Assembly (NCBI RefSeq): GCF_002205165.1
Contig: NZ_NIVS01000043.1
Span: forward strand, 1 to 64,000
Source: Stenotrophomonas maltophilia
GTDB lineage: Bacteria > Pseudomonadota > Gammaproteobacteria > Xanthomonadales > Xanthomonadaceae
Length of the DNA stretch: 64,000 nt
Direction of reading: 5' to 3'
The first letter of the stretch is position 1, and the number at the start of each line of letters is the position of its first letter. The notes under the pieces are model-generated. The model had not been told where the DNA came from and searched no databases. It saw nothing but the letters and a program-made list of their open reading frames with translations. Below are positions 1 to 64,000 of this stretch, piece by piece. The translations under genes were made by a program, and so were the position numbers.

Positions 1-339
1 TTGAGGTGCCTGCGGGTCGGGGGGGGGGGGGGGGTTTCCGGGACCCGCCGCACTACGAGCCTACATGGACGTACTTGCGGCGGGTCCAGCAGACCCACCC
101 ACACCGGCCCGTGCACTGGAACGTCACTCCGTACGCTTTGGCTTTGGCTTTGGCTTTGGCTTTGGCTTTGGCTTTGGCTTTAGCTTTGGCTTTAGCTTTG
201 GCTTCGGCATTGGCGTTGGGTCCCTTGAGCGCCAGCTGCCAGCCACCAGCCCACGCCAAATCAGCACCGCAAGCCAGATTCAGCCCACACCCCCACCACC
301 CGGATAAACTGTCGGCTCACTGACACCGCCGGTTGCACC
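1..339. repeat. Low-complexity and repeat-rich region upstream of kynU
   Basis: This stretch holds no convincing gene. It contains a run of 16 G at 19-34, a perfect 12-bp inverted repeat (41-52 with 76-87, starting GGACCCGCCGCA) and a hexanucleotide array at 135-218. The short open frames crossing it are made of the repeat itself and encode only Ala-Leu, Gly-Phe or Trp-Leu runs. The 3' part must hold the kynU promoter and leader, but I cannot place a promoter with confidence. The palindrome looks like a dispersed intergenic repeat of Xanthomonads (inference). Confidence 0.7.
135..218 (+). repeat. Hexanucleotide microsatellite, about 14 units of GCTTTG
   Basis: Seven perfect GCTTTG units run from 135 to 176. 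They are followed by seven units with single changes: GCTTTA at 177 and 189, GCTTCG at 201, GCATTG at 207 and GCGTTG at 213. The array ends about 120 bp before the kynU start. Perfect units at one end and decayed units at the other is the usual form of an array that gains and loses copies by slippage. The unit is six bases, so copy-number change would alter promoter spacing rather than a reading frame. Confidence 0.9.
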
Positions 340-1617
340 ATGTCCGAGATCCTCAGCCGCACCCATGCCGTTGCCCTGGACGCCGCCGATCCGCTGCGCG
401 CCCTGCGCAACGAATTCGTCTTCCCCCAGCACAACCACCGCGACCAGACCTACTTCGTCGGCAACTCGCTGGGTCTGCAGCCGCGCGGCGCACGCGCCGC
501 CGTGCAGGAAGTCATGGACAAATGGGCCTCGCTCGCCGTCGAAGGCCACTTCACCGGCGACACCCAGTGGCTGCACTACCACCGCCTGGTGAGCGAACAG
601 CTCGCCCGCGTCGTCGGCGCCCTGCCCAGCGAAGTCGTAGCGATGAACACCCTCAGCGTCAACCTGCACCTGATGATGGTCAGCTTCTACCGGCCCACCG
701 CCGAGCGCCCCGTCATCCTGATGGAGGCCGGCGCCTTCCCCACCGACCGGCACGCGGTGGAGTCGCAGCTCCGCTTCCATGGCTTCAACCCCGATACCGA
801 TCTGGTTGAAGTGCAGCCCGATGAGCCCAACGGCACCATTTCGCTGCAGGCCATCGAACGCGCCATCACCGAGCATGGCCCGCGCCTGGCGCTGGTGCTG
901 TGGCCCGGCGTGCAGTACCGCAGCGGCCAGGTGTTCGATCTGGAGGCCATCACCCGCATGGCGCGCCTGCAGGGCGCCCGGGTCGGTTTCGATCTGGCCC
1001 ACTCGGTCGGCAACGTGCCGCTGCAGCTGCACGACATCGCACCGGATTTCGCCGTGTGGTGCCATTACAAGTACCTCAACGCGGGCCCGGGCGCCGTCGC
1101 CGGCTGCTTCGTGCACGAGCGCCACCACCGCGACGCCACCCTGCCGCGGTTCGCCGGCTGGTGGGGCCATGAAGAAGCCACGCGCTTCAAGATGGCGCCA
1201 CAGTTCGTGCCTGCGGTCGGTGCCGAAGGCTGGCAGCTCAGTAACCCGCCGGTTCTCGGCCTGGCGCCACTGCGCGCTGCGCTGGACGTGGTGGACAAGG
1301 CCGGTGGCATCGACGCGCTGCGCACCAAGTCGCTGCGCCTGACCGGCCTGCTCGATGCCCTCGTGCGTGCCCGCCTGTCCGGCGTGCTCGAGGTGCTGAC
1401 CCCGTCCGAACCCGAGCGCCGCGGCTGCCAACTCTCGCTGCGCGTGGCCGGTGGCCGTGAGCGCGGCCGCAGCCTGTTCGAGTACCTGCAGACCGTGGGG
1501 GTGCTGGGCGACTGGCGCGAGCCCGACGTGATCCGCATCTCGCCGACACCGCTCTACAACCGCTACCTCGACCTGCACCACTTCGTCGAGGAAGTGGAAG
1601 CTTGGGCCGGTCTTTAA
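340..1617 (+). CDS. kynU: Kynureninase
   Basis: This PLP enzyme cleaves kynurenine or 3-hydroxykynurenine to (3-hydroxy)anthranilate and alanine in tryptophan breakdown. It is 425 aa, the normal family length. Family features include the GNSLG motif near residue 42, the PLP-contacting Asp in FDLAHS near 218, and the Schiff-base lysine in the CHYKYLNAGPG motif (K244). kmo follows 31 bp downstream on the same strand, so the two probably form one transcript acting in series. In Xanthomonads this route is thought to supply quinolinate for NAD; the other pathway genes are not in this window. No strong Shine-Dalgarno precedes the ATG. A microsatellite lies in the upstream region. Confidence 0.96.
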   Translation: MSEILSRTHAVALDAADPLRALRNEFVFPQHNHRDQTYFVGNSLGLQPRGARAAVQEVMDKWASLAVEGHFTGDTQWLHYHRLVSEQLARVVGALPSEVVAMNTLSVNLHLMMVSFYRPTAERPVILMEAGAFPTDRHAVESQLRFHGFNPDTDLVEVQPDEPNGTISLQAIERAITEHGPRLALVLWPGVQYRSGQVFDLEAITRMARLQGARVGFDLAHSVGNVPLQLHDIAPDFAVWCHYKYLNAGPGAVAGCFVHERHHRDATLPRFAGWWGHEEATRFKMAPQFVPAVGAEGWQLSNPPVLGLAPLRAALDVVDKAGGIDALRTKSLRLTGLLDALVRARLSGVLEVLTPSEPERRGCQLSLRVAGGRERGRSLFEYLQTVGVLGDWREPDVIRISPTPLYNRYLDLHHFVEEVEAWAGL

Positions 1618-1648
1618 TCCGGCCCTCCCCGCCCCCACGGATATCGTC

Positions 1649-3016
1649 TTGATCGCTACCCCCTCCCGCTCGCTGAGCATCATCGGCGCAGGTCTGGCCG
1701 GTTCGCTGCTCGCCATCCTGCTATCCCGCCAGGGCTGGCAGATCACCTTGTATGAGCGCCGCGGCGATCCGCGCGTAAGCGATTACGAGTCCGGCCGTTC
1801 GATCAATCTGGCGCTCGCCGAGCGTGGTCGGCACGCGCTGCGCCAGGCCGGTGTCGAAGACGCAGTCATGGCCAAGGCGGTGATGATGCGCGGGCGCATG
1901 ATCCATCCGCGCGAGGGCGAGCCGCAGCTGCAGCGCTACGGGCGCGATGACAGCGAAGTGATCTGGTCGATCCACCGCAAGGACCTCAACACCACGCTGC
2001 TGCAGCTGGCCGAAGATGCGGGCGCCACCGTGCATTTCCACCGCCGCCTGCATACCGTGGATTTCGATGCCGGCTACGCGCGCTTCATCGATGACCGCGA
2101 CGACCAGCCGCACGACATCCGCTTCGATACCCTGATCGGTGCCGACGGTGCCGGCTCGGCACTGCGCGCGGCGATGAACCGCAAGCAGCCACTGGACGAG
2201 CGCATCGACTTCCTGGACCACTCCTACAAGGAGCTGGAGATCCCGCCGACCGACGATGGCGGGTTCCGGATCGAGGCCAATGCGCTGCACATCTGGCCAC
2301 GCGGGCACTATATGTGCATCGCGCTGCCGAATGACGAAGGCACGTTCACGGTTACGCTGTTCCTGCCCAACGAGGGTGACCCGAGCTTTGCGACGACCAA
2401 CAGCGGGGCCGAGGCCGAAGCGCTGTTCGCGCGCGACTTCCCCGATGCACTGGCGCTGATCCCGAACCTGCGCCGTGATTGGGAACAGCATCCGCCCGGC
2501 CTGCTCGGCACGCTGCATCTCAAGCATTGGCACATGAAGGGCCGCGCGGTGCTGATCGGCGATGCCGCGCACGCGATGGTCCCGTTCCACGGCCAAGGCA
2601 TGAACTGCGCCTTCGAAGACTGCATCGCGCTGGCCGCGCACCTGCTGGAGCAGGACTCGCTGGCCGAGGCCTTCGCCGCCTTCGAAACGGACCGCAAACC
2701 GAATGCCGAAGCGATCCAGCAGATGGCGCTGGAGAACTACCTGGAGATGCGCGACCGCGTGGCCGATCCACAGTTCCTGCTGCAGCGCGAACTGGAACAG
2801 GCGCTGCAGGCGCGCTGGCCGACCCGCTTCGTGCCGCATTACACGATGGTCACCTTCCTGCGTACGCCGTATGCCGTTGCGCTGGCGCGCACCGACCTGC
2901 AGCGGCGCATGCTCGAAGACGCCACCGCCGGGCACGACAACCTGGCGCAAATCGACTGGGCCGCATTGGAGCGGCTGATCCACGAACACCTGCCCATCCT
3001 GGAGGGCGCGCACTGA
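1649..3016 (+). CDS. kmo: Kynurenine 3-monooxygenase (FAD-dependent)
   Basis: This flavoprotein hydroxylates kynurenine to 3-hydroxykynurenine with NADPH and O2, making the preferred kynureninase substrate. It is 455 aa. The N-terminal dinucleotide fold is visible (IIGAGLAGSL, residues 11-20). The second FAD motif GDAAHAMVPFHGQGMN lies near residue 305. The start is TTG at 1649: no ATG or GTG sits before the Rossmann strand, and TTG gives the expected 10-residue lead. The stop codon shares its last base with the ATG of sbcB, suggesting translational coupling. The large open frames on the opposite strand are shadows. Confidence 0.95.
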   Translation: MIATPSRSLSIIGAGLAGSLLAILLSRQGWQITLYERRGDPRVSDYESGRSINLALAERGRHALRQAGVEDAVMAKAVMMRGRMIHPREGEPQLQRYGRDDSEVIWSIHRKDLNTTLLQLAEDAGATVHFHRRLHTVDFDAGYARFIDDRDDQPHDIRFDTLIGADGAGSALRAAMNRKQPLDERIDFLDHSYKELEIPPTDDGGFRIEANALHIWPRGHYMCIALPNDEGTFTVTLFLPNEGDPSFATTNSGAEAEALFARDFPDALALIPNLRRDWEQHPPGLLGTLHLKHWHMKGRAVLIGDAAHAMVPFHGQGMNCAFEDCIALAAHLLEQDSLAEAFAAFETDRKPNAEAIQQMALENYLEMRDRVADPQFLLQRELEQALQARWPTRFVPHYTMVTFLRTPYAVALARTDLQRRMLEDATAGHDNLAQIDWAALERLIHEHLPILEGAH

Positions 3017-4455
3017 TGGCCGACAGCTTCCTGTTCTATGACCTGGAAACCTTCGGTCAGGACCCGCGCCGCACGCGCATCGCGCAGTTCGCCGGTATCC
3101 GTACCGATGCCGATCTGAACATCATCGATGAGCCGGTGAGCTTCTACGTCAAGCCAGCCGATGATCTGCTGCCCTCGCCGATCGCCACCCTGATCACCGG
3201 CATCACCCCGCAGCACGCGCTCAACGCCGGGGTCACCGAAGCCGAAGCGTTCGCGCGGATCAACGATCTGATGGCGCAGCCGGGCACCTGCTCGCTGGGT
3301 TACAACACGCTGCGCTTCGATGATGAGTTCGTCCGCCACGGGCTGTTCCGCAACTTCTACGATCCCTACGAACGCGAGTGGCGCAACGGCAACTCGCGCT
3401 GGGACCTGCTGGACATGATGCGGCTGCTGCATGCGCTGCGCCCGGACGGCATCGTCTGGCCGCAGCGCGAAGACGGCGCCACCTCGTTCAAGCTGGAGCA
3501 TCTGGCCGCGGCCAACAACGTGCGTCAGGGCGATGCGCACGAGGCGTTGTCGGATGTGCATGCGACGATCGGCCTGGCCAGACTGTTCAAGCAGGCGCAG
3601 CCACGGCTGTGGGACTACGCGCTGAAGCTGCGCGACAAACGCTTTGTCGGCAGCCTGCTGGATGTGGACGCGATGCAGCCGGTGCTGCACATCTCGATGC
3701 GCTACCCGGCCCAGCGCATGTGCGCCGCACCGGTGCTGCCACTGGCCCGCCATCCCTTCATCAACAACCGCATCATCGCGCTCGATCTGGAGGGCGATAT
3801 CGAGCCGCTGCTGGACCTGCCGCCGGAGACCATCGCCGCGCGCCTGTATACCCGCGCCGCCGACATGGCCGAGGGCGAGCAGCGCGTGCCGCTCAAGGAA
3901 GTCCACCTCAACAAGGTGCCGGCGCTGGTCGCGTGGAACCATCTACGCCCGGCCGACCACGCACGCCTGGGGATCGACCCGGCCGTGATCGAGGCCAAGG
4001 CCGAGCGCCTGCGCCAGATCGGCCCGGCCCTGGCCGAGAAGGTCCGCCAGGTGTATTCGGGCGAGCGCACCCTGGCGCCGAGCGATGTCGATGCGTCGCT
4101 GTACGACGGCTTTCTGGCCGACGGCGACAAATCCCTGATGGCCCGCATCCGCACCAGCCCACCGGGCGAACTGGCCAGCTTCGCCGAGCGACTGCGCGAC
4201 CCGCGCATGCCCGAACTGCTGTTCCGGTATCGCGCCCGGAATCACCTGGACAGCCTGGACACCACCGAGCGCTCACGCTGGAACGATTATCGTCGCCAGC
4301 GCCTGCTCGGCGATGCGTCGCTGGGCGAACAGACCCTGCCGCAGTTCACCGCCCAGCTGGATGCACTGGCCGCAGAGCATGCCGACGATGCCGGCAAGCT
4401 CGCCCTGCTGCAGCAACTGCGCGACTGGGGCACCCACCTGCAGAGCAGCCTATGA
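3016..4455 (+). CDS. sbcB: Exodeoxyribonuclease I
   Basis: This 3'-5' single-strand DNA exonuclease acts in recombination and mismatch repair. It is 479 aa, close to E. coli ExoI (475 aa). The DEDDh fold begins at once with FYDLETFG, giving metal ligands D9 and E11. The later HEALSDVHATIGLARL segment carries the ExoIII motif with its histidine and aspartate. The SH3-like and C-terminal ExoI domains follow. The gene overlaps kmo by one base and the next gene by an ATGA junction, so it is embedded in a translationally coupled run despite the unrelated function. Confidence 0.95.
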   Translation: MADSFLFYDLETFGQDPRRTRIAQFAGIRTDADLNIIDEPVSFYVKPADDLLPSPIATLITGITPQHALNAGVTEAEAFARINDLMAQPGTCSLGYNTLRFDDEFVRHGLFRNFYDPYEREWRNGNSRWDLLDMMRLLHALRPDGIVWPQREDGATSFKLEHLAAANNVRQGDAHEALSDVHATIGLARLFKQAQPRLWDYALKLRDKRFVGSLLDVDAMQPVLHISMRYPAQRMCAAPVLPLARHPFINNRIIALDLEGDIEPLLDLPPETIAARLYTRAADMAEGEQRVPLKEVHLNKVPALVAWNHLRPADHARLGIDPAVIEAKAERLRQIGPALAEKVRQVYSGERTLAPSDVDASLYDGFLADGDKSLMARIRTSPPGELASFAERLRDPRMPELLFRYRARNHLDSLDTTERSRWNDYRRQRLLGDASLGEQTLPQFTAQLDALAAEHADDAGKLALLQQLRDWGTHLQSSL

Positions 4456-5138
4456 GCACCTATTTCAGCCCGGCGACTTTCACGTTCCTGCGTGGCCTGG
4501 CCCGCAACAACGACAAGACCTGGTTCAACGAGCACAAGCCGAAGTACGAAGCGCACGTCCGCCAGCCGTTCCTGCGCCTGATCACCGATCTGCAGCCGGA
4601 CCTGGCCGCGGTCAGCGAACATTTCCGCGCCGACCCACGCACCGTGGGTGGCTCGCTGTTCCGCATCTACCGCGATGCGCGCTTCTCCAACGACAAATCG
4701 CCGTACAAGAGCTGGCAGGGCGCGCGCCTGTTCCATGAGCGCCGCAAGCAGGTGCCGGCCCCGTCGTTCTACATCCATCTGCAGCCGGGCGGGAGCTTCG
4801 TCGGCGCGGGGTTGTGGCATCCCGAGCCGGCCACACAGCGCAAGGTGCGGCACTTCATCGTCGACAACCCCGGCAGCTGGAAGGCCGCCGCGCATTCGCC
4901 GGTGCTCCGCAGGAAGTTCGATTTCGAGGAAAGCGAAAAGCTGGTGCGCGCCCCGCGCGGGTTCGAGCCGGATTTCGAGTTCATCGACGATCTCAAGCAC
5001 CGCAACTGGGTGTTCTGGCGCTCGCTGGACGACGCCACGATGACCGGCCCGCGGCTGCGCCAGACCATCGCGGCCGATCTGGTCACGCTGGCGCCGTTCG
5101 TGGATTACCTGTGTGCGGCGCTGGACCTGGAGTTCTGA
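4452..5138 (+). CDS. DUF2461 / TIGR02453 family protein
   Basis: This 228-aa protein belongs to the widespread DUF2461 family, whose biochemical role is not established. Diagnostic segments are the N-terminal FLRGLARNNDKTWF, the central FRIYRDARFSNDKSPYKSW and the FYIHLQPGGSFVGAGLW strand. There is no signal peptide or membrane segment, so it is probably cytoplasmic. It starts inside the sbcB stop (ATGA), implying co-translation. The family assignment is firm; no function should be read into it beyond the operon link. Confidence 0.88.
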   Translation: MSTYFSPATFTFLRGLARNNDKTWFNEHKPKYEAHVRQPFLRLITDLQPDLAAVSEHFRADPRTVGGSLFRIYRDARFSNDKSPYKSWQGARLFHERRKQVPAPSFYIHLQPGGSFVGAGLWHPEPATQRKVRHFIVDNPGSWKAAAHSPVLRRKFDFEESEKLVRAPRGFEPDFEFIDDLKHRNWVFWRSLDDATMTGPRLRQTIAADLVTLAPFVDYLCAALDLEF

Positions 5139-5199
5139 GTTTCACGTGCATTGACACCGGCTGCGGCAAGCTGGGCACCATGACGACAAGGCAGACCCG

Positions 5200-5781
5200 A
5201 TGAAGAAGCTGCTCTGGTTGCTGGTTGCCCTGCTGCTGGTCCTGGCCGGCGTTGTGTTCAGCGGCCCCTATGTGACCGTCCATGGCCTCAGCCGTGCGAT
5301 CGAACAGCGCGATACCGCCAAGCTGGACCGCTATGTCGATTTCCCGATGCTGCGTGCCAACCTGCGCGCCCAGCTCAGCGACTACGTGGTCCGTCGGGCC
5401 GGCCCGGACATGCAGTCCAGCCTGTTCGGCGCGTTGCTGCTTTCGGCCGGTGACCGCCTCAGTGCGACCGCCGTGGATGCGCTGGTGACCCCGAGCGGCA
5501 TCGGCGCGCTGCTGGAGGGCCATACCCTGTGGAAGCGCGCCAGTAACGACCTGGACAGCCCCAGCAACGACGCCTACGCCGGGCCACGGCCGGCGCGGCC
5601 GCTGAAAGGTGCCACCCATCATTTCGAGTCGCTGTCGCGTTTTACCGCCACCACCTACACGCCGCAGGGTGCACCAGTGGTATTCATCCTGCAGCGCTCG
5701 GGCCTGCGCTGGCGGCTGGTCGACATCCGGCTGCCGCTCGATCCGGCCACCACCGCGCCGTCGGTCCTGCCGATCCGGTAG
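5200..5781 (+). CDS. DUF2939 domain protein, membrane-anchored
   Basis: This 193-aa protein has one N-terminal hydrophobic segment (residues about 3-22, Lys-Lys then Leu/Val-rich) that is a signal anchor or uncleaved signal. A soluble domain of DUF2939 type follows, with HGLSRAIEQRDTAKLDRYVDFP near its start and LRWRLVDIRLPL at the end, so it probably faces the periplasm. No function is known. It starts 61 bp after the previous gene, with GGCAGACCCG upstream of the ATG. Its TAG stop lies inside the GTAG opening of a SMAG-like hairpin. Confidence 0.8.
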   Translation: MKKLLWLLVALLLVLAGVVFSGPYVTVHGLSRAIEQRDTAKLDRYVDFPMLRANLRAQLSDYVVRRAGPDMQSSLFGALLLSAGDRLSATAVDALVTPSGIGALLEGHTLWKRASNDLDSPSNDAYAGPRPARPLKGATHHFESLSRFTATTYTPQGAPVVFILQRSGLRWRLVDIRLPLDPATTAPSVLPIR

Positions 5782-5802
5782 GTACCCACCGCTGGTGGGT
5801 AC
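5778..5802 (+). repeat. SMAG-like GTAG hairpin
   Basis: GTAG is followed by a perfect 9-bp stem (5782-5790 with 5794-5802, GTACCCACC) and a GCT loop. This is the layout of Stenotrophomonas SMAG/REP elements. The TAG within GTAG is the stop codon of the preceding gene. A weaker related stem-loop (CGCCA...TGGCG) lies just downstream. It may also act in mRNA 3' end stabilisation or termination (inference). Confidence 0.7.
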
Positions 5803-5855
5803 ATGGGCGCCACCGTTGGCGGATACCTGGGCCCCACGTGCATCCGGGCGGTGCA

Positions 5856-6803
5856 TCAACCGTCGTTGGCGACCCCATGCGGCACATGCCCAGCCGCGAC
5901 GCTCTGATGCTGCAGCGCGCTGTCGATGTTGTGCTGGGAATCGTCGAAGAAGATGTCCGCGCCGAACGCCTCCAGGAACGGACCCTTGTGGCGGCCGCCG
6001 AGGAACAGCGCTTCGTCCAGACGCACGCCCCACTCGCGCAGCGTGCGGATCACCCGCTCGTGCGCCGGCGCCGAACGCGCCGTCACCAGGGCGGTACGGA
6101 TCGGCGCATCCTCGCCCGACGGGAACACGGCCTGCAGCGTGTGCAGGGCCGAGAGGAAATTGCGGAACGGGCCACCGCTGAGCGGCTCGCGGGCGTTCTC
6201 GCGCTCATGGCGGCCGAACGCTTCCACGCCCTGCTCGCGCGAGATGCGCTCGCTTTCATCGCCGAAGATCACCGCATCGCCATCGAAGGCGATGCGCAGC
6301 TGGCCCAGCGGACGGCCCAGATCGACCTGCTCGGCCGCGGCGATCGTTTCGCCCGGCGGCTTGGGCAGGATGGTGGCCGCAGCGATCCCGTGCAGGAGCG
6401 CACGGCGCACCGATTCCGGGTTGGCCGACAGGAACAGATCGGTGCCGAACGGCTTCACATACGGCCAGGTCGGCTCGCCCGCGGTGAAGGTCGCGCGGAT
6501 GATGCCCAGGTCGTAGTGCTGGATCGAATTGAAGATGCGCAGGCCGGTATCGGCCGAGTTGCGCGAGAGCAGGATCACTTCCACCCGCGGCTGTTCCGGT
6601 GACTGGCCCTGGTTGAGCGCGAGCAGCTTGCGCACCACCGGGAAGGCCACGCCGGGGCGCAGTACGTCATCCTCGTGCTTGCGCTGGTACTCGGCGTAGG
6701 CATCCACGCCTTCGGCCTCGAACAGGGCGTGACCCTCTTCCAGATCGAACAGGGCCCGCGAGGTCACGGCAACGGTCAGCAAACGGGGGGTGTTGTCGCC
6801 CAT
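5856..6803 (-). CDS. Cytosolic 5'-nucleotidase (PF06189 type)
   Basis: This 315-aa enzyme probably dephosphorylates nucleoside 5'-monophosphates. It matches the NT5C1-like 5'-nucleotidase family: AVTSRALFDLEEGHALFE at the N-terminus, an EVILLSRNSADTGLRIFNS segment, then AFDGDAVIFGDESE with the acidic cluster expected at a Mg site, and a C-terminal FFDDSQHNID motif. The ATG at 6803 (MGDNTPRL) is preferred over a start 17 codons upstream because homology begins there. nadK lies 79 bp upstream on the same strand, so the two may be co-transcribed and share a nucleotide-pool role. Confidence 0.86.
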   Translation of the reverse strand: MGDNTPRLLTVAVTSRALFDLEEGHALFEAEGVDAYAEYQRKHEDDVLRPGVAFPVVRKLLALNQGQSPEQPRVEVILLSRNSADTGLRIFNSIQHYDLGIIRATFTAGEPTWPYVKPFGTDLFLSANPESVRRALLHGIAAATILPKPPGETIAAAEQVDLGRPLGQLRIAFDGDAVIFGDESERISREQGVEAFGRHERENAREPLSGGPFRNFLSALHTLQAVFPSGEDAPIRTALVTARSAPAHERVIRTLREWGVRLDEALFLGGRHKGPFLEAFGADIFFDDSQHNIDSALQHQSVAAGHVPHGVANDG

Positions 6804-6882
6804 GGCAATCAGCAATCCAATGCGGCCGCAGCGGCCGGCCAGCCATTCTCCCACAGAGCATGGCCGCCACGGCCGTGTGCCC

Positions 6883-7653
6883 TCAGAACATGAACTGCTC
6901 GCTCAGGATCCGGTCTTCCAGATTGTGTTCCGGATCGAACAGCATGGTGACGCGGCGCTCGCGCGATTCACGGATGGTGACTTCCACGACATCGCGGGTT
7001 TCGTGCGAATCGGCGGTGACGCTGACCGGGCGCTTGTACGGATCCAGCACGCGGAACCGCACTTCGGTATCGGCCTTGAGGATCGCGCCCCGCCAGCGGC
7101 GCGGACGATAAGGCGCCAACGGCGTCAGTGCGATGGTGTGCGAGCCCAGCGGCAGGATCGGGCCGTGCGCGGAGTAGTTGTAGGCGGTGCTGCCGGCCGG
7201 GGTGGCCACCAGCACGCCGTCACCGATCAGCTCGGCCACGCGCTCCTGCCCATTGAGGTCGATGCCGATGTGCGCGGCCTGCCGGGTCTGGCGCAGCAGC
7301 GATACATCGTTGTAGGCCAGCGAACCGGTGGTGGTGCCGGACTCGGTCAGTGCCAGCATCTCCAGCGGCCGCAGGTTGGCCGGCTCGGCGGCTGCCAGGC
7401 GCGCCGGCAGATCGTCATCACGGAACTGGTTCATCAGGAAGCCGACCGTGCCCAGCTTCATGCCGAACACGGGCCGATCCAGCGCGCCATAGCGATGCAG
7501 GGTCTGCAGCAGGAAGCCATCACCGCCCAACGGGCACAGCACCTCGGCCTGCTCGGGCGCGTAGTCGCCGTAGCGGGCCCGCATCTGTGCCAGGGCGAGC
7601 TGCGCCGCTTCGGTGGAGCTGGCCATGAAGGCGATACGGGGGGTGTCGCTCAT
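6883..7653 (-). CDS. nadK: NAD kinase
   Basis: This enzyme phosphorylates NAD to NADP and is the sole NADP source in most bacteria. It is 256 aa, the short-form length. The [12 protein letters not shown] motif near the N-terminus is the GGDG active-site signature. The AYNDVSL segment and [22 protein letters not shown] complete the family set. The start is placed at 7653 (MSDTPRIAF), because the open frame upstream lacks family homology. A 5'-nucleotidase follows on the same strand. Confidence 0.93.
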
Positions 7654-7927
7654 CGGTGAATCCGGGTGGGGTATGCCGGCAAGAGCATAACCGTTCGTGC
7701 CGGTCGCAGGCCCGCACGAACCGAAACGAAAACGGCCCCGCCGAAGCAGAGCCGTGTGTTTCATGCAATGCAGTTACCAGACCCCGCCCATCCCTCTGGA
7801 GCAGAGCCCCCCCTGAGTCAGGGGGGCGCGCCGAAGGCGCGGGGGCCCGGACGCATGGTTTGCATGGTCCCCACGGTTTGCAGAGCAACCCGTGGGGCGT
7901 CAGCGCGAATGCGCTCACGCACCATGC
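7654..7927. other. Intergenic region with three stacked hairpins downstream of NAD-GDH
   Basis: This region separates the end of the dehydrogenase gene from nadK, both on the minus strand. Three strong inverted repeats lie in a row: 7808-7826 (CCCCCCTGA/TCAGGGGGG, one-base loop), 7827-7841 (CGCGCC/GGCGCG, GAA loop) and 7869-7897 (13-bp stem, one mismatch, AGA loop). None has a clear U tract, so Rho-independent termination is not certain. A further 8-bp repeat GTTCGTGC/GCACGAAC lies nearer nadK. The nadK promoter should be here but I cannot place it. Confidence 0.7.
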
Positions 7928-10900
7928 TTACGCACCATGCGAAGCCAGCTGGCCCAGGCGCTGGACCGCGACCGAAACGGTCGGGTAGTCCAGGGTCTTC
8001 TGCTCGGCCAGCTCGGCCAGCATCGCCAGGGTGAAGCGCAGGCTGCTGTCATCGCGGCCCATCCAGGCGGCGACCTTGGCTTCGGCGCTGCTGCCCTTCA
8101 TCGACAGGACCTGGGCTGCCAGGTTGCGATGGTGGGCGGCCAGCTCGTCGCGCAGCACGCCACGGGCCACGGCGTGCCAGCGGCCGTTGACCTCCAGCGC
8201 GTCGATCTGCTCGAACAGCCACGGCAGCTGCAGGGCGTCGCCCAGGCGGAAGTGGACCTTGGAGACGTCCACCGGCTTGAGCTTCCGGGTCCGGGCCAGT
8301 TCGATGATGTCGAACGCCGGCTCCAGGAACTGCAGTTCCGAGAGCTGCTGCGACAACGCCGGCGGCAGGCCCTTGTCCTTCCACTCCTGCACGCTCGCCT
8401 CGTAGGCCGGGCGCTGCGAATCCGGCAGCACGCCCGAGGCGTCGCGGATGTCGTTGAACGCGGCCTGGTAGCGGTTGACGGCTTCGGTGATGCCCGGCAT
8501 GGCGCCCGGGCGCGACAGCAGCCAGCGCACGAACGAACGCTGCAGCTTCCAGATCACTTCCAGCGCGTCGATCTGCACCGACTCCGGCAGGGTGCCGTCG
8601 AGGGCGTCGATCTGTGCCCACAGGGCGCGTGCGTCCAGCGTTTCACGGCTGATCGTGTACGCCTTGGCAACCTCGGCCACGGTGCGGCCGGTGTCTTCCT
8701 GCATGCGCATCAGGAAGGTGGCGCCCATGCGGTTTATGGTCTGGTTGGTCACGGCCGTGGCGATGATTTCGCGCTTCAGGCGGTGACGCTCCATCGCATC
8801 GGCGTACTTCTTCTGCAGCGGCGTGGGGAAGTAGCGCTGCAGTTCCTTGGACAGGTACGGATCTTCGGGAATGTCCGATTCGAGCAGCTGCTGGAAGGCC
8901 ACCAGCTTGGAGTAGGACAACAGCACCGACAGTTCCGGACGGGTCAGACCCTGGCCACGCGCCTTGCGTGCGGACAGTTCCGCATCCGAGGGCAGGTACT
9001 CGATCTGGCGATCCAGCAGGCCCTGCTGTTCCAGCGTGCGGATGAAGTGCTGCTTGGAACCCAGGCGCTTGACCGCCATGCGTTCCATCAGGCTTAGCGC
9101 CTGGTTCTGACGGTAGTTGTCCATCAGCACCAGTGCGGCCACTTCGTCGGTCATCGAGGCCAGCAGCTTGTTGCGCTGTTCGACGGTCAACTTCTTGGCC
9201 CGCACTACATCGTTGAGCAGGATCTTGATGTTGACTTCGTGATCGGAGGTGTCCACACCGGCCGAGTTGTCGATGAAATCGGTGTTGAGCAGCACGCCGG
9301 CCTGGGCGGCTTCGATACGGCCCAGCTGGGTCATGCCCAGATTGCCGCCCTCGCCCACCACCTTGCAGCGCAGCTCGCCGCCATTGACGCGCAGCGCGTT
9401 GTTGGCACGGTCGCCGACATCGCTGTGCTGCTCGCTGGCCGCCTTGACGTAGGTGCCGATGCCGCCGTTCCACAGCAGATCGACCGGCGCCTTCAGGATC
9501 GCGCTCATCAGATCGTTCGGGGCCATCGACTTGATGCCCTCGTCCAACCCGAGCACGTCACGGACCTGCGGGGTGATCTCGATCGACTTCAGCGTACGCG
9601 GGTACACGCCGCCGCCCTTGCTGATCAGCTTGGCATCGTAATCGGCCCAGCTGGAGCGCGGCACGGTGAACAGACGCTCGCGCTCGACGAAGGTCGTGGC
9701 CGCATCCGGGTTCGGGTCCAGGAAGATGTGGCGGTGATCGAACGCGGCGACCAGGCGGATGTGGCGCGACAGCAGCATGCCGTTGCCGAACACGTCGCCG
9801 GACATGTCGCCCACGCCGACCGCGGTGAAGTCCTGGCTCTGGCTGTCACGGCCCAGCGCACGGAAGTGGCGCTTGACCGACTCCCACGCACCGCGTGCGG
9901 TGATGCCCATGCCCTTGTGGTCGTAACCGACCGAGCCACCGGAGGCGAACGCATCGCCCATCCAGAAGCCGTGCGCCACGGCCAGGCCGTTGGCGATGTC
10001 GGAGAAGGTCGCGGTGCCCTTGTCGGCCGCCACCACCAGGTACGGGTCGTCCATGTCGTGGCGGACCACGTCCACCGGCGGCACGATCTTGTTGTTGACG
10101 ATGTTGTCGGTGATGTCCAGCAGGCCCTGGATGAACAGCTTGTAGCAGGCCACGCCGTTGGCGAACAGCGCATCACGGTCACCATTGACCGGCGGCATCT
10201 TGGCGAAGAAGCCGCCCTTCGCGCCGACCGGCACGATCACGGTGTTCTTGACCATCTGTGCCTTGACCAGGCCCAGCACCTCGGTACGGAAGTCTTCGCG
10301 ACGGTCCGACCAGCGCAGGCCACCACGGGCCACGGCACCGAAACGCAGGTGGGTACCTTCCACGCGCGGGCCGTACACGAAGATTTCGCGGTACGGGCGC
10401 GGCTTGGGCAGGTCCGGCACCAGGGCCGAATCGAACTTGAAGCTGATGACGTGGCCCGGGCGGCCCTCGGCATCGGTCTGGTAGTAGCTGGTGCGCAGGG
10501 TCGCATCGATCACGCCCATGAAGCTGCGCAGGATGCGGTCTTCATCCAGGCTGGAGACGCGGTCCATCAGCTTCAGCAGCGCATCGCGCGCGGCGTCCAT
10601 CTGCACGGTACGGTCGCCCTTGCGTGCATCGACCACGGTCTTGAGCACTTTCAGGGTGGCTTCGTCACCGCCGGCGAGCACGTTCAGGTGTGCGCGCAGC
10701 TGTGCCTGGCCCTCGGCGATGGCGTCCTTGCTCTCGTTGCCGGTGGCCGGATCGAAGCGGGCTTCGAACAGTTCCACCAGCAGGCGGGCCAGCAGTGGGT
10801 AACGGGTGAAGGTGCCTTCCACATAGGCCTGCGAGAACGGCACGCCGGTCTGCAGCAGGTACTTGCAATAGCCACGCAGCATCGCCACCTGGCGCCAATG

Positions 10901-12904
10901 CAGGCCAGCGGCGAGCACAAGGCGGTTGAAGCCGTCGTTCTCGGCATCGCCGTGCCACACGCGGGCGAAGGTTTCGCCGAAGGCTTCATCGACGCTCGGC
11001 GCATCGATCGCACCGGCCACCGATTCCACTTCGAAGTCCTGCACGTAGACCGGCGCGTTGTCGACCGTCAAACGGTACGGACGCTCGGCGATCACGCGCA
11101 GACCCATGTTTTCCATCATCGGCAGCGCGTCGGACAGCGGGATGTCATCCAGCTGGCGATACAGCTTCAGGCGCAGGCCATCGCCGCCTTCGCGCTGCAC
11201 GGCCTGCAGGCTCAGGCGCAGATCGTCCGGGCCGGTCAGCGCATCAAGCTGGCTGACGTCGTTGGCGGCGATCTCGGTGCTGGAGTCTTCGATGTAACCG
11301 GCCGGCAGCGCCTTGCCGATACGCGCGGCGATGCGCAGGCCTTCGCTTTCACCATGACGGGCGACCAGCGCTTCGCGCAGATCGTCCTGCCAGTTGCGCA
11401 GCACCTGGGCCAGCTTCTGCTCCAGTTCGCTGGTATCCACTTCCAGGGTCTGGCCGGCCTTCGGGCGGACGATCAGATGCACCTGGGCCAGCGGCGATTC
11501 GCCGAGCACGACCGAGCTGTCCACGTACTCGCCCTGCAGGGCGTCCTTGAGCATGGCTTCGATGCGCAGGCGCACATCGGTGTTGAAACGTTCGCGCGGC
11601 AGGTACACCAGCGCGGAAATGAAACGGCTGTACTTGTCACGACGCAGGAACAGGCGGCTGCGCACGCGTTCCTGCAGGCCCAGCACGCCCATGGCGGTGC
11701 GGAACAGTTCGTCCTCGCTGGACTGGAACAGCTCTTCGCGCGGCAGGGTTTCCAGAATGTGGCGCAGGGCCTTGCCGCTGTGGCTGCTCGGCGCCAGGCC
11801 GGACTGACTCATCACGTATTCGTGGCGCTGGCGCACCAGCGGGATTTCCCACGGGCGGCGGTTGTAGGCGCTGGAGGTGAACAGGCCCAGGAAGCGCTGT
11901 TCGCCGATGATCTTGCCCTTGGCGTCGAATTCCAGAACGCCGATGTAATCCATGTAACCGGAGCGATGCACGCGCGAACGGGCATTGGTCTTGGTCAGGA
12001 TCAGCGCGTCCTTCAAGCCGGTGGTGGCATTGAGGCCCTGCGCGGCGAGGGTCTTGACCGGACGTGCGGCGGACTTGTCCTGCCCGCGCATCAGGCCCAG
12101 GCCGGTATCGTTCAACGGCGCCAGCACGTCTTCCTTGCCCTGCTTCTCGACGCGGTATTCGCGGTAGCCGAAGAAGGTGAAGTGGTTGTCGGCAGCCCAG
12201 CGCAGGAATTCCTGCGCTTCGGCGCGCGAGGCGGCATCGACGGGCAGCTGGCGGCTGCCGAGGTCGTCGGCCAGGCTCTGCGCCTTGGCACGCATGGCGT
12301 CCCAATCGCGGACGATGGCACGCACCTCGTCCAGGGCCTTGATGATCGCCTTCTCGACGTCGGCCATGGCTTCGGTCGGCTGACGGTCGATCTCCAGCAG
12401 CATCACCGATTCGGCGGTGCCGTCACTGACCGCGGTGAGCTTGCCGGCCTTGTCACGCGCGAAGCGGATCACCGGGTGACCCAGCACGTGCACGCCGATG
12501 CCATGTTCGGCCAGCGACATCGTCACGGTGTCGACCAGGAACGGCATATCGTCGTTGACGATCTGCAGCACCGTGTGCGGCGACTCCCACCCGTTGCTCT
12601 TGAGCGTCGGGTTGAACACGCGGACGTTGGCCTTGCCGGACTTGCGCACACGCGCAAACTCCAGCGTGTCCGCTGCCAGTGCGGCCCACTCTTCGGCGCT
12701 GTGGTGCGGGAACTCGTCCGCCTCCATGCGCTTGTAGAAGTCGGCGGCAAAAGCCACTGCCTCGGCCTGCCCGGCCGACGGGTAGCGCTTGCGCAAGGCC
12801 GTGTACACCGGCTCCAGCGAGAAGCCCACTGGCGAAACAGTCTGCGTATCGGCTGGTTTGGATTTATTTTTCACGGTCTTGGCTGCTGGTTTTTGCGGTT
12901 TCAT
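7928..12904 (-). CDS. gdhB: NAD-specific glutamate dehydrogenase, large (180-kDa class)
   Basis: This enzyme oxidatively deaminates glutamate to 2-oxoglutarate and ammonia with NAD. It is 1658 aa, typical of the 180-kDa GDH class in Xanthomonads and Pseudomonas. A long N-terminal region with ACT-like regulatory segments precedes the catalytic core. The core includes the VPVGAKGGFFAK motif (catalytic lysine in GAKGG), a GGLRWSDRREDFRTEVLGLVKAQ segment and the GEGGNLGMTQLGR dinucleotide-binding segment. A long C-terminal helical region follows. The N-terminus is Lys-rich and probably disordered. The product feeds the TCA cycle at 2-oxoglutarate. The symbol follows Pseudomonas usage and is tentative. 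The 1233-aa open frame on the other strand is a high-GC shadow. Confidence 0.95.
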   Translation of the reverse strand: MKPQKPAAKTVKNKSKPADTQTVSPVGFSLEPVYTALRKRYPSAGQAEAVAFAADFYKRMEADEFPHHSAEEWAALAADTLEFARVRKSGKANVRVFNPTLKSNGWESPHTVLQIVNDDMPFLVDTVTMSLAEHGIGVHVLGHPVIRFARDKAGKLTAVSDGTAESVMLLEIDRQPTEAMADVEKAIIKALDEVRAIVRDWDAMRAKAQSLADDLGSRQLPVDAASRAEAQEFLRWAADNHFTFFGYREYRVEKQGKEDVLAPLNDTGLGLMRGQDKSAARPVKTLAAQGLNATTGLKDALILTKTNARSRVHRSGYMDYIGVLEFDAKGKIIGEQRFLGLFTSSAYNRRPWEIPLVRQRHEYVMSQSGLAPSSHSGKALRHILETLPREELFQSSEDELFRTAMGVLGLQERVRSRLFLRRDKYSRFISALVYLPRERFNTDVRLRIEAMLKDALQGEYVDSSVVLGESPLAQVHLIVRPKAGQTLEVDTSELEQKLAQVLRNWQDDLREALVARHGESEGLRIAARIGKALPAGYIEDSSTEIAANDVSQLDALTGPDDLRLSLQAVQREGGDGLRLKLYRQLDDIPLSDALPMMENMGLRVIAERPYRLTVDNAPVYVQDFEVESVAGAIDAPSVDEAFGETFARVWHGDAENDGFNRLVLAAGLHWRQVAMLRGYCKYLLQTGVPFSQAYVEGTFTRYPLLARLLVELFEARFDPATGNESKDAIAEGQAQLRAHLNVLAGGDEATLKVLKTVVDARKGDRTVQMDAARDALLKLMDRVSSLDEDRILRSFMGVIDATLRTSYYQTDAEGRPGHVISFKFDSALVPDLPKPRPYREIFVYGPRVEGTHLRFGAVARGGLRWSDRREDFRTEVLGLVKAQMVKNTVIVPVGAKGGFFAKMPPVNGDRDALFANGVACYKLFIQGLLDITDNIVNNKIVPPVDVVRHDMDDPYLVVAADKGTATFSDIANGLAVAHGFWMGDAFASGGSVGYDHKGMGITARGAWESVKRHFRALGRDSQSQDFTAVGVGDMSGDVFGNGMLLSRHIRLVAAFDHRHIFLDPNPDAATTFVERERLFTVPRSSWADYDAKLISKGGGVYPRTLKSIEITPQVRDVLGLDEGIKSMAPNDLMSAILKAPVDLLWNGGIGTYVKAASEQHSDVGDRANNALRVNGGELRCKVVGEGGNLGMTQLGRIEAAQAGVLLNTDFIDNSAGVDTSDHEVNIKILLNDVVRAKKLTVEQRNKLLASMTDEVAALVLMDNYRQNQALSLMERMAVKRLGSKQHFIRTLEQQGLLDRQIEYLPSDAELSARKARGQGLTRPELSVLLSYSKLVAFQQLLESDIPEDPYLSKELQRYFPTPLQKKYADAMERHRLKREIIATAVTNQTINRMGATFLMRMQEDTGRTVAEVAKAYTISRETLDARALWAQIDALDGTLPESVQIDALEVIWKLQRSFVRWLLSRPGAMPGITEAVNRYQAAFNDIRDASGVLPDSQRPAYEASVQEWKDKGLPPALSQQLSELQFLEPAFDIIELARTRKLKPVDVSKVHFRLGDALQLPWLFEQIDALEVNGRWHAVARGVLRDELAAHHRNLAAQVLSMKGSSAEAKVAAWMGRDDSSLRFTLAMLAELAEQKTLDYPTVSVAVQRLGQLASHGA

Positions 12905-13147
12905 GGCAGAGCGGTGCGTGTTGCTCAGTTGGGAAAATGAAATTGTAGGCCTACCGCACAGAAATACCTTGCTGCAGGACGGAATAAGGTGATTCGGGTT
13001 GGGTCCCGTTTACATCGGCGATGTCAATTCGGCGAAGTACGGATCAACGCATCGGTGCTTCATCCGTCGCAGCATCGGCCGCTTCCGTTGCAACTTGACG
13101 TTGGTCATCAAACGGCACGGAAAGACAAGGCTTCTACAATTCTGAAC

Positions 13148-13163
13148 TGGACGGTATAGTCCA
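13148..13163 (+). promoter_or_regulatory. Probable TetR operator overlapping the -10 of the efflux operon
   Basis: The palindrome TGGAC-N6-GTCCA spans 13148-13163. It overlaps a good -10 hexamer, TATAGT (13155-13160), and lies just before the GTG start of the TetR gene. Binding there would block RNA polymerase, so this is the likely autoregulatory operator of the regulator-pump operon. The -35 is poor. Regulation is inferred from position and symmetry alone. Confidence 0.5.
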
Positions 13164-13167
13164 CCGC

Positions 13168-13827
13168 GTGACTCCCCCACCCCCCGCCGCCGGCACCATG
13201 GACGCGCGCGATCATCGCGTGTTCGATGCCGTGCGCGAACTGCTGGCCAGCCAGGGCATGCAATTGAGCATGGACGCGGTGGCCCAGCACGCTGGGTGCT
13301 CCAAGCAGACGCTCTACAGCCGCTATGGCAGCAAGCAGGAACTGCTGCGCCGGGTGATGCAGCGGCATGTCTGCCGCGCCACCGCCGGGCTGCGCTCACT
13401 GGACGGTGATGACCTGCGTGGCAGTCTGCTGCAGTTCGCCAACGACTACCTGGATCATTTCAATCAACCCCATGTGGTCCAGGCCCGAAGGCTGATCGCA
13501 ACAGAGTCCAGCCAGTTCCCCCAGGAAGCCCGTACCCTCTACCAGGACGGCGCCGGGGCGCTGGCACTTCACGTTTCTGAATGGCTTGCAACACGCTCCG
13601 CCCGAGGCCAATTGAGGCATGACGACCCGCACTTCATGGCTGAGCTGCTATTGAGCATGATCGCCGGCTTGGATTTCGAGAAACAGCGCTTCCATATCCC
13701 CCATCGCGCTGACGCCGCCGTGCGCCGCCGCTGGGCAGAATTCTCCGTCGACAGCTTCCTGCGCGCGTTCGCTGCGCCCGAAGCCGCCACGGCTTCGCAT
13801 TCAAACCAACACCGGAGCTTCTCCTGA
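13168..13827 (+). CDS. TetR-family regulator of an RND efflux operon
   Basis: This 219-aa repressor-type protein has an N-terminal TetR helix-turn-helix, with VFDAVRELLASQGMQLSMDAVAQHAGCSKQTLYSRYGSKQ-type order over residues about 17-60. The rest is a C-terminal ligand-binding domain with a helix near IATESSQFPQEA. It starts at GTG 13168; an ATG at 13198 is the alternative, and neither has a Shine-Dalgarno. The -10 lies so close that the GTG form would be translated from a leaderless or nearly leaderless mRNA. Its stop overlaps the ATG of the adaptor gene by one base. It probably controls the pump in cis. Confidence 0.88.
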   Translation: MTPPPPAAGTMDARDHRVFDAVRELLASQGMQLSMDAVAQHAGCSKQTLYSRYGSKQELLRRVMQRHVCRATAGLRSLDGDDLRGSLLQFANDYLDHFNQPHVVQARRLIATESSQFPQEARTLYQDGAGALALHVSEWLATRSARGQLRHDDPHFMAELLLSMIAGLDFEKQRFHIPHRADAAVRRRWAEFSVDSFLRAFAAPEAATASHSNQHRSFS

Positions 13828-15104
13828 TGATCGCCCCACTCCGCACCTTTGCCCTGACGTGCGCAGTCGCCCTCGCGTTGACCGCCTGCAAGAAGGAAGA
13901 GCAGCAGGCCCCGCCGCCTCCGGAAGTGGGCGTGATCGAGGCCAAGCCGCAGACGCTGCCGCTGCAGCGTGAGCTGGTCGGCCGCCTGTCGCCGTTCCGC
14001 AGTGCCGACGTCCGCGCCCGCGTGCCGGGTGTGCTGCTCAAGCGTGTCTATCAGGAAGGCTCGGATGTGAAGGAAGGCCAGGTGCTGTTCCTGATCGACC
14101 CGGCCCCCCTGCGTGCCGCGCTCAACGCCGCACAGGCCGAGCTGGCCTCGGCCCAGGCCACCGCCGCCAATGCCAAGGCCGCCGCCAACCGGGCCCGCTC
14201 GCTGGCACCGCAGGCCTACGTGTCCAAGTCCGACCTGGACGCCGCCGAAGCCACCGAACGCACCGCCGCTGCGGCCGTGCAGCAGGCCCAGGCCTCGCTG
14301 GCCAGCGCGAGGATCAACCTCGGCTATGCCGAAGTGCGCTCGCCGATCAGCGGCCGCGCCGGCAAGCAGCAGGTCACCGAAGGCGCCCTGGTCGGCCAGG
14401 GCGATGTGACCCTGCTGACCACCGTGGACCAGCTCGACCCGCTGTATGTGAACTTCTCGATGAGCGTGGACGAGCTGACCCAGATGCGCGCGGCCCAGGC
14501 CAAGGGCGCAGTGGCCCTGAGCGGGGACGGCAAGTCCACCGTGCAGGTGAAGCTGGCCGATGGCACGGTTTACGACCAGCCGGGCACGCTGGACTTCTCC
14601 TCGACCACGGTTGATCCGGCCACCGGCGCGGTCTCGCTGCGCGCGGTGCTGCCGAACCCGCAGCAGATCCTGCTGCCGGGCGCCTTCGTCAGCTTCCAGG
14701 CGACCCTGGGTGAGCGCAACAACGCCTACCTGGTCCCGCTGCAGGCGCTGCAGCGCGACACCACCGGCGGTTACGTGCTGGTGGTCGGCAAGGACGGCAA
14801 GGTCATCCGCAAGAACGTGAAGAGCGAAGGCCAGCAGGGCAGCAACTGGCTGGTCAGCGGCGGTCTGGATGCCGGCGATCAGGTGATCGTGGCCGGTGTG
14901 CAGAAGGTCAAGGAAGGCGAACCGGCCAAGGCCGCACCGTGGAACCCGGCTGCCGGCAACGGCAACGGCCAGGCCCCGGCGGGCGCGGCTCCGGCAGGCG
15001 CCGCTCCGGCCGCTGCCGCCAAGCCCGATGCTGCGGCCGCCCCGGCCGACCCCGCCGCCACGAAGTCCGACGCCGCTCCGGCTGCCGAACCGAACAAGCA
15101 ATAA
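13827..15104 (+). CDS. RND efflux periplasmic adaptor (MFP) lipoprotein
   Basis: This membrane-fusion subunit links the inner-membrane RND pump to an outer-membrane channel. It is 425 aa. The signal peptide ends in a lipobox with LTAC (Cys21), so it should be lipid-anchored. Then come the barrel-sandwich/lipoyl-like halves, an Ala-rich coiled-coil hairpin (residues about 95-160) and the beta-barrel domain. The last 50 residues are an Ala/Pro/Gly-rich low-complexity tail. It overlaps the TetR gene by one base and precedes the pump by 15 bp. TetR-adaptor-pump without a channel gene resembles Stenotrophomonas SmeGH, but I cannot prove orthology. Confidence 0.93.
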   Translation: MIAPLRTFALTCAVALALTACKKEEQQAPPPPEVGVIEAKPQTLPLQRELVGRLSPFRSADVRARVPGVLLKRVYQEGSDVKEGQVLFLIDPAPLRAALNAAQAELASAQATAANAKAAANRARSLAPQAYVSKSDLDAAEATERTAAAAVQQAQASLASARINLGYAEVRSPISGRAGKQQVTEGALVGQGDVTLLTTVDQLDPLYVNFSMSVDELTQMRAAQAKGAVALSGDGKSTVQVKLADGTVYDQPGTLDFSSTTVDPATGAVSLRAVLPNPQQILLPGAFVSFQATLGERNNAYLVPLQALQRDTTGGYVLVVGKDGKVIRKNVKSEGQQGSNWLVSGGLDAGDQVIVAGVQKVKEGEPAKAAPWNPAAGNGNGQAPAGAAPAGAAPAAAAKPDAAAAPADPAATKSDAAPAAEPNKQ

Positions 15105-15119
15105 CGGGAATCCTCCGTC

Positions 15120-18100
15120 ATGCCTAAATTTTTCATTGAACACCCGGTATTCGCCTGGGTGGTCGCGATCCTGATCTCGCTTGCGGGCGTGATTTCGATC
15201 CTGGGTCTGGGCGTGGAGTCCTACCCGAGCATCGCACCGCCCCAGGTGACGGTGAGCGCTACCTACCCCGGCGCCAGCGCCGACACCGCCGAAAAGTCGG
15301 TCACCCAGGTGATCGAGCAGCAGCTGACCGGTATCGATCACCTGCTGTACTTCAGCTCCTCTTCGGCCTCCAACGGCCGCGTCACCATCACCCTGACCTT
15401 CGAAACCGGCACCGATGCCGATATCGCCCAGGTCCAGGTGCAGAACAAGGTCTCGCTGGCGACCCCTCGCCTGCCGACCGAAGTGACCCAGCAGGGCGTG
15501 GTGGTGGCCAAGGCCAACGCCGGCTTCCTGATGGTGGTGGCCCTGCAGTCCGACAGCGCTTCGATCGACCGCGACGCGCTGAACGACATCGTCGGCTCGC
15601 GCGTGCTCGACCAGATCTCGCGTATCCCCGGCGTGGGCAGCACCCAGCAGTTCGGTTCCGAGTACGCCATGAACATCTGGCTCAACCCGGAAAAGATGCA
15701 GGGCTATGGCCTGTCGGCCACCCAGGTGCTGGCCGCGATCAAGGACCAGAACGTGCAGTTCGCCGCCGGTTCGCTGGGCTCGGATCCCTCGCCGGAAGGG
15801 CATTACTTCACCGCGACGGTCTCGGCCGAAGGCCGCTTCAGCTCGCCGGAAGAGTTCGAGAACATCATCCTGCGCGCCAATAGCGACGGCTCGCGCGTGC
15901 TGCTCAAGGACATCGCCCGGATCGCCTTCGGTGCGAACAACTACGGCTTTGATACCCAGTACAACGGCAAGCCGACCGGTGCCTTCGCGATCCAGCTGCT
16001 GCCGGGCGCCAACGCACTGAACGTGGCCAATGCGGTCACCGCCAAGATGGACGAACTGTCCCCGAGCTTCCCGGCCGGTGTCAGCTGGTTCTCGCCGTAC
16101 GACAGCACCACCTTCGTGAAGATCTCGATCGAGGAAGTGGTCAAGACCCTGATCGAAGCGGTCGTGCTGGTCTTCCTGGTGATGCTGATCTTCCTGCAGA
16201 ACTTCCGTGCCACGCTGATCCCGACCCTGGTCATCCCGGTCGCGCTGCTGGGCACGTTCCTGGGCATGAGCATCATCGGCTTCACCATCAACCAGCTGAC
16301 GCTGTTTGCGATGGTGCTGGCGATCGGCATCGTGGTCGATGACGCGATCGTGGTCATCGAGAACGTCGAACGCATCATGACCGAGGAGAAGCTGCCGCCC
16401 AAGGCCGCTACCCAGAAGGCCATGACCCAGATCACCGGCGCGGTGGTCGCCATCACCGTCGTGCTGGCCGCGGTGTTCATTCCGTCGGCCCTGCAGGGCG
16501 GCGCCGCCGGTGAGATCTACAAGCAGTTCGCGCTGACGATCGCCATCGCGATGGCCTTCTCGGCGTTCCTGGCACTGGGCTTCACCCCGGCGCTGTGCGC
16601 GACGTTCCTCAAGCCGACGCACAACGACAACCCGAACATCGTCTACCGCACCTTCAACAAGTACTACGACAAGGTCAGCAACACCTACGTGGGCCACATC
16701 ACCTCGGCGGTGAAGCATGCCCCGCGCTGGATGATCCTGTTCGTGGTGCTGACCGTTCTGTGCGGCTTCCTGTTCACGCGCATGCCGGGCAGCTTCCTGC
16801 CCGAAGAAGACCAGGGCTATGCGCTGGCGATCGTGCAGCTGCCGCCGGGCTCGACCAAGTCGCAGACCAACCACGCCTTCGCCCAGATGCGCGGCATCCT
16901 GGAAAAGCAGGATGGCTTCGAAGGCATGCTGCAGGTGGCCGGATTCAGCTTCGTCGGCTCGGGTGAAAACGTGGGCATGGGCTTCATCCGCCTCAAGCCC
17001 TGGGCGGACCGCGATATCACGGTGCCCGAGTTCATCAACAACATGAACGGTGCGTTCTTCGGCATCAAGGAAGCGCAGATCTTCGTGGTCAACCTGCCGA
17101 CCGTGCAGGGCCTGGGCCAGTTCGGCGGCTTCGACATGTGGCTGCAGGACCGTGGCGGCGTGGGCTATGACCAGTTGACGCAGGCCCGCAACATCCTGCT
17201 CGGCAAGGCGGCGCAGGAAAGCGACCTGCTGACCGGCGTGCGCCCGAACGGCTTGGAAAACGCCCCGCAGCTGCAGTTGCACGTGGACCGTGTGCAGGCG
17301 CAGACCATGGGCCTGTCGGTGTCGGACGTGTACAGCACCATCCAGCTGATGCTGGCCCCGGTGTACGTCAACGACTTCTTCTATGAAGGCCGCATCAAGC
17401 GCGTGACCCTGCAGGCCGATGGCCCGTACCGCACCGGTGCGGAGTCGTTGAACAGCTTCTACACGCCCAGCACGTTGCAGACCAATCCCGACGGCACGCA
17501 GGCGATGATTCCGCTGAGCACCGTGGTGAAGTCCGAATGGGTGTCCGCACCGCCGTCGCTGAGCCGCTACAACGGCTACTCGGCGGTCAACATCGTCGGT
17601 TCGCAGGCAGCCGGGCGCAGCTCGGGCGAGGCGATGCAGGCGATGGAGCGGATCGTCAACGACGACCTGCCGGCCGGCTTCGGCTATGACTGGTCGGGCA
17701 TGTCCTACCAGGAAATCCTGGCCGGCAACGCGGCGACGCTGCTGCTGGTGCTGTCCATCGTGGTGGTGTTCCTCTGCCTGGCCGCGTTGTATGAGAGCTG
17801 GTCGATCCCGGTGGCGGTGCTGCTGGTGGTGCCGCTGGGCGTCCTCGGCGCGCTGGCCTTCTCGCTGACACGTGGCCTGCCGAACGATCTGTACTTCAAG
17901 ATCGGCCTGATCACCGTGATCGGCCTGGCCGCGAAGAACGCGATCCTGATCGTGGAGTTCGCCGTGGAACAGCGGGCCGCGGGCAAGAACCTGCGCGAGG
18001 CGACCATCGAAGCCTCCCGCCTGCGTTTCCGCCCGATCCTGATGACCTCGTTCGCCTTCATCATGGGCGTGGTGCCGATGGCCATCTCCACCGGTGCCGG

Positions 18101-18293
18101 CGCCAACGCACGTCACGCGATCGGTACCGGCGTGATCGGCGGGATGGTGTTCGCCACCTTCCTGGGTCTGCTGATGATCCCGGTGTTCTTCGTGGTGGTC
18201 CGCCGCATGCTGGGCGACAAGCTGGACGAACCGTCCAAGGAGTTCCTGGAACGCCAGGGCGAAGCCAATACGGCGCACCGTCCGGACCGTTGA
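15120..18293 (+). CDS. RND multidrug efflux pump, inner-membrane subunit (HAE1 family)
   Basis: This proton-driven transporter expels drugs through the periplasmic adaptor. It is 1057 aa with the typical duplicated 12-helix plan and two large periplasmic loops. The start MPKFFIEHPVFAWV is the classic AcrB-like N-terminus. The proton-relay aspartates are in the VVDDAIVVIENVER motif of TM4, and the TM10 lysine lies in LAAKNAILIVEFA. GSFLPEEDQGY marks the second periplasmic domain. It ends the operon and is followed by a strong terminator. No outer-membrane factor gene is nearby, so it must borrow one, as SmeGH-type pumps are thought to do (inference). Confidence 0.95.
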   Translation: MPKFFIEHPVFAWVVAILISLAGVISILGLGVESYPSIAPPQVTVSATYPGASADTAEKSVTQVIEQQLTGIDHLLYFSSSSASNGRVTITLTFETGTDADIAQVQVQNKVSLATPRLPTEVTQQGVVVAKANAGFLMVVALQSDSASIDRDALNDIVGSRVLDQISRIPGVGSTQQFGSEYAMNIWLNPEKMQGYGLSATQVLAAIKDQNVQFAAGSLGSDPSPEGHYFTATVSAEGRFSSPEEFENIILRANSDGSRVLLKDIARIAFGANNYGFDTQYNGKPTGAFAIQLLPGANALNVANAVTAKMDELSPSFPAGVSWFSPYDSTTFVKISIEEVVKTLIEAVVLVFLVMLIFLQNFRATLIPTLVIPVALLGTFLGMSIIGFTINQLTLFAMVLAIGIVVDDAIVVIENVERIMTEEKLPPKAATQKAMTQITGAVVAITVVLAAVFIPSALQGGAAGEIYKQFALTIAIAMAFSAFLALGFTPALCATFLKPTHNDNPNIVYRTFNKYYDKVSNTYVGHITSAVKHAPRWMILFVVLTVLCGFLFTRMPGSFLPEEDQGYALAIVQLPPGSTKSQTNHAFAQMRGILEKQDGFEGMLQVAGFSFVGSGENVGMGFIRLKPWADRDITVPEFINNMNGAFFGIKEAQIFVVNLPTVQGLGQFGGFDMWLQDRGGVGYDQLTQARNILLGKAAQESDLLTGVRPNGLENAPQLQLHVDRVQAQTMGLSVSDVYSTIQLMLAPVYVNDFFYEGRIKRVTLQADGPYRTGAESLNSFYTPSTLQTNPDGTQAMIPLSTVVKSEWVSAPPSLSRYNGYSAVNIVGSQAAGRSSGEAMQAMERIVNDDLPAGFGYDWSGMSYQEILAGNAATLLLVLSIVVVFLCLAALYESWSIPVAVLLVVPLGVLGALAFSLTRGLPNDLYFKIGLITVIGLAAKNAILIVEFAVEQRAAGKNLREATIEASRLRFRPILMTSFAFIMGVVPMAISTGAGANARHAIGTGVIGGMVFATFLGLLMIPVFFVVVRRMLGDKLDEPSKEFLERQGEANTAHRPDR

Positions 18294-18361
18294 TGGACGA
18301 CAGGGGCAGCCGCGGTTGCCCCGCCGCCAGGTGACCACCGTGGGCGGTCACACTGAAATGC

Positions 18362-18391
18362 AAAAGCCCCGGCGCGAGCCGGGGCTTTTTT
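18362..18391 (+). terminator. Rho-independent terminator after the RND operon
   Basis: AAAAGCCCCGGC, a GCGA loop and GCCGGGGCTTTT form a 12-bp symmetrical hairpin ending in a run of six T. The flanking A and T tracts allow it to work in both directions. It closes the TetR-adaptor-pump transcript. Confidence 0.93.
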
Positions 18392-18447
18392 GTATGCGGT
18401 GCGCGCCGGGTACTGTGGCTCACGCGAGGCATGCATATGGGGACGAA

Positions 18448-18526
18448 GTAGTGCCGGCCGCTGGCCGGCTGCTCCGGGCACCTGCCAGACAAGGACCGCC
18501 TGGGTGCCACCAGCGGCCGGCACTAC
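18448..18526. repeat. Inverted pair of SMAG-like GTAG elements
   Basis: The unit opens GTAGTGCCGGCCGCTGGCC at 18448 and closes with GGCCGGCACTAC at 18526. Each end can form its own GCCGGCC-type hairpin, and the two ends also pair with each other. This head-to-head layout is common for REP/SMAG families. It lies between two convergent genes and may add to termination. Confidence 0.75.
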
Positions 18527-18535
18527 CAAACGGCC

Positions 18536-18829
18536 TCAGCGCAGCAGTGCCACCGCTGCACAGGCGACCACGATCGCCAACGACGGCCACTGCATCGGCA
18601 TGTAGAAGAAATGATGGCGGGCATGCTCGCCCGCCGCGCGCGGGCCGCGATTGAGCACGATGCCGAGCACGACATTGATCGCTGCGCCGATGCCGAATCC
18701 GATCAACAGCTGCGCCAGTGAAGTATTGCCCTTGGCAACAGCAGGATCCGGCCAGAGCCACATCAACAGCAGTAGGGCGGCAATGGGGGTGAGCAGGGTC
18801 AGGAACCCTGCACCTCGATAAATGACCAT
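18536..18829 (-). CDS. Small predicted membrane protein
   Basis: This 97-aa protein has about three hydrophobic segments: LTLLTPIAALLLLMWLW near the N-terminus, LLIGFGIGAAINVVLGIV in the middle and SLAIVVACAAVALL at the C-terminus. HARHHFFYMP before the last helix is a striking His/aromatic stretch. The ATG at 18829 is chosen over one 12 codons upstream, because the peptide then opens with the first membrane segment. I do not recognise the family. It is flanked by SMAG-like repeats on both sides and has no operon partner. Confidence 0.65.
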   Translation of the reverse strand: MVIYRGAGFLTLLTPIAALLLLMWLWPDPAVAKGNTSLAQLLIGFGIGAAINVVLGIVLNRGPRAAGEHARHHFFYMPMQWPSLAIVVACAAVALLR

Positions 18830-18873
18830 GGAGTGACCTGCGGAACGGGACCGCATATTCTGCACTACCCCAC

Positions 18874-18894
18874 GTGCCGACCAAGGGTCGGCAC
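18874..18894. repeat. SMAG-like hairpin
   Basis: GTGCCGACC, an AAG loop and GGTCGGCAC form a perfect 9-bp stem. A second GGTCGGCAC half follows at about 18901. This is the typical stem sequence of Stenotrophomonas GTAG repeats, although the GTAG itself is not intact here. Confidence 0.65.
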
Positions 18895-18950
18895 TTACTC
18901 GGTCGGCACCTGCCCGGTTGGCGGGCGCAGCGCGACGGCCTACGCCCGCG

Positions 18951-18980
18951 GGCCACGACGGTGGGTCGTGGCCCCGCTAC
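18951..18980 (-). repeat. SMAG-like GTAG hairpin next to the acyl-CoA dehydrogenase stop
   Basis: Read on the minus strand this is GTAG, a short spacer, then a 9-bp stem GGCCACGAC/GTCGTGGCC (18951-18959 with 18965-18973). The GTAG ends one base from the stop codon of the dehydrogenase. It could serve as the 3' end hairpin of that mRNA. Confidence 0.7.
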
Positions 18981-18981
18981 C

Positions 18982-20130
18982 TCAGCGCAGACCCGTCTCG
19001 TTGCGCGCGATCACCAAGCGCTGGATTTCCGAGGTGCCCTCGTAGATCTCGGTGATCTTGGCATCACGGAAGTACCGCTCCAGCGGCATTTCCTTGGAAT
19101 AGCCCATGCCGCCGTGGATCTGCACCGCTTGGTGGGTGATCCACATCGCCGCTTCGGAGGCGGTCAGCTTGGCGATCGCCGCTTCATTGCTGAAACGCTT
19201 GCCCTGGCCCTTCACCCATGCCGCGCGCAGCGTCAGCAGCAGGGCTGCGTCCAGCTTGCATTTCATGTCGGCAATCTTGGCCTGGGTCATCTGGAAGGTG
19301 CCGATCGCCGCGCCGAAAGCCTTGCGGTCCTTCACGTATTCGATCGTCGCTTCATACGCAGCACGCGCGATACCGATTGCCTGCGAGGCGATACCGATAC
19401 GGCCTGCGTCCAGCACGCCCATGGCGATCTTGAAGCCCTCGCCTTCCTTGCCGACCACGTCATCGGCGGCCGCCACGTAATCCTGGAACTCGATCTCGCA
19501 GGTCGCCGAGGCGCGGATGCCCAGCTTCGGCTCGGTCTTGCCGCGGTGGAAGCCGGCCTTGTCGGTGTCGATCATGAACGCGGTGATGCCACGCGCGCCC
19601 TGGTCCGGATCGGTCATCGCAAACAGCACGATGTACTTGGCAACGGGGCCGGAGGTGATCCAGCTCTTCTTGCCGTTGATCACATAGGTGCCGTCGGCCT
19701 GCTTGACCGCGCGGCAGCGCATCGCCGTGGCATCCGAGCCGGACTGCGGCTCGGTCAGCGCGAACGCACCGATGGCCTCGCCCTCGGCGATGGCACGCAC
19801 GTACTTCTGCTTCTGCGCTTCGCTGCCATGGGTCAGGATGCCGTTGCAGAACAGCGAATTGTTGACCGACATGATCGTCGAATGTGCAGCGTCTCCGGCG
19901 GCGACCTCCACCATCGCCAGGACGTAGGCGATCGGGTCCATCCCCGCACCGCCGTAGGCTTCGGGCACTTCAATGCCCATCAGACCGTTCTCGCCCAGCA
20001 GGCGGATGTTCTCCAGCGGAAACTCGCCGGTGCGGTCGTGGTGTTCGGCGCTGGGCGCGATTTTCTCCTGCGCGATACGGCGCGCAACGTCCTGCAGCAT
20101 CAACTGCTCTTCGGTAAAGCTGAAATCCAC
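18982..20130 (-). CDS. Acyl-CoA dehydrogenase (short/branched-chain type)
   Basis: This flavoenzyme introduces the alpha,beta double bond into acyl-CoA and passes electrons to ETF. It is 382 aa, the standard length. The FAD/substrate signature FALTEPQSGSDA lies near residue 130. The catalytic glutamate is in the YEGTSEIQ motif near the C-terminus, the position used by short, medium and isobutyryl-CoA dehydrogenases. The start is GTG at 20130, because MDFSFTEEQ begins there and GGGAGGG lies five bases upstream. Substrate chain length cannot be read from sequence. It diverges from the SahR-like regulator across 148 bp. Confidence 0.9.
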   Translation of the reverse strand: MDFSFTEEQLMLQDVARRIAQEKIAPSAEHHDRTGEFPLENIRLLGENGLMGIEVPEAYGGAGMDPIAYVLAMVEVAAGDAAHSTIMSVNNSLFCNGILTHGSEAQKQKYVRAIAEGEAIGAFALTEPQSGSDATAMRCRAVKQADGTYVINGKKSWITSGPVAKYIVLFAMTDPDQGARGITAFMIDTDKAGFHRGKTEPKLGIRASATCEIEFQDYVAAADDVVGKEGEGFKIAMGVLDAGRIGIASQAIGIARAAYEATIEYVKDRKAFGAAIGTFQMTQAKIADMKCKLDAALLLTLRAAWVKGQGKRFSNEAAIAKLTASEAAMWITHQAVQIHGGMGYSKEMPLERYFRDAKITEIYEGTSEIQRLVIARNETGLR

Positions 20131-20246
20131 AACACCCTCCCGGGTACAGAGTGATAAAGGCCGCAGTGCGCGCGGCCCGGTCGGGCGATTGTACCGGGGG
20201 GCGGGGAAAGGACGCCTGACTTGACCGCACCGCCGCCAAAGGACGA

Positions 20247-20278
20247 AAATATCTCTATATCGCGATAGGTAGATATTT
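20247..20278 (+). promoter_or_regulatory. Concentric ArsR-type operator at the start codon of the sahR-like gene
   Basis: An outer repeat AAATATCT/AGATATTT (20247-20254 and 20271-20278) and an inner 10-bp palindrome TATCGCGATA (20258-20267) share the same centre, between 20262 and 20263. The outer arm ends directly before the ATG at 20279. Winged-helix ArsR proteins bind AT-rich dyads of this size. In this GC-rich genome such an AT-rich symmetrical block is conspicuous. It is probably the regulator's own operator, also serving the downstream metH genes. Confidence 0.7.
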
Positions 20279-21208
20279 ATGGATCTCGAGGACTGGTCCG
20301 TCCGGCTGAAAGTATTCGCCGACGCCACCCGGGTGCGCCTGCTGGCGCTGCTGGAACAGGAAGAACTCACTGTGGCCGAGCTGTCGGCCATCACCACGCT
20401 GGCCCAGCCGCGGGTGTCCACCCATCTGGCCCGGCTCAAGGAAGCCGGCCTGGTCCGTGACCGCCGCTCGGGCGTCTCGGCGTATTACCGCTTCGATGAC
20501 GCCGCGCTGGATCCGGCGCAGCGCGCATTGTGGCATGCCCTGAGCACCGGCAGCGATGACCCGCTGCTGCGCCAGGATGCTGAACGCGTGGCCGCGGTCA
20601 TGGCCAGCCGCGCTGCCGACCAGAACTGGGCAGATAGCGTTGCCGGCGACATGGAACGCCATTATTCCCCCGGCCGCACCTGGGAGGCGCTGGCGCGCAC
20701 CGCGCTGCCGCTGCTGGAAACCGGCGATGTGCTCGATATCGCCTCTGGTGACGGCGTATTGGCCGAACTGGTCGCCCCGCACGCCAAACGCTATGTCTGC
20801 ATCGATACCAGCGCGCGCGTGGTTGCCGCCGCCAGCGAGCGCCTGCGCCGGCTGGCCAACGTGGAAGTGCGCGAAGGCGACATGCACGCCCTGCCCTTCC
20901 CTGACCAGAGCTTCGATCTGGTGGTGCTGATGCACGCGCTGACCTATGCGGCCAAGCCGGCCCAGGCCGTCGCCGAGGGCGCGCGCGTGCTGCGCCCGGG
21001 CGGTCGCCTGCTGCTGTGCAGCCTGGCCCGCCACGAACACCGTGCGGCCGTGGACGCGTATGGCCACGTCAACCTTGGTTTCAGCGACAAGGAACTGCGC
21101 AAGTTCGTGGAGAAGGCCGGCCTGGTCGTCTCCAGCCTGGAGACGGTGACCCGCGAGAAGCGCCCGCCGCATTTCGAAGTCATTTCGCTGATTGCCAGCA
21201 AGCCCTGA
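20279..21208 (+). CDS. sahR: ArsR-family regulator fused to a SAM-dependent methyltransferase-like domain (SahR-like)
   Basis: This 309-aa protein has an ArsR winged helix (residues about 5-85; recognition region TLAQPRVSTHLARLKEAGLV) and a class I methyltransferase fold (about 135-290). The SAM motif is VLDIASGDGVLAE; the later motif is RVLRPGGRLLLCSL. No ArsR metal-site cysteines are obvious, so metal sensing is unlikely. Regulators of this design next to metH are described as SahR, controlling methionine/SAM recycling by sensing S-adenosylhomocysteine; I apply that by analogy. It lies 9 bp before metH and has a concentric operator at its start. Confidence 0.85.
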   Translation: MDLEDWSVRLKVFADATRVRLLALLEQEELTVAELSAITTLAQPRVSTHLARLKEAGLVRDRRSGVSAYYRFDDAALDPAQRALWHALSTGSDDPLLRQDAERVAAVMASRAADQNWADSVAGDMERHYSPGRTWEALARTALPLLETGDVLDIASGDGVLAELVAPHAKRYVCIDTSARVVAAASERLRRLANVEVREGDMHALPFPDQSFDLVVLMHALTYAAKPAQAVAEGARVLRPGGRLLLCSLARHEHRAAVDAYGHVNLGFSDKELRKFVEKAGLVVSSLETVTREKRPPHFEVISLIASKP

Positions 21209-21217
21209 GGTCTGCCC

Positions 21218-22324
21218 ATGCCATCCCTGCCCTGGCTCCACCCCGACCGCGTGCATGCGCTGGAAACGGCGCTGGCCCAGCGCATCCTGATCATCGATGG
21301 GGCCATGGGCACGATGATCCAGCGGCATGGGCTGGAGGAGGACGATTACCGGGGCGAGCGCTTCGCCGACGGCTACGACCACCAGCACGGGCCCGGCTGC
21401 GACCATGCCGTGCCCGGCGACGCCCCACAGGGCCATGACCTCAAGGGCAACAACGACCTGTTGCTGTTGACCCGCCCGGAGGTCATCAGCGGCATCCATA
21501 CCGCCTACCTGGAGGCCGGTGCCGATCTGGTCGAGACCAACACCTTCAATGCGACCTCGGTCAGCCAGGCCGACTATCACCTTGAACACCTGGTCTACGA
21601 GCTCAACAAGGCCGGTGCCGCCGTGGCGCGCGCCTGCTGCGATGCGGTCGCGGCGACCACACCGGGCAAACCGCGCTTCGTGATCGGGGTGCTCGGCCCG
21701 ACCAGCCGCACCGCCTCGATCAGCCCGGACGTAAACGATCCCGGCTTCCGCAACACTAGCTTCGATGCGCTGCGCGAGACCTATCGCGAGGCCATCGATG
21801 GCCTGATCGACGGCGGCGCCGACACCCTGATGGTGGAAACCATCTTCGACACGCTCAACGCCAAGGCCGCGCTGTTCGCCATCGAGGAAGTGTTCGATGC
21901 CCGCGGCGGGCGGCTGCCGGTGATGATCTCCGGCACGATCACCGATGCCTCCGGGCGCACCCTGTCCGGGCAGACGGCCGAAGCGTTCTACGCCTCGGTC
22001 GCGCATGGCCGGCCGCTGTCGATCGGGCTGAACTGCGCGCTCGGTGCCAGCGACATGCGGCCCCATGTGGAAACCTTGTCCACAGTGGCCGAGTGCCTGG
22101 TCAGTGCGCATCCCAATGCCGGCCTGCCCAATGCGTTCGGCGAGTACGACGAAACCCCGGAAGAAATGGCCACCACGCTGCGCGAATTCGCCAGCGCCGG
22201 TCTGCTCAACCTGGTGGGCGGCTGCTGCGGCACCACCCCGGCGCATATCCGCGCGATTGCCGAGGCCGTGGCCGATCTGCCCCCACGCCGCCTGCCGGCG
22301 CCACCGCTGGAAGACGCGGCATGA
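21218..22324 (+). CDS. metH: Methionine synthase, homocysteine-binding module (N-terminal piece of MetH)
   Basis: This 368-aa protein equals the first domain of cobalamin-dependent methionine synthase. It binds and activates homocysteine through zinc. The [13 protein letters not shown] start of the barrel is visible, and the three Zn ligands are present: Cys273 in NCALG and Cys336-Cys337 in GGCCGTTP. The gene ends at TGA 22322-22324, right after the domain. The remaining three domains are encoded by the next gene in the same frame. Split MetH is known in Xanthomonads, so this is probably functional rather than a pseudogene. It must pair with the downstream product. Confidence 0.92.
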
Positions 22325-22387
22325 CCGCGTCCGCCCCACGTTCCCGTTGTCGTTGACCCTCCTCCGCCAGCCCGTGCCAGCCTGCCC

Positions 22388-25072
<2,685 letters not shown>

Positions 25073-25117
25073 TCGCCGCGCCCGACAACGGCCGGTGCCA
25101 GCGGCCATAATGCACCG

Positions 25118-25141
25118 GTAGATACCCGCTGCCGGTGGGTG
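25118..25141 (+). repeat. Degenerate SMAG-like element
   Basis: GTAG at 25118 is followed by an imperfect stem (ATACCC... with ...GGGTG) and is preceded by the short repeat GCCGGTGCCAGCGGCC. The arrangement resembles the perfect element at 5778 but with mismatches, as in an older copy. It lies in the short gap between metH and the MFS gene. Confidence 0.45.
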
Positions 25142-25163
25142 CGCGCAACCACCGAGACCCCGC

Positions 25164-26369
25164 ATGACCGCCCTCCCCCGCGACGCCGTTCCGGCTGTTC
25201 GCCTGTCCTCGTTCTATCTGTTCTACTACGCCGCCCTCGGCGCGTTCACGCCGTACTGGTCGTTGTTCCTGACCTCGCGTGGCATGAGTGTCACCGCGAT
25301 CAGCGTGATGATGGGCCTGTGGTACGCCACCCGCATCGTCGCACCGACAACATGGACCTCCATCGCCGCTGCTTCGCCGCGCCCGATCTTCTGGCTGCGG
25401 CTGGGCTGTGTACTCACCCTGCTCACCTTCTGCGCGTTCCTGCTGCCGTTGCCGCAGCCGTGGCTGTACCCGGCGATGATCGCGTTCTGCTTCTTCTACA
25501 ACGCGGTGATGCCGCAGTTCGAATCGATCACGCTGACCCACCTGGGCAGCGACAGCCACCGCTACGGTCTGATCCGGGTCTGGGGCTCGCTGGGCTTCAT
25601 CGCCGTGGTGATGCTGTTCGGCTGGATCATCGAAGGCGATGGCGGCGCCGGCAACGCCCACCTGCTGCCGTGGCTGATGCTGCCGCTGTTCGGCCTGCTC
25701 ACCGCCTCGGGCTTTGCCAACCGCTACGCGCGCAACCTGCAGCGCAGCGAGGGCGATGCCAGTGGCTTCTGGCAGATCGTGCGCAAGCCGCAGGTGGCGG
25801 CGTTCTTCCTGGCCGCGTTCATGGAGCAGCTCTCGTTCGGGCCGTACTACACGTTCTTCTCGGTCTACATGGATCACCACGGCTATGCGACCTCCACGCT
25901 GGGCGTGTTGTGGACGGTGGGCGTGGTGTTCGAAGTGGGCGTGTTCTTCACCATCGGTCGCTTCTTCCGCCGCTATGACGCCAGCTGGATGCTGCTGATC
26001 GCGCTGCTCAGTTCCACCGTGCGCTGGGCGGTCACCGCCCTGTTCCCGGAGAACCTGCCGGTGATGCTGGTCGCCCAGACCGCGCATGCGCTCGGCTTTG
26101 CGGCCTTCTTCGCCGCCGCGATGCAGATGCTGGCCACCTACTTCCCCGGCCGCCTGAACGGCCATGGCCAAGGCCTGCTGTACGGATTCTCGTCCGGTGT
26201 GGGCGGCGTGCTCGGTGCGCTGATCGCCGGGCAGTTGTGGCCGATCGACCAGGGCCGCACCGCCTTCCTGGCCGCCAGCGGGTTCGCGCTGGCCGGCGCG
26301 CTGCTGTGCTTCTTCGCGATCAGCCTGCCGCTGTTGCGCGCCGGCCGCAGGAAGCCCGGAATCGTGTAG
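25164..26369 (+). CDS. MFS transporter (PPP/HcaT-like, MFS_1-like family)
   Basis: This 401-aa inner-membrane protein has about 12 hydrophobic segments. It opens with LSSFYLFYYAALGAFTPYWSL-type residues, typical of the phenylpropionate/nucleoside H+ symporter branch. YGLIRVWGSLGFI after TM4 is a conserved signature of this branch. The substrate is unknown. The stop codon TAG lies inside the GTAG of a SMAG-like hairpin. The secreted amidohydrolase 72 bp downstream may be a functional partner, but the hairpin between them argues for partly separate expression. Confidence 0.86.
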   Translation: MTALPRDAVPAVRLSSFYLFYYAALGAFTPYWSLFLTSRGMSVTAISVMMGLWYATRIVAPTTWTSIAAASPRPIFWLRLGCVLTLLTFCAFLLPLPQPWLYPAMIAFCFFYNAVMPQFESITLTHLGSDSHRYGLIRVWGSLGFIAVVMLFGWIIEGDGGAGNAHLLPWLMLPLFGLLTASGFANRYARNLQRSEGDASGFWQIVRKPQVAAFFLAAFMEQLSFGPYYTFFSVYMDHHGYATSTLGVLWTVGVVFEVGVFFTIGRFFRRYDASWMLLIALLSSTVRWAVTALFPENLPVMLVAQTAHALGFAAFFAAAMQMLATYFPGRLNGHGQGLLYGFSSGVGGVLGALIAGQLWPIDQGRTAFLAASGFALAGALLCFFAISLPLLRAGRRKPGIV

Positions 26370-26387
26370 AGCCACGCCTCGCGTGGC
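26366..26387 (+). repeat. SMAG-like GTAG hairpin
   Basis: GTAGA is followed by a perfect 7-bp stem GCCACGC/GCGTGGC with a CTC loop. The TAG of GTAG is the stop codon of the MFS gene, as also seen at 5778. Confidence 0.7.
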
Positions 26388-26441
26388 CCTGCCGTCACGT
26401 TGGTGCCGGTACGCTCGGGACTCCCCAACACCGGAGTCCCC

Positions 26442-27812
26442 ATGCGACGTTCCCTGCGCCTGCCGACCCTGTTCACTGCCCTCGTGGCCGCCTGTGGCGC
26501 CGCCAATGCGGCCCCCCCGATCATTCTCGACAATGCCCGCGTGTTCGACGGCGAACGCGATCTCGGCATCACCACGCTGACTCTGCGCGATGAGCGCATC
26601 GCGCACATCGGCCCGCCGCCGCCCGCACTGGCCAAGGGTGCCAAGCGCATCGACTACCAGGGCAAGGTGATCCTGCCCGGCCTGGTCAGCAACCACATCC
26701 ACGTCGGCAACACCGACGGGCTCGAGCATGGTGACCGCTTCTATACCCGCGACCATGTGGTCCGCGACCTGCAGCAGTTCCAGCGCTACGGCATCACCAC
26801 GGTGACCGCGCTGGGCATGAACGGCGCCGCGTTCCCCGCGATCCGCGCCGAGGTCCGTGACCAACCCGCGCTCGGTGCGCAACTCTATGGCGCCGGTGGT
26901 GGCATCGGTGCGGCCGCAGGCGCGCCCCCGGCCAACACGATGGGGCTTGAGCACGATCCCGTCGCACGCCCGACCACGCCCGATCAGGCCCGCGCCGCGG
27001 TCCGCGCGCAGCAGCAGGCCGGGGTGGACGTGATCAAGCTGTGGGTGGACGACCTCGGCGGCCGCTTCCCGATGATGGCCCCGCCGATCTACCGCGCCGC
27101 GATCGATGAAGCGCACCAGCACCAGCTCAAGGTGGCCGCGCACATCCATGATCAGGCTCCGGCGGCGGACCTGGTCGCGGCCGGCGTGGACATCATCGCG
27201 CACGGCATCCGCGATACGCCGGTCGCCCCGGCATTGGTCAGCGCGATGCGCGACAAGGGCGTCTGGTACATCCCGACGGTCAACATCGACGAGGCAAACT
27301 ATCTGTACGCCGAGAATCCCCAGTGGCTGCAGCAACCGTTCCTGGCCAATGCCCTGCCGTCGGCGGTGCGTGAGCGCTGGCAGCAACCGCAGTGGCAGCA
27401 GGAACAACTGGCCGGCGATGGCATTCCCAAGGCGCGCGCGTCCGTGGCGATGAACCTGCGCAACCTGCGCACGCTGCACGAAGCGGGGGTGAACATCGGC
27501 TTTGGTACCGATGCCGGCGCGATGCCGCAGCGGGTGATCGGCTTCGCCGAGCATCGCGAGCTGGAGTTGATGACCCAGGCCGGCTTCACGCCGGCGCAGG
27601 CACTCCAGGTGGCCACCGCCGATGCGGCGCGCGTGCTCGGCCTGGAGGATCGCGGCCGCATTGCGGTGGGGCGCCGCGCGGATCTGCTGGTGCTGGGCGC
27701 CAACCCGCTCGACGACATCCGTAACAGCCGGCGGATCGACGCGGTCTGGCAGGCGGGCCAGCAGGTCGCCGGCCCGATCGAGGCCGCCGCGGACACTGCG
27801 GCCCGCGACTGA
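26442..27812 (+). CDS. Secreted amidohydrolase-family enzyme
   Basis: This 456-aa metal-dependent hydrolase has a Sec signal peptide (RRSLRLPTLFTALVAACGAANA), so it is probably periplasmic. The amidohydrolase fold is clear: metal ligands HIHVG near residue 85, a likely lysine in IKLWVDD, histidines in VAAHIHD and AHGIRDT, and the catalytic aspartate in GFGTDAGA. The C-terminal composite beta domain has GRIAVGRRADLLVLGANPLDDI. Imidazolonepropionase- or prolidase-like substrates are possible but not decidable. ATG 26442 is chosen because the signal peptide begins there. Confidence 0.88.
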   Translation: MRRSLRLPTLFTALVAACGAANAAPPIILDNARVFDGERDLGITTLTLRDERIAHIGPPPPALAKGAKRIDYQGKVILPGLVSNHIHVGNTDGLEHGDRFYTRDHVVRDLQQFQRYGITTVTALGMNGAAFPAIRAEVRDQPALGAQLYGAGGGIGAAAGAPPANTMGLEHDPVARPTTPDQARAAVRAQQQAGVDVIKLWVDDLGGRFPMMAPPIYRAAIDEAHQHQLKVAAHIHDQAPAADLVAAGVDIIAHGIRDTPVAPALVSAMRDKGVWYIPTVNIDEANYLYAENPQWLQQPFLANALPSAVRERWQQPQWQQEQLAGDGIPKARASVAMNLRNLRTLHEAGVNIGFGTDAGAMPQRVIGFAEHRELELMTQAGFTPAQALQVATADAARVLGLEDRGRIAVGRRADLLVLGANPLDDIRNSRRIDAVWQAGQQVAGPIEAAADTAARD

Positions 27813-27828
27813 TCACCAGGGGGTGGAG

Positions 27829-29913
27829 TCAGGGGACGGCGGCGGGTGCCGTCGTCTCCAAGCGCTCCAACTGTGCCTGGAAATCAGGCAGCAGCAGACG
27901 ATTGCCATAGCCGCTGAGATGGTCGCCATCGAAGAACAGCGGCTTGCCTTCGCGGGTCGGCAGGCACTGCTCGCCAGGGCACAGCAGCGGCATCGGATCC
28001 CAGATCGACGCGCCGGGCAGCCCCGCAGCCACCTGCCGCAGGCCGGCCAGTACCGGCGCACGCAGAGCCTCGATCTCGCTGCGCGGCACGGTCATGCCGT
28101 TGGCGCAGATCGGGTTGTGCCGGTTGAACGCATCCGAGCACCGATACGGCGGCGCCGGCAGCACGGGTTTGGGCGCTTCCAGCACGATGTGCACGCCACG
28201 ATCGGCCAGCGGCGTGAGCTGCTCGACCCACTGCGCGATTTCGGCGGTACGGCCAGCATTGGCCGTCTCGCTGAGATGATCGGCGCGCACCTGTGCGACG
28301 TCGAACAAGGCGTACTGTTCGGACAGGCGCGGCAGGCGCAGGCCCGCCAGCAGCACCACATCGCCTGGCCGCGCACGCGCCTGGATATCCTCCAGCACGT
28401 TGCGTGCGTATGCCTCGCAGGCTGGATTGGGGCCCTGCCAGGCGCGCAGCCCGACCAGCGCGCAACCGCCGCTGCCATACAGGCGGATCGGCGCGCCATC
28501 CAGGACGGCCAGACGCTGCAGCATCTCGTGGTAGGCCAGTGCGTGCGAATCGCCGGCCACGAACAGTTGGCGGGTCGATGCGGTACGTCCCGGGCACTCA
28601 CCGCGCTCATACAGGCGCGCCTGACCGCCCAGGACAGGCACATTGCTGACCCGCACGCGGCAGTCCGGGATTTCCTTTTTCAGCCCCTTGGCATACGGAT
28701 ACCAGTCCAGCGGGGCCCGGCTGACCACGCTGAGCGAGGTGTACTGCTGCGTCTTGACCAGTGCCGACTGCAGCCCGGCGCCCAGCACCAGGACCCCCAG
28801 CCCTGCCGCGACCCAGCGCGCGTTGCTGACGCGCCAGCGCGCGCCATGCCGCAGCGGTTGTTCCACCCACCGCCATGACAGCCAGGACAGCAGCGCCACG
28901 CACAGCAGCGCAGCCCCGCCGGTCGCCACGGTCTCCAGGCCCACGGTCCAGCGAAACAGCACAAACACCGGCCAGTGCCACAGGTACAGCGAATAGGAGA
29001 GGCGACCGATCGTCACCATCGGCGTGGTCGCCAGCGCGCGCCCGATCCAGCCGCCCGGCGAGCGCTGCAGCAGCCCCAGCAGTCCCAGCGTACCCAGCAC
29101 CGGCCATAGGCCATCCATCCACGGTGAATGTCCCGGCCGTGCCGCCCACAGACCATAGCCCAGGGCCACAAGGCTCAGCAGCAACAACGGCGAGCGCCAG
29201 CTGATCCCGCGCGGCGGCACCGGGGGCGGCGTGAACCGACCGCTCAGCGACAAGACCTGGAACAGCAGCACTCCCGCGCCCAACTGCCAGAACCGCGTGG
29301 TGGTCAGGTAGAAGGCATCGATCTCATGGCCCCCCTGCCGCGCGCGGAACACCGCATACCCCAGCGAGGCCAAGGTCGCCACGCCGAACAGGCCCAGCGA
29401 CACCCAGCGTCCACGCGTGCCTCTGGCCCACGCCAGGAACAACAGCGGGAACAGCAGGTAGAACTGCTCTTCGACCCCCAGCGACCAGGTGTGCGTGTAC
29501 GGATTGAACTCGGTACGCGGCGAGAAGTAATCATTGCCGGTGCTGGCCAGCACCCAGTTGCTCAGCCCGAAGAACGCCATGCGCCCGGTCTTGTCGCTGG
29601 TCTCGCTGAGCCAGGATTCGGGAATCAGCAACGCGCTGAGCATCGCCGTCGCCAGCAGGCACACCACCAGTGCCGGGGCAATACGGCGCATGCGGCGCGC
29701 ATAGAAGCGCGCCAGCCCGGCCCAGCCGCCGACCGCCGGCAGGCGATCCACCGAGGCGCTGACCACGAAACCGGAAATGACGAAGAACACGTCCACGCCA
29801 GTGAAGCCGCCCGGCAGCCAGCTGGCCTTGAGGTGATAGAGGATGACCGCCAGCACCGCGATCGCACGCAGGCCATCAATGTGCGGGAAATACCCGGGAC
29901 TGCGTTCCTGCAT
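27829..29913 (-). CDS. Acyltransferase-3 (OafA/OafB-like) with C-terminal SGNH domain
   Basis: This 694-aa inner-membrane protein probably O-acetylates a cell-surface glycan such as LPS or exopolysaccharide. The N-terminal part has about ten membrane segments with the acyltransferase-3 motifs: FPHIDGLRAIAVLAVILYH with its essential His, and FFVISGFVVS. WSLGVEEQFYLLFP follows near residue 160. The C-terminal periplasmic SGNH domain shows GDSHA (Ser-His block near residue 455) and the Asp/His pair in DGDHLSGYG. The ATG at 29913 fits the first motif. It is the last of a minus-strand run beginning with ugd, whose UDP-glucuronate feeds surface polysaccharides. Confidence 0.9.
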   Translation of the reverse strand: MQERSPGYFPHIDGLRAIAVLAVILYHLKASWLPGGFTGVDVFFVISGFVVSASVDRLPAVGGWAGLARFYARRMRRIAPALVVCLLATAMLSALLIPESWLSETSDKTGRMAFFGLSNWVLASTGNDYFSPRTEFNPYTHTWSLGVEEQFYLLFPLLFLAWARGTRGRWVSLGLFGVATLASLGYAVFRARQGGHEIDAFYLTTTRFWQLGAGVLLFQVLSLSGRFTPPPVPPRGISWRSPLLLLSLVALGYGLWAARPGHSPWMDGLWPVLGTLGLLGLLQRSPGGWIGRALATTPMVTIGRLSYSLYLWHWPVFVLFRWTVGLETVATGGAALLCVALLSWLSWRWVEQPLRHGARWRVSNARWVAAGLGVLVLGAGLQSALVKTQQYTSLSVVSRAPLDWYPYAKGLKKEIPDCRVRVSNVPVLGGQARLYERGECPGRTASTRQLFVAGDSHALAYHEMLQRLAVLDGAPIRLYGSGGCALVGLRAWQGPNPACEAYARNVLEDIQARARPGDVVLLAGLRLPRLSEQYALFDVAQVRADHLSETANAGRTAEIAQWVEQLTPLADRGVHIVLEAPKPVLPAPPYRCSDAFNRHNPICANGMTVPRSEIEALRAPVLAGLRQVAAGLPGASIWDPMPLLCPGEQCLPTREGKPLFFDGDHLSGYGNRLLLPDFQAQLERLETTAPAAVP

Positions 29914-29980
29914 GGCCCTGCTCCTGACATGCACAAGGCGCCTGACGGCGCCCAGTGCGTTCAACAATGGTGGCGTTGGC

Positions 29981-30700
29981 TTACCAGACCAGGTCGTCGG
30001 GCACCTGGTACTGCGGGTCGGCATACGGATCTTCGCCGGCCGGTGCATCCGGGTCGACCTTCAGCGCCACGGACGGTGCGAACACCGCTTCGGCTTCGGC
30101 CAGCACCGCGGCGGTCACCAGCACATAGCGCCCGTTCTGCTGCAGCACGCCCAGCTCGCCGGCATTGAGCGCCTTGAGCTGATCGGCCGTCACATAGATG
30201 CGCTTGATCTTGCCGCCATACGGGAAGTGGCGCGCGATGTCGGCCGCTTCGGCGTTGAGGGCCTTGCCTTCCAGCAGGACCTCCAGCTTGGCCTTGGCTT
30301 CGCGACGCAGACGCGCTTCTTCCTGCTTCAGGCGCTCGGCCTCGATGCGGTCGTCCTTTTCCTTCTGCGCACGGATCGCATAGGCCTTGGCGAGATCGAT
30401 GTCCTCGCGAGAGCGCGGCTTGCCGGGCGCGCCCTGCGGTGGGCGGGCGCCGGCGGGACGGCCCTTGCCCGGCGGACGGCGGTCGCCGTCGCGCGCGGGG
30501 CGCTGGCCTTCGCCCGGCTTGCCGGCCGGGCGTGCGCCCTGCGGCTTGCCGGCCGGGCGTGCGCCCTGCGGCTTGCCGGCCGGGCGGCCATCGCGGCGCG
30601 CATCGGGCCGACGGTCCGGCTTGCGGTCGTTGGTTCGTTCGGGTTTGGGCGCGGCTTTGAAGCCAAGGCCCAGCAGCTGGTCGCGGAGAGTATCGCTCAT
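29981..30700 (-). CDS. DUF2058 family protein with Lys/Arg/Pro/Gly-rich disordered segment
   Basis: This 239-aa protein has a short N-terminal helix (MSDTLRDQLLGLGFK), then about 70 residues rich in Arg, Gly, Pro and Lys with three RPAGKP repeats. A Glu/Lys/Arg coiled coil and a C-terminal DUF2058 (YaiL-like) domain follow, with GKIKRIYVTADQLKALNAG. The basic low-complexity part could bind nucleic acid, but that is a guess. It starts 9 bp after slyX on the same strand. The repeats are encoded by a 27-bp tandem DNA repeat, so copy number may vary between strains. Confidence 0.82.
   Translation of the reverse strand: MSDTLRDQLLGLGFKAAPKPERTNDRKPDRRPDARRDGRPAGKPQGARPAGKPQGARPAGKPGEGQRPARDGDRRPPGKGRPAGARPPQGAPGKPRSREDIDLAKAYAIRAQKEKDDRIEAERLKQEEARLRREAKAKLEVLLEGKALNAEAADIARHFPYGGKIKRIYVTADQLKALNAGELGVLQQNGRYVLVTAAVLAEAEAVFAPSVALKVDPDAPAGEDPYADPQYQVPDDLVW
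30515..30589 (-). repeat. 27-bp in-frame tandem repeat inside the DUF2058 gene
   Basis: A 27-base unit beginning CGGCTTGCCGGCCGG (plus-strand reading) is present twice exactly, at 30515-30541 and 30542-30568. A truncated third copy follows. It encodes the nine-residue repeat RPAGKPQGA. Identical copies imply recent duplication. Confidence 0.85.
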
Positions 30701-30709
30701 GACGTCAGA

Positions 30710-30949
30710 TCAGTAATGCGGAGGCGGCGGCTCTTCGGCCGAATCGGAATACAACGCGGTGCGGACCTTGCCGAGGTCTTCGAGCAGAATGCGGGTGAGG
30801 TCGGCATTGCGATTGCCTTCCATGCGCGCATCGGCCAGGGCCTCGCTCAGTTCGGCCAGCGCCTGCTCCTGGAAGGAGACGCGCATTTCCAGCTCGATCA
30901 GGCGTGCTTCCAATGCCTGTTCGCGCTCGGAGGGTGTGGACTCATGCAT
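30710..30949 (-). CDS. slyX: SlyX family protein
   Basis: This 79-aa protein is a short coiled coil with the SlyX signature: [27 protein letters not shown] and the C-terminal PPPPHY motif shared by all members. Its function is unknown in any organism. It overlaps the 3' end of ugd by 8 bp and precedes the DUF2058 gene by 9 bp, so all three are probably made from one mRNA. Confidence 0.9.
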
Positions 30950-32291
30950 TCAACGAACGTCCCCGGCCAATGCCGTAGTAAGCCAGGCCCGCGGCTTCGA
31001 TTTCCTGCGGGTCGTACAGATTGCGGCCGTCGAACACGACCGCATCGCTGAGCATCTCGCGCAGGCGGACGAAATCCGGGCTGCGGAACTGCTTCCATTC
31101 GGTCACCACGACCAGCGCATCGGCACCCTCCAGGGCGTCGTAGGCGTTGTCGCAGAACACCAGATCATCGCGCTCGCCGAAAATGCGGCGCGCTTCTTCA
31201 GTCGCTTCCGGATCATAGGCGCGCACCTGCGCACCCGCCTCCCACAGCTGCGCCAGCAGGCGGCGGCTGGAGGCTTCACGCATGTCGTCGGTGTTCGGCT
31301 TGAACGCCAGCCCCCACACCGCGAACGTCTTGCCGCGCACGCCTTCATCTTCGCCACGGTCGTAGTGGCGCTGGATCAGGGCGTACAGATGGCCCTTCTG
31401 GTGTTCGTTGACGGCTTCGACCGCGTTCAACAGCTTCGGCTCGTGGCCGTACTGCTGGGCGGTCCGGGCCAGGGCCTGCACATCCTTCGGGAAGCACGAG
31501 CCACCGTAACCGGCACCGGGATAGATGAAGTGCCAGCCGATGCGCGGATCCGAGCCGATGCCCTGACGGACCTGCTCGATATCGGCACCGACCTTCTCGG
31601 CGATGTTGGCGATTTCGTTCATGAACGAAATCTTGGTCGCCAGCATCGCGTTGGCCGCGTACTTGGTCAGCTCCGCCGAGCGTACGTCCATCTCCACCAC
31701 GCGGTCGTGGTTGCGATTGAACGGCGCATACAGGCGGCGCATCAGCGCGACCGACTCAGGATTGGACGCGCCCACCACGATGCGGTCCGGCCGCATGCAG
31801 TCGGCGACCGCGTCACCTTCCTTCAGGAATTCGGGGTTGGAGACCACGTCGAACGCGATCTCCACGCCGCGCTCGGCCAGCGCCTGGGCGATGGCCTCAC
31901 GGACTTTGTCGGCCGTGCCTACCGGCACGGTCGATTTGTTCACCACCACCACCGGCACGGTGATGTGCCGGCCGATGGTGCGGGCCACGGCCAGCACGTA
32001 CTGCAGGTCGGCACTGCCGTCCTCGTCCGGTGGCGTGCCCACGGCAATGAAGATCACCTGGCCATGCGCGATCGCGGTAGCGGCGTCGGAGGTGAAGGTC
32101 AACCGCGACGCATCGTGGTTGGCCTTGACCATCGGCTCCAGGCCGGGCTCATAGATCGGGATGATCCCGTTGTTGAGGCCGTCGACCTTGGCCTGGTCGA
32201 TATCGACACAGATCACCTGATGGCCAACCTCGGCCAGGCAGGTACCCGTGACAAGACCGACGTAGCCGGTACCGAAAATCGCAACGCGCAT
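30942..32291 (-). CDS. ugd: UDP-glucose 6-dehydrogenase
   Basis: This enzyme oxidises UDP-glucose to UDP-glucuronate for exopolysaccharide and LPS sugars. It is 449 aa. [21 protein letters not shown] is the N-terminal NAD-binding fold. The catalytic cysteine is in [10 protein letters not shown] near residue 265. The C-terminal UDP-binding domain has the [16 protein letters not shown] motif. The FKBP gene ends 22 bp upstream of it and slyX overlaps its end, so they are probably co-transcribed. Confidence 0.95.
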
Positions 32292-32313
32292 GGGCGGTGG
32301 TGCTCCAGATCCG

Positions 32314-33303
32314 TTACGGCAGAACGTTCAGCAGCTCGACGTCGAACGTCAGCGTAGCGTTCGGACCGATCGGGCCGCCCGGGGTGCCCTGCTCGCCATA
32401 GGCCAGCTCGCCCGGGATCCAGAAACGGTACTTGGAACCGGTCGGCATCAGCGAGACGCCTTCGGACCAGCCCTTGATCACCTGGTCCAGACCGAACTCG
32501 ATCGGCTGGCCGCGCTGGTAGCTGCTGTCGAACACGGTGCCGTCGAGCAGCTTGCCTTCGTAGTTCACGCGGACCTTGCTGGTCGGCATCGGGCGTTCGC
32601 CCGAACCCGGACGCAGCACCTGGTACTGCAGGCCCGAGGCGGTGGTCACCACGCCCGGCGCGGTCTTGTTCTTGGCCAGGAAGTTGTTGCCTTCCACGCG
32701 GTTGGTACCGGCCTGGGCGGCGGACTTGGCTTCCATTTCAGCCTGCTTGCCCTTCATGAAGCCTTCCAGCGTGGCCTTGGCCTGCTCGGCGGTCATCTTC
32801 GGGGTGCCGTTGTTGAACGTGGTGCTGACCGCGTCGAACAGCGCGTCCAGATCGACATCATCCTTCAGCGGTGCCAGCGACGGGCCCACGGCGAAGCTGC
32901 CCAGCATCAGGCCGACCTTCTCGCGGTCCACCTTCGGCGGCGCGGTGCCCGGGGCAACGCCCGGAACCGGCTGGCCGCTCTTGGCCATCACGGCCTGGCG
33001 CAGGGCGGCATCGGTCTTCTGCGCCTCTTCCTGGCTGATCAGCGGCTGCTTGCCTTCAAAGGCATTGGTCACGCCGCGACGCAGGGCGGCCAGGTCGATC
33101 TCGCTGGAGATCGGACCAAACGAATTGGCCACATCGATACCGATGGCGTAGCCAAGCTTTTCGCGTTGGGTGTTCAAAGTGGAAGTCTCCTTGACAGCCG
33201 CGCGGGCGGCTGGTTGTTGCGACATCGCGGTACCGGTGGCACCCATCGCCAGAATCAGAACCGACGCCGCGGCGCCGCGCATTCCCATCTTCATTCGCTG
33301 CAT
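32314..33303 (-). CDS. FKBP-type peptidyl-prolyl isomerase, periplasmic (FkpA/Mip-like)
   Basis: This 329-aa protein has an N-terminal signal peptide (Met-rich start, then [18 protein letters not shown]). The C-terminal FKBP catalytic domain is complete ([22 protein letters not shown], then [23 protein letters not shown] and FDVELLNV). It carries two tandem FKBP_N-like dimerisation units: [16 protein letters not shown] (about 47) and [17 protein letters not shown] (about 126). Each is followed by a GKQPLIS/NGTPKMT-type turn and an AEQA helix. Typical FkpA has one. A second ATG at 33294 is possible. It probably aids folding of envelope proteins. Confidence 0.9.
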
Positions 33304-33378
33304 TCCTGGAAGTGACTGGACGCCGACGTCGGCGCGAAAGCAACCATTGTCGCACGCGCGTCCGAGATGTCGATATCG

Positions 33379-33987
33379 TCAGCGCTTGTTGGCGGTGACA
33401 GAGAGTTCACGTTCGATCGCCGCGACCAGCTTCGGATCGTCCGGGGTGACCTTGCTCGGGAACTGGGCCACCACCCGGCCATCGCGGCCGATCAGATACT
33501 TGTGGAAGTTCCAGCCCGGTGACACGCCCGTGGCGGTGGCGAGACTGCGATACAGCGGCGTCGCCTCCGGCCCGGTCACCACCACCTTCTGGAACATCGG
33601 GAACTTCACGCCGTAGGTCAGCGTGCAGAACTCCTGGATCTGGGTCTCATCGCCCGGCTCCTGGCCCTTGAAGTCATTGGACGGGAAGCCCAGCACCGAG
33701 AAACCCCGCGCAGCGTATTTGCGCTGCAGGGCTTCAAGGCCTTCGTACTGCGGGGTAAATCCGCACTTGCTGGCGGTGTTGACCACCAGCAGCACCTTGC
33801 CACCGTACTGCTTGGCCAGATTGACCTCACCCTTGCCCGCCAGCGGGCGGTAGCTCACATCCAGCAGATCGGCCGCCTGGGCCGAGGCGCCGGCCAGCAG
33901 ACCGACCGCCAGCATCAGCACAGACCACCGCGCCCGGCGCGGAACGCGGTCGCGACGGACGGGCGACATCAAAGACACGTGGTGCAT
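33379..33987 (-). CDS. Glutathione peroxidase family protein, exported
   Basis: This 202-aa thiol peroxidase reduces peroxides, probably with thioredoxin or glutathione. The catalytic residue is Cys75 in NTASKCGFTPQY, where animal enzymes have selenocysteine. The Gln of FPSNDFKGQEPG and the Trp of SPGWNFHKYLIG complete the active site. The first 38 residues form an Arg-rich n-region, a hydrophobic core and an Ala-rich cleavage area (ASAQA), so it is exported. A shorter start at the internal Met7 is possible. It lies 75 bp upstream of the FKBP gene on the same strand. Confidence 0.9.
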   Translation of the reverse strand: MHHVSLMSPVRRDRVPRRARWSVLMLAVGLLAGASAQAADLLDVSYRPLAGKGEVNLAKQYGGKVLLVVNTASKCGFTPQYEGLEALQRKYAARGFSVLGFPSNDFKGQEPGDETQIQEFCTLTYGVKFPMFQKVVVTGPEATPLYRSLATATGVSPGWNFHKYLIGRDGRVVAQFPSKVTPDDPKLVAAIERELSVTANKR

Positions 33988-34059
33988 CGCGACACTCCAA
34001 AGTAGGGAACAACAGGGGGAAGAAGCGCCTGGCAGGGGCTGCCAAGGCTGCGGCGGGCA

Positions 34060-34275
34060 CTATATCACCGGCGTTTTTGCCGCCGGACGCCCCCGGCGCG
34101 GCGCCGGCCAGGCGTATTCATCGGCTGCTTTGCGGCATCTGGCGGTGTCGCGCGCGTGCCGGACATCCTCAGCCGTGGCCTGAATACGCCTCTTGATTGC
34201 CATACCATTGACATCAATGAATGGCGGCTGGCAGATGCCGGCGCTCCGCACTTCGACATAAACCTTGAAATTCAA
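34060..34275 (-). CDS. Uncertain small open frame (71 aa)
   Basis: The frame starts at TTG directly after a TAA and has an internal ATG 24 codons in that would give a 47-aa Arg/Lys-rich peptide beginning MAIKRRIQATAEDV. There is no ribosome-binding site and no family I recognise. Codon use is acceptable but not decisive. It overlaps a competing frame on the other strand. Listed only because it is the longest frame in a 414-bp gap; it may not be a gene. Confidence 0.2.
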   Translation of the reverse strand: MNFKVYVEVRSAGICQPPFIDVNGMAIKRRIQATAEDVRHARDTARCRKAADEYAWPAPRRGRPAAKTPVI

Positions 34276-34354
34276 TTACTTGAGGACGCCCACTGACTGT
34301 CATACACCCCCTGCCATCAGTTGGGTCAGTCACCCAGTTGATCTTCGGCGTGCC

Positions 34355-34378
34355 GGTGTTATAGTTGCATACAACACC
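34355..34378 (+). promoter_or_regulatory. YtrA-type operator GGTG-N16-CACC
   Basis: GGTG at 34355-34358 and CACC at 34375-34378 are separated by exactly 16 bases. The arms extend to GGTGTTaTA/TAcAACACC, 8 of 9 positions symmetrical. GGTG-N16-CACC is the site I recall reported for YtrA in Xanthomonas citri (recalled, not checked). It lies 24 bp before the first gene of the operon that encodes a YtrA homologue, so autoregulation is very likely. A TATAGT hexamer inside the site (34360-34365) may be the -10. Confidence 0.8.
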
Positions 34379-34401
34379 AGTCACCTAGACAGGGGAAGCC
34401 C

Positions 34402-34656
34402 ATGAACCGCATGCGCCACCACCACGCTGCCAAAGCCATCACCGCCGCCTCGGCGTTGCTGTTGCTTGGCTGGTTCGGCATCCCCTCCGGTGACGCTGGC
34501 AGCCCTGCCAGCGCCAATGTGTTTGAAGGCCCGCAGGACGCAGGCGTCATCGAGGCAGGGACCGCCGACGGCGCCCCCACGCCTCCCCGCCGGCTGCACA
34601 GCTCCCTGTCCATGCCTTACTTCTCATTCGCGCAGTCGCTGAACCCACGGAGCTGA
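34402..34656 (+). CDS. Small exported or membrane-anchored protein heading the YtrA operon
   Basis: This 84-aa protein is not one I recognise from a named family. It has a His/Arg-rich N-terminus (MNRMRHHHAAK), one hydrophobic segment (residues about 12-27) fitting a signal peptide or anchor, and a Gly/Ala/Pro-rich tail ending in SMPYFSFAQSLNPRS. A good ribosome site (AGGGGAAG) lies 6 bp before ATG 34402. It sits directly after the YtrA operator and 2 bp before the regulator gene. It could be an accessory or sensor peptide of the ABC system (inference). Confidence 0.7.
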   Translation: MNRMRHHHAAKAITAASALLLLGWFGIPSGDAGSPASANVFEGPQDAGVIEAGTADGAPTPPRRLHSSLSMPYFSFAQSLNPRS

Positions 34657-34658
34657 CC

Positions 34659-35021
34659 ATGAGCGATATTCAATGGAGCGATGGTGCTCCGATCTACCGC
34701 CAGCTGAAAGAGCGCGTGATTGCCATGATGCTTGACGGCATCATCAAGCCGGGCGATGCCCTGCCTTCGGTCCGGCAGGTTGCCGCCGAGTACCAGCTCA
34801 ACCCCATCACCGTTTCGCGCGCCTACCAGGAACTGGCTGATGAAGGCCTGGTCGAGAAGCGCCGCGGCCTGGGCATGTTCATGACCGAAGAAGCGGCCAC
34901 GCAGCTGCGCAGCAGCGAGCGCGACCGGTTCCTCAATGAAGAATGGCCGCTGGTTCTGGAACGCATCCAGCGCCTGGGCCTGAACCTCGACGAATTGCTG
35001 CCCCAGGGGAAATCCTCATGA
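34659..35021 (+). CDS. ytrA: GntR-family regulator, YtrA subfamily
   Basis: This 120-aa one-domain regulator has the GntR winged helix (residues about 10-75; IYRQLKERVIAMMLDGIIKPGDALPSVRQVA order, then NPITVSRAYQELADEGLVEKRRG). Only a short C-terminal helical tail follows, as in YtrA proteins, which lack a ligand domain and control adjacent ABC transporter operons. A matching GGTG-N16-CACC operator lies upstream. The ribosome site GGAG overlaps the preceding gene's end, and its stop overlaps the ATPase start (ATGA). It probably represses the operon until an unknown envelope signal arrives. Confidence 0.9.
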   Translation: MSDIQWSDGAPIYRQLKERVIAMMLDGIIKPGDALPSVRQVAAEYQLNPITVSRAYQELADEGLVEKRRGLGMFMTEEAATQLRSSERDRFLNEEWPLVLERIQRLGLNLDELLPQGKSS

Positions 35022-35893
35022 ATGCCGTTGCAAGTGATGTCGTCATTTCCGCTCGAGGCCTGCGCAAGGCCTATAAACAGACCGTGGCGCTGGACAACAC
35101 CAGCTTCACCATCGCCCCCGGCCGCATCACCGGCCTGATCGGCCCCAACGGCGCCGGCAAGACCACCCTGCTCAAGGCGCTGCTCGGCCTGACCTCGGTG
35201 GAAGGCGAACTGCGCGTGCTCGGGCTGGACCCGACCACGCAGCGCAACGCGCTGATGAACGATGTGTGCTTCATCGCCGACGTGGCGGTGCTGCCGCGCT
35301 GGATGAAGGTGCGCGAGGCGATCGATTTCGTCGCCGGCACCCACCCGCGTTTCGACCGGGCGCGCTGCGAGCGCTTCCTGGCCTCCACCAAGCTGCATCC
35401 CAAGCAGCGCGTGCGCGAACTGTCCAAGGGCATGATCGTGCAGCTGCACCTGGCGCTGGTGATGGCCATCGATGCCAAGGTCCTGGTGCTGGACGAGCCG
35501 ACCCTGGGCCTGGACATCCTGTACCGCAAGGAGTTCTACCAGCGTCTGCTGGAAGACTACTTCGACGAACAGAAAACGATCATCGTCACCACCCATCAGG
35601 TGGAAGAGATCGAGCACATCCTCACCGATGTCATGTTCATCCGCGATGGCCGCATCGTGCTGACCACCGACATGGAAGACATTGGCGAACGCTATACCGA
35701 AGTGCTGGTCTCGGCCGATGCCGTGGAGGCCGCACGTGCACTCAAGCCGATCGACGAGCGCGCCCTGCCCTTCGGCAAGACCGTGCTGCTGTTTGACGGG
35801 GTGCCACGCGCCCAGCTCACGCCCCTGGGCGAAATCCGCAGCCCGGGGCTGGCGGATCTGTTCGTGGCCATCATGAAGGGAACCTACGCATGA
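35018..35893 (+). CDS. ABC transporter ATP-binding protein
   Basis: This 291-aa ATPase has Walker A GPNGAGKTTLLKALLG (near residue 45), a signature region RELSKGMIVQLHLAL (replacing the usual LSGGQ with LSKGM, normal for this YtrB-like subfamily), Walker B VLVLDEPTLGLD and the H-loop TTHQVEEIEHI. A C-terminal domain of about 70 residues follows. It overlaps ytrA and the permease by ATGA junctions, so the three are strictly coupled. The first Met is taken at 35018. The transported substrate is unknown. Confidence 0.92.
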   Translation: MNAVASDVVISARGLRKAYKQTVALDNTSFTIAPGRITGLIGPNGAGKTTLLKALLGLTSVEGELRVLGLDPTTQRNALMNDVCFIADVAVLPRWMKVREAIDFVAGTHPRFDRARCERFLASTKLHPKQRVRELSKGMIVQLHLALVMAIDAKVLVLDEPTLGLDILYRKEFYQRLLEDYFDEQKTIIVTTHQVEEIEHILTDVMFIRDGRIVLTTDMEDIGERYTEVLVSADAVEAARALKPIDERALPFGKTVLLFDGVPRAQLTPLGEIRSPGLADLFVAIMKGTYA

Positions 35894-36918
35894 ACACCGT
35901 CAACCATCCCATCAGCAAGGCCAGTGCGTTCAAGTGGCTGCTCAAGCGTGAGTACTGGGAAAACCGCGGCGGCTTCCTGTATGCGCCGGTGATCGCCGGC
36001 GGCATATCGCTGGTGATGAGCCTGCTCGGCATCGTGTTCGGCCTGGTCGCCATGCACCGTGCGGTCAAGAGCGGCGGCATCCACATCGACAACGAAAGCG
36101 TCAACATCAACGGTCTGGACCTGAGCCTGCTGACCAGCAAGCTCGATGCCAAGGACCTGCACGACCTGGCCAACGGCCTGGACCTGACCCTGATCCTGAG
36201 CTCGGGCTGGCCGCTGATCGTGCTCGCCTTCGTGGTGTTCTTCTACTGCCTGGGCGCCCTGTATGACGACCGCCGCGACCGCAGCATCCTGTTCTGGAAG
36301 TCGCTGCCGCTGTCGGATACGTCCACCGTCCTGTCCAAGGCGCTGAGCGCATTGCTGATCGCCCCGCTCATCGCGGTGATCGCCTCGGCGCTGACCATGC
36401 TCGGCTTCCTGGTGATGATCTCGATCGTGGTGATCGCCCATGGCGGTGATCCGATGATGCTGGTCTGGGGGCCGGCCAGCCCGCTGACCATCATCGCCGG
36501 CCACCTGTCCTGGATCCCGGTCTACCTGCTCTGGGCGTTGCCGACCGTCGGCTGGCTGCTGCTGTGCTCGGCCTGGGCCAAGACCAAGCCGTTCCTGTGG
36601 GCGGTGATGCTGCCGCTGTTTGCCGGCATCATCGTCAGCACCACCAAGGTCATGACCCTGTTCGACCTGACCGGTGGCTGGTTCTGGAAGCATATCGTCG
36701 GCCGCCTGCTGCTCAGTGCGGTCCCGGCCACCGACCAGTTCTACCGCGGCGAGTCGATGTTCAGTGGCAACGGCAACATGGACAACCTGGTCAACGAACT
36801 GGGCCCAAGCCACCAGCTGGCCGCCTTCGCCATGCCGGAACTGTGGATCGGCGCCGCCGTCGGCGTGGTGTTCCTGTTCCTGGCCATCCGTCTGCGCCGC
36901 CGCGCCGGCGAAATCTGA
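35890..36918 (+). CDS. ABC transporter permease
   Basis: This 342-aa protein has about six to seven membrane segments. Hydrophobic helices start near residues 35, 95, 145, 190, 215, 240 and 310. A large loop after TM1 is soluble. YDDRRDRSILFWKSLPLSDTSTVLSKALSALLIAP is typical of ABC-2 permeases. It forms the membrane half of the transporter with the ATPase whose gene it overlaps. No periplasmic binding protein is present, arguing for an exporter or signalling ABC system, as in other YtrA operons. Confidence 0.88.
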   Translation: MNTVNHPISKASAFKWLLKREYWENRGGFLYAPVIAGGISLVMSLLGIVFGLVAMHRAVKSGGIHIDNESVNINGLDLSLLTSKLDAKDLHDLANGLDLTLILSSGWPLIVLAFVVFFYCLGALYDDRRDRSILFWKSLPLSDTSTVLSKALSALLIAPLIAVIASALTMLGFLVMISIVVIAHGGDPMMLVWGPASPLTIIAGHLSWIPVYLLWALPTVGWLLLCSAWAKTKPFLWAVMLPLFAGIIVSTTKVMTLFDLTGGWFWKHIVGRLLLSAVPATDQFYRGESMFSGNGNMDNLVNELGPSHQLAAFAMPELWIGAAVGVVFLFLAIRLRRRAGEI

Positions 36919-36945
36919 TCCCTGCCCTTCTTCGAGGAGCCACCC

Positions 36946-37827
36946 ATGATCCGCAAGCTCGCTGTTGCCTCCCTGCTGTTGCTGCCGCTGACCGCGTTCG
37001 CCAATGAACCGCAGTGCAAGTTCAACGAACCGCGCGACCTCAAGCTCGACCTGGCCGGCGCCAAGGCCGTGGTGTTCGAAGTGAACCAGCATGATCTGGT
37101 GTTGCAGGCCGGCCCGGGGACGGCCCAGCTCGGCGGCCGCGCCTGCGCCTCCAACGCGGATTGGCTGCGCCAGCTGACCGTGACCCAGCAGAAGGTGGGC
37201 GACAAGCTCGTCGTCCGGCTGCAGCGCGAGGGCCGCAGCCTCAGCATGAGCGGCAACAGCTACGCCTACCTGGACCTGCGCGGCACGGTGCCGGACACGA
37301 TTCTGGTGCAGATGAAGGTCGGCTCCGGCGATGCCAGCGTCACCGGCGCGCATTCGCTCAGCGCGGATGTCGGCTCGGGTGACATCAAGCTGGAGAACAT
37401 CAAGGGCCTGGTGACCGCGGCGGTCGGCTCGGGCGATGTCACGCTCGACGGCGCCGGTGCACTGAACGTGCTGTCGGTCGGTTCGGGCGACTTCAAGGCC
37501 CGCAACGTCCGCGGTGATGCCAAGGTCGGCACGATCGGCTCGGGCGACTTCGAGCTGGACACGGTAGGTGGCAACGTCGAGATCGGCGTGGTCGGCTCCG
37601 GTGACACCGACGTGCGCCAGGCCAAGGGCAACGTGCGGGTCGGCACGGTCGGCTCCGGCGACACCGAGCTGCGCGATATCGGCGGCAGCGTCACGGTGGA
37701 CCGCCATGGCTCGGGCGACGTCACCGTCCGCGATGTCGGTGGCGACCTGCGCGTGGCCAACAGCGGCAGCGGCGATATCCGCCACAGCAATGTACGCGGC
37801 CGGGTTGAACTGCCGCGCGGCAAGTAA
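36946..37827 (+). CDS. Exported DUF4097-like repeat protein (VGSGD beta-helix)
   Basis: This 293-aa protein has a signal peptide (RKLAVASLLLLPLTAFA) and two cysteines in the first 130 residues. From about residue 120 to the end runs a series of about nine units of roughly 19 residues. Each carries a GSGD turn (VGSGDASV, VGSGDIKL, VGSGDVTL, IGSGDFEL, VGSGDTDV and so on). This pattern is seen in DUF4097/DUF2807 'putative adhesin' beta-solenoids. It lies 27 bp after the permease with a strong GAGGAG site. It is probably a periplasmic or surface component of the YtrA-controlled system; its role is unknown. Confidence 0.85.
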   Translation: MIRKLAVASLLLLPLTAFANEPQCKFNEPRDLKLDLAGAKAVVFEVNQHDLVLQAGPGTAQLGGRACASNADWLRQLTVTQQKVGDKLVVRLQREGRSLSMSGNSYAYLDLRGTVPDTILVQMKVGSGDASVTGAHSLSADVGSGDIKLENIKGLVTAAVGSGDVTLDGAGALNVLSVGSGDFKARNVRGDAKVGTIGSGDFELDTVGGNVEIGVVGSGDTDVRQAKGNVRVGTVGSGDTELRDIGGSVTVDRHGSGDVTVRDVGGDLRVANSGSGDIRHSNVRGRVELPRGK

Positions 37828-37857
37828 GCCTTTCTCCTCCACTGACGGATACGCATC

Positions 37858-38466
37858 ATGACGACTCGACTGCTGCTGCCTGCCCTGCTGATGTGCCTGC
37901 CCATCGCTGCCTGCACCGCCCCCGACAGTGGGAAAGGCAAAGCGCCCGCCGACCAGAGCGCCGCCGCCCCGGCCACCAGCGCGCTGGACAGCGAGAGCAT
38001 CGGCAAGACCGTGCAGGAGGCCACCGACAAGGCCCGCAAGGAAATCGCCCAGGGCAACATCTCCATCTCCAACGGCAAATCGCCGAAGGCCGAGATCAGC
38101 CCCCAGGGCGACCTGCTCATCGATGGCAAGGCGGTGCCCGTGGACGCCCACCAGCGTGCACTGCTGCAGGACTACCGCAAGCAGGTCGAATCGCTGGCCA
38201 GTGCCGGGATGGAGATCGGCGTGGCCGGTGCCAACCTGGGGGTGAAGGCAGCCGGTGAAGCGATCAAGGGCATGTTCTCCGGCGACACCCAGGGCATCGA
38301 AGCGCGGGTGAACGAGGAGGCCAGGAAGATCGAAGGCCAGGCCCAGAAACTGTGCAGTCTGCTGCCCGGCATGATGGCCAGACAGCAGGCGCTGGCGGCC
38401 GCGCTGCCGGCCTTCCAGCCCTACGCGACCATGGGCCAGAGCGACATCGACGACTGCGGCAAGTAA
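37858..38466 (+). CDS. DUF2884 (YggN-like) family lipoprotein
   Basis: This 202-aa protein has a signal peptide ending in a lipobox-like IAAC (Cys19), so it is probably a lipoprotein. The core ISPQGDLLIDGKAVPVDAHQ, then an RALLQDYRKQVESL helix, matches the DUF2884 pattern of E. coli YggN. A C-terminal amphipathic helical region with two cysteines follows. Function is unknown. It ends just before a 14-bp perfect hairpin. The next gene encodes a shorter relative of the same core. Confidence 0.8.
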   Translation: MTTRLLLPALLMCLPIAACTAPDSGKGKAPADQSAAAPATSALDSESIGKTVQEATDKARKEIAQGNISISNGKSPKAEISPQGDLLIDGKAVPVDAHQRALLQDYRKQVESLASAGMEIGVAGANLGVKAAGEAIKGMFSGDTQGIEARVNEEARKIEGQAQKLCSLLPGMMARQQALAAALPAFQPYATMGQSDIDDCGK

Positions 38467-38472
38467 GCGGGC

Positions 38473-38503
38473 GCCTGCCTGCGACGATGCGTCGCAGGCA
38501 GGC
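38473..38503 (+). terminator. Strong hairpin between the two related lipoprotein genes
   Basis: A 14-bp perfect stem (GCCTGCCTGCGACG with its complement) closes on a three-base ATG loop. Few T follow, so it is not a classic Rho-independent terminator. It may attenuate or stabilise the upstream mRNA. The next gene begins 57 bp further on. Confidence 0.65.
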
Positions 38504-38559
38504 CCTTCCCGGCGCCGGAGGACTACAATCTACGTTCCCGCCGCATGCGTTGCCTGCTC

Positions 38560-38985
38560 ATGAAGAAGCTGAGTCTGTTGCTGTTCGCCCTGTTCTGCCT
38601 GGTCGCTACCGGTTGCGATCAGGAGTACCGCAATCACCGTGCCGAGCGCAGCAAGCCGAAGATCACCGTCAGTGACGGCATGGTCACCGTGCGCCGCGCG
38701 CCCGCACCCAACATCATCATTCTGCCCAACGGGCACATGAAGATCGATGAGATCGAAATCCCGCTCAATGACGAGCAGCAGGCGATGCTGCAGGGCATGT
38801 TCGGCCAGCTGCAGGTGCTGCGTCAGAACACCCTGACCGATGCCCCGCCGGACCCGGCCAAGCGCTCGGTGAAGATCCAGGTGCCGGATGGCATGCAGCC
38901 GATCCCGCCGGACCTGATCACGAAGATTCCGGAATTCAAGGATTACACCGAAACCTTCGGCAATCTGCAGGCCGATCGCCACTGA
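38560..38985 (+). CDS. Small lipoprotein related to DUF2884
   Basis: This 141-aa protein has a clear lipoprotein signal (KKLSLLLFALFCLVATGC, Cys19). Its middle part, ILPNGHMKIDEIEIPLNDEQ then QAMLQGMFGQLQVL, aligns without gaps to the same region of the preceding DUF2884 protein. It lacks that protein's C-terminal helices and has instead a Pro-rich tail. It is therefore probably a diverged duplicate. ATG 38560 is preferred over one five codons upstream because it starts the signal peptide. It is the last gene before the shared terminator. Confidence 0.75.
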   Translation: MKKLSLLLFALFCLVATGCDQEYRNHRAERSKPKITVSDGMVTVRRAPAPNIIILPNGHMKIDEIEIPLNDEQQAMLQGMFGQLQVLRQNTLTDAPPDPAKRSVKIQVPDGMQPIPPDLITKIPEFKDYTETFGNLQADRH

Positions 38986-39111
38986 GTCTGTGCGCGAACC
39001 CCGCAGTGACCGGCAGGCGCCTGGGCAGATGTCCCCCGTCCGCCGCCTGGCGGCAACGGCCTCCTCCTTGATGTTGCCCTGGGGCCCGCCGGCCGCTACG
39101 GGGCTCAGCCA

Positions 39112-39142
39112 CAAAAAAACGGGCCGTTCGGGCCCGTTTTTT
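39112..39142. terminator. Bidirectional Rho-independent terminator
   Basis: AAAAAACGGGCC, a GTTCG loop and GGCCCGTTTTTT form a symmetrical hairpin with A and T tracts on opposite sides. It lies between the end of the YtrA operon (plus) and the end of fumC (minus), and can terminate both. Confidence 0.95.
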
Positions 39143-39163
39143 CGTGTCAGTCAGTGCCCGCGA

Positions 39164-40576
<1,413 letters not shown>

Positions 40577-40871
40577 TGCTTCAACTCCGCACATCTTTCG
40601 TGGATGAAAGGGAACCTGCGGCTGGCAACGGGCCTGATTCCCTGGCTGGCGGCTCTGATCACGATACTCCCAAGCCCCACTGAAACCCAACAATGCAGTG
40701 GATCGGCTAGACTCGGGATTCGTTTTCATTCAGACAGACTGCCGCCCCCATGGGTGACGATCCCGACAGTAGTACCGGGCGTGCCGCCGCGCACGCACCG
40801 ATGACCGCCCTCGCCGCCCCGGCGAACGCTGCTGCCATTCCGCCTCAGGCAGCAGCGCTGCGGAGCCGCGG
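40577..40871. other. Divergent intergenic region, fumC / CBS-domain gene
   Basis: This 295-bp gap must hold the promoters for fumC (minus) and the plus-strand gene at 40872. Open frames crossing it from both sides lack start signals and family similarity. I see no clear operator, repeat or RNA structure. The 40800-40870 part is GC-rich and probably leader sequence. Confidence 0.5.
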
Positions 40872-43599
<2,728 letters not shown>

Positions 43600-43661
43600 A
43601 GGCATGGGCGCGGCCCCGCTGCGCCCCGAATTCCCGTCTACACGTTGCAAGGATCTCCCCC

Positions 43662-45065
43662 ATGGCCGCACGCAAGATCAAAACTCCCGTCATCGAAATC
43701 CAGGCCCGCCCCGGCCTGCCGCTGGGCATGCCCGCCGCCACCTTCCTGCGCGATTACTGGCAGAAGCGCCCGCTGCTCATCCGCGGCGCCTTCCCGGATT
43801 TCGAGACCCCGGTGCAGCCCGAAGACCTCGCCGGCCTGGCGTGTGAAGAAGGCGCGCTGTCGCGCCTGATCACCCACGACCGCGCCACCGACGGCTGGAG
43901 CGTGCGCACCGGCCCGTTCCAGGAAGAAGAGTTCCCCGGCATGCCCGACCACGACTGGACCCTGCTGGTCCAGGACGTGGACAAGTGGGACGCCGACGTG
44001 CGCGCCCTGATCCGCCACTTCGATTTCCTGCCGCGCTGGCGCATGGACGATGTGATGATCAGCTTCGCCGCCACCGGCGGCTCGGTCGGCGCCCATGTGG
44101 ACCAGTACGATGTCTTCCTGCTGCAGGCCCACGGCCATCGCCGCTGGCAGATCGACGCCAGCGAATCGATCAAGGGCAAGCGCCCGCCGCTGGACTTCCG
44201 CGACGACGTCGAGCTCAAGCTGCTGCGCCGCTTCAAGCCGACCCATGACTGGGTGCTGGCCCCGGGCGACATGCTCTACCTGCCGCCGAACGTGCCGCAC
44301 AACGGCGTCGCCGAAGACCCGTGCCTGACGTTCTCGTTCGGCATGCGCGCCCCGGCCTCGGCCGAGCTGATCAGCGACTACCTCGATACCCTGATCGAGG
44401 GCGCCGACGAGTCCATCCGCTACCAGGATCCGGACCTGAAGGTCCCGGAAGACCCGAACGAAATCGACGTGGTCTCGATGAACCGCGTGGTCGAAGCGCT
44501 CAATGCCATCCGCATGAACGATCCGGACAAGCTCGGCGACTGGTTCGGCCGCTTCATCACCACCTACCGCGCCGCCGGGGAAGTGATGGCGCACGGCGAA
44601 CCGCTGCCGCGCGAAGAGATCGAAGCCGCGCTGGGCGCGGGCGTGGAACTGCAGCGCCACCCGTGGGCGCGCCTGGCCTGGCGTCGTGCCAAGCGCGGTG
44701 CCAGCCTGTACTGCAGCGGCCTGGACTTCGCCCTGCCGGTCAAGGATGCGCAGGTGCTGGCCGGCACCGAACAGATCGGCGCGGCCTTGTACCAGAAGCT
44801 CTCGGCCAAGGGCCGTGGTGCCGTGCAGGCACTGGTTGCCGGCGGCTTCTACCAGCTGGTGGAGGACACCGGGCTGGAGGACGAAGACGACTACGTCGCC
44901 GAGTACGACATCGTCGACGGCACCGATGCGGTCGAGGTCATCGATGACGAGGCCGTCGAGGCCGACGTGCACGAGGTCACCATCCATGACGACGGTATCG
45001 AAGTGATCGTCGATTTCGACGACAGCGACGAGACCGACGGCAAGGACGAGCCCCAGCGCGGCTAA
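43662..45065 (+). CDS. JmjC/cupin ribosomal-protein oxygenase (RoxA/YcfD-like) with acidic C-terminal tail
   Basis: This 467-aa protein is an Fe(II)/2-oxoglutarate oxygenase of the cupin_4 family, whose E. coli member hydroxylates an arginine of ribosomal protein L16. The metal triad is His145, Asp147 (HVDQYD) and His213 (VPHNG). A winged-helix-like C-terminal domain follows to about residue 395. The last 70 residues are then strikingly rich in Asp and Glu. E. coli YcfD is about 373 aa and lacks this tail. It lies 62 bp after purB and 14 bp before the GNAT gene, so probably co-transcribed with the latter. Confidence 0.9.
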   Translation: MAARKIKTPVIEIQARPGLPLGMPAATFLRDYWQKRPLLIRGAFPDFETPVQPEDLAGLACEEGALSRLITHDRATDGWSVRTGPFQEEEFPGMPDHDWTLLVQDVDKWDADVRALIRHFDFLPRWRMDDVMISFAATGGSVGAHVDQYDVFLLQAHGHRRWQIDASESIKGKRPPLDFRDDVELKLLRRFKPTHDWVLAPGDMLYLPPNVPHNGVAEDPCLTFSFGMRAPASAELISDYLDTLIEGADESIRYQDPDLKVPEDPNEIDVVSMNRVVEALNAIRMNDPDKLGDWFGRFITTYRAAGEVMAHGEPLPREEIEAALGAGVELQRHPWARLAWRRAKRGASLYCSGLDFALPVKDAQVLAGTEQIGAALYQKLSAKGRGAVQALVAGGFYQLVEDTGLEDEDDYVAEYDIVDGTDAVEVIDDEAVEADVHEVTIHDDGIEVIVDFDDSDETDGKDEPQRG

Positions 45066-45079
45066 GCGCCCCGCCCGCG

Positions 45080-45988
45080 ATGACCGGCTCCCGCTTCCAC
45101 GTCGAGGTGGTCGATTACCCGGCGCAGCACGCTGCGCTGCACCGGGTGCGGTTCACCGTGTTCGTCGATGAACAGAAGGTCCCTGCCGAACTGGAGATCG
45201 ACGCCCTCGATCCCTTGAGCGTGCATGTCCTGGCCCGTGACGCCGCTGGCACCCCGATCGGTGCCGGTCGGCTCACCCCGGATGGCCGGATCGGCCGCAT
45301 GGCCGTGCTGGCGGCCTGGCGTGGCAAAGGCGTCGGCGACGCCCTGCTGCTGGCCCTGGTCGACCAGGCCCGGGCCCGGGGCTGGCGCGAGGTTGGTCTG
45401 CATGCGCAGCTGCCGGCCCGCGTGTTCTATACCCGGCAAGGCTTTCTGCCGGAAGGCGAGATCTTCGAAGAGGCCGGCATCGCCCACCAGCACATGCGGC
45501 TGGCCCTGTCCGGCGCAGTCGCGATCGAGCGCGCCGACGACGCCGTGGCGATCACCACCGCGCTGATCCACCGCGCCCGCCGCCAGCTGTGGATCCACAG
45601 CCGCCAGCTCGACCCGGGCCTGCTCGACGCCGCCCCGGTGCTGGAGGCGCTGCGCCGCTTCGCCACTGCCCGCCACGACAAGCAGGCCCTGCTGATCGTC
45701 CATGACAGCGCGGCCATCCGCCAGGGCGGTTCCCCGCTGCTGAGCCTGCTCCAGCGCCTGCCCAGCGTGTTCCGCGTGCGCGAAGTGAGCGATCCGATCG
45801 ACCGCGCGACGGCATCGGCCTGCCTGCTCAACGATGCGGGCGACTACTACTTTCGTCTGAGCGGCCACCGCTTCGACGGCGAAGCGGGGTTGTCCCAGCC
45901 GGCACGTTCACGGCCGTTGCAGGAGGGTTTGCAGCGCGTATGGGAACGTTCGCGTGATTGCAGCGAACTGCGGGCGCTCGGTCTGTAG
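45080..45988 (+). CDS. GNAT acetyltransferase fused to a C-terminal DUF7931-like domain
   Basis: This 302-aa protein has a GNAT domain (residues 1-145; acetyl-CoA site GRMAVLAAWRGKGVGDALL, then GLHAQLPARVFYTRQGF). A second domain (about 155-300) follows, with ITTALIHRARRQLWIHSRQLDPGLLD and VREVSDPIDRATASACLLND. It resembles phospholipase-D-like folds but lacks an intact HxK motif. The acetylation target is unknown. It is close behind the ribosomal oxygenase gene, hinting at protein or ribosome modification. It ends 185 bp before sucA. Confidence 0.83.
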   Translation: MTGSRFHVEVVDYPAQHAALHRVRFTVFVDEQKVPAELEIDALDPLSVHVLARDAAGTPIGAGRLTPDGRIGRMAVLAAWRGKGVGDALLLALVDQARARGWREVGLHAQLPARVFYTRQGFLPEGEIFEEAGIAHQHMRLALSGAVAIERADDAVAITTALIHRARRQLWIHSRQLDPGLLDAAPVLEALRRFATARHDKQALLIVHDSAAIRQGGSPLLSLLQRLPSVFRVREVSDPIDRATASACLLNDAGDYYFRLSGHRFDGEAGLSQPARSRPLQEGLQRVWERSRDCSELRALGL

Positions 45989-46173
45989 CTCACACCCCGG
46001 TCCCGAACCTGTCTGGGAATGACACCGCGGTCCCCGCACTGACCCGTACGGTGCCCCTTCCTGTCTCGATGGGGGTACAATTTGGGGTGTTAGATACCGC
46101 CCGCGCAGGGCTATTCACTTTTCCCTGCCGGATCATCGAAGCCTTACCCCACAAGCGAATCCGACTCTCCATC

Positions 46174-49005
46174 GTGGACAATCAACTGAAGCAGTTTGCG
46201 CAATCTTCGCAGCTCGCCGGCGGCAACGCCTCCTATATCGAGGATCTGTACGAGCAGTACCTCGTTTCTCCGGACAGTGTCGATCCCAAATGGAAGACCT
46301 ACTTCGACGGCTTCAAGGGCCGCGAAGCCGGTGATATTCCGCATTCGGCCGTCATCGCCCACATCGCCGACGCCGCCAAGAACGCCGTCAAGAGCGGCAC
46401 CGCCGACGGTGCCGGCGACGAGCGCGAGCGCAATGTCGGCCGCCTGATCACTGCCTACCGTTCGCGCGGTCACCTCGGTGCCCGCCTGGACCCGCTGAGC
46501 CTGACCGCGCCGACCAATCCGCCGGATCTGGGCCTGCCGTTCCACAGCCTGTCGGAAAGCGACCTGGGCAGTGAGTTCAGCACCGGCGGTGTCGCCGGCC
46601 AGCCGCGCATGAAACTGCGTGACCTGCTGGAGCGCCTGAAGAAGACCTACACCGGCTCGATCGGTGCGGAATTCATGCACATTTCCGAGGTTGAGCAGCG
46701 CCAGTGGCTGTACCAGCGCCTGGAAATGGCCGGTGGCAACTACAACCTGGACGCAGACACCCAGCGCCGCACCCTGGAGCGCCTGACGGCTGCCGAGGGT
46801 CTGGAGCGCTACCTGCACACCAAGTACGTAGGCCAGAAGCGCTTCTCGCTGGAAGGCGGCGATTCGCTGATCCCGATGATGGACACCATCATCCGTGACG
46901 CCGGCAAGGATGGCGTCAAGGACGTGGTGATCGGCATGGCCCACCGCGGCCGCCTGAACGTGCTGGTCAACACCCTCGGCAAGAGCCCGCGCAAGCTGTT
47001 CGACGAGTTCGAAGGCAAGTTCGAGCATGACGACCACGCCTCCGCGGGCGACGTGAAGTACCACATGGGCTTCTCGGCGGACGTTTCCACCGCCGGTGGC
47101 GCCGTCCACCTGGCGCTGGCGTTCAACCCGTCGCACCTGGAAATCGCCGATCCGGTCGTTGCCGGCAGCGTGCGCTCGCGCCAGGAACGCCGTGGCGACA
47201 CCGCCCGCAAGCAGGTGATGCCGATCCTGATCCACGGTGACGCGGCCTTCGCCGGTCAGGGCGTGGTGATGGAACTGTTCCAGATGTCCCAGGCCCGCGG
47301 CTTCGCCGTCGGTGGCACGGTGCACATCGTGGTCAACAACCAGGTCGGTTTCACCACCTCCAACCCGGAAGATTCGCGTTCCACGCTGTACTGCACCGAC
47401 GTGGCCAAGATGATCGCCGCGCCCGTGCTGCACGTGAACGGCGACGACCCGGAAGCGGTCGTGTTCGCCGCCAAGCTGGCCTTCGAGTTCCGCCAGAAGT
47501 TCAGCAAGGACGTGGTCATCGATCTGATGTGCTACCGCCGCTGGGGCCACAACGAAGCCGATGAACCGGCGATCACCCAGCCGCTGATGTACCAGGTCAT
47601 CCGCAAGCACCAGACGACCCGCGAGCTGTACGCCGCGACGCTGGAAGCAGCCGGCGTGATCGAAGCCGGTGGCGGCAAGGCGCTGGTCGATGCGTACCGC
47701 AACAAGCTCGATGCCGGTGAAGTCACCACCGAGCTGGCCCAGGTCGAGAAGACCCCGGCCACCAGCAAGATGTATGTCGACTGGCCCAAGCTGCTCAACG
47801 GCAAGCTGTCCGACGCCATCTCCACCGCCGTGGGCATGGAGAAGGTCAAGCAGCTGGCGCAGATCATCAATACCGTGCCGGAAGGTGTGGAACTGCACTC
47901 GCGCGTGGCCAAGGTCTATGACGACCGCCGCAAGATGGCCGCTGGCGAGATCCCGGGCGACTGGGGCTTTGCCGAGAACCTGGCCTACGCCACCATCCTC
48001 GATGAAGGCAACAACCTGCGCCTGGTCGGCCAGGACGTCGGCCGCGGTACGTTCACGCACCGCCACGCGATCCTGCACGACCAGAAGACCGACAACTACT
48101 ACCTGCCGCTGCGCCAGCTGGTCGAGTCGCCGGAACAGGCCACCATCATCGATTCGCTGCTCAGCGAAGAAGCGGTGATGGCCTATGAGTACGGCTTCTC
48201 CACCACCGATCCGAACACCCTGTGCATCTGGGAAGGCCAGTTCGGCGACTTCGCCAACGGCGCCCAGGTCGTGATCGATCAGTTCATCGCCGCCGGTGAA
48301 GCCAAGTGGGGCCGCATCACCGGCCTGACCCTGCTGCTGCCGCACGGTTACGAAGGCCAGGGCCCGGAGCACAGCTCCGCACGTCTGGAGCGTTTCCTGC
48401 AGCTGTGCGCGCTGGAGAACATGCTGGTGTGCGTGCCGTCGACCCCGGCGCAGGCATACCACATGCTGCGTCGCCAGATGCGCATGACCACCCGCAAGCC
48501 GCTGATCGTGATGTCGCCCAAGTCGCTGCTGCGCCACAAGCTGGCCGTGTCGACCCTGGACGAACTGGCCAACGGCGAGTTCCAGCACCTGATCGGCGAT
48601 GCCAACGCAGACGCCAAGAAGGTCAAGCGCGTGGTGCTGTGCTCGGGCAAGGTCTACTACGACCTGCTGGAAGACCAGACCAAGCGTGGCCAGGACGATG
48701 TCGCCATCATCCGCGTGGAACAGCTGTATCCGTTCCCGCGCGTGGCACTGGCGGCAGAGCTGAAGAAGTACGGCAAGGCGGCCGATGTGGTGTGGTGTCA
48801 GGAAGAACCGCAGAACCAGGGTGCCTGGTACCAGATCCGCCACCACCTGCAGGCCTGCCTGGCCGATGGCCAGAGCATCCATTACGCAGGTCGCGCCCGT
48901 TCGGCATCGCCGGCCGCTGGACACATGGCTGACCACATCATCGAACAGCAGAAGCTGATCGCCGATGCCCTGGTCAACCCGTTCAACGACTCGGTCGCTG
49001 AATAA
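46174..49005 (+). CDS. sucA: 2-oxoglutarate dehydrogenase E1 component
   Basis: This thiamine-diphosphate enzyme decarboxylates 2-oxoglutarate and loads succinyl onto the E2 lipoyl arm. It is 943 aa from GTG 46174, which gives the family N-terminus [31 protein letters not shown] longer frame upstream reads into the intergenic region and lacks homology. The catalytic regions [13 protein letters not shown], the [17 protein letters not shown] stretch and [14 protein letters not shown] are intact. A TACAAT hexamer at about 46077 could be part of the promoter. sucB and lpdA follow in order. Confidence 0.95.
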
Positions 49006-49048
49006 CTCTCCCCCTCATTCTAGAAAAGACAAATCAGGAAGCTCCCGC

Positions 49049-50251
49049 ATGGCCACCGAAGTCAAAGCCCCGGTACTGCCCGAATCCGTCGCCGACGGCA
49101 CCATCGCCACCTGGCACAAGAAGGTCGGCGATGCCGTCAAGCGCGATGAAAACCTGCTTGATCTGGAAACCGACAAGGTCGTCCTGGAAGTGCCGTCGCC
49201 GGTCGACGGCGTGCTGAAGGAGATCAAGTTCGAGGTGGGCGCCACCGTGACCTCGAGCCAGATCGTGGCGATCATCGAAGAAGGCGCCGTGGCCGATGCC
49301 CCGGCTCCGGCGGCCGAAGAGAAGAAGGCCGAGGCCGCTCCGGCCAAGGCGGCCGCGCCGGCCGCTGCCGCAGCGCCGGCCCCGGCGGCCAAGTCCGCTG
49401 CCGATTCGCTGCCCCCGGGCGCCCGCTTCACGGCCATCACCGAAGGCGTGAATCCGGCCGACGTGGACGGCACCGGCCGCCGCGGCGCGGTGACCAAGGA
49501 AGACATCGTCAACTTCGCCCGCAACGGTGGCGCCGGCAAGTCCGGTGGCGCACGTCCGGAAGAACGCGTGCCGATGACCCGCATCCGCAAGCGCATCGCC
49601 GAGCGCCTGATGCAGTCCAAGAACGGCACCGCGATGCTGACCACCTTCAACGAGGTCGACCTGTCCAAGGTCTCGGCCGCGCGTAAGGATCTGCAGGACG
49701 AGTTCGTCAAGGCCCACGGCATCAAGCTGGGCTTCATGAGCTTCTTCGTGAAGGCTGCCGCCAACGCGCTGCAGCGCTTCCCGCTGGTCAATGCCTCGAT
49801 CGATGGTGACGACATCATCTATCACGGCTACTCGGACATCTCGATCGCCGTGTCGACCGAGAAGGGTCTGGTGACCCCAGTGCTGCGCAACGTCGAGCGC
49901 ATGTCCTTTGCCGACATCGAAAAGACCATCGCCGACTACGCCAAGAAGGCCCGTGACGGCAAGCTGAGCCTGGAAGAACTGCAGGGCGGCACCTTCACCG
50001 TGACCAACGGCGGCACCTTCGGTTCGCTGCTGTCGACCCCGATCATCAACCCGCCGCAGAGCGCCATCCTGGGCATGCACGCCATCAAGGAGCGTCCGAT
50101 CGCCCAGAACGGCCAGGTCGTGATCGCGCCGATGATGTACCTGGCGCTGTCCTACGACCACCGCATCATCGATGGCAAGGACTCGGTGCAGTTCCTGGTG
50201 GACATCAAGAACCAGCTGGAAAACCCGGGCCGCATGCTGTTCGGCCTGTAA
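49049..50251 (+). CDS. sucB: 2-oxoglutarate dehydrogenase E2, dihydrolipoyl succinyltransferase
   Basis: This is the core of the OGDH complex, taking succinyl from E1 to CoA. It is 400 aa. One lipoyl domain is present with the modified lysine in ETDKVVLEV. An Ala/Pro/Lys-rich flexible linker follows (residues about 85-120). The peripheral-subunit binding domain is about 125-165. The catalytic domain ends with the active-site motif YDHRIIDG. An AGGAAG ribosome site lies before ATG 49049. It follows sucA by 43 bp and is separated from lpdA by a strong hairpin. Confidence 0.96.
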
Positions 50252-50260
50252 GACCTCCCG

Positions 50261-50287
50261 CCCCTCCGCGCCTGCGCGGAGGGGTTC
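50261..50287 (+). terminator. Intercistronic hairpin between sucB and lpdA
   Basis: CCCCTCCGCG, a CCTG loop and CGCGGAGGGG form a perfect 10-bp stem followed by only two T. It is too strong to be chance but lacks a U tract. Partial termination or 3' end protection giving less lpdA than sucAB is a reasonable guess. Confidence 0.6.
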
Positions 50288-50311
50288 TGGTAAAGAAACA
50301 AGGAACTATCA

Positions 50312-51748
50312 ATGGCTGAACAATTCGACGTCGTCGTCATCGGTGCCGGTCCGGCCGGCTACCATGCCGCCATCCGCGCCGCGCAGCTGGGTCTGAAGAC
50401 CGCCTGCATCGACGCTGCGCTGGGCAAGGACGGCAAGCCGGCCCTGGGCGGCACCTGCCTGCGCGTGGGCTGCATTCCGTCCAAGGCGCTGCTGGATTCC
50501 TCGCGCCAGTTCTGGAACATGGGCCACATCTTTGGCGACCACGGCATCAGCTTCAAGGATGCCAAGATGGACGTCGAGGCGATGGTTGGCCGCAAGGACA
50601 AGATCGTCAAGCAGTTCACCGGCGGCATCGCCATGCTGTTCAAGGCGAACAAGGTCACCGCGTACTACGGTTTCGGTGAGCTGCAGCCGGGCAACATCGT
50701 CAAGGTGAAGCAGCACGACGGTTCGGAAGTCGAGCTGAAGGGCACCAACGTCATCATCGCCGCCGGTTCGGATTCGATCGAGCTGCCGTTCGCCAAGTTC
50801 GACGGCGACACCATCGTCGACAACGTCGGCGGGCTGGACTTCACCGAAGTGCCGGCACGTCTGGCCGTGATCGGTGCCGGCGTGATCGGCCTGGAACTGG
50901 GCAGCGTGTGGAAGCGCCTGGGTTCGGAAGTGACCATCCTGGAGGCGCTGCCGGACTTCCTGGCCGCGGCTGATGCCGAAGTGGCCAAGACCGCCTTGAA
51001 GGAATTCAAGAAGCAGGGCCTGGACATCCGCTTGGGCGCCAAGGTCTCCAAGGCCGAAGTGACCGGCAAGGGCAAGAAGAAGGAAGTCGCCCTGACCTAC
51101 ACCGATGGTGAAGGCGAGAAGAACCTGATCGTGGACAAGCTGCTGGTGGCTGTTGGCCGTCGCGCCGCCACCAAGGGCCTGCTGGCCGAAGGCACCGGCG
51201 TCAAGATCAACGAGCGGGGCCAGATCGAAGTGGACGCACACTGCCACACCGGCGTCGATGGCGTCTGGGCGGTCGGTGACTGCGTGCGCGGGCCGATGCT
51301 GGCGCACAAGGGCTTCGAGGAAGGCATCGCCGTGGCCGAGCTGATCGCTGGCCTGCCGGGCCACGTCAACTTCGACACCATCCCGTGGGTGATCTACACC
51401 GAACCGGAGCTGGCCTGGGTCGGCAAGACCGAGCAGCAGCTCAAGGACGAAGGCATCCCGTACAAGGCCGGCAGCTTCCCGTTCGCCGCCAACGGCCGTG
51501 CCGTGGCGATGATCGAGCCGTCGGGCTTCGTGAAGGTCCTGGCGCACGCCGAGACCGACCGCATCCTGGGCATGCACCTGGTCGGCGCGAACGTCTCCGA
51601 GCTGGTGCACGAAGGCGTGCTGACCATGGAGTTCAGCGGTTCGGCCGACGACCTGGCGCGGATCTGCCACGCGCATCCGTCGCTGTCGGAAGTGGTGCAT
51701 GACGCCGCCATGGCCGTGAGCAAGCGCGCGATCCACAAGGCCAACTGA
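50312..51748 (+). CDS. lpdA: Dihydrolipoamide dehydrogenase (E3)
   Basis: This flavoprotein reoxidises the lipoyl arm and makes NADH. It is 478 aa with no N-terminal lipoyl domain, fitting the OGDH complex type. The FAD fold opens VVVIGAGPAGYHAAIRAAQLG. The redox cysteine pair is in GGTCLRVGCIPSK. The NAD fold is LAVIGAGVIGLELG, and the C-terminal active-site His-Glu pair is in CHAHPSLSEVV. AAGGA lies just before ATG 50312. A strong terminator follows the gene and ends the suc operon. Confidence 0.96.
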   Translation: MAEQFDVVVIGAGPAGYHAAIRAAQLGLKTACIDAALGKDGKPALGGTCLRVGCIPSKALLDSSRQFWNMGHIFGDHGISFKDAKMDVEAMVGRKDKIVKQFTGGIAMLFKANKVTAYYGFGELQPGNIVKVKQHDGSEVELKGTNVIIAAGSDSIELPFAKFDGDTIVDNVGGLDFTEVPARLAVIGAGVIGLELGSVWKRLGSEVTILEALPDFLAAADAEVAKTALKEFKKQGLDIRLGAKVSKAEVTGKGKKKEVALTYTDGEGEKNLIVDKLLVAVGRRAATKGLLAEGTGVKINERGQIEVDAHCHTGVDGVWAVGDCVRGPMLAHKGFEEGIAVAELIAGLPGHVNFDTIPWVIYTEPELAWVGKTEQQLKDEGIPYKAGSFPFAANGRAVAMIEPSGFVKVLAHAETDRILGMHLVGANVSELVHEGVLTMEFSGSADDLARICHAHPSLSEVVHDAAMAVSKRAIHKAN

Positions 51749-51768
51749 GCCTTGTTGGTGGCGTAACG

Positions 51769-51796
51769 AAAAACCCCGCTTCGGCGGGGTTTTTTG
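51769..51796 (+). terminator. Rho-independent terminator after lpdA
   Basis: AAAAACCCCGC, the stable TTCG tetraloop and GCGGGGTTTTTT form a classic terminator, about 20 bp beyond the lpdA stop. A on the left and T on the right give it some activity in both directions. Confidence 0.95.
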
Positions 51797-51806
51797 TGGG
51801 CGACAG

Positions 51807-51875
51807 GTAGCGCCGGCCGCTGGCCGGCTCCTCGCCATCCGGGCAGAAGCGCCGCCGGCCAGCGGCCGGCCCTAC
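51807..51875. repeat. Inverted pair of SMAG-like GTAG elements
   Basis: It opens GTAGCGCCGGCCGCTGGCC at 51807 and closes with GCCAGCGGCCGGCCCTAC at 51875. Both the individual hairpins and the long-range pairing are possible. The layout is the same as the pair at 18448, including the GCCGGCCGCTGGCC stem. Confidence 0.78.
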
Positions 51876-51891
51876 CCGATCCCAGTGTTAT

Positions 51892-52107
51892 TCAGGCAGT
51901 CGCCGTGCGCCCGCCACCCAGGAGCCGCGCCGGCAGCATCAACAGTGCGCCCAGGAAAGCAAACAGGGCCGAGAACGTGATCCCCACCAGACGGAACGGC
52001 AGGCTGATCAACCACACGAACGGCCACGCCACCAGGGCCAGGATCGCCAGCGGCCAGCACAGCACGAACAGCAGGCACCACACGCCCAGGGCGAACAGGG
52101 TCTTCAT
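51892..52107 (-). CDS. Small predicted membrane protein
   Basis: This 71-aa protein is mostly hydrophobic, with two segments (residues about 5-30 and 35-60) and a Gly/Arg/Thr tail. I recognise no family name. The ATG at 52107 is preceded by an AGACCGACG-like weak site; a longer upstream frame is Arg-rich and unlikely. It lies between a SMAG pair and the end of dnaB, 108 bp downstream of dnaB on the same strand. Confidence 0.65.
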   Translation of the reverse strand: MKTLFALGVWCLLFVLCWPLAILALVAWPFVWLISLPFRLVGITFSALFAFLGALLMLPARLLGGGRTATA

Positions 52108-52215
52108 CGTCGGTCTCCGTTGGCGGCACCCTGCCGCCCGACACCACCATCGCGCCCTGCCCGGGCGCACTGCAACGGGTTTGCGACGAAACCCGGAATA
52201 CGCCGATGAAACCCC

Positions 52216-53640
52216 TTACTCGAACGAACCCACCGAGTCGTGCGACAGGTTGTCGAAGCGGGTGTACTCACCGAAGAACTTGAGCTTGCACGAGCCGGTC
52301 GGGCCGCCTCGGTGCTTGCCGATGATGATCTCGGCCAGGCCCTTGTCCGGCGAGTTTTCCTTGTTGTAGTAGTCGTCGCGGTAGATGAACACGATCATGT
52401 CCGCGTCCTGCTCGATAGCGCCGGATTCGCGAAGATCGGCCATCACCGGACGCTTGTCGGTACGCGTTTCCAGCGAGCGGTTGAGCTGGGACAGTGCGAT
52501 CACCGGCACGTTGAGCTCCTTGGCCAGGCCCTTCAACGAACGCGAGATTTCCGAGATTTCGGTCGCGCGGTTTTCGCTGTTGCCCGGCACGCTCATCAGC
52601 TGCAGGTAGTCGATCACAATCAGGCCCAGGTCGTGCTCGCGCTTGAGGCGGCGGCACTTGGAGCGCAGGATTTCCGGCGACACGCCCGGCGTATCGTCGA
52701 TGAAGATCTTGGTTTCCTTCAGCATCCGGATCGCGCCGGTGACGCGGCTCCAGTCCTCGTCTTCCAGCTGGCCGGTACGCAGGCGCTGGGCGTTGATGCG
52801 GCCGTTGGAGGAGATCAAGCGCATCGCCAGCTGCGAGGCCGACATTTCCATCGAGAACACCGCAACGCCCTTCTTGGACTTGATCGCGGCGTACTCGGCG
52901 ATGTTCAGCGCGAAAGTGGTCTTGCCCATCGCCGGGCGCGCGGCCAGGATGATCAGATCGGTCGGCTGCAGGCCGGCGGTCATCGCGTCGAAGTCGGCAT
53001 AGCCGGTCGGCAGGCCGGTGATGTTGCCGCCGTTCTCGAAGCGGATGCGCAGCTCTTCGAAGGCATCCTTCAGTGCGCCGGGCATCGCCACGAAATCGGT
53101 CCGGCCGCGCGCGCCCTGCTCGGCGATCGCGAACACGGATTTTTCGGCGGCCGACAGCAGCTCGCTGCTCTCACGCCCTTCGGGCTGGAAGCCATCGTTG
53201 ACGATGTCGGTGCCGACCTGGATCAGCTGGCGCAGCACCGCCTTGTCGCGCACGATCTCCGCATAGGCGGCGATGTTGGCGGCCGACGGCGTGGTGCTGG
53301 CCAGTTCGATCAGGTACGCGCCATCGCCCACCAGCTCCATCTTGCCCTGCGATTCGAACCACTCGCCCAAGGTCACCGCATCGAACGGGCGATCACGCTC
53401 GGAGAGCTCGCGGATCGCACGGTAGATCATCTGGTGATCGCGGCGGTAGAAGTCGGTTTCGGTCAGCTGGTCGTTGACCCGGTCATAGCTCTCCGGGGCC
53501 AGCATCAGCCCGCCCAGCACCGCCTGTTCGGCCTCGATCGAATGCGGCGGCACGCGCAGGGCGTCGATGCGCATCTCATCGCGATCAAAGCGGTCACCGC
53601 GGTCTTTGCGGTCGGAACGGAAGCCAGAACGGGCGGACAT
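52216..53640 (-). CDS. dnaB: Replicative DNA helicase
   Basis: This hexameric 5'-3' helicase drives the replication fork. It is 474 aa, the usual length. A charged, probably disordered N-terminus (SDRKDRGDRFDRDEMR) precedes the N-terminal domain (PPHSIEAEQAVLGGLML, residues about 30-130). The RecA-like domain has Walker A ARPAMGKTTFALN near 230 and Walker B LGLIVIDYLQLM, followed by the SRSLKGLAKELNVPVIALSQLNR segment. ATG 53640 is chosen as homology begins there. No intein is present. A perfect DnaA box lies 76 bp upstream of the start. Confidence 0.96.
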   Translation of the reverse strand: MSARSGFRSDRKDRGDRFDRDEMRIDALRVPPHSIEAEQAVLGGLMLAPESYDRVNDQLTETDFYRRDHQMIYRAIRELSERDRPFDAVTLGEWFESQGKMELVGDGAYLIELASTTPSAANIAAYAEIVRDKAVLRQLIQVGTDIVNDGFQPEGRESSELLSAAEKSVFAIAEQGARGRTDFVAMPGALKDAFEELRIRFENGGNITGLPTGYADFDAMTAGLQPTDLIILAARPAMGKTTFALNIAEYAAIKSKKGVAVFSMEMSASQLAMRLISSNGRINAQRLRTGQLEDEDWSRVTGAIRMLKETKIFIDDTPGVSPEILRSKCRRLKREHDLGLIVIDYLQLMSVPGNSENRATEISEISRSLKGLAKELNVPVIALSQLNRSLETRTDKRPVMADLRESGAIEQDADMIVFIYRDDYYNKENSPDKGLAEIIIGKHRGGPTGSCKLKFFGEYTRFDNLSHDSVGSFE

Positions 53641-53715
53641 GGGGGGCGTACTTCCTGCAGTGTGAGGCGTGGGACATGGTAGGCACGCGGGGAGCCCCGC
53701 AGCCATGCACAAACC

Positions 53716-53724
53716 TGTGGATAA
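53716..53724 (-). promoter_or_regulatory. Consensus DnaA box upstream of dnaB
   Basis: TGTGGATAA on the plus strand reads TTATCCACA on the minus strand, the exact DnaA consensus, 76 bp ahead of the dnaB start. A single box suggests DnaA control of dnaB transcription rather than an origin: there is no cluster of boxes and no AT-rich unwinding region nearby. Confidence 0.6.
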
Positions 53725-53774
53725 ACAGTGGATGAGCTGGGGATACCGGCGCCTGCCGGTACGATCGGCCGGGG

Positions 53775-53795
53775 CCGTCGCATCGCGTGCGACGG
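53775..53795. terminator. Short hairpin between the FMN reductase gene and dnaB
   Basis: CCGTCGCA and TGCGACGG form an 8-bp perfect stem with a TCGCG loop, about 60 bp beyond the reductase stop. No T tract is present, so its termination value is uncertain. Confidence 0.4.
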
Positions 53796-53854
53796 ACGCC
53801 CTTGCGACGTCCGTCCACGCCATTATCGCAGAAGCCCGACCCGCCCGCGGTGGA

Positions 53855-54415
53855 TCAGTGCGTGCCGCCGTGGGTGCCAACCCAGGCGATGAACGTGTCC
53901 ACGAAGCCCTGCAGGAAGTCCTTGGTGCCCTCGTTGCTGATCGTGCCGTGCTCGTCGATCAGCCCTTCCTTGAAATGCAGGAAGGCCTCGGGCTGGCCCA
54001 GCACCGGCATGTCCAGGTAGGCCAGGATGTTGCGCAGGTGCTGCTGGGCCAGGGCGGTGCCGATCACCCCGATCGAGGCACCGATCACCGCCGCCGGCTT
54101 GCCCGCGAAGGCACTGTCGCCATACGGGCGCGAGCCGAGGTCGATGGCGTTCTTGAGCACGCCCGGCACCGAGCGGTTGTATTCGGGGGTGACGAACAGC
54201 ACCGCATCGGCGTCACGGATCTGCTGTTTGAGGCGGACGCCCTGGCTGGGGTAGTCCTTGTCGAAATCCTGGTTGTACAGCGGCAGGTCGCCGATCTCCA
54301 CGTAGGAGAACACCGCCTTGCCGGCGGCCAGCTTCTCCAGCGCGCGTGCCAGCACCCGGTTGTGGGAGCCCTTGCGCAGGCTGCCCACCAGTACGGCGAT
54401 CTTGTAGTCGGCCAT
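53855..54415 (-). CDS. NADPH-dependent FMN reductase / quinone reductase
   Basis: This 186-aa flavodoxin-like protein reduces FMN or quinones with NADPH (ChrR/SsuE superfamily). The FMN phosphate loop is VLVGSLRKGSHNRVLARALE at the N-terminus. The FVTPEYNRSVPGVLKNAIDLGSRP motif, which packs over the flavin, is intact. ATG 54415 is chosen; a GTG one codon earlier is also possible, and both are in range of GGAG. It has no close operon partner and probably serves oxidative-stress defence. Confidence 0.88.
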   Translation of the reverse strand: MADYKIAVLVGSLRKGSHNRVLARALEKLAAGKAVFSYVEIGDLPLYNQDFDKDYPSQGVRLKQQIRDADAVLFVTPEYNRSVPGVLKNAIDLGSRPYGDSAFAGKPAAVIGASIGVIGTALAQQHLRNILAYLDMPVLGQPEAFLHFKEGLIDEHGTISNEGTKDFLQGFVDTFIAWVGTHGGTH

Positions 54416-54536
54416 CACGTCATCTCCGTCGGGGAAAGGCCCAGCCTAGGCGGGCCCACCTTCGGCAACGGTGAAGGCGACGTCGGCCACCCCACGGGTG
54501 GCTGCTTTCGGTCCGGACGTACCCGCACGCGCGTTG

Positions 54537-56480
54537 CTATGCGCGCGTCACATCGGCGCGTGCGTTGCGCCAATGCGCCTGCCAGGCCTGGAACATCAAC
54601 ACGTTCCACAGATGCGTGTGCCATTTGCGCTCGCCCTGCTTGAACTGCTGCCACAGCGGCGCCACCGCCTCGACGTTGAACACGCCCTCTTCGGCCAGCC
54701 GCGCCGGATCCAGCAGCTCATCGGCCCAGCCGCGCAGGTCGCCCTTGAGCCACGCGCTGACCGGGGCACCGAAACCACGCTTCGGGCGGTGCACCATGTC
54801 CTGCGGCACGTAGCGGCCAAGCACCCGCTTGAGCAGGTACTTGCTGACGCCATCGCGCTGTTTCATCGCCATCGGCAGCGACCAGGCGAACTCGGCGACG
54901 CGCCAGTCCAGCAGCGGCGCGCGGGCTTCCAGGCTGACCGCCATGCTGGTGCGGTCCACCTTGCACAGCAGGTCATCGGGCAGATAGGTGCTGAAATCGG
55001 CCAGCATCATCGCGTCCGCCGGCGAGCCGGCGCCGTGCAGCGGATCGGCCAGGTCGTAGAAACTGCCGGCCGCCTGGGCGCCACGTACCGCGGCGACCGG
55101 GTCGCGCCAGCGGGAGATCCGGTTGCGGTAGACATCGCCGATCCCGCGCGCGCCCGACTCGGCCAGCAAGGCTGCAAGACCGCCGGTGCGCGAGGCCTCG
55201 CCCTGCGTGTGCGCGTGACTGGCCATCCAGCGCCGCAGCGGCGCCGGCACCTTGCCCAGCAGCCGCCAGTTGCGCATCGCCCGCTGGTAGCGGGTGTAGC
55301 CGAAGAACAGTTCATCGCCCCCGTCACCGGACAGCGCCACGGTCACACCCTGCCGCGCCAGCTTGGCGACCAAGGCGGTGGGCACCTGCGAGGCATCGGC
55401 GAAGGGTTCATCGAACATCGCCGGCAGAGTGGGCACCACCGCCAGCGCATCGGCACCGCTGACATACAGCTCGGTGTGATCACAGCTCAGGTGCTGGGCC
55501 AGCGACTTGGCCAGCGGCGCTTCGTCATGGTCCGAGCCGGTGAAGCCGATGCTGAAACTGTGCACCGGCTGGCTCGACTGCGCCTGCATCAGCGCGGCTA
55601 CCACCGAGGAATCGGTGCCGCCGGAGAGGAACACGCCGACCGGCACATCGGCCACCATGCGCAGCGCCACCGCGTCGCGCAGCACCGCATCCAGCCGTTC
55701 TTCGGCCTCGGCCTCGTTGCCGGTGAACGGCGCGGCCAGTGCCTGCTGCATGCGCTCGCGCGCATTCCAGAACGGCTGCTGCAGCTGGTCCGGCCGGTGC
55801 GCGGCAGCGCCGGCGGCTACCGCCTCGGCGTCCAGCCGCAGCACGCGGCCGGGCATGAGCTTGAAGCAGCGCTCATGGATGCAGTGCGGCGCGGGAATGT
55901 AGTCCAGCCGCAGCAGCAGGGTCAGTGCGTCGCGGTCGACCTCGTTGTCGAAGGCCGGGTGCTGCCACAAGGCCTTGAGCTCGGAGCCGAACACCAGCGT
56001 TTCACCGGCCCAGCCGTAGTACAGCGGTTTCTTGCCGACCCGGTCGCGGGCCAGCCACAGGCAGCGCTCGGCGCGGTCCCACAGGGCGATGGCGAACATG
56101 CCGTTGCTGCGCTGCAGGGTTTCCTCGAAGCCCCACTGGGTGATCGCGGCGAGCAGCACTTCAGTGTCCGAATGGCCGCGGAAGCCATGCCCCAGCGCTT
56201 CCAGTTCGGCGCGCAGCTCGGCGAAGTTGTAGACCTCGCCGTTGTAGGCCAGCACGTAGCGGCCATCCACCGAGGTCATCGGCTGGTGACCCAGCGGCGA
56301 CAGGTCCAGGATGCTCAGCCGGCGATGCGCCAGTGCGATGCCGGCCGAGGCATCGGCCCACACCCCGCTGTCATCCGGGCCACGGTGCACCAATGCGTCG
56401 CCCATGCGCCGCGCCTGTTCTTCCAGTGCTGCCTGCTCCCTTGCCGGAGCGGGCAGCAACATGCCTGCCAATCCACACAT
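54537..56480 (-). CDS. asnB: Asparagine synthase (glutamine-hydrolysing) family protein
   Basis: This 647-aa two-domain enzyme has an N-terminal glutamine amidotransferase with nucleophile Cys2 (MCGLAGML), an RRLSILDLSPLGHQPM segment and the YNGEVYNFAELR motif. The C-terminal ATP-pyrophosphatase domain has the PP-loop GVFLSGGTDSS near residue 290, and later LSGDGGDELFFGYTRY. It is longer than E. coli AsnB (554 aa) and resembles the AsnB-like enzymes found in biosynthetic clusters as well as true asparagine synthases. It starts 3 bp after the E1 fusion gene, so the two are tightly linked. Confidence 0.88.
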   Translation of the reverse strand: MCGLAGMLLPAPAREQAALEEQARRMGDALVHRGPDDSGVWADASAGIALAHRRLSILDLSPLGHQPMTSVDGRYVLAYNGEVYNFAELRAELEALGHGFRGHSDTEVLLAAITQWGFEETLQRSNGMFAIALWDRAERCLWLARDRVGKKPLYYGWAGETLVFGSELKALWQHPAFDNEVDRDALTLLLRLDYIPAPHCIHERCFKLMPGRVLRLDAEAVAAGAAAHRPDQLQQPFWNARERMQQALAAPFTGNEAEAEERLDAVLRDAVALRMVADVPVGVFLSGGTDSSVVAALMQAQSSQPVHSFSIGFTGSDHDEAPLAKSLAQHLSCDHTELYVSGADALAVVPTLPAMFDEPFADASQVPTALVAKLARQGVTVALSGDGGDELFFGYTRYQRAMRNWRLLGKVPAPLRRWMASHAHTQGEASRTGGLAALLAESGARGIGDVYRNRISRWRDPVAAVRGAQAAGSFYDLADPLHGAGSPADAMMLADFSTYLPDDLLCKVDRTSMAVSLEARAPLLDWRVAEFAWSLPMAMKQRDGVSKYLLKRVLGRYVPQDMVHRPKRGFGAPVSAWLKGDLRGWADELLDPARLAEEGVFNVEAVAPLWQQFKQGERKWHTHLWNVLMFQAWQAHWRNARADVTRA

Positions 56481-56483
56481 GTA

Positions 56484-58763
56484 TCAATGGTCCTGCGCCA
56501 GCGCGAGGGCGGCGTTCAATACCGCATTGTCGCTTGGAAGCACGCACAATGCTGCCCCCGCCAGCGGCGTGTAGGTATCGGCCCCGCACACGCGCCGGAC
56601 CGGCAGATGCCCGAGCCCCGCCTCGACCAGCGCGGTGATCACGCCCTCCCCCACCCCCGCGCTCTGCCGGCCCTCATCGACGACGAGCACGCGCTGGGCA
56701 TCGGCGGCCTGGCCGCTGATGAAGCCGGCGTTGAGCGGCACCAGCCAGCGCAGGTCGACCACCCGCACCTGCCAGCCCAGCTGCTGCTCGATCGCCCGGG
56801 CCGCACGCAGGCTCATCGGCACGCCATTGCCGTAGGTGAAGATCACCAGGTCACTGGCCTCCGGCGCGTAGACCCGGCCCTCGCCGAGCACCAGGGCCTG
56901 GTCCGGAGCCGGATACGGGAACAGCCACTGGCCATCCCCCGGGGCGTGCAGGTCCTTGGTCATGTACAGCGCGATCGGTTCGAGGAACACCGCGACCCGG
57001 CCATCGACGGTCGCCAGGGCCGCCAGCGTGCGCAGCATCATCGCCGCGTCGTCGCCGCGCGAAGGACAGCCGACTACCAGGCCGGGGATGTCGCGCAGTG
57101 CGGCGATCGAGTTGTCGTTGTGGAAATGGCCGCCGAAGCCCTTCTGGTAGCCCAGCCCCGCGATCCGCACCAGCATCGGGTTGCGGTACTGATCGTTGGA
57201 GAAGAACTGCAGCGAGCACGCTTCGCCACGCAACTGGTCGGCCGCGTTGTGCAGGTAGGCCAGGTACTGGATCTCCGGGATCGGCAACATGCCCAGGTTC
57301 GCCAGGCCCTGCGCCATGCCCAGGATCATGGTTTCATCCAGCAGCGTGTTGAACACCCGGCGCGGGCCGAAGGCCTTCAGCAGGCCCTTGCTGACCGTAT
57401 ACACCCCGCCCTTCTGCGCGACGTCCTCACCGAACAGCAGCGTGGCCGGGTACTTGGCCATCAGATCGTGCAGGGCCTGGTTGATCTGGATCGCCAGATG
57501 GCGCGGCGACTGTGTTTCAGGCAGTTGCGCAGGGCCACCGAATGCGGCCGCTCGGGCATTATCCGCGGCCACGCGCGTGGCTTCGGCATGGACGGCCGCC
57601 GGCGAGTACGGCGCCAGCGGCGCGACGACCTCGGCCAGACCGGTCAGTTTGGGGCGTCGATCCGCTTCAGCGGCCGCGGCGAAACAGCGCGCGCGCACGC
57701 GCTCGTACAGATCGAGCACCTGGGCGGCGGTCATCCACCCGGACTGCAGCGCGATCGCCGCCGAGCGCAGCAGTGGATCGCTCGCTTCTGCCGCGCACAG
57801 CTCGGGCAACGGTCGCCATTCGATCTCGAAATCGGTGCCCGCATGGCCCATCAAACGCGTGGTGCGCAGGTGCAGAAAGGTCGGGCGGCGGGTCTGCCGG
57901 CAATGGGCCAGCGCGCGCTCGACCTGCGCGTGCCCCTCAACCAGGTCCAGCCCGTCGGCGGCGAAATAGTCCAGGCCCGGGCGGTGCGCGAAACTCTGCG
58001 CGATCCACCCGTCCGGGGTCTTCACCGAGATGCCGATGCCGTTGTCCTCGCAGACGAACAGGATCGGTGCCGGCAGCCGCTGATACGACGCCCACGCGGC
58101 GGTGTTGAACGCAGTCTGCGCGGTGGCGTGGTTGGCCGAGGCATCGCCGAAGGAGCAGATCACCACGCTGTCGCCGGGAATCGGCAGCGTGTGGCCGATG
58201 CGCCGCCCGCTTTCGATGGCCAGTGCGGTGCCCAACGCCTTGGGCAGGTGCGAGGCGATGGTGGAGGTCTGCGGCAGTACCCACAGTGGCTTGCTGCCCC
58301 ACACCTTGTGGCGCCCGCCGCTGGCCGGATCGTCCCGGCTGGCCGCGAACGAGAGCGCCGCGTCCATCACCGGGTCCATGCCCGGCAGCTTGCGGAAGCG
58401 CTCGGCCATGAAGCCGCCGGAACGGTAGTGCAGGAACGCCGGATCGGTGTGCCGGGCCAGCCGCGCGACCAGCGCATTGCCCTCATGGCCGGACGAGCCG
58501 ATCGTATAGAAGACCTTGTTCTGCACGCGCAGCACGCGCGCCATCAGGTCCAGGTGGCGGCTGATCAGCTGTGATTCGAATAGTTCGGCAAAGCCCCGCG
58601 CATCCAGCGTGCTGCCGGGCAGGATCGGCGCATCGGGGGCCGGCATCGGCGCCGGATCGCCGCGCCACTGCTGCACGAAATCAATGAAGTTGGCGTCGCA
58701 GATCTCGGCCCGGTTGAGGCCTTTCATGCGCGCGGGAATCGGATCGGGAACCACGGCAAACAT
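56484..58763 (-). CDS. 2-oxo acid dehydrogenase E1, alpha and beta subunits fused
   Basis: This 759-aa thiamine-diphosphate protein joins both E1 halves found apart in 2-oxoisovalerate/acetoin/pyruvate dehydrogenases. The alpha half (about 50-400) has the ThDP motif CSFGDASANHATAQTAFNTA near residue 205, ending in CEDNGIGIS. The beta half (about 420-759) has LLFGEDVAQKGGVY, PEIQYLAYLHNAADQLRGE and the C-terminal transketolase-like VLVVDEGRQSAGVGEGVI. GGAGG precedes ATG 58763. No E2 or E3 gene is adjacent. It lies between a GST gene (46 bp upstream) and asnB. Confidence 0.9.
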   Translation of the reverse strand: MFAVVPDPIPARMKGLNRAEICDANFIDFVQQWRGDPAPMPAPDAPILPGSTLDARGFAELFESQLISRHLDLMARVLRVQNKVFYTIGSSGHEGNALVARLARHTDPAFLHYRSGGFMAERFRKLPGMDPVMDAALSFAASRDDPASGGRHKVWGSKPLWVLPQTSTIASHLPKALGTALAIESGRRIGHTLPIPGDSVVICSFGDASANHATAQTAFNTAAWASYQRLPAPILFVCEDNGIGISVKTPDGWIAQSFAHRPGLDYFAADGLDLVEGHAQVERALAHCRQTRRPTFLHLRTTRLMGHAGTDFEIEWRPLPELCAAEASDPLLRSAAIALQSGWMTAAQVLDLYERVRARCFAAAAEADRRPKLTGLAEVVAPLAPYSPAAVHAEATRVAADNARAAAFGGPAQLPETQSPRHLAIQINQALHDLMAKYPATLLFGEDVAQKGGVYTVSKGLLKAFGPRRVFNTLLDETMILGMAQGLANLGMLPIPEIQYLAYLHNAADQLRGEACSLQFFSNDQYRNPMLVRIAGLGYQKGFGGHFHNDNSIAALRDIPGLVVGCPSRGDDAAMMLRTLAALATVDGRVAVFLEPIALYMTKDLHAPGDGQWLFPYPAPDQALVLGEGRVYAPEASDLVIFTYGNGVPMSLRAARAIEQQLGWQVRVVDLRWLVPLNAGFISGQAADAQRVLVVDEGRQSAGVGEGVITALVEAGLGHLPVRRVCGADTYTPLAGAALCVLPSDNAVLNAALALAQDH

Positions 58764-58809
58764 GCATCACCCTCCGTGACGTGCTGCGTAGGCGGATAAC
58801 CGGATGGAC

Positions 58810-59469
58810 TCAGCGGGACTGCGCGAACAGGGCCTGCACCTCCGGCAGCGGCGCGGGCATGGGGACGAAACCCGGCTGCTCGCGCACGCGCTGCAGCCAG
58901 GCCTGGACGGCCGGGTACGGGGCCAGCGCGACACCGCCGTCGGCGGCGACATCGGTGTAAGCGAACAGCGCGATATCGGCAATGCCGTAAGCACGGCCAC
59001 TGAACCACGGCGCCGTGCCCAGATGCTCTTCCATCACCCCCAGCGCCTGTGCCGAGCGCTCACGCAGGCGCGCCAGCTCGGCGCGGCGCGGGGAGTCCGG
59101 GGGCGTCCAGCCACTGATGAAACGCGCGACCGCCAGGCACGGTTCGTGGCTGTACTGTTCGAAGAACATCCAGCGCAGGGTCTGCGCCCGCTCCCAGCCG
59201 TCGCTGGAGAGATACGGCGTCCCCTCGGCCAGCCAGAACAGGATCGCGTTGGATTCGGGCAGCACACGCCCGTCATCGCGCTGCACCAGCGGCACCTTGG
59301 CATTGGGGTTCATCGCCAGGAAATCCGGCGTATGGGTCTGGCCGTGCGCGCTGTCGACCTCGACCCAGTGGTAGCGCGTGCCCAGCTGCTCCAGCAGCAG
59401 CCGCACCTTGTGGCAGTTGCCCGACACGGACATGCCGTACACCGTCAATGGAGCCCGCAACGACGTCAT
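58810..59469 (-). CDS. Glutathione S-transferase family protein
   Basis: This 219-aa protein has an N-terminal thioredoxin-like domain (residues 8-85), with YGMSVSGNCHKVRLLLEQLG and the glutathione-binding NPNAKVPLVQRDDGRVLPESNAILFWLA. The C-terminal helical GST domain ends with GIADIALFAYTDVA and YPAVQAWLQRVREQPGF. The active residue is probably the Ser or Cys of SVSGNC. ATG 59469 is preceded by AGAGGG. Substrate unknown. It is first in a tight minus-strand group with the E1 fusion and asnB. Confidence 0.88.
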   Translation of the reverse strand: MTSLRAPLTVYGMSVSGNCHKVRLLLEQLGTRYHWVEVDSAHGQTHTPDFLAMNPNAKVPLVQRDDGRVLPESNAILFWLAEGTPYLSSDGWERAQTLRWMFFEQYSHEPCLAVARFISGWTPPDSPRRAELARLRERSAQALGVMEEHLGTAPWFSGRAYGIADIALFAYTDVAADGGVALAPYPAVQAWLQRVREQPGFVPMPAPLPEVQALFAQSR

Positions 59470-59560
59470 CGCCACCCTCTTGCCCATGCACCGCGGGCGA
59501 CCTGCCCGCGATGCCGAGTCTGGCCTCAGCGCAGCGTGTTTGCCAAGCGCGGGTGCAGCA

Positions 59561-60112
59561 TCACGGTTGCCCTGCGCGGCGCTGCTGCCACTGCTGGCGC
59601 GACTGGCCCCAGATCTCGACCGGCTTGCCGGCGTGCGGCGGCGGCAGCTCGCCCATGCGCAGCAGCGAACTGCCGAGCTTGCGCGCGACAACCCTGGAGT
59701 TTTCGTTGGCCGCATCGATGGTGTGGATGATCTCTTCCCAGCCCAGCGTGTCGAACGCCCAGTCCATGCTGGCCACCGCCGCCTCGGGCGCATACCCCTT
59801 GCCCCAGCTCTCGCGGCGGATGCTCCAGCCGACCTCGGTACCCGGCCAGTCCAGCGGTTGCCAGGGACCCATGCGGCCAACCCACTCCCCGCTGCTTTTT
59901 TCGATCACCGAGAACATCGAGAACCCGTACAGATGCCAGCTGCCGACCAGGCAGCTGAAGCTGCGCCATGCCTGCGACGGGGCCTGCACGCCGCCGAGGT
60001 GCTGCATGACCTCCGGGTCCGAGCAGAAACGCAGGAAGGCCTCGAAATCCTCGGCGCGTGGCGGGCGCAGGATCAGGCGGTCGGTCTCCAGCTGGAGGTC
60101 GAAAATGCTCAT
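59561..60112 (-). CDS. GNAT N-acetyltransferase (RimJ/RimL-like)
   Basis: This 183-aa protein is a single GNAT domain. It opens with LETDRLILRPPRAEDFEAF, the RimJ/RimL-type start. The acetyl-CoA site is EVGWSIRRESWGKGYAPEAA, and IHTIDAANENSRVVARKLG is the conserved Asn-Ser helix. It probably acetylates a protein N-terminus or small amine; the substrate cannot be inferred. It ends about 90 bp before the GST gene on the same strand. Confidence 0.87.
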   Translation of the reverse strand: MSIFDLQLETDRLILRPPRAEDFEAFLRFCSDPEVMQHLGGVQAPSQAWRSFSCLVGSWHLYGFSMFSVIEKSSGEWVGRMGPWQPLDWPGTEVGWSIRRESWGKGYAPEAAVASMDWAFDTLGWEEIIHTIDAANENSRVVARKLGSSLLRMGELPPPHAGKPVEIWGQSRQQWQQRRAGQP

Positions 60113-60192
60113 GGCGTCCTCGTGCGTTGCGTGGTGCGGTCATGATCGCAGACCCAGCGACCGGCATGCCGTGCGCCCTGCCCCACAACGCA

Positions 60193-60216
60193 ACACGCCG
60201 GCTATTGCCGGCGTGT
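60193..60216. terminator. Hairpin terminator after the glycine-zipper gene
   Basis: ACACGCCGGC, a TATT loop and GCCGGCGTGT form a perfect 10-bp stem in the gap between the glycine-zipper gene (end 60243) and the GNAT gene start (60112), both minus. Few T follow on that strand (TGCGTTG), so termination may be partial. Confidence 0.65.
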
Positions 60217-60242
60217 AGGTGATGCGTGCGAACGGTTGCGGA

Positions 60243-61073
60243 TTACTGCTTGTTCGCACTCAGTGCGGCGGTCTGGGTAACCAGCTGACCGTCGATCACC
60301 GGCAGGCGATCGCTGCTCGGCTTGTTGTCCATCTTCACGGTCTTTTCGGCGCCATCGTAACGGTAGGTCACGTTGTAGCCGGTCACCGCATTGGTGGTGC
60401 CCATCGGGATGCGATTGCCCGGCTTGCTGGCCATACGCATGGTGCCGGTGGTGCCGTCTTCATTGCGGTAGGTGACGTTGTAGCCGGTCACGCGGGTCGA
60501 CTCGGAGGTCGCGGTTTCGGTATGGCACTGGCGCTCGGTGCGGTTGACCACACGGCCCCCCACATGGCGCTTGTCCACCTGGTTGCCGATCAGGCCACCG
60601 GCCACGGCACCGGCGGCCGTCGCGGCCTTGCGGCCATTGCCACCACCGACCTGGTTGCCGAGCAGACCGCCGATCACGGCGCCGGCAACCGTACCGCCGA
60701 CATTGCCATCGCGCTCGGGCAGGCGCTCCTGCACCACCACGTCTTCGCAGACTTCATGCGGCGTCTGGGTGCTGGAGGTTTCGCGGACCGGCTCGGTGCC
60801 GATCACGGTGGCGTAGGCCTTTTCCTTCCTGGTCAACGGGTCGACCTTGACGATGTCGGCGTACTCCAGCTTGCCGGCCTTGTCTTCAATGGCCAGCTGA
60901 TCAGTGCGCGCGCCGTCATCGGCCAGCGGCGTGGTGTCCAGGGTGGGCCGGCTCTGTGCAGCGGTCACCGCCTCGGGCGTGGCACTGCCGCCCTTCATGA
61001 AGGCAGCGGTGGCGATACCGCCAACCAGCAGCGCACCCGCAGCGACCAACGCAGTAGTAGTTGTACTTTTCAT
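60243..61073 (-). CDS. Glycine-zipper 2TM domain protein, exported
   Basis: This 276-aa protein has a signal or anchor segment (TTALVAAGALLVGGIATAAF). The central glycine zipper (GNVGGTVAGAVIGGLLGNQVGGG and GAVAGGLIGNQ, residues about 125-165) is typical of envelope proteins. The C-terminal part has a duplicated unit of about 36 residues: VTGYNVTYRNEDGTTGTMRM and VTGYNVTYRYDGAEKTVKM. ATG 61073 has an AAGGAG ribosome site. Function is unknown; envelope integrity or stress roles are usual for the family. Confidence 0.87.
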   Translation of the reverse strand: MKSTTTTALVAAGALLVGGIATAAFMKGGSATPEAVTAAQSRPTLDTTPLADDGARTDQLAIEDKAGKLEYADIVKVDPLTRKEKAYATVIGTEPVRETSSTQTPHEVCEDVVVQERLPERDGNVGGTVAGAVIGGLLGNQVGGGNGRKAATAAGAVAGGLIGNQVDKRHVGGRVVNRTERQCHTETATSESTRVTGYNVTYRNEDGTTGTMRMASKPGNRIPMGTTNAVTGYNVTYRYDGAEKTVKMDNKPSSDRLPVIDGQLVTQTAALSANKQ

Positions 61074-61232
61074 AACCGGCTCCTTGCGGGCGATCCGCAA
61101 CGTTCTTGAGTGAATTCCAGCACGGCCAGCCTGAACGGAATCTCCACGGATCGTAAACATCCGGCCGCCCATTCAGGTTCGGTGAGCCTTGCGCTCGTGA
61201 TAGCGTTTACAGCATCTGCCCAGGAGTGCGTC

Positions 61233-61457
61233 ATGTCCAATCCCATGCTGTTGCCGGTGCTGGAATGGGCGCGTCGGCTGCGCTACCCCACCCTGTTCAA
61301 GATCACGGCCGCGCTGTTCGCGGTGACCCTGGTGATCCCCGACCCGCTGCCGTTCGTCGATGAAATCCTGTTCGGCCTGGGCACGCTGCTGCTGGCCAAC
61401 TGGAAACGGCGCGGCGACACGACGCCCCCGCCGTTGCCGAGCAAGCGCCGCGCGTGA
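61233..61457 (+). CDS. Small membrane protein (DUF6116-like)
   Basis: This 74-aa protein has a short N-terminal amphipathic helix (MLLPVLEWARRLRYPTLF), then a hydrophobic segment (ITAALFAVTLVIP), a second one (EILFGLGTLLLANW) and a Pro/Arg tail. AGGAG lies before ATG 61233. Its stop overlaps the GTG start of the TatD gene (GTGA), so the two are co-translated. No function is known. Confidence 0.78.
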   Translation: MSNPMLLPVLEWARRLRYPTLFKITAALFAVTLVIPDPLPFVDEILFGLGTLLLANWKRRGDTTPPPLPSKRRA

Positions 61458-62215
61458 GGTTGATCGACAGTCATTGCCATCTGGATGCGGGCGAGTTCGA
61501 TGCTGATCGCACTGAGGTGATCGCGCGTGCCCGCGCGGCGGGCGTGTTCGCACAGGTGGTGCCTGCGGTGACCGCGGCGAGCTGGCCGGGCCTGCGCGAC
61601 GCCTGCCGGCTGGCCGACGGACTGCACCCCGCGTACGGCTTGCACCCGATGTTTCTGGACCAGCACCGCCCCGGACACCTCGACGACCTGCGGGAGTGGC
61701 TCGAGCGCGAGCGCCCCTGCGCGGTCGGCGAGTGCGGGCTGGATTTCTTCGTCGAAGGGCTGGACCCGGACGCCCAGCAGCAGTACTTCCTCGGCCAATT
61801 GCGGCTGGCGCGCGAGTTCGAGTTGCCGGTGATCGTGCATGCGCGCCGGGCGGTGGATGCGGTGATCGCCGCGATCAAGCAGATCGGTGGGCTGCGCGGC
61901 GTGGTGCACAGCTTTTCCGGCAGCCCCGAGCAGGCGCGGCAACTGCACCAGCTCGGCTTCCTGATCGGGCTCGGTGGGCCGCTGACCTATGACCGCGCCC
62001 AGCGCCTGCACCGCCTGGTAGCCAGCATGCCCCTGGAGCAGCTGCTGCTGGAAACCGACGCGCCGGATCAGCCCGATGTGGGGATCCGGGGTGAGCGCAA
62101 TGAGCCGGCGCGGTTGCCGGTGATCCTGGCGGCGGTGGCACGCCTGCGCGGGGAACCGGCCGAGGCGATTGCCGCGCAGACCACGGCCAATGCCAAGGCC
62201 TTGTTCCGCATCTGA
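61454..62215 (+). CDS. TatD-family metal-dependent hydrolase/DNase
   Basis: This 253-aa TIM-barrel protein is a two-metal phosphodiesterase, usually a 3'-5' DNase. DSHCHLD at the N-terminus provides two metal histidines. GECGLDFF gives the glutamate, VHARRA and VVHSFSGS further histidines, and ETDAPDQ the final aspartate. Length and motifs fit the TatD/YjjV family. It starts at GTG 61454, overlapping the small membrane gene by four bases. It converges on tcdA downstream. Confidence 0.91.
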   Translation: MRLIDSHCHLDAGEFDADRTEVIARARAAGVFAQVVPAVTAASWPGLRDACRLADGLHPAYGLHPMFLDQHRPGHLDDLREWLERERPCAVGECGLDFFVEGLDPDAQQQYFLGQLRLAREFELPVIVHARRAVDAVIAAIKQIGGLRGVVHSFSGSPEQARQLHQLGFLIGLGGPLTYDRAQRLHRLVASMPLEQLLLETDAPDQPDVGIRGERNEPARLPVILAAVARLRGEPAEAIAAQTTANAKALFRI

Positions 62216-62237
62216 GCGGCAGGTAGATCGGTCTGGA

Positions 62238-63050
62238 TCAGGCCTCGGCGGTCGCCGCACCTTTCTTCGGCTTCATCAACATCTCCAGGGCCTTGCCGAC
62301 CGCCGCAAACGCGAATGCGCCGGTGATATGCGTGGCCGCGCCCAGCCCGGCGCCGCAGTCCAGCTTCAGCGCCGCATCGGCGCCCAGGTTCGGGCGGATG
62401 CCGCACACGCTGCCATCGGCCTGCGGGTACTTCACGTTTTCCAAGGAGTACACCGCCGGCACGCCGAAGTAACGCGAGGCGTTCTTGGGGAAGTTGAAGT
62501 CGCTGCGCAGCTTCTTGCGGATCAGCGCCATCATTGCATCGTGTTCAGTGCGCGAGACATCGCGGATCCGCACCAGGGTGGGATCGGTACGGCCACCGGC
62601 GGCGCCAACGGTCAGGATCGGCAGCTTGCGGCGGCGGCACCAGGCGATGGTCTCCACCTTGACCCGGAAGCTGTCGCAGGCATCGATCACCAGATCGAAA
62701 TCGCGGTCCAGCAGCTCGACCATGTTGGACACCGTCAGAAACGAAGCGATCGCATCGACGCTGATGTCCGGGTTGATCGCGCGGCAGCGCTCGGCCATCG
62801 CCTCGGCCTTGTTGCGGCCGTACTGGCCGGCCAGGGCCGGCAGCTGGCGGTTGGTGTTGGATACGCAGATGTCGTCGGCATCGATCAGGGTCAGATGCCC
62901 CACGGCCGTGCGTGCCAAGGCTTCCACCACCCACGAGCCAACGCCGCCCATGCCCACCACCGCCACCCGGCGGGTGGCAAGCAGATCCACGGTGCCTACC
63001 CCATACAACCGGTCGATGCCGGCAAATCGTTCGCGCAATACGTCGTTCAT
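62238..63050 (-). CDS. tcdA: tRNA threonylcarbamoyladenosine dehydratase
   Basis: This ThiF/E1-like enzyme cyclises t6A37 of tRNA to ct6A using ATP. It is 270 aa. The RFAGIDRLYGVGTVDLL start is typical of TcdA/CsdL. The ATP-binding motif is VAVVGMGGVGSWVVEALAR, followed by DADDICVSNTNRQLPAL and the DACDSFRVK region. The C-terminal part has the family's YSLENVKYP stretch. It ends 22 bp from the TatD stop, on opposite strands. Confidence 0.93.
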   Translation of the reverse strand: MNDVLRERFAGIDRLYGVGTVDLLATRRVAVVGMGGVGSWVVEALARTAVGHLTLIDADDICVSNTNRQLPALAGQYGRNKAEAMAERCRAINPDISVDAIASFLTVSNMVELLDRDFDLVIDACDSFRVKVETIAWCRRRKLPILTVGAAGGRTDPTLVRIRDVSRTEHDAMMALIRKKLRSDFNFPKNASRYFGVPAVYSLENVKYPQADGSVCGIRPNLGADAALKLDCGAGLGAATHITGAFAFAAVGKALEMLMKPKKGAATAEA

Positions 63051-63146
63051 GCATCCATTTTAATGTGCGCAGGCCGGCACCGGTACGCGCCGTGGACAGG
63101 ACGCGTCGTACCATCGCCGCAGCCACCTTCAAGGAAGCCCTTCACC

Positions 63147-63587
63147 ATGAACGACCCCGTGACCCCGTCGCGCCGCCCGTCCGCCGCCTACCGCTATCTG
63201 TTCGTCGGCCTGCTCGGGCTGGTGATCGGCCTGATCGCCACGGTGATGGTCTCGCGCGCCATCCAGGCCCGCCAGGACCCCTTCCCGGATTCGCTGATGC
63301 ACGTGATGAACCGCCAGGTGGAGCTGCTGCAGGCCGCGCAGGCGCAGAACCGCTGCAGCCTGGCCGACACCGTGCCGCGCCTGCAGACGCTGCGCTCGCT
63401 GTCCAATGATCTGGACCTGGCCTTCCCCGGCTTGAAGGACAGCCAAGGCTTCCAGCAGCACGCCAGCGCCCTGCGCGCCACGCTCAACGAGGCATTGGCG
63501 GCGCCGCCGACCGACTGCCCGGGGATGGCCACGCTGGTCGAAAAGATCCAGACCGACTGCAAGGCCTGCCACCAGGATTTCCGCTGA
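63147..63587 (+). CDS. Membrane-anchored protein with C-terminal CxxCH (cytochrome c'-like)
   Basis: This 146-aa protein has one N-terminal membrane segment (YLFVGLLGLVIGLIATVMVS) and a helical periplasmic domain. Its last residues contain CKACHQDF, a CxxCH heme c motif placed at the end as in class II cytochromes c'. Two other cysteines occur (NRCSLAD and TDCPGM). A four-helix cytochrome c' fold fits the length and helical content, but heme binding is inferred. AAGGA lies 15 bp before ATG 63147. Confidence 0.75.
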   Translation: MNDPVTPSRRPSAAYRYLFVGLLGLVIGLIATVMVSRAIQARQDPFPDSLMHVMNRQVELLQAAQAQNRCSLADTVPRLQTLRSLSNDLDLAFPGLKDSQGFQQHASALRATLNEALAAPPTDCPGMATLVEKIQTDCKACHQDFR

Positions 63588-63705
63588 TTCATCTTCCAGC
63601 CACGCTGGCAGCCCGGGATTGGCACGCTGTTCACGCAGCACAGGACACGATCTGCCCCATGCGCACCAGACGCATTCGACCACCCCTCTGGCCAGGAGAT
63701 ACACC

Positions 63706-64000
63706 ATGAAGATTCAACTGATCGCCGCCGCTGCTGTTGCCACCGTCGCCCTGGCTGGCTGTGCCACCACCTCGCCCGGCTACGGCAGCAGTGGTTACAA
63801 CAACGGCTACGGCAATTCCGGCGGCAACTACAACACCAACCGTTGCGCCGACTGCGGCATCGTGACCCGCATCAACCAGGTCGCTTCGGGCCGCAGCGCG
63901 CCGAGCGCGACCGGCGCGGTGCTGGGCGGCATCGTCGGCGCGGTCGCCGGCCATGAAATCTCCGACCACACCGGCGGCAGCCGCGGCAACAAGAACATCG
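63706..64000 (+). CDS. Glycine-zipper 2TM lipoprotein, truncated by the window end
   Basis: The visible 98 residues start with a lipoprotein signal (KIQLIAAAAVATVALAGC, Cys19). A Gly/Asn/Tyr/Ser-rich stretch follows with several YG repeats, then CADCG, then a glycine zipper (GAVLGGIVGAVAGHEI). GAVLGG-type zippers are typical of outer-membrane lipoproteins of the SlyB/PcP group. The frame is still open at 64000. An AGGAG site lies before ATG 63706. Confidence 0.82.
   Translation, partial: MKIQLIAAAAVATVALAGCATTSPGYGSSGYNNGYGNSGGNYNTNRCADCGIVTRINQVASGRSAPSATGAVLGGIVGAVAGHEISDHTGGSRGNKNI

Follow-up and report, generated by a model that had tools for sequence, protein, structure and literature searches.

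The nested palindrome at positions 20247 to 20278 of the window (the whole 64-kb stretch of DNA that was analyzed) is, with high probability, the autoregulatory operator at which SamR blocks the promoter of samR-metH1-metH2, and SamR appears likewise to repress metK, metF, the metX-metB operon, and a TonB-dependent receptor gene, with a ligand tuning its binding. The finding is largely ordinary, a SamR site on SamR's own promoter. The regulator had been predicted in 2014 on the basis of four genomes (PMC4239095), and the present data back that prediction at the sequence level in 54 genera. Three details deserve to be retained: the TonB receptor, the SAM-I riboswitch on which one site is stacked, and the order of the half-sites.

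The dyad and the samR promoter

The first-pass annotation described two nested inverted repeats that share one center, are symmetrical at 13 of 16 positions, and end at the base preceding the ATG of a regulator gene, and the sequence bears this out. The nested palindrome, AAATATCTCTATATCG/CGATAGGTAGATATTT, has two arms of 16 nt each (20247 to 20262 and 20263 to 20278) that are 81% complementary with a gap of 0. Its outer arms, AAATATCT and AGATATTT, match perfectly over 8 nt, and the inner 10-bp palindrome, TATCGCGATA, occupies the middle of the dyad at 20258 to 20267. The samR ATG (20279 to 20281) follows directly. Under a first-order Markov null, symmetry at 13 of 16 positions inside the 148-bp intergenic stretch has a P value of 0.0015. 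As symmetry of this degree is present at four places in the window, it is by itself weak evidence and does not single the site out.

Conservation and recurrence before other methionine genes are strong evidence for the dyad, more so than symmetry. Of 119 family genomes, 118 encode the SamR regulator, as does every one of the 54 genera that were counted from good assemblies, and the dyad lies upstream of the regulator gene in all 80 relatives (one family, 54 genera) whose upstream region was read. The near-invariant letters of the 28-mer are ATC at positions 3 to 5 and 11 to 13 and GAT at positions 16 to 18 and 24 to 26. On the forward strand, the left ATC-N10-GAT unit of the operator (20251 to 20266) is intact in 79 of the 80 samR sites and the right unit (20259 to 20274) in 75. 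A position weight matrix built from these 80 sites in both orientations, the window site included, gives the window site a score of 45.0, while 2 Mb of random sequence gives none above 9 bits. The 28-bp pattern, with up to three mismatches allowed, occurs once in the 4.44-Mb genome to which the window belongs. A palindrome arisen by chance would agree with the four equally symmetrical places in the window, but its probability is negligible, as it is refuted by the conservation in 80 of 80 relatives and the recurrence at methionine genes. That the palindrome is the regulator's own operator, as had been proposed, is very probable, and autoregulation by blocking of the promoter is likely.

A promoter scan predicts, on the forward strand, a −35 hexamer TTGACC for samR-metH at 20221 to 20226 and, after an 18-bp spacer, a −10 hexamer GAAAAT at 20245 to 20250 that overlaps the left end of the dyad. 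In close relatives, this −35 hexamer is conserved, and so is its distance from the dyad. With the −10 placed there, the predicted transcription start falls within the dyad. Relatives differ in how far the 28-mer stands from the start codon; the distances span 0 to 79 bp and are 0 to 4 bp in most genomes. In 14 relatives the start codon lies 9 to 79 bp away, yet the gap between the dyad and the −35 hexamer is fixed at 22 to 23 bp, with a weak −35-like hexamer in one of the 14 (L034); in more distant family members this gap is wider, at 24 to 31 bp. Since the −35 gap is constant while the ATG gap varies, the dyad of near relatives takes its phase from the promoter, not from the ATG, and its contact with the ATG is incidental and no general feature. 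The earlier view that the operator is placed to block initiation directly is likely to hold for promoter blocking, with the predicted −10 and +1 covered, but the site is set by the −35 and −10 and not by the start codon.

In the window, the repeat adjoins the start codon and may take in the ribosome-binding site, which would suit an RNA hairpin in the samR leader that masks this site in place of a protein operator. Such a hairpin has very little probability, as the primary sequence is conserved beyond mere pairing, the distance of the site from the ATG reaches 79 bp among relatives while its place behind the −10 is kept, and the same sequence stands over the −35 of metX. In addition, the predicted start falls inside the dyad, so that the left arm would be missing from the transcript. 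No Rfam match was found in the window, which speaks against a hairpin of this kind and against any riboswitch at samR-metH.

The acyl-CoA dehydrogenase gene on the reverse strand (18982 to 20130; PF00441, PF02771, and PF02770) had been suggested to share control. The genes are divergent, and its GTG start (20130) lies 116 bases before the dyad. This suggestion found no support, and a shared operator is very unlikely. The predicted −10 of the dehydrogenase gene, TACAAT (20193 to 20188, reverse strand), recurs before samR in most relatives. Some 53 bp separate it from the dyad, which would leave the dyad well upstream of that promoter. In many relatives (L006 to L017, L020 to L023, L028, and L032), a separate palindrome, CCATTCGCATGCGTATG, lies about 60 to 90 bp upstream of samR and covers the promoter of the dehydrogenase gene. 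It is absent in the window and is probably the site of another regulator.

Sites before other methionine genes

The target scan covered ten genomes, four of the same genus as the window and six of other genera. SamR-type sites stand before metK, metF, and the metX-metB operon in all ten, and those in the genome of the window score 21.4, 13.5, and 17.2, respectively. Some metF and metX sites score 6.7 to 14, with the lowest metX and metF scores (6.7 and 8.3) near the random tail, and these sites count because of their position and conservation only. The right ATC-N10-GAT unit is intact at metK and metF in 10 of 10 genomes and at metX in 7 of 10, and the left unit at metK in 1, at metF in none, and at metX in 2. 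A strict one-unit pattern, CATCNNNATNRARNGATA, with 0 mismatches, is found at exactly four places in the 4.44-Mb genome, namely, metX (C5:74567), metF (C59:93976), metK (C59:109570), and C22:14120, and its reversed control gives no match there. The pattern was written after the met sites had been seen, so that only C22:14120 is independent of it.

The first-pass annotation had expected the same dyad before metF, ahcY, metE, and other methionine genes. The expectation was correct for metF and, among the other genes, for metK and metX-metB, but it failed for ahcY and metE. No SamR site precedes ahcY in nine of the ten genomes, that of the window included; the sole one (G010, L125) lies about 239 bp upstream, scores 20.9, and is directly upstream of a SAH riboswitch. 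As a SAH riboswitch is present at ahcY in all six loci scanned, the absence of this gene from the regulon says little. At metE, a SamR site is found in none of the six genomes that have the gene, again including that of the window. A metE site in the SamR regulon has been reported chiefly for Xylella, and metE is mainly controlled by MetR in this group (PMC4239095), so that a missing metE site does not exclude SamR membership. A single pattern match upstream of metE was seen in G044 (L100), with a score of 16.5.

The sites lie right behind the −10 at samR and metK and reach into the −10 at metF, whereas at metX the right end of the site is part of a TTGACA −35 box. All of these placements overlap the core promoter, as would be expected of a repressor. 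In the Stenotrophomonas and Xanthomonas loci, TTGACA lies 222 to 234 bp before the metX ATG, a position consistent with the start site measured for the met operon of X. campestris, which has a 5′ untranslated region of 190 nt (PMC6230763).

Downstream of the metX-metB site, a SAM-I riboswitch (RF00162, 68 to 78 bits) is found in 10 of 10 genomes, with about 30 bp between the site and the aptamer; in the genome of the window it is located at L098:1498-1677 (G000:C5). The operon resembles the met operon of X. campestris in that a homoserine acyltransferase gene and metB are joined to a SAM-I aptamer, here in all ten genomes. The papers on that riboswitch (PMC7270179 and PMC6230763) do not mention SamR, whereas in the loci studied here the −35 is overlapped by a SamR-type site. 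The stacking of a predicted repressor site on the riboswitch is an apparently unreported detail that would place both in series in one operon.

The SamR protein, its relation to SahR, and its possible ligand

The gene behind the dyad (20279 to 21208, forward strand) encodes a protein of 309 amino acids with an ArsR-type winged helix (PF01022, residues 15 to 60, E value of 1.5e-14) and a class I methyltransferase-like domain (PF08241, residues 152 to 245, E value of 5e-24). Downstream on the same strand, metH is divided into two genes. metH1 (21218 to 22324; PF02574) corresponds to the N-terminal part of metH models and encodes the homocysteine S-methyltransferase part of methionine synthase; metH2 (22388 to 25072; PF00809, PF02607, PF02310, and PF02965) encodes the pterin-binding, B12-binding, and activation domains and scores above the metH cutoff. 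The proposed ArsR-methyltransferase regulator at the head of the metH genes is thereby supported. SamR is identical at 308 of 308 residues to the protein of Stenotrophomonas bentonitica VV6, which places the window in Stenotrophomonas, in a close relative of that species. A protein 96% identical to it is found in a record titled Bacillus subtilis SK7B5 (JAHREJ010000038.1, L201), probably a contaminated or mislabeled assembly.

The AlphaFold model of SamR has a mean pLDDT of 83.9, but its pTM of 0.56 and a low-confidence linker (residues 116 to 135) make the placing of the two domains unreliable. Among solved structures, the model matches Rv2258c with SAH best and, after it, numerous methyltransferases with bound SAM or SAH, and the fold also matches winged-helix proteins; the full-length TM-scores of these matches are only 0.4 to 0.5. 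A sequence search of solved structures retrieved single-domain relatives of either half only and no ArsR-methyltransferase fusion of the SamR kind.

Leyn et al. introduced SamR in 2014 as a predicted regulator of Xanthomonadales, distantly homologous to SahR and with a 24-bp palindrome before samR-metH1-metH2 (PMC4239095). The published regulon, drawn from four genomes of that order, has a core of samR, metH1, metH2, metB, metF, metK, and metX2, with metE and hom also given as targets (PMC4239095). The present locus agrees in its Xanthomonadales-type host, in a distant SahR homolog adjoining metH1 and metH2, and in sites at metK, metF, and metX2-metB. Positions 20251 to 20274 read ATC...GAT over 24 bp, contain the two ATC-N10-GAT units, and fit the published palindrome. 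The regulator is very probably SamR, and the site would be an operator of the published, predicted kind. The main text of the regulon papers (PMC4239095; Leyn et al. 2016, PMC5343134) names neither a TonB receptor nor stacking on a SAM-I riboswitch, both of which are seen here.

SahR, the SAH-responsive ArsR-type repressor of Desulfovibrio and others, likewise joins an ArsR helix to a methyltransferase-like domain, is linked to metF and metH, and has a palindromic operator. A SahR proper at this locus would leave its operator on SAH binding and control the classic SAM-cycle set, including ahcY. The two-domain architecture is the same, the targets metF, metH, and metK are in common, and the recognition-helix core Q-x-R-x-S-x-H is shared with SahR-type proteins adjoining metF and metH. 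The assignment is nevertheless unlikely. The identity of SamR to the sampled SahR-type proteins is 31 to 37%, and these homologs, in other gammaproteobacteria, adjoin metF or metH and have ATATAAAGATATCTTTATAT-like sites, whereas the SamR sites are of another length, have their half-sites in another order, and do not show the 20-bp palindromic form of SahR. A SamR-type site is lacking in nine of ten genomes at ahcY, a core SahR target that carries its own SAH riboswitch here, and in all six genomes at metE. The earlier SahR-type reading was thus right in kind, but the protein is SamR, and two of the three targets predicted for it were wrong.

The half-site ATCTTTATAT follows its complement in the SahR-type sites and precedes it in the SamR sites. 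This apparent inversion is a seemingly unreported detail. Leyn et al. described ATC-10 nt-GAT as common to the gammaproteobacterial SahR motif (PMC4239095), which is hard to reconcile with the SahR-type sites sampled here.

We deduce binding and repression from what the sequences show: a conserved dyad that is phased with the promoter and recurs before methionine genes, and a two-domain protein. SamR would bind the dyad through its ArsR-type winged helix and, lying over the −10 and the start region of samR-metH1-metH2, would keep RNA polymerase from starting there. From the promoter-overlapping sites it would also repress metK, metF, metX-metB, and the TonB receptor gene, and a ligand in the methyltransferase-like domain would set the tightness of binding. 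As to this ligand and the direction of its action, SAH as a releasing ligand has about an even chance, SAM as a co-repressor is a possible but weaker candidate, and an effector other than these two is rather unlikely.

The authors who named SamR favored SAM over SAH because metK, but no other SAM-cycle gene, was in the regulon (PMC4239095). In X. campestris, 1 mM methionine had no effect on met promoter fusions, whereas a translational fusion of the leader was down 98% (PMC6230763). To judge from the spacing, the fusion fragments probably hold SamR units. The indifference of these fusions to methionine argues against SAM as a co-repressor at this promoter and would fit SAH, and with it SahR proper, better. 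Control at this promoter may be weak, or the signal may be other than SAM, and we lean slightly to SAH. The effector question is sharpened in that SamR would act on methionine and SAM synthesis and leave ahcY to the SAH riboswitch, with the reporter data speaking against a simple SAM co-repressor.

A TonB-dependent receptor gene as a candidate target

The match at C22:14120-14137 (G000; L280 and L287), outside the window, is of the SamR type and lies upstream of a TonB-dependent receptor gene that is encoded on the opposite strand. The N-terminal 472 residues of this receptor are matched in 16 of 60 family genomes, with one of the 16 matches being without its N terminus. A site of the form taatATATCGCTTCATCCGGATGGAT lies 26 to 159 bp upstream of all 13 close orthologs (at least 56% identity, complete N terminus) and of neither of the two homologs at 44 to 45% identity. 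The receptor sites score anywhere between 1.2 and 23.3 on the matrix, so that it is their conservation in position and sequence that makes the case.

The plug domain is similar to those of both B12 and siderophore receptors. Because btuB is under MetJ control in other gammaproteobacteria (PMC4239095), B12 is an appealing guess for the substrate, but only a guess. No relevant paper came up in a literature search for a methionine-linked TonB receptor in Stenotrophomonas. The receptor appears to be a previously unreported, conserved bearer of a SamR-type site, and would extend the methionine regulon to a candidate receptor for uptake.

A more speculative proposal, put forward tentatively, is that SamR reads the SahR half-site inverted, SahR sites having ATATAAAGAT and then ATCTTTATAT and SamR sites having ATCTYTATAT, a CGCG-like center, and the complement. 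The dyad would then be two ATC-N10-GAT units interleaved 8 bp apart and able to take two dimers, and the regulon would have reached the TonB-dependent receptor gene. The inverted order and the two-unit reading are drawn from few, AT-rich sequences and are to be taken as hypotheses. If true, outer-membrane uptake would be under methionine-cycle control in Stenotrophomonas and Xanthomonas.

A weak pattern match is also present in the genome of the window at G000:C3:96592 (score of 8.0), and symmetric matches to the SamR pattern with two mismatches at G029:C1:927672 and G044:C29:279860 are possible extra targets.
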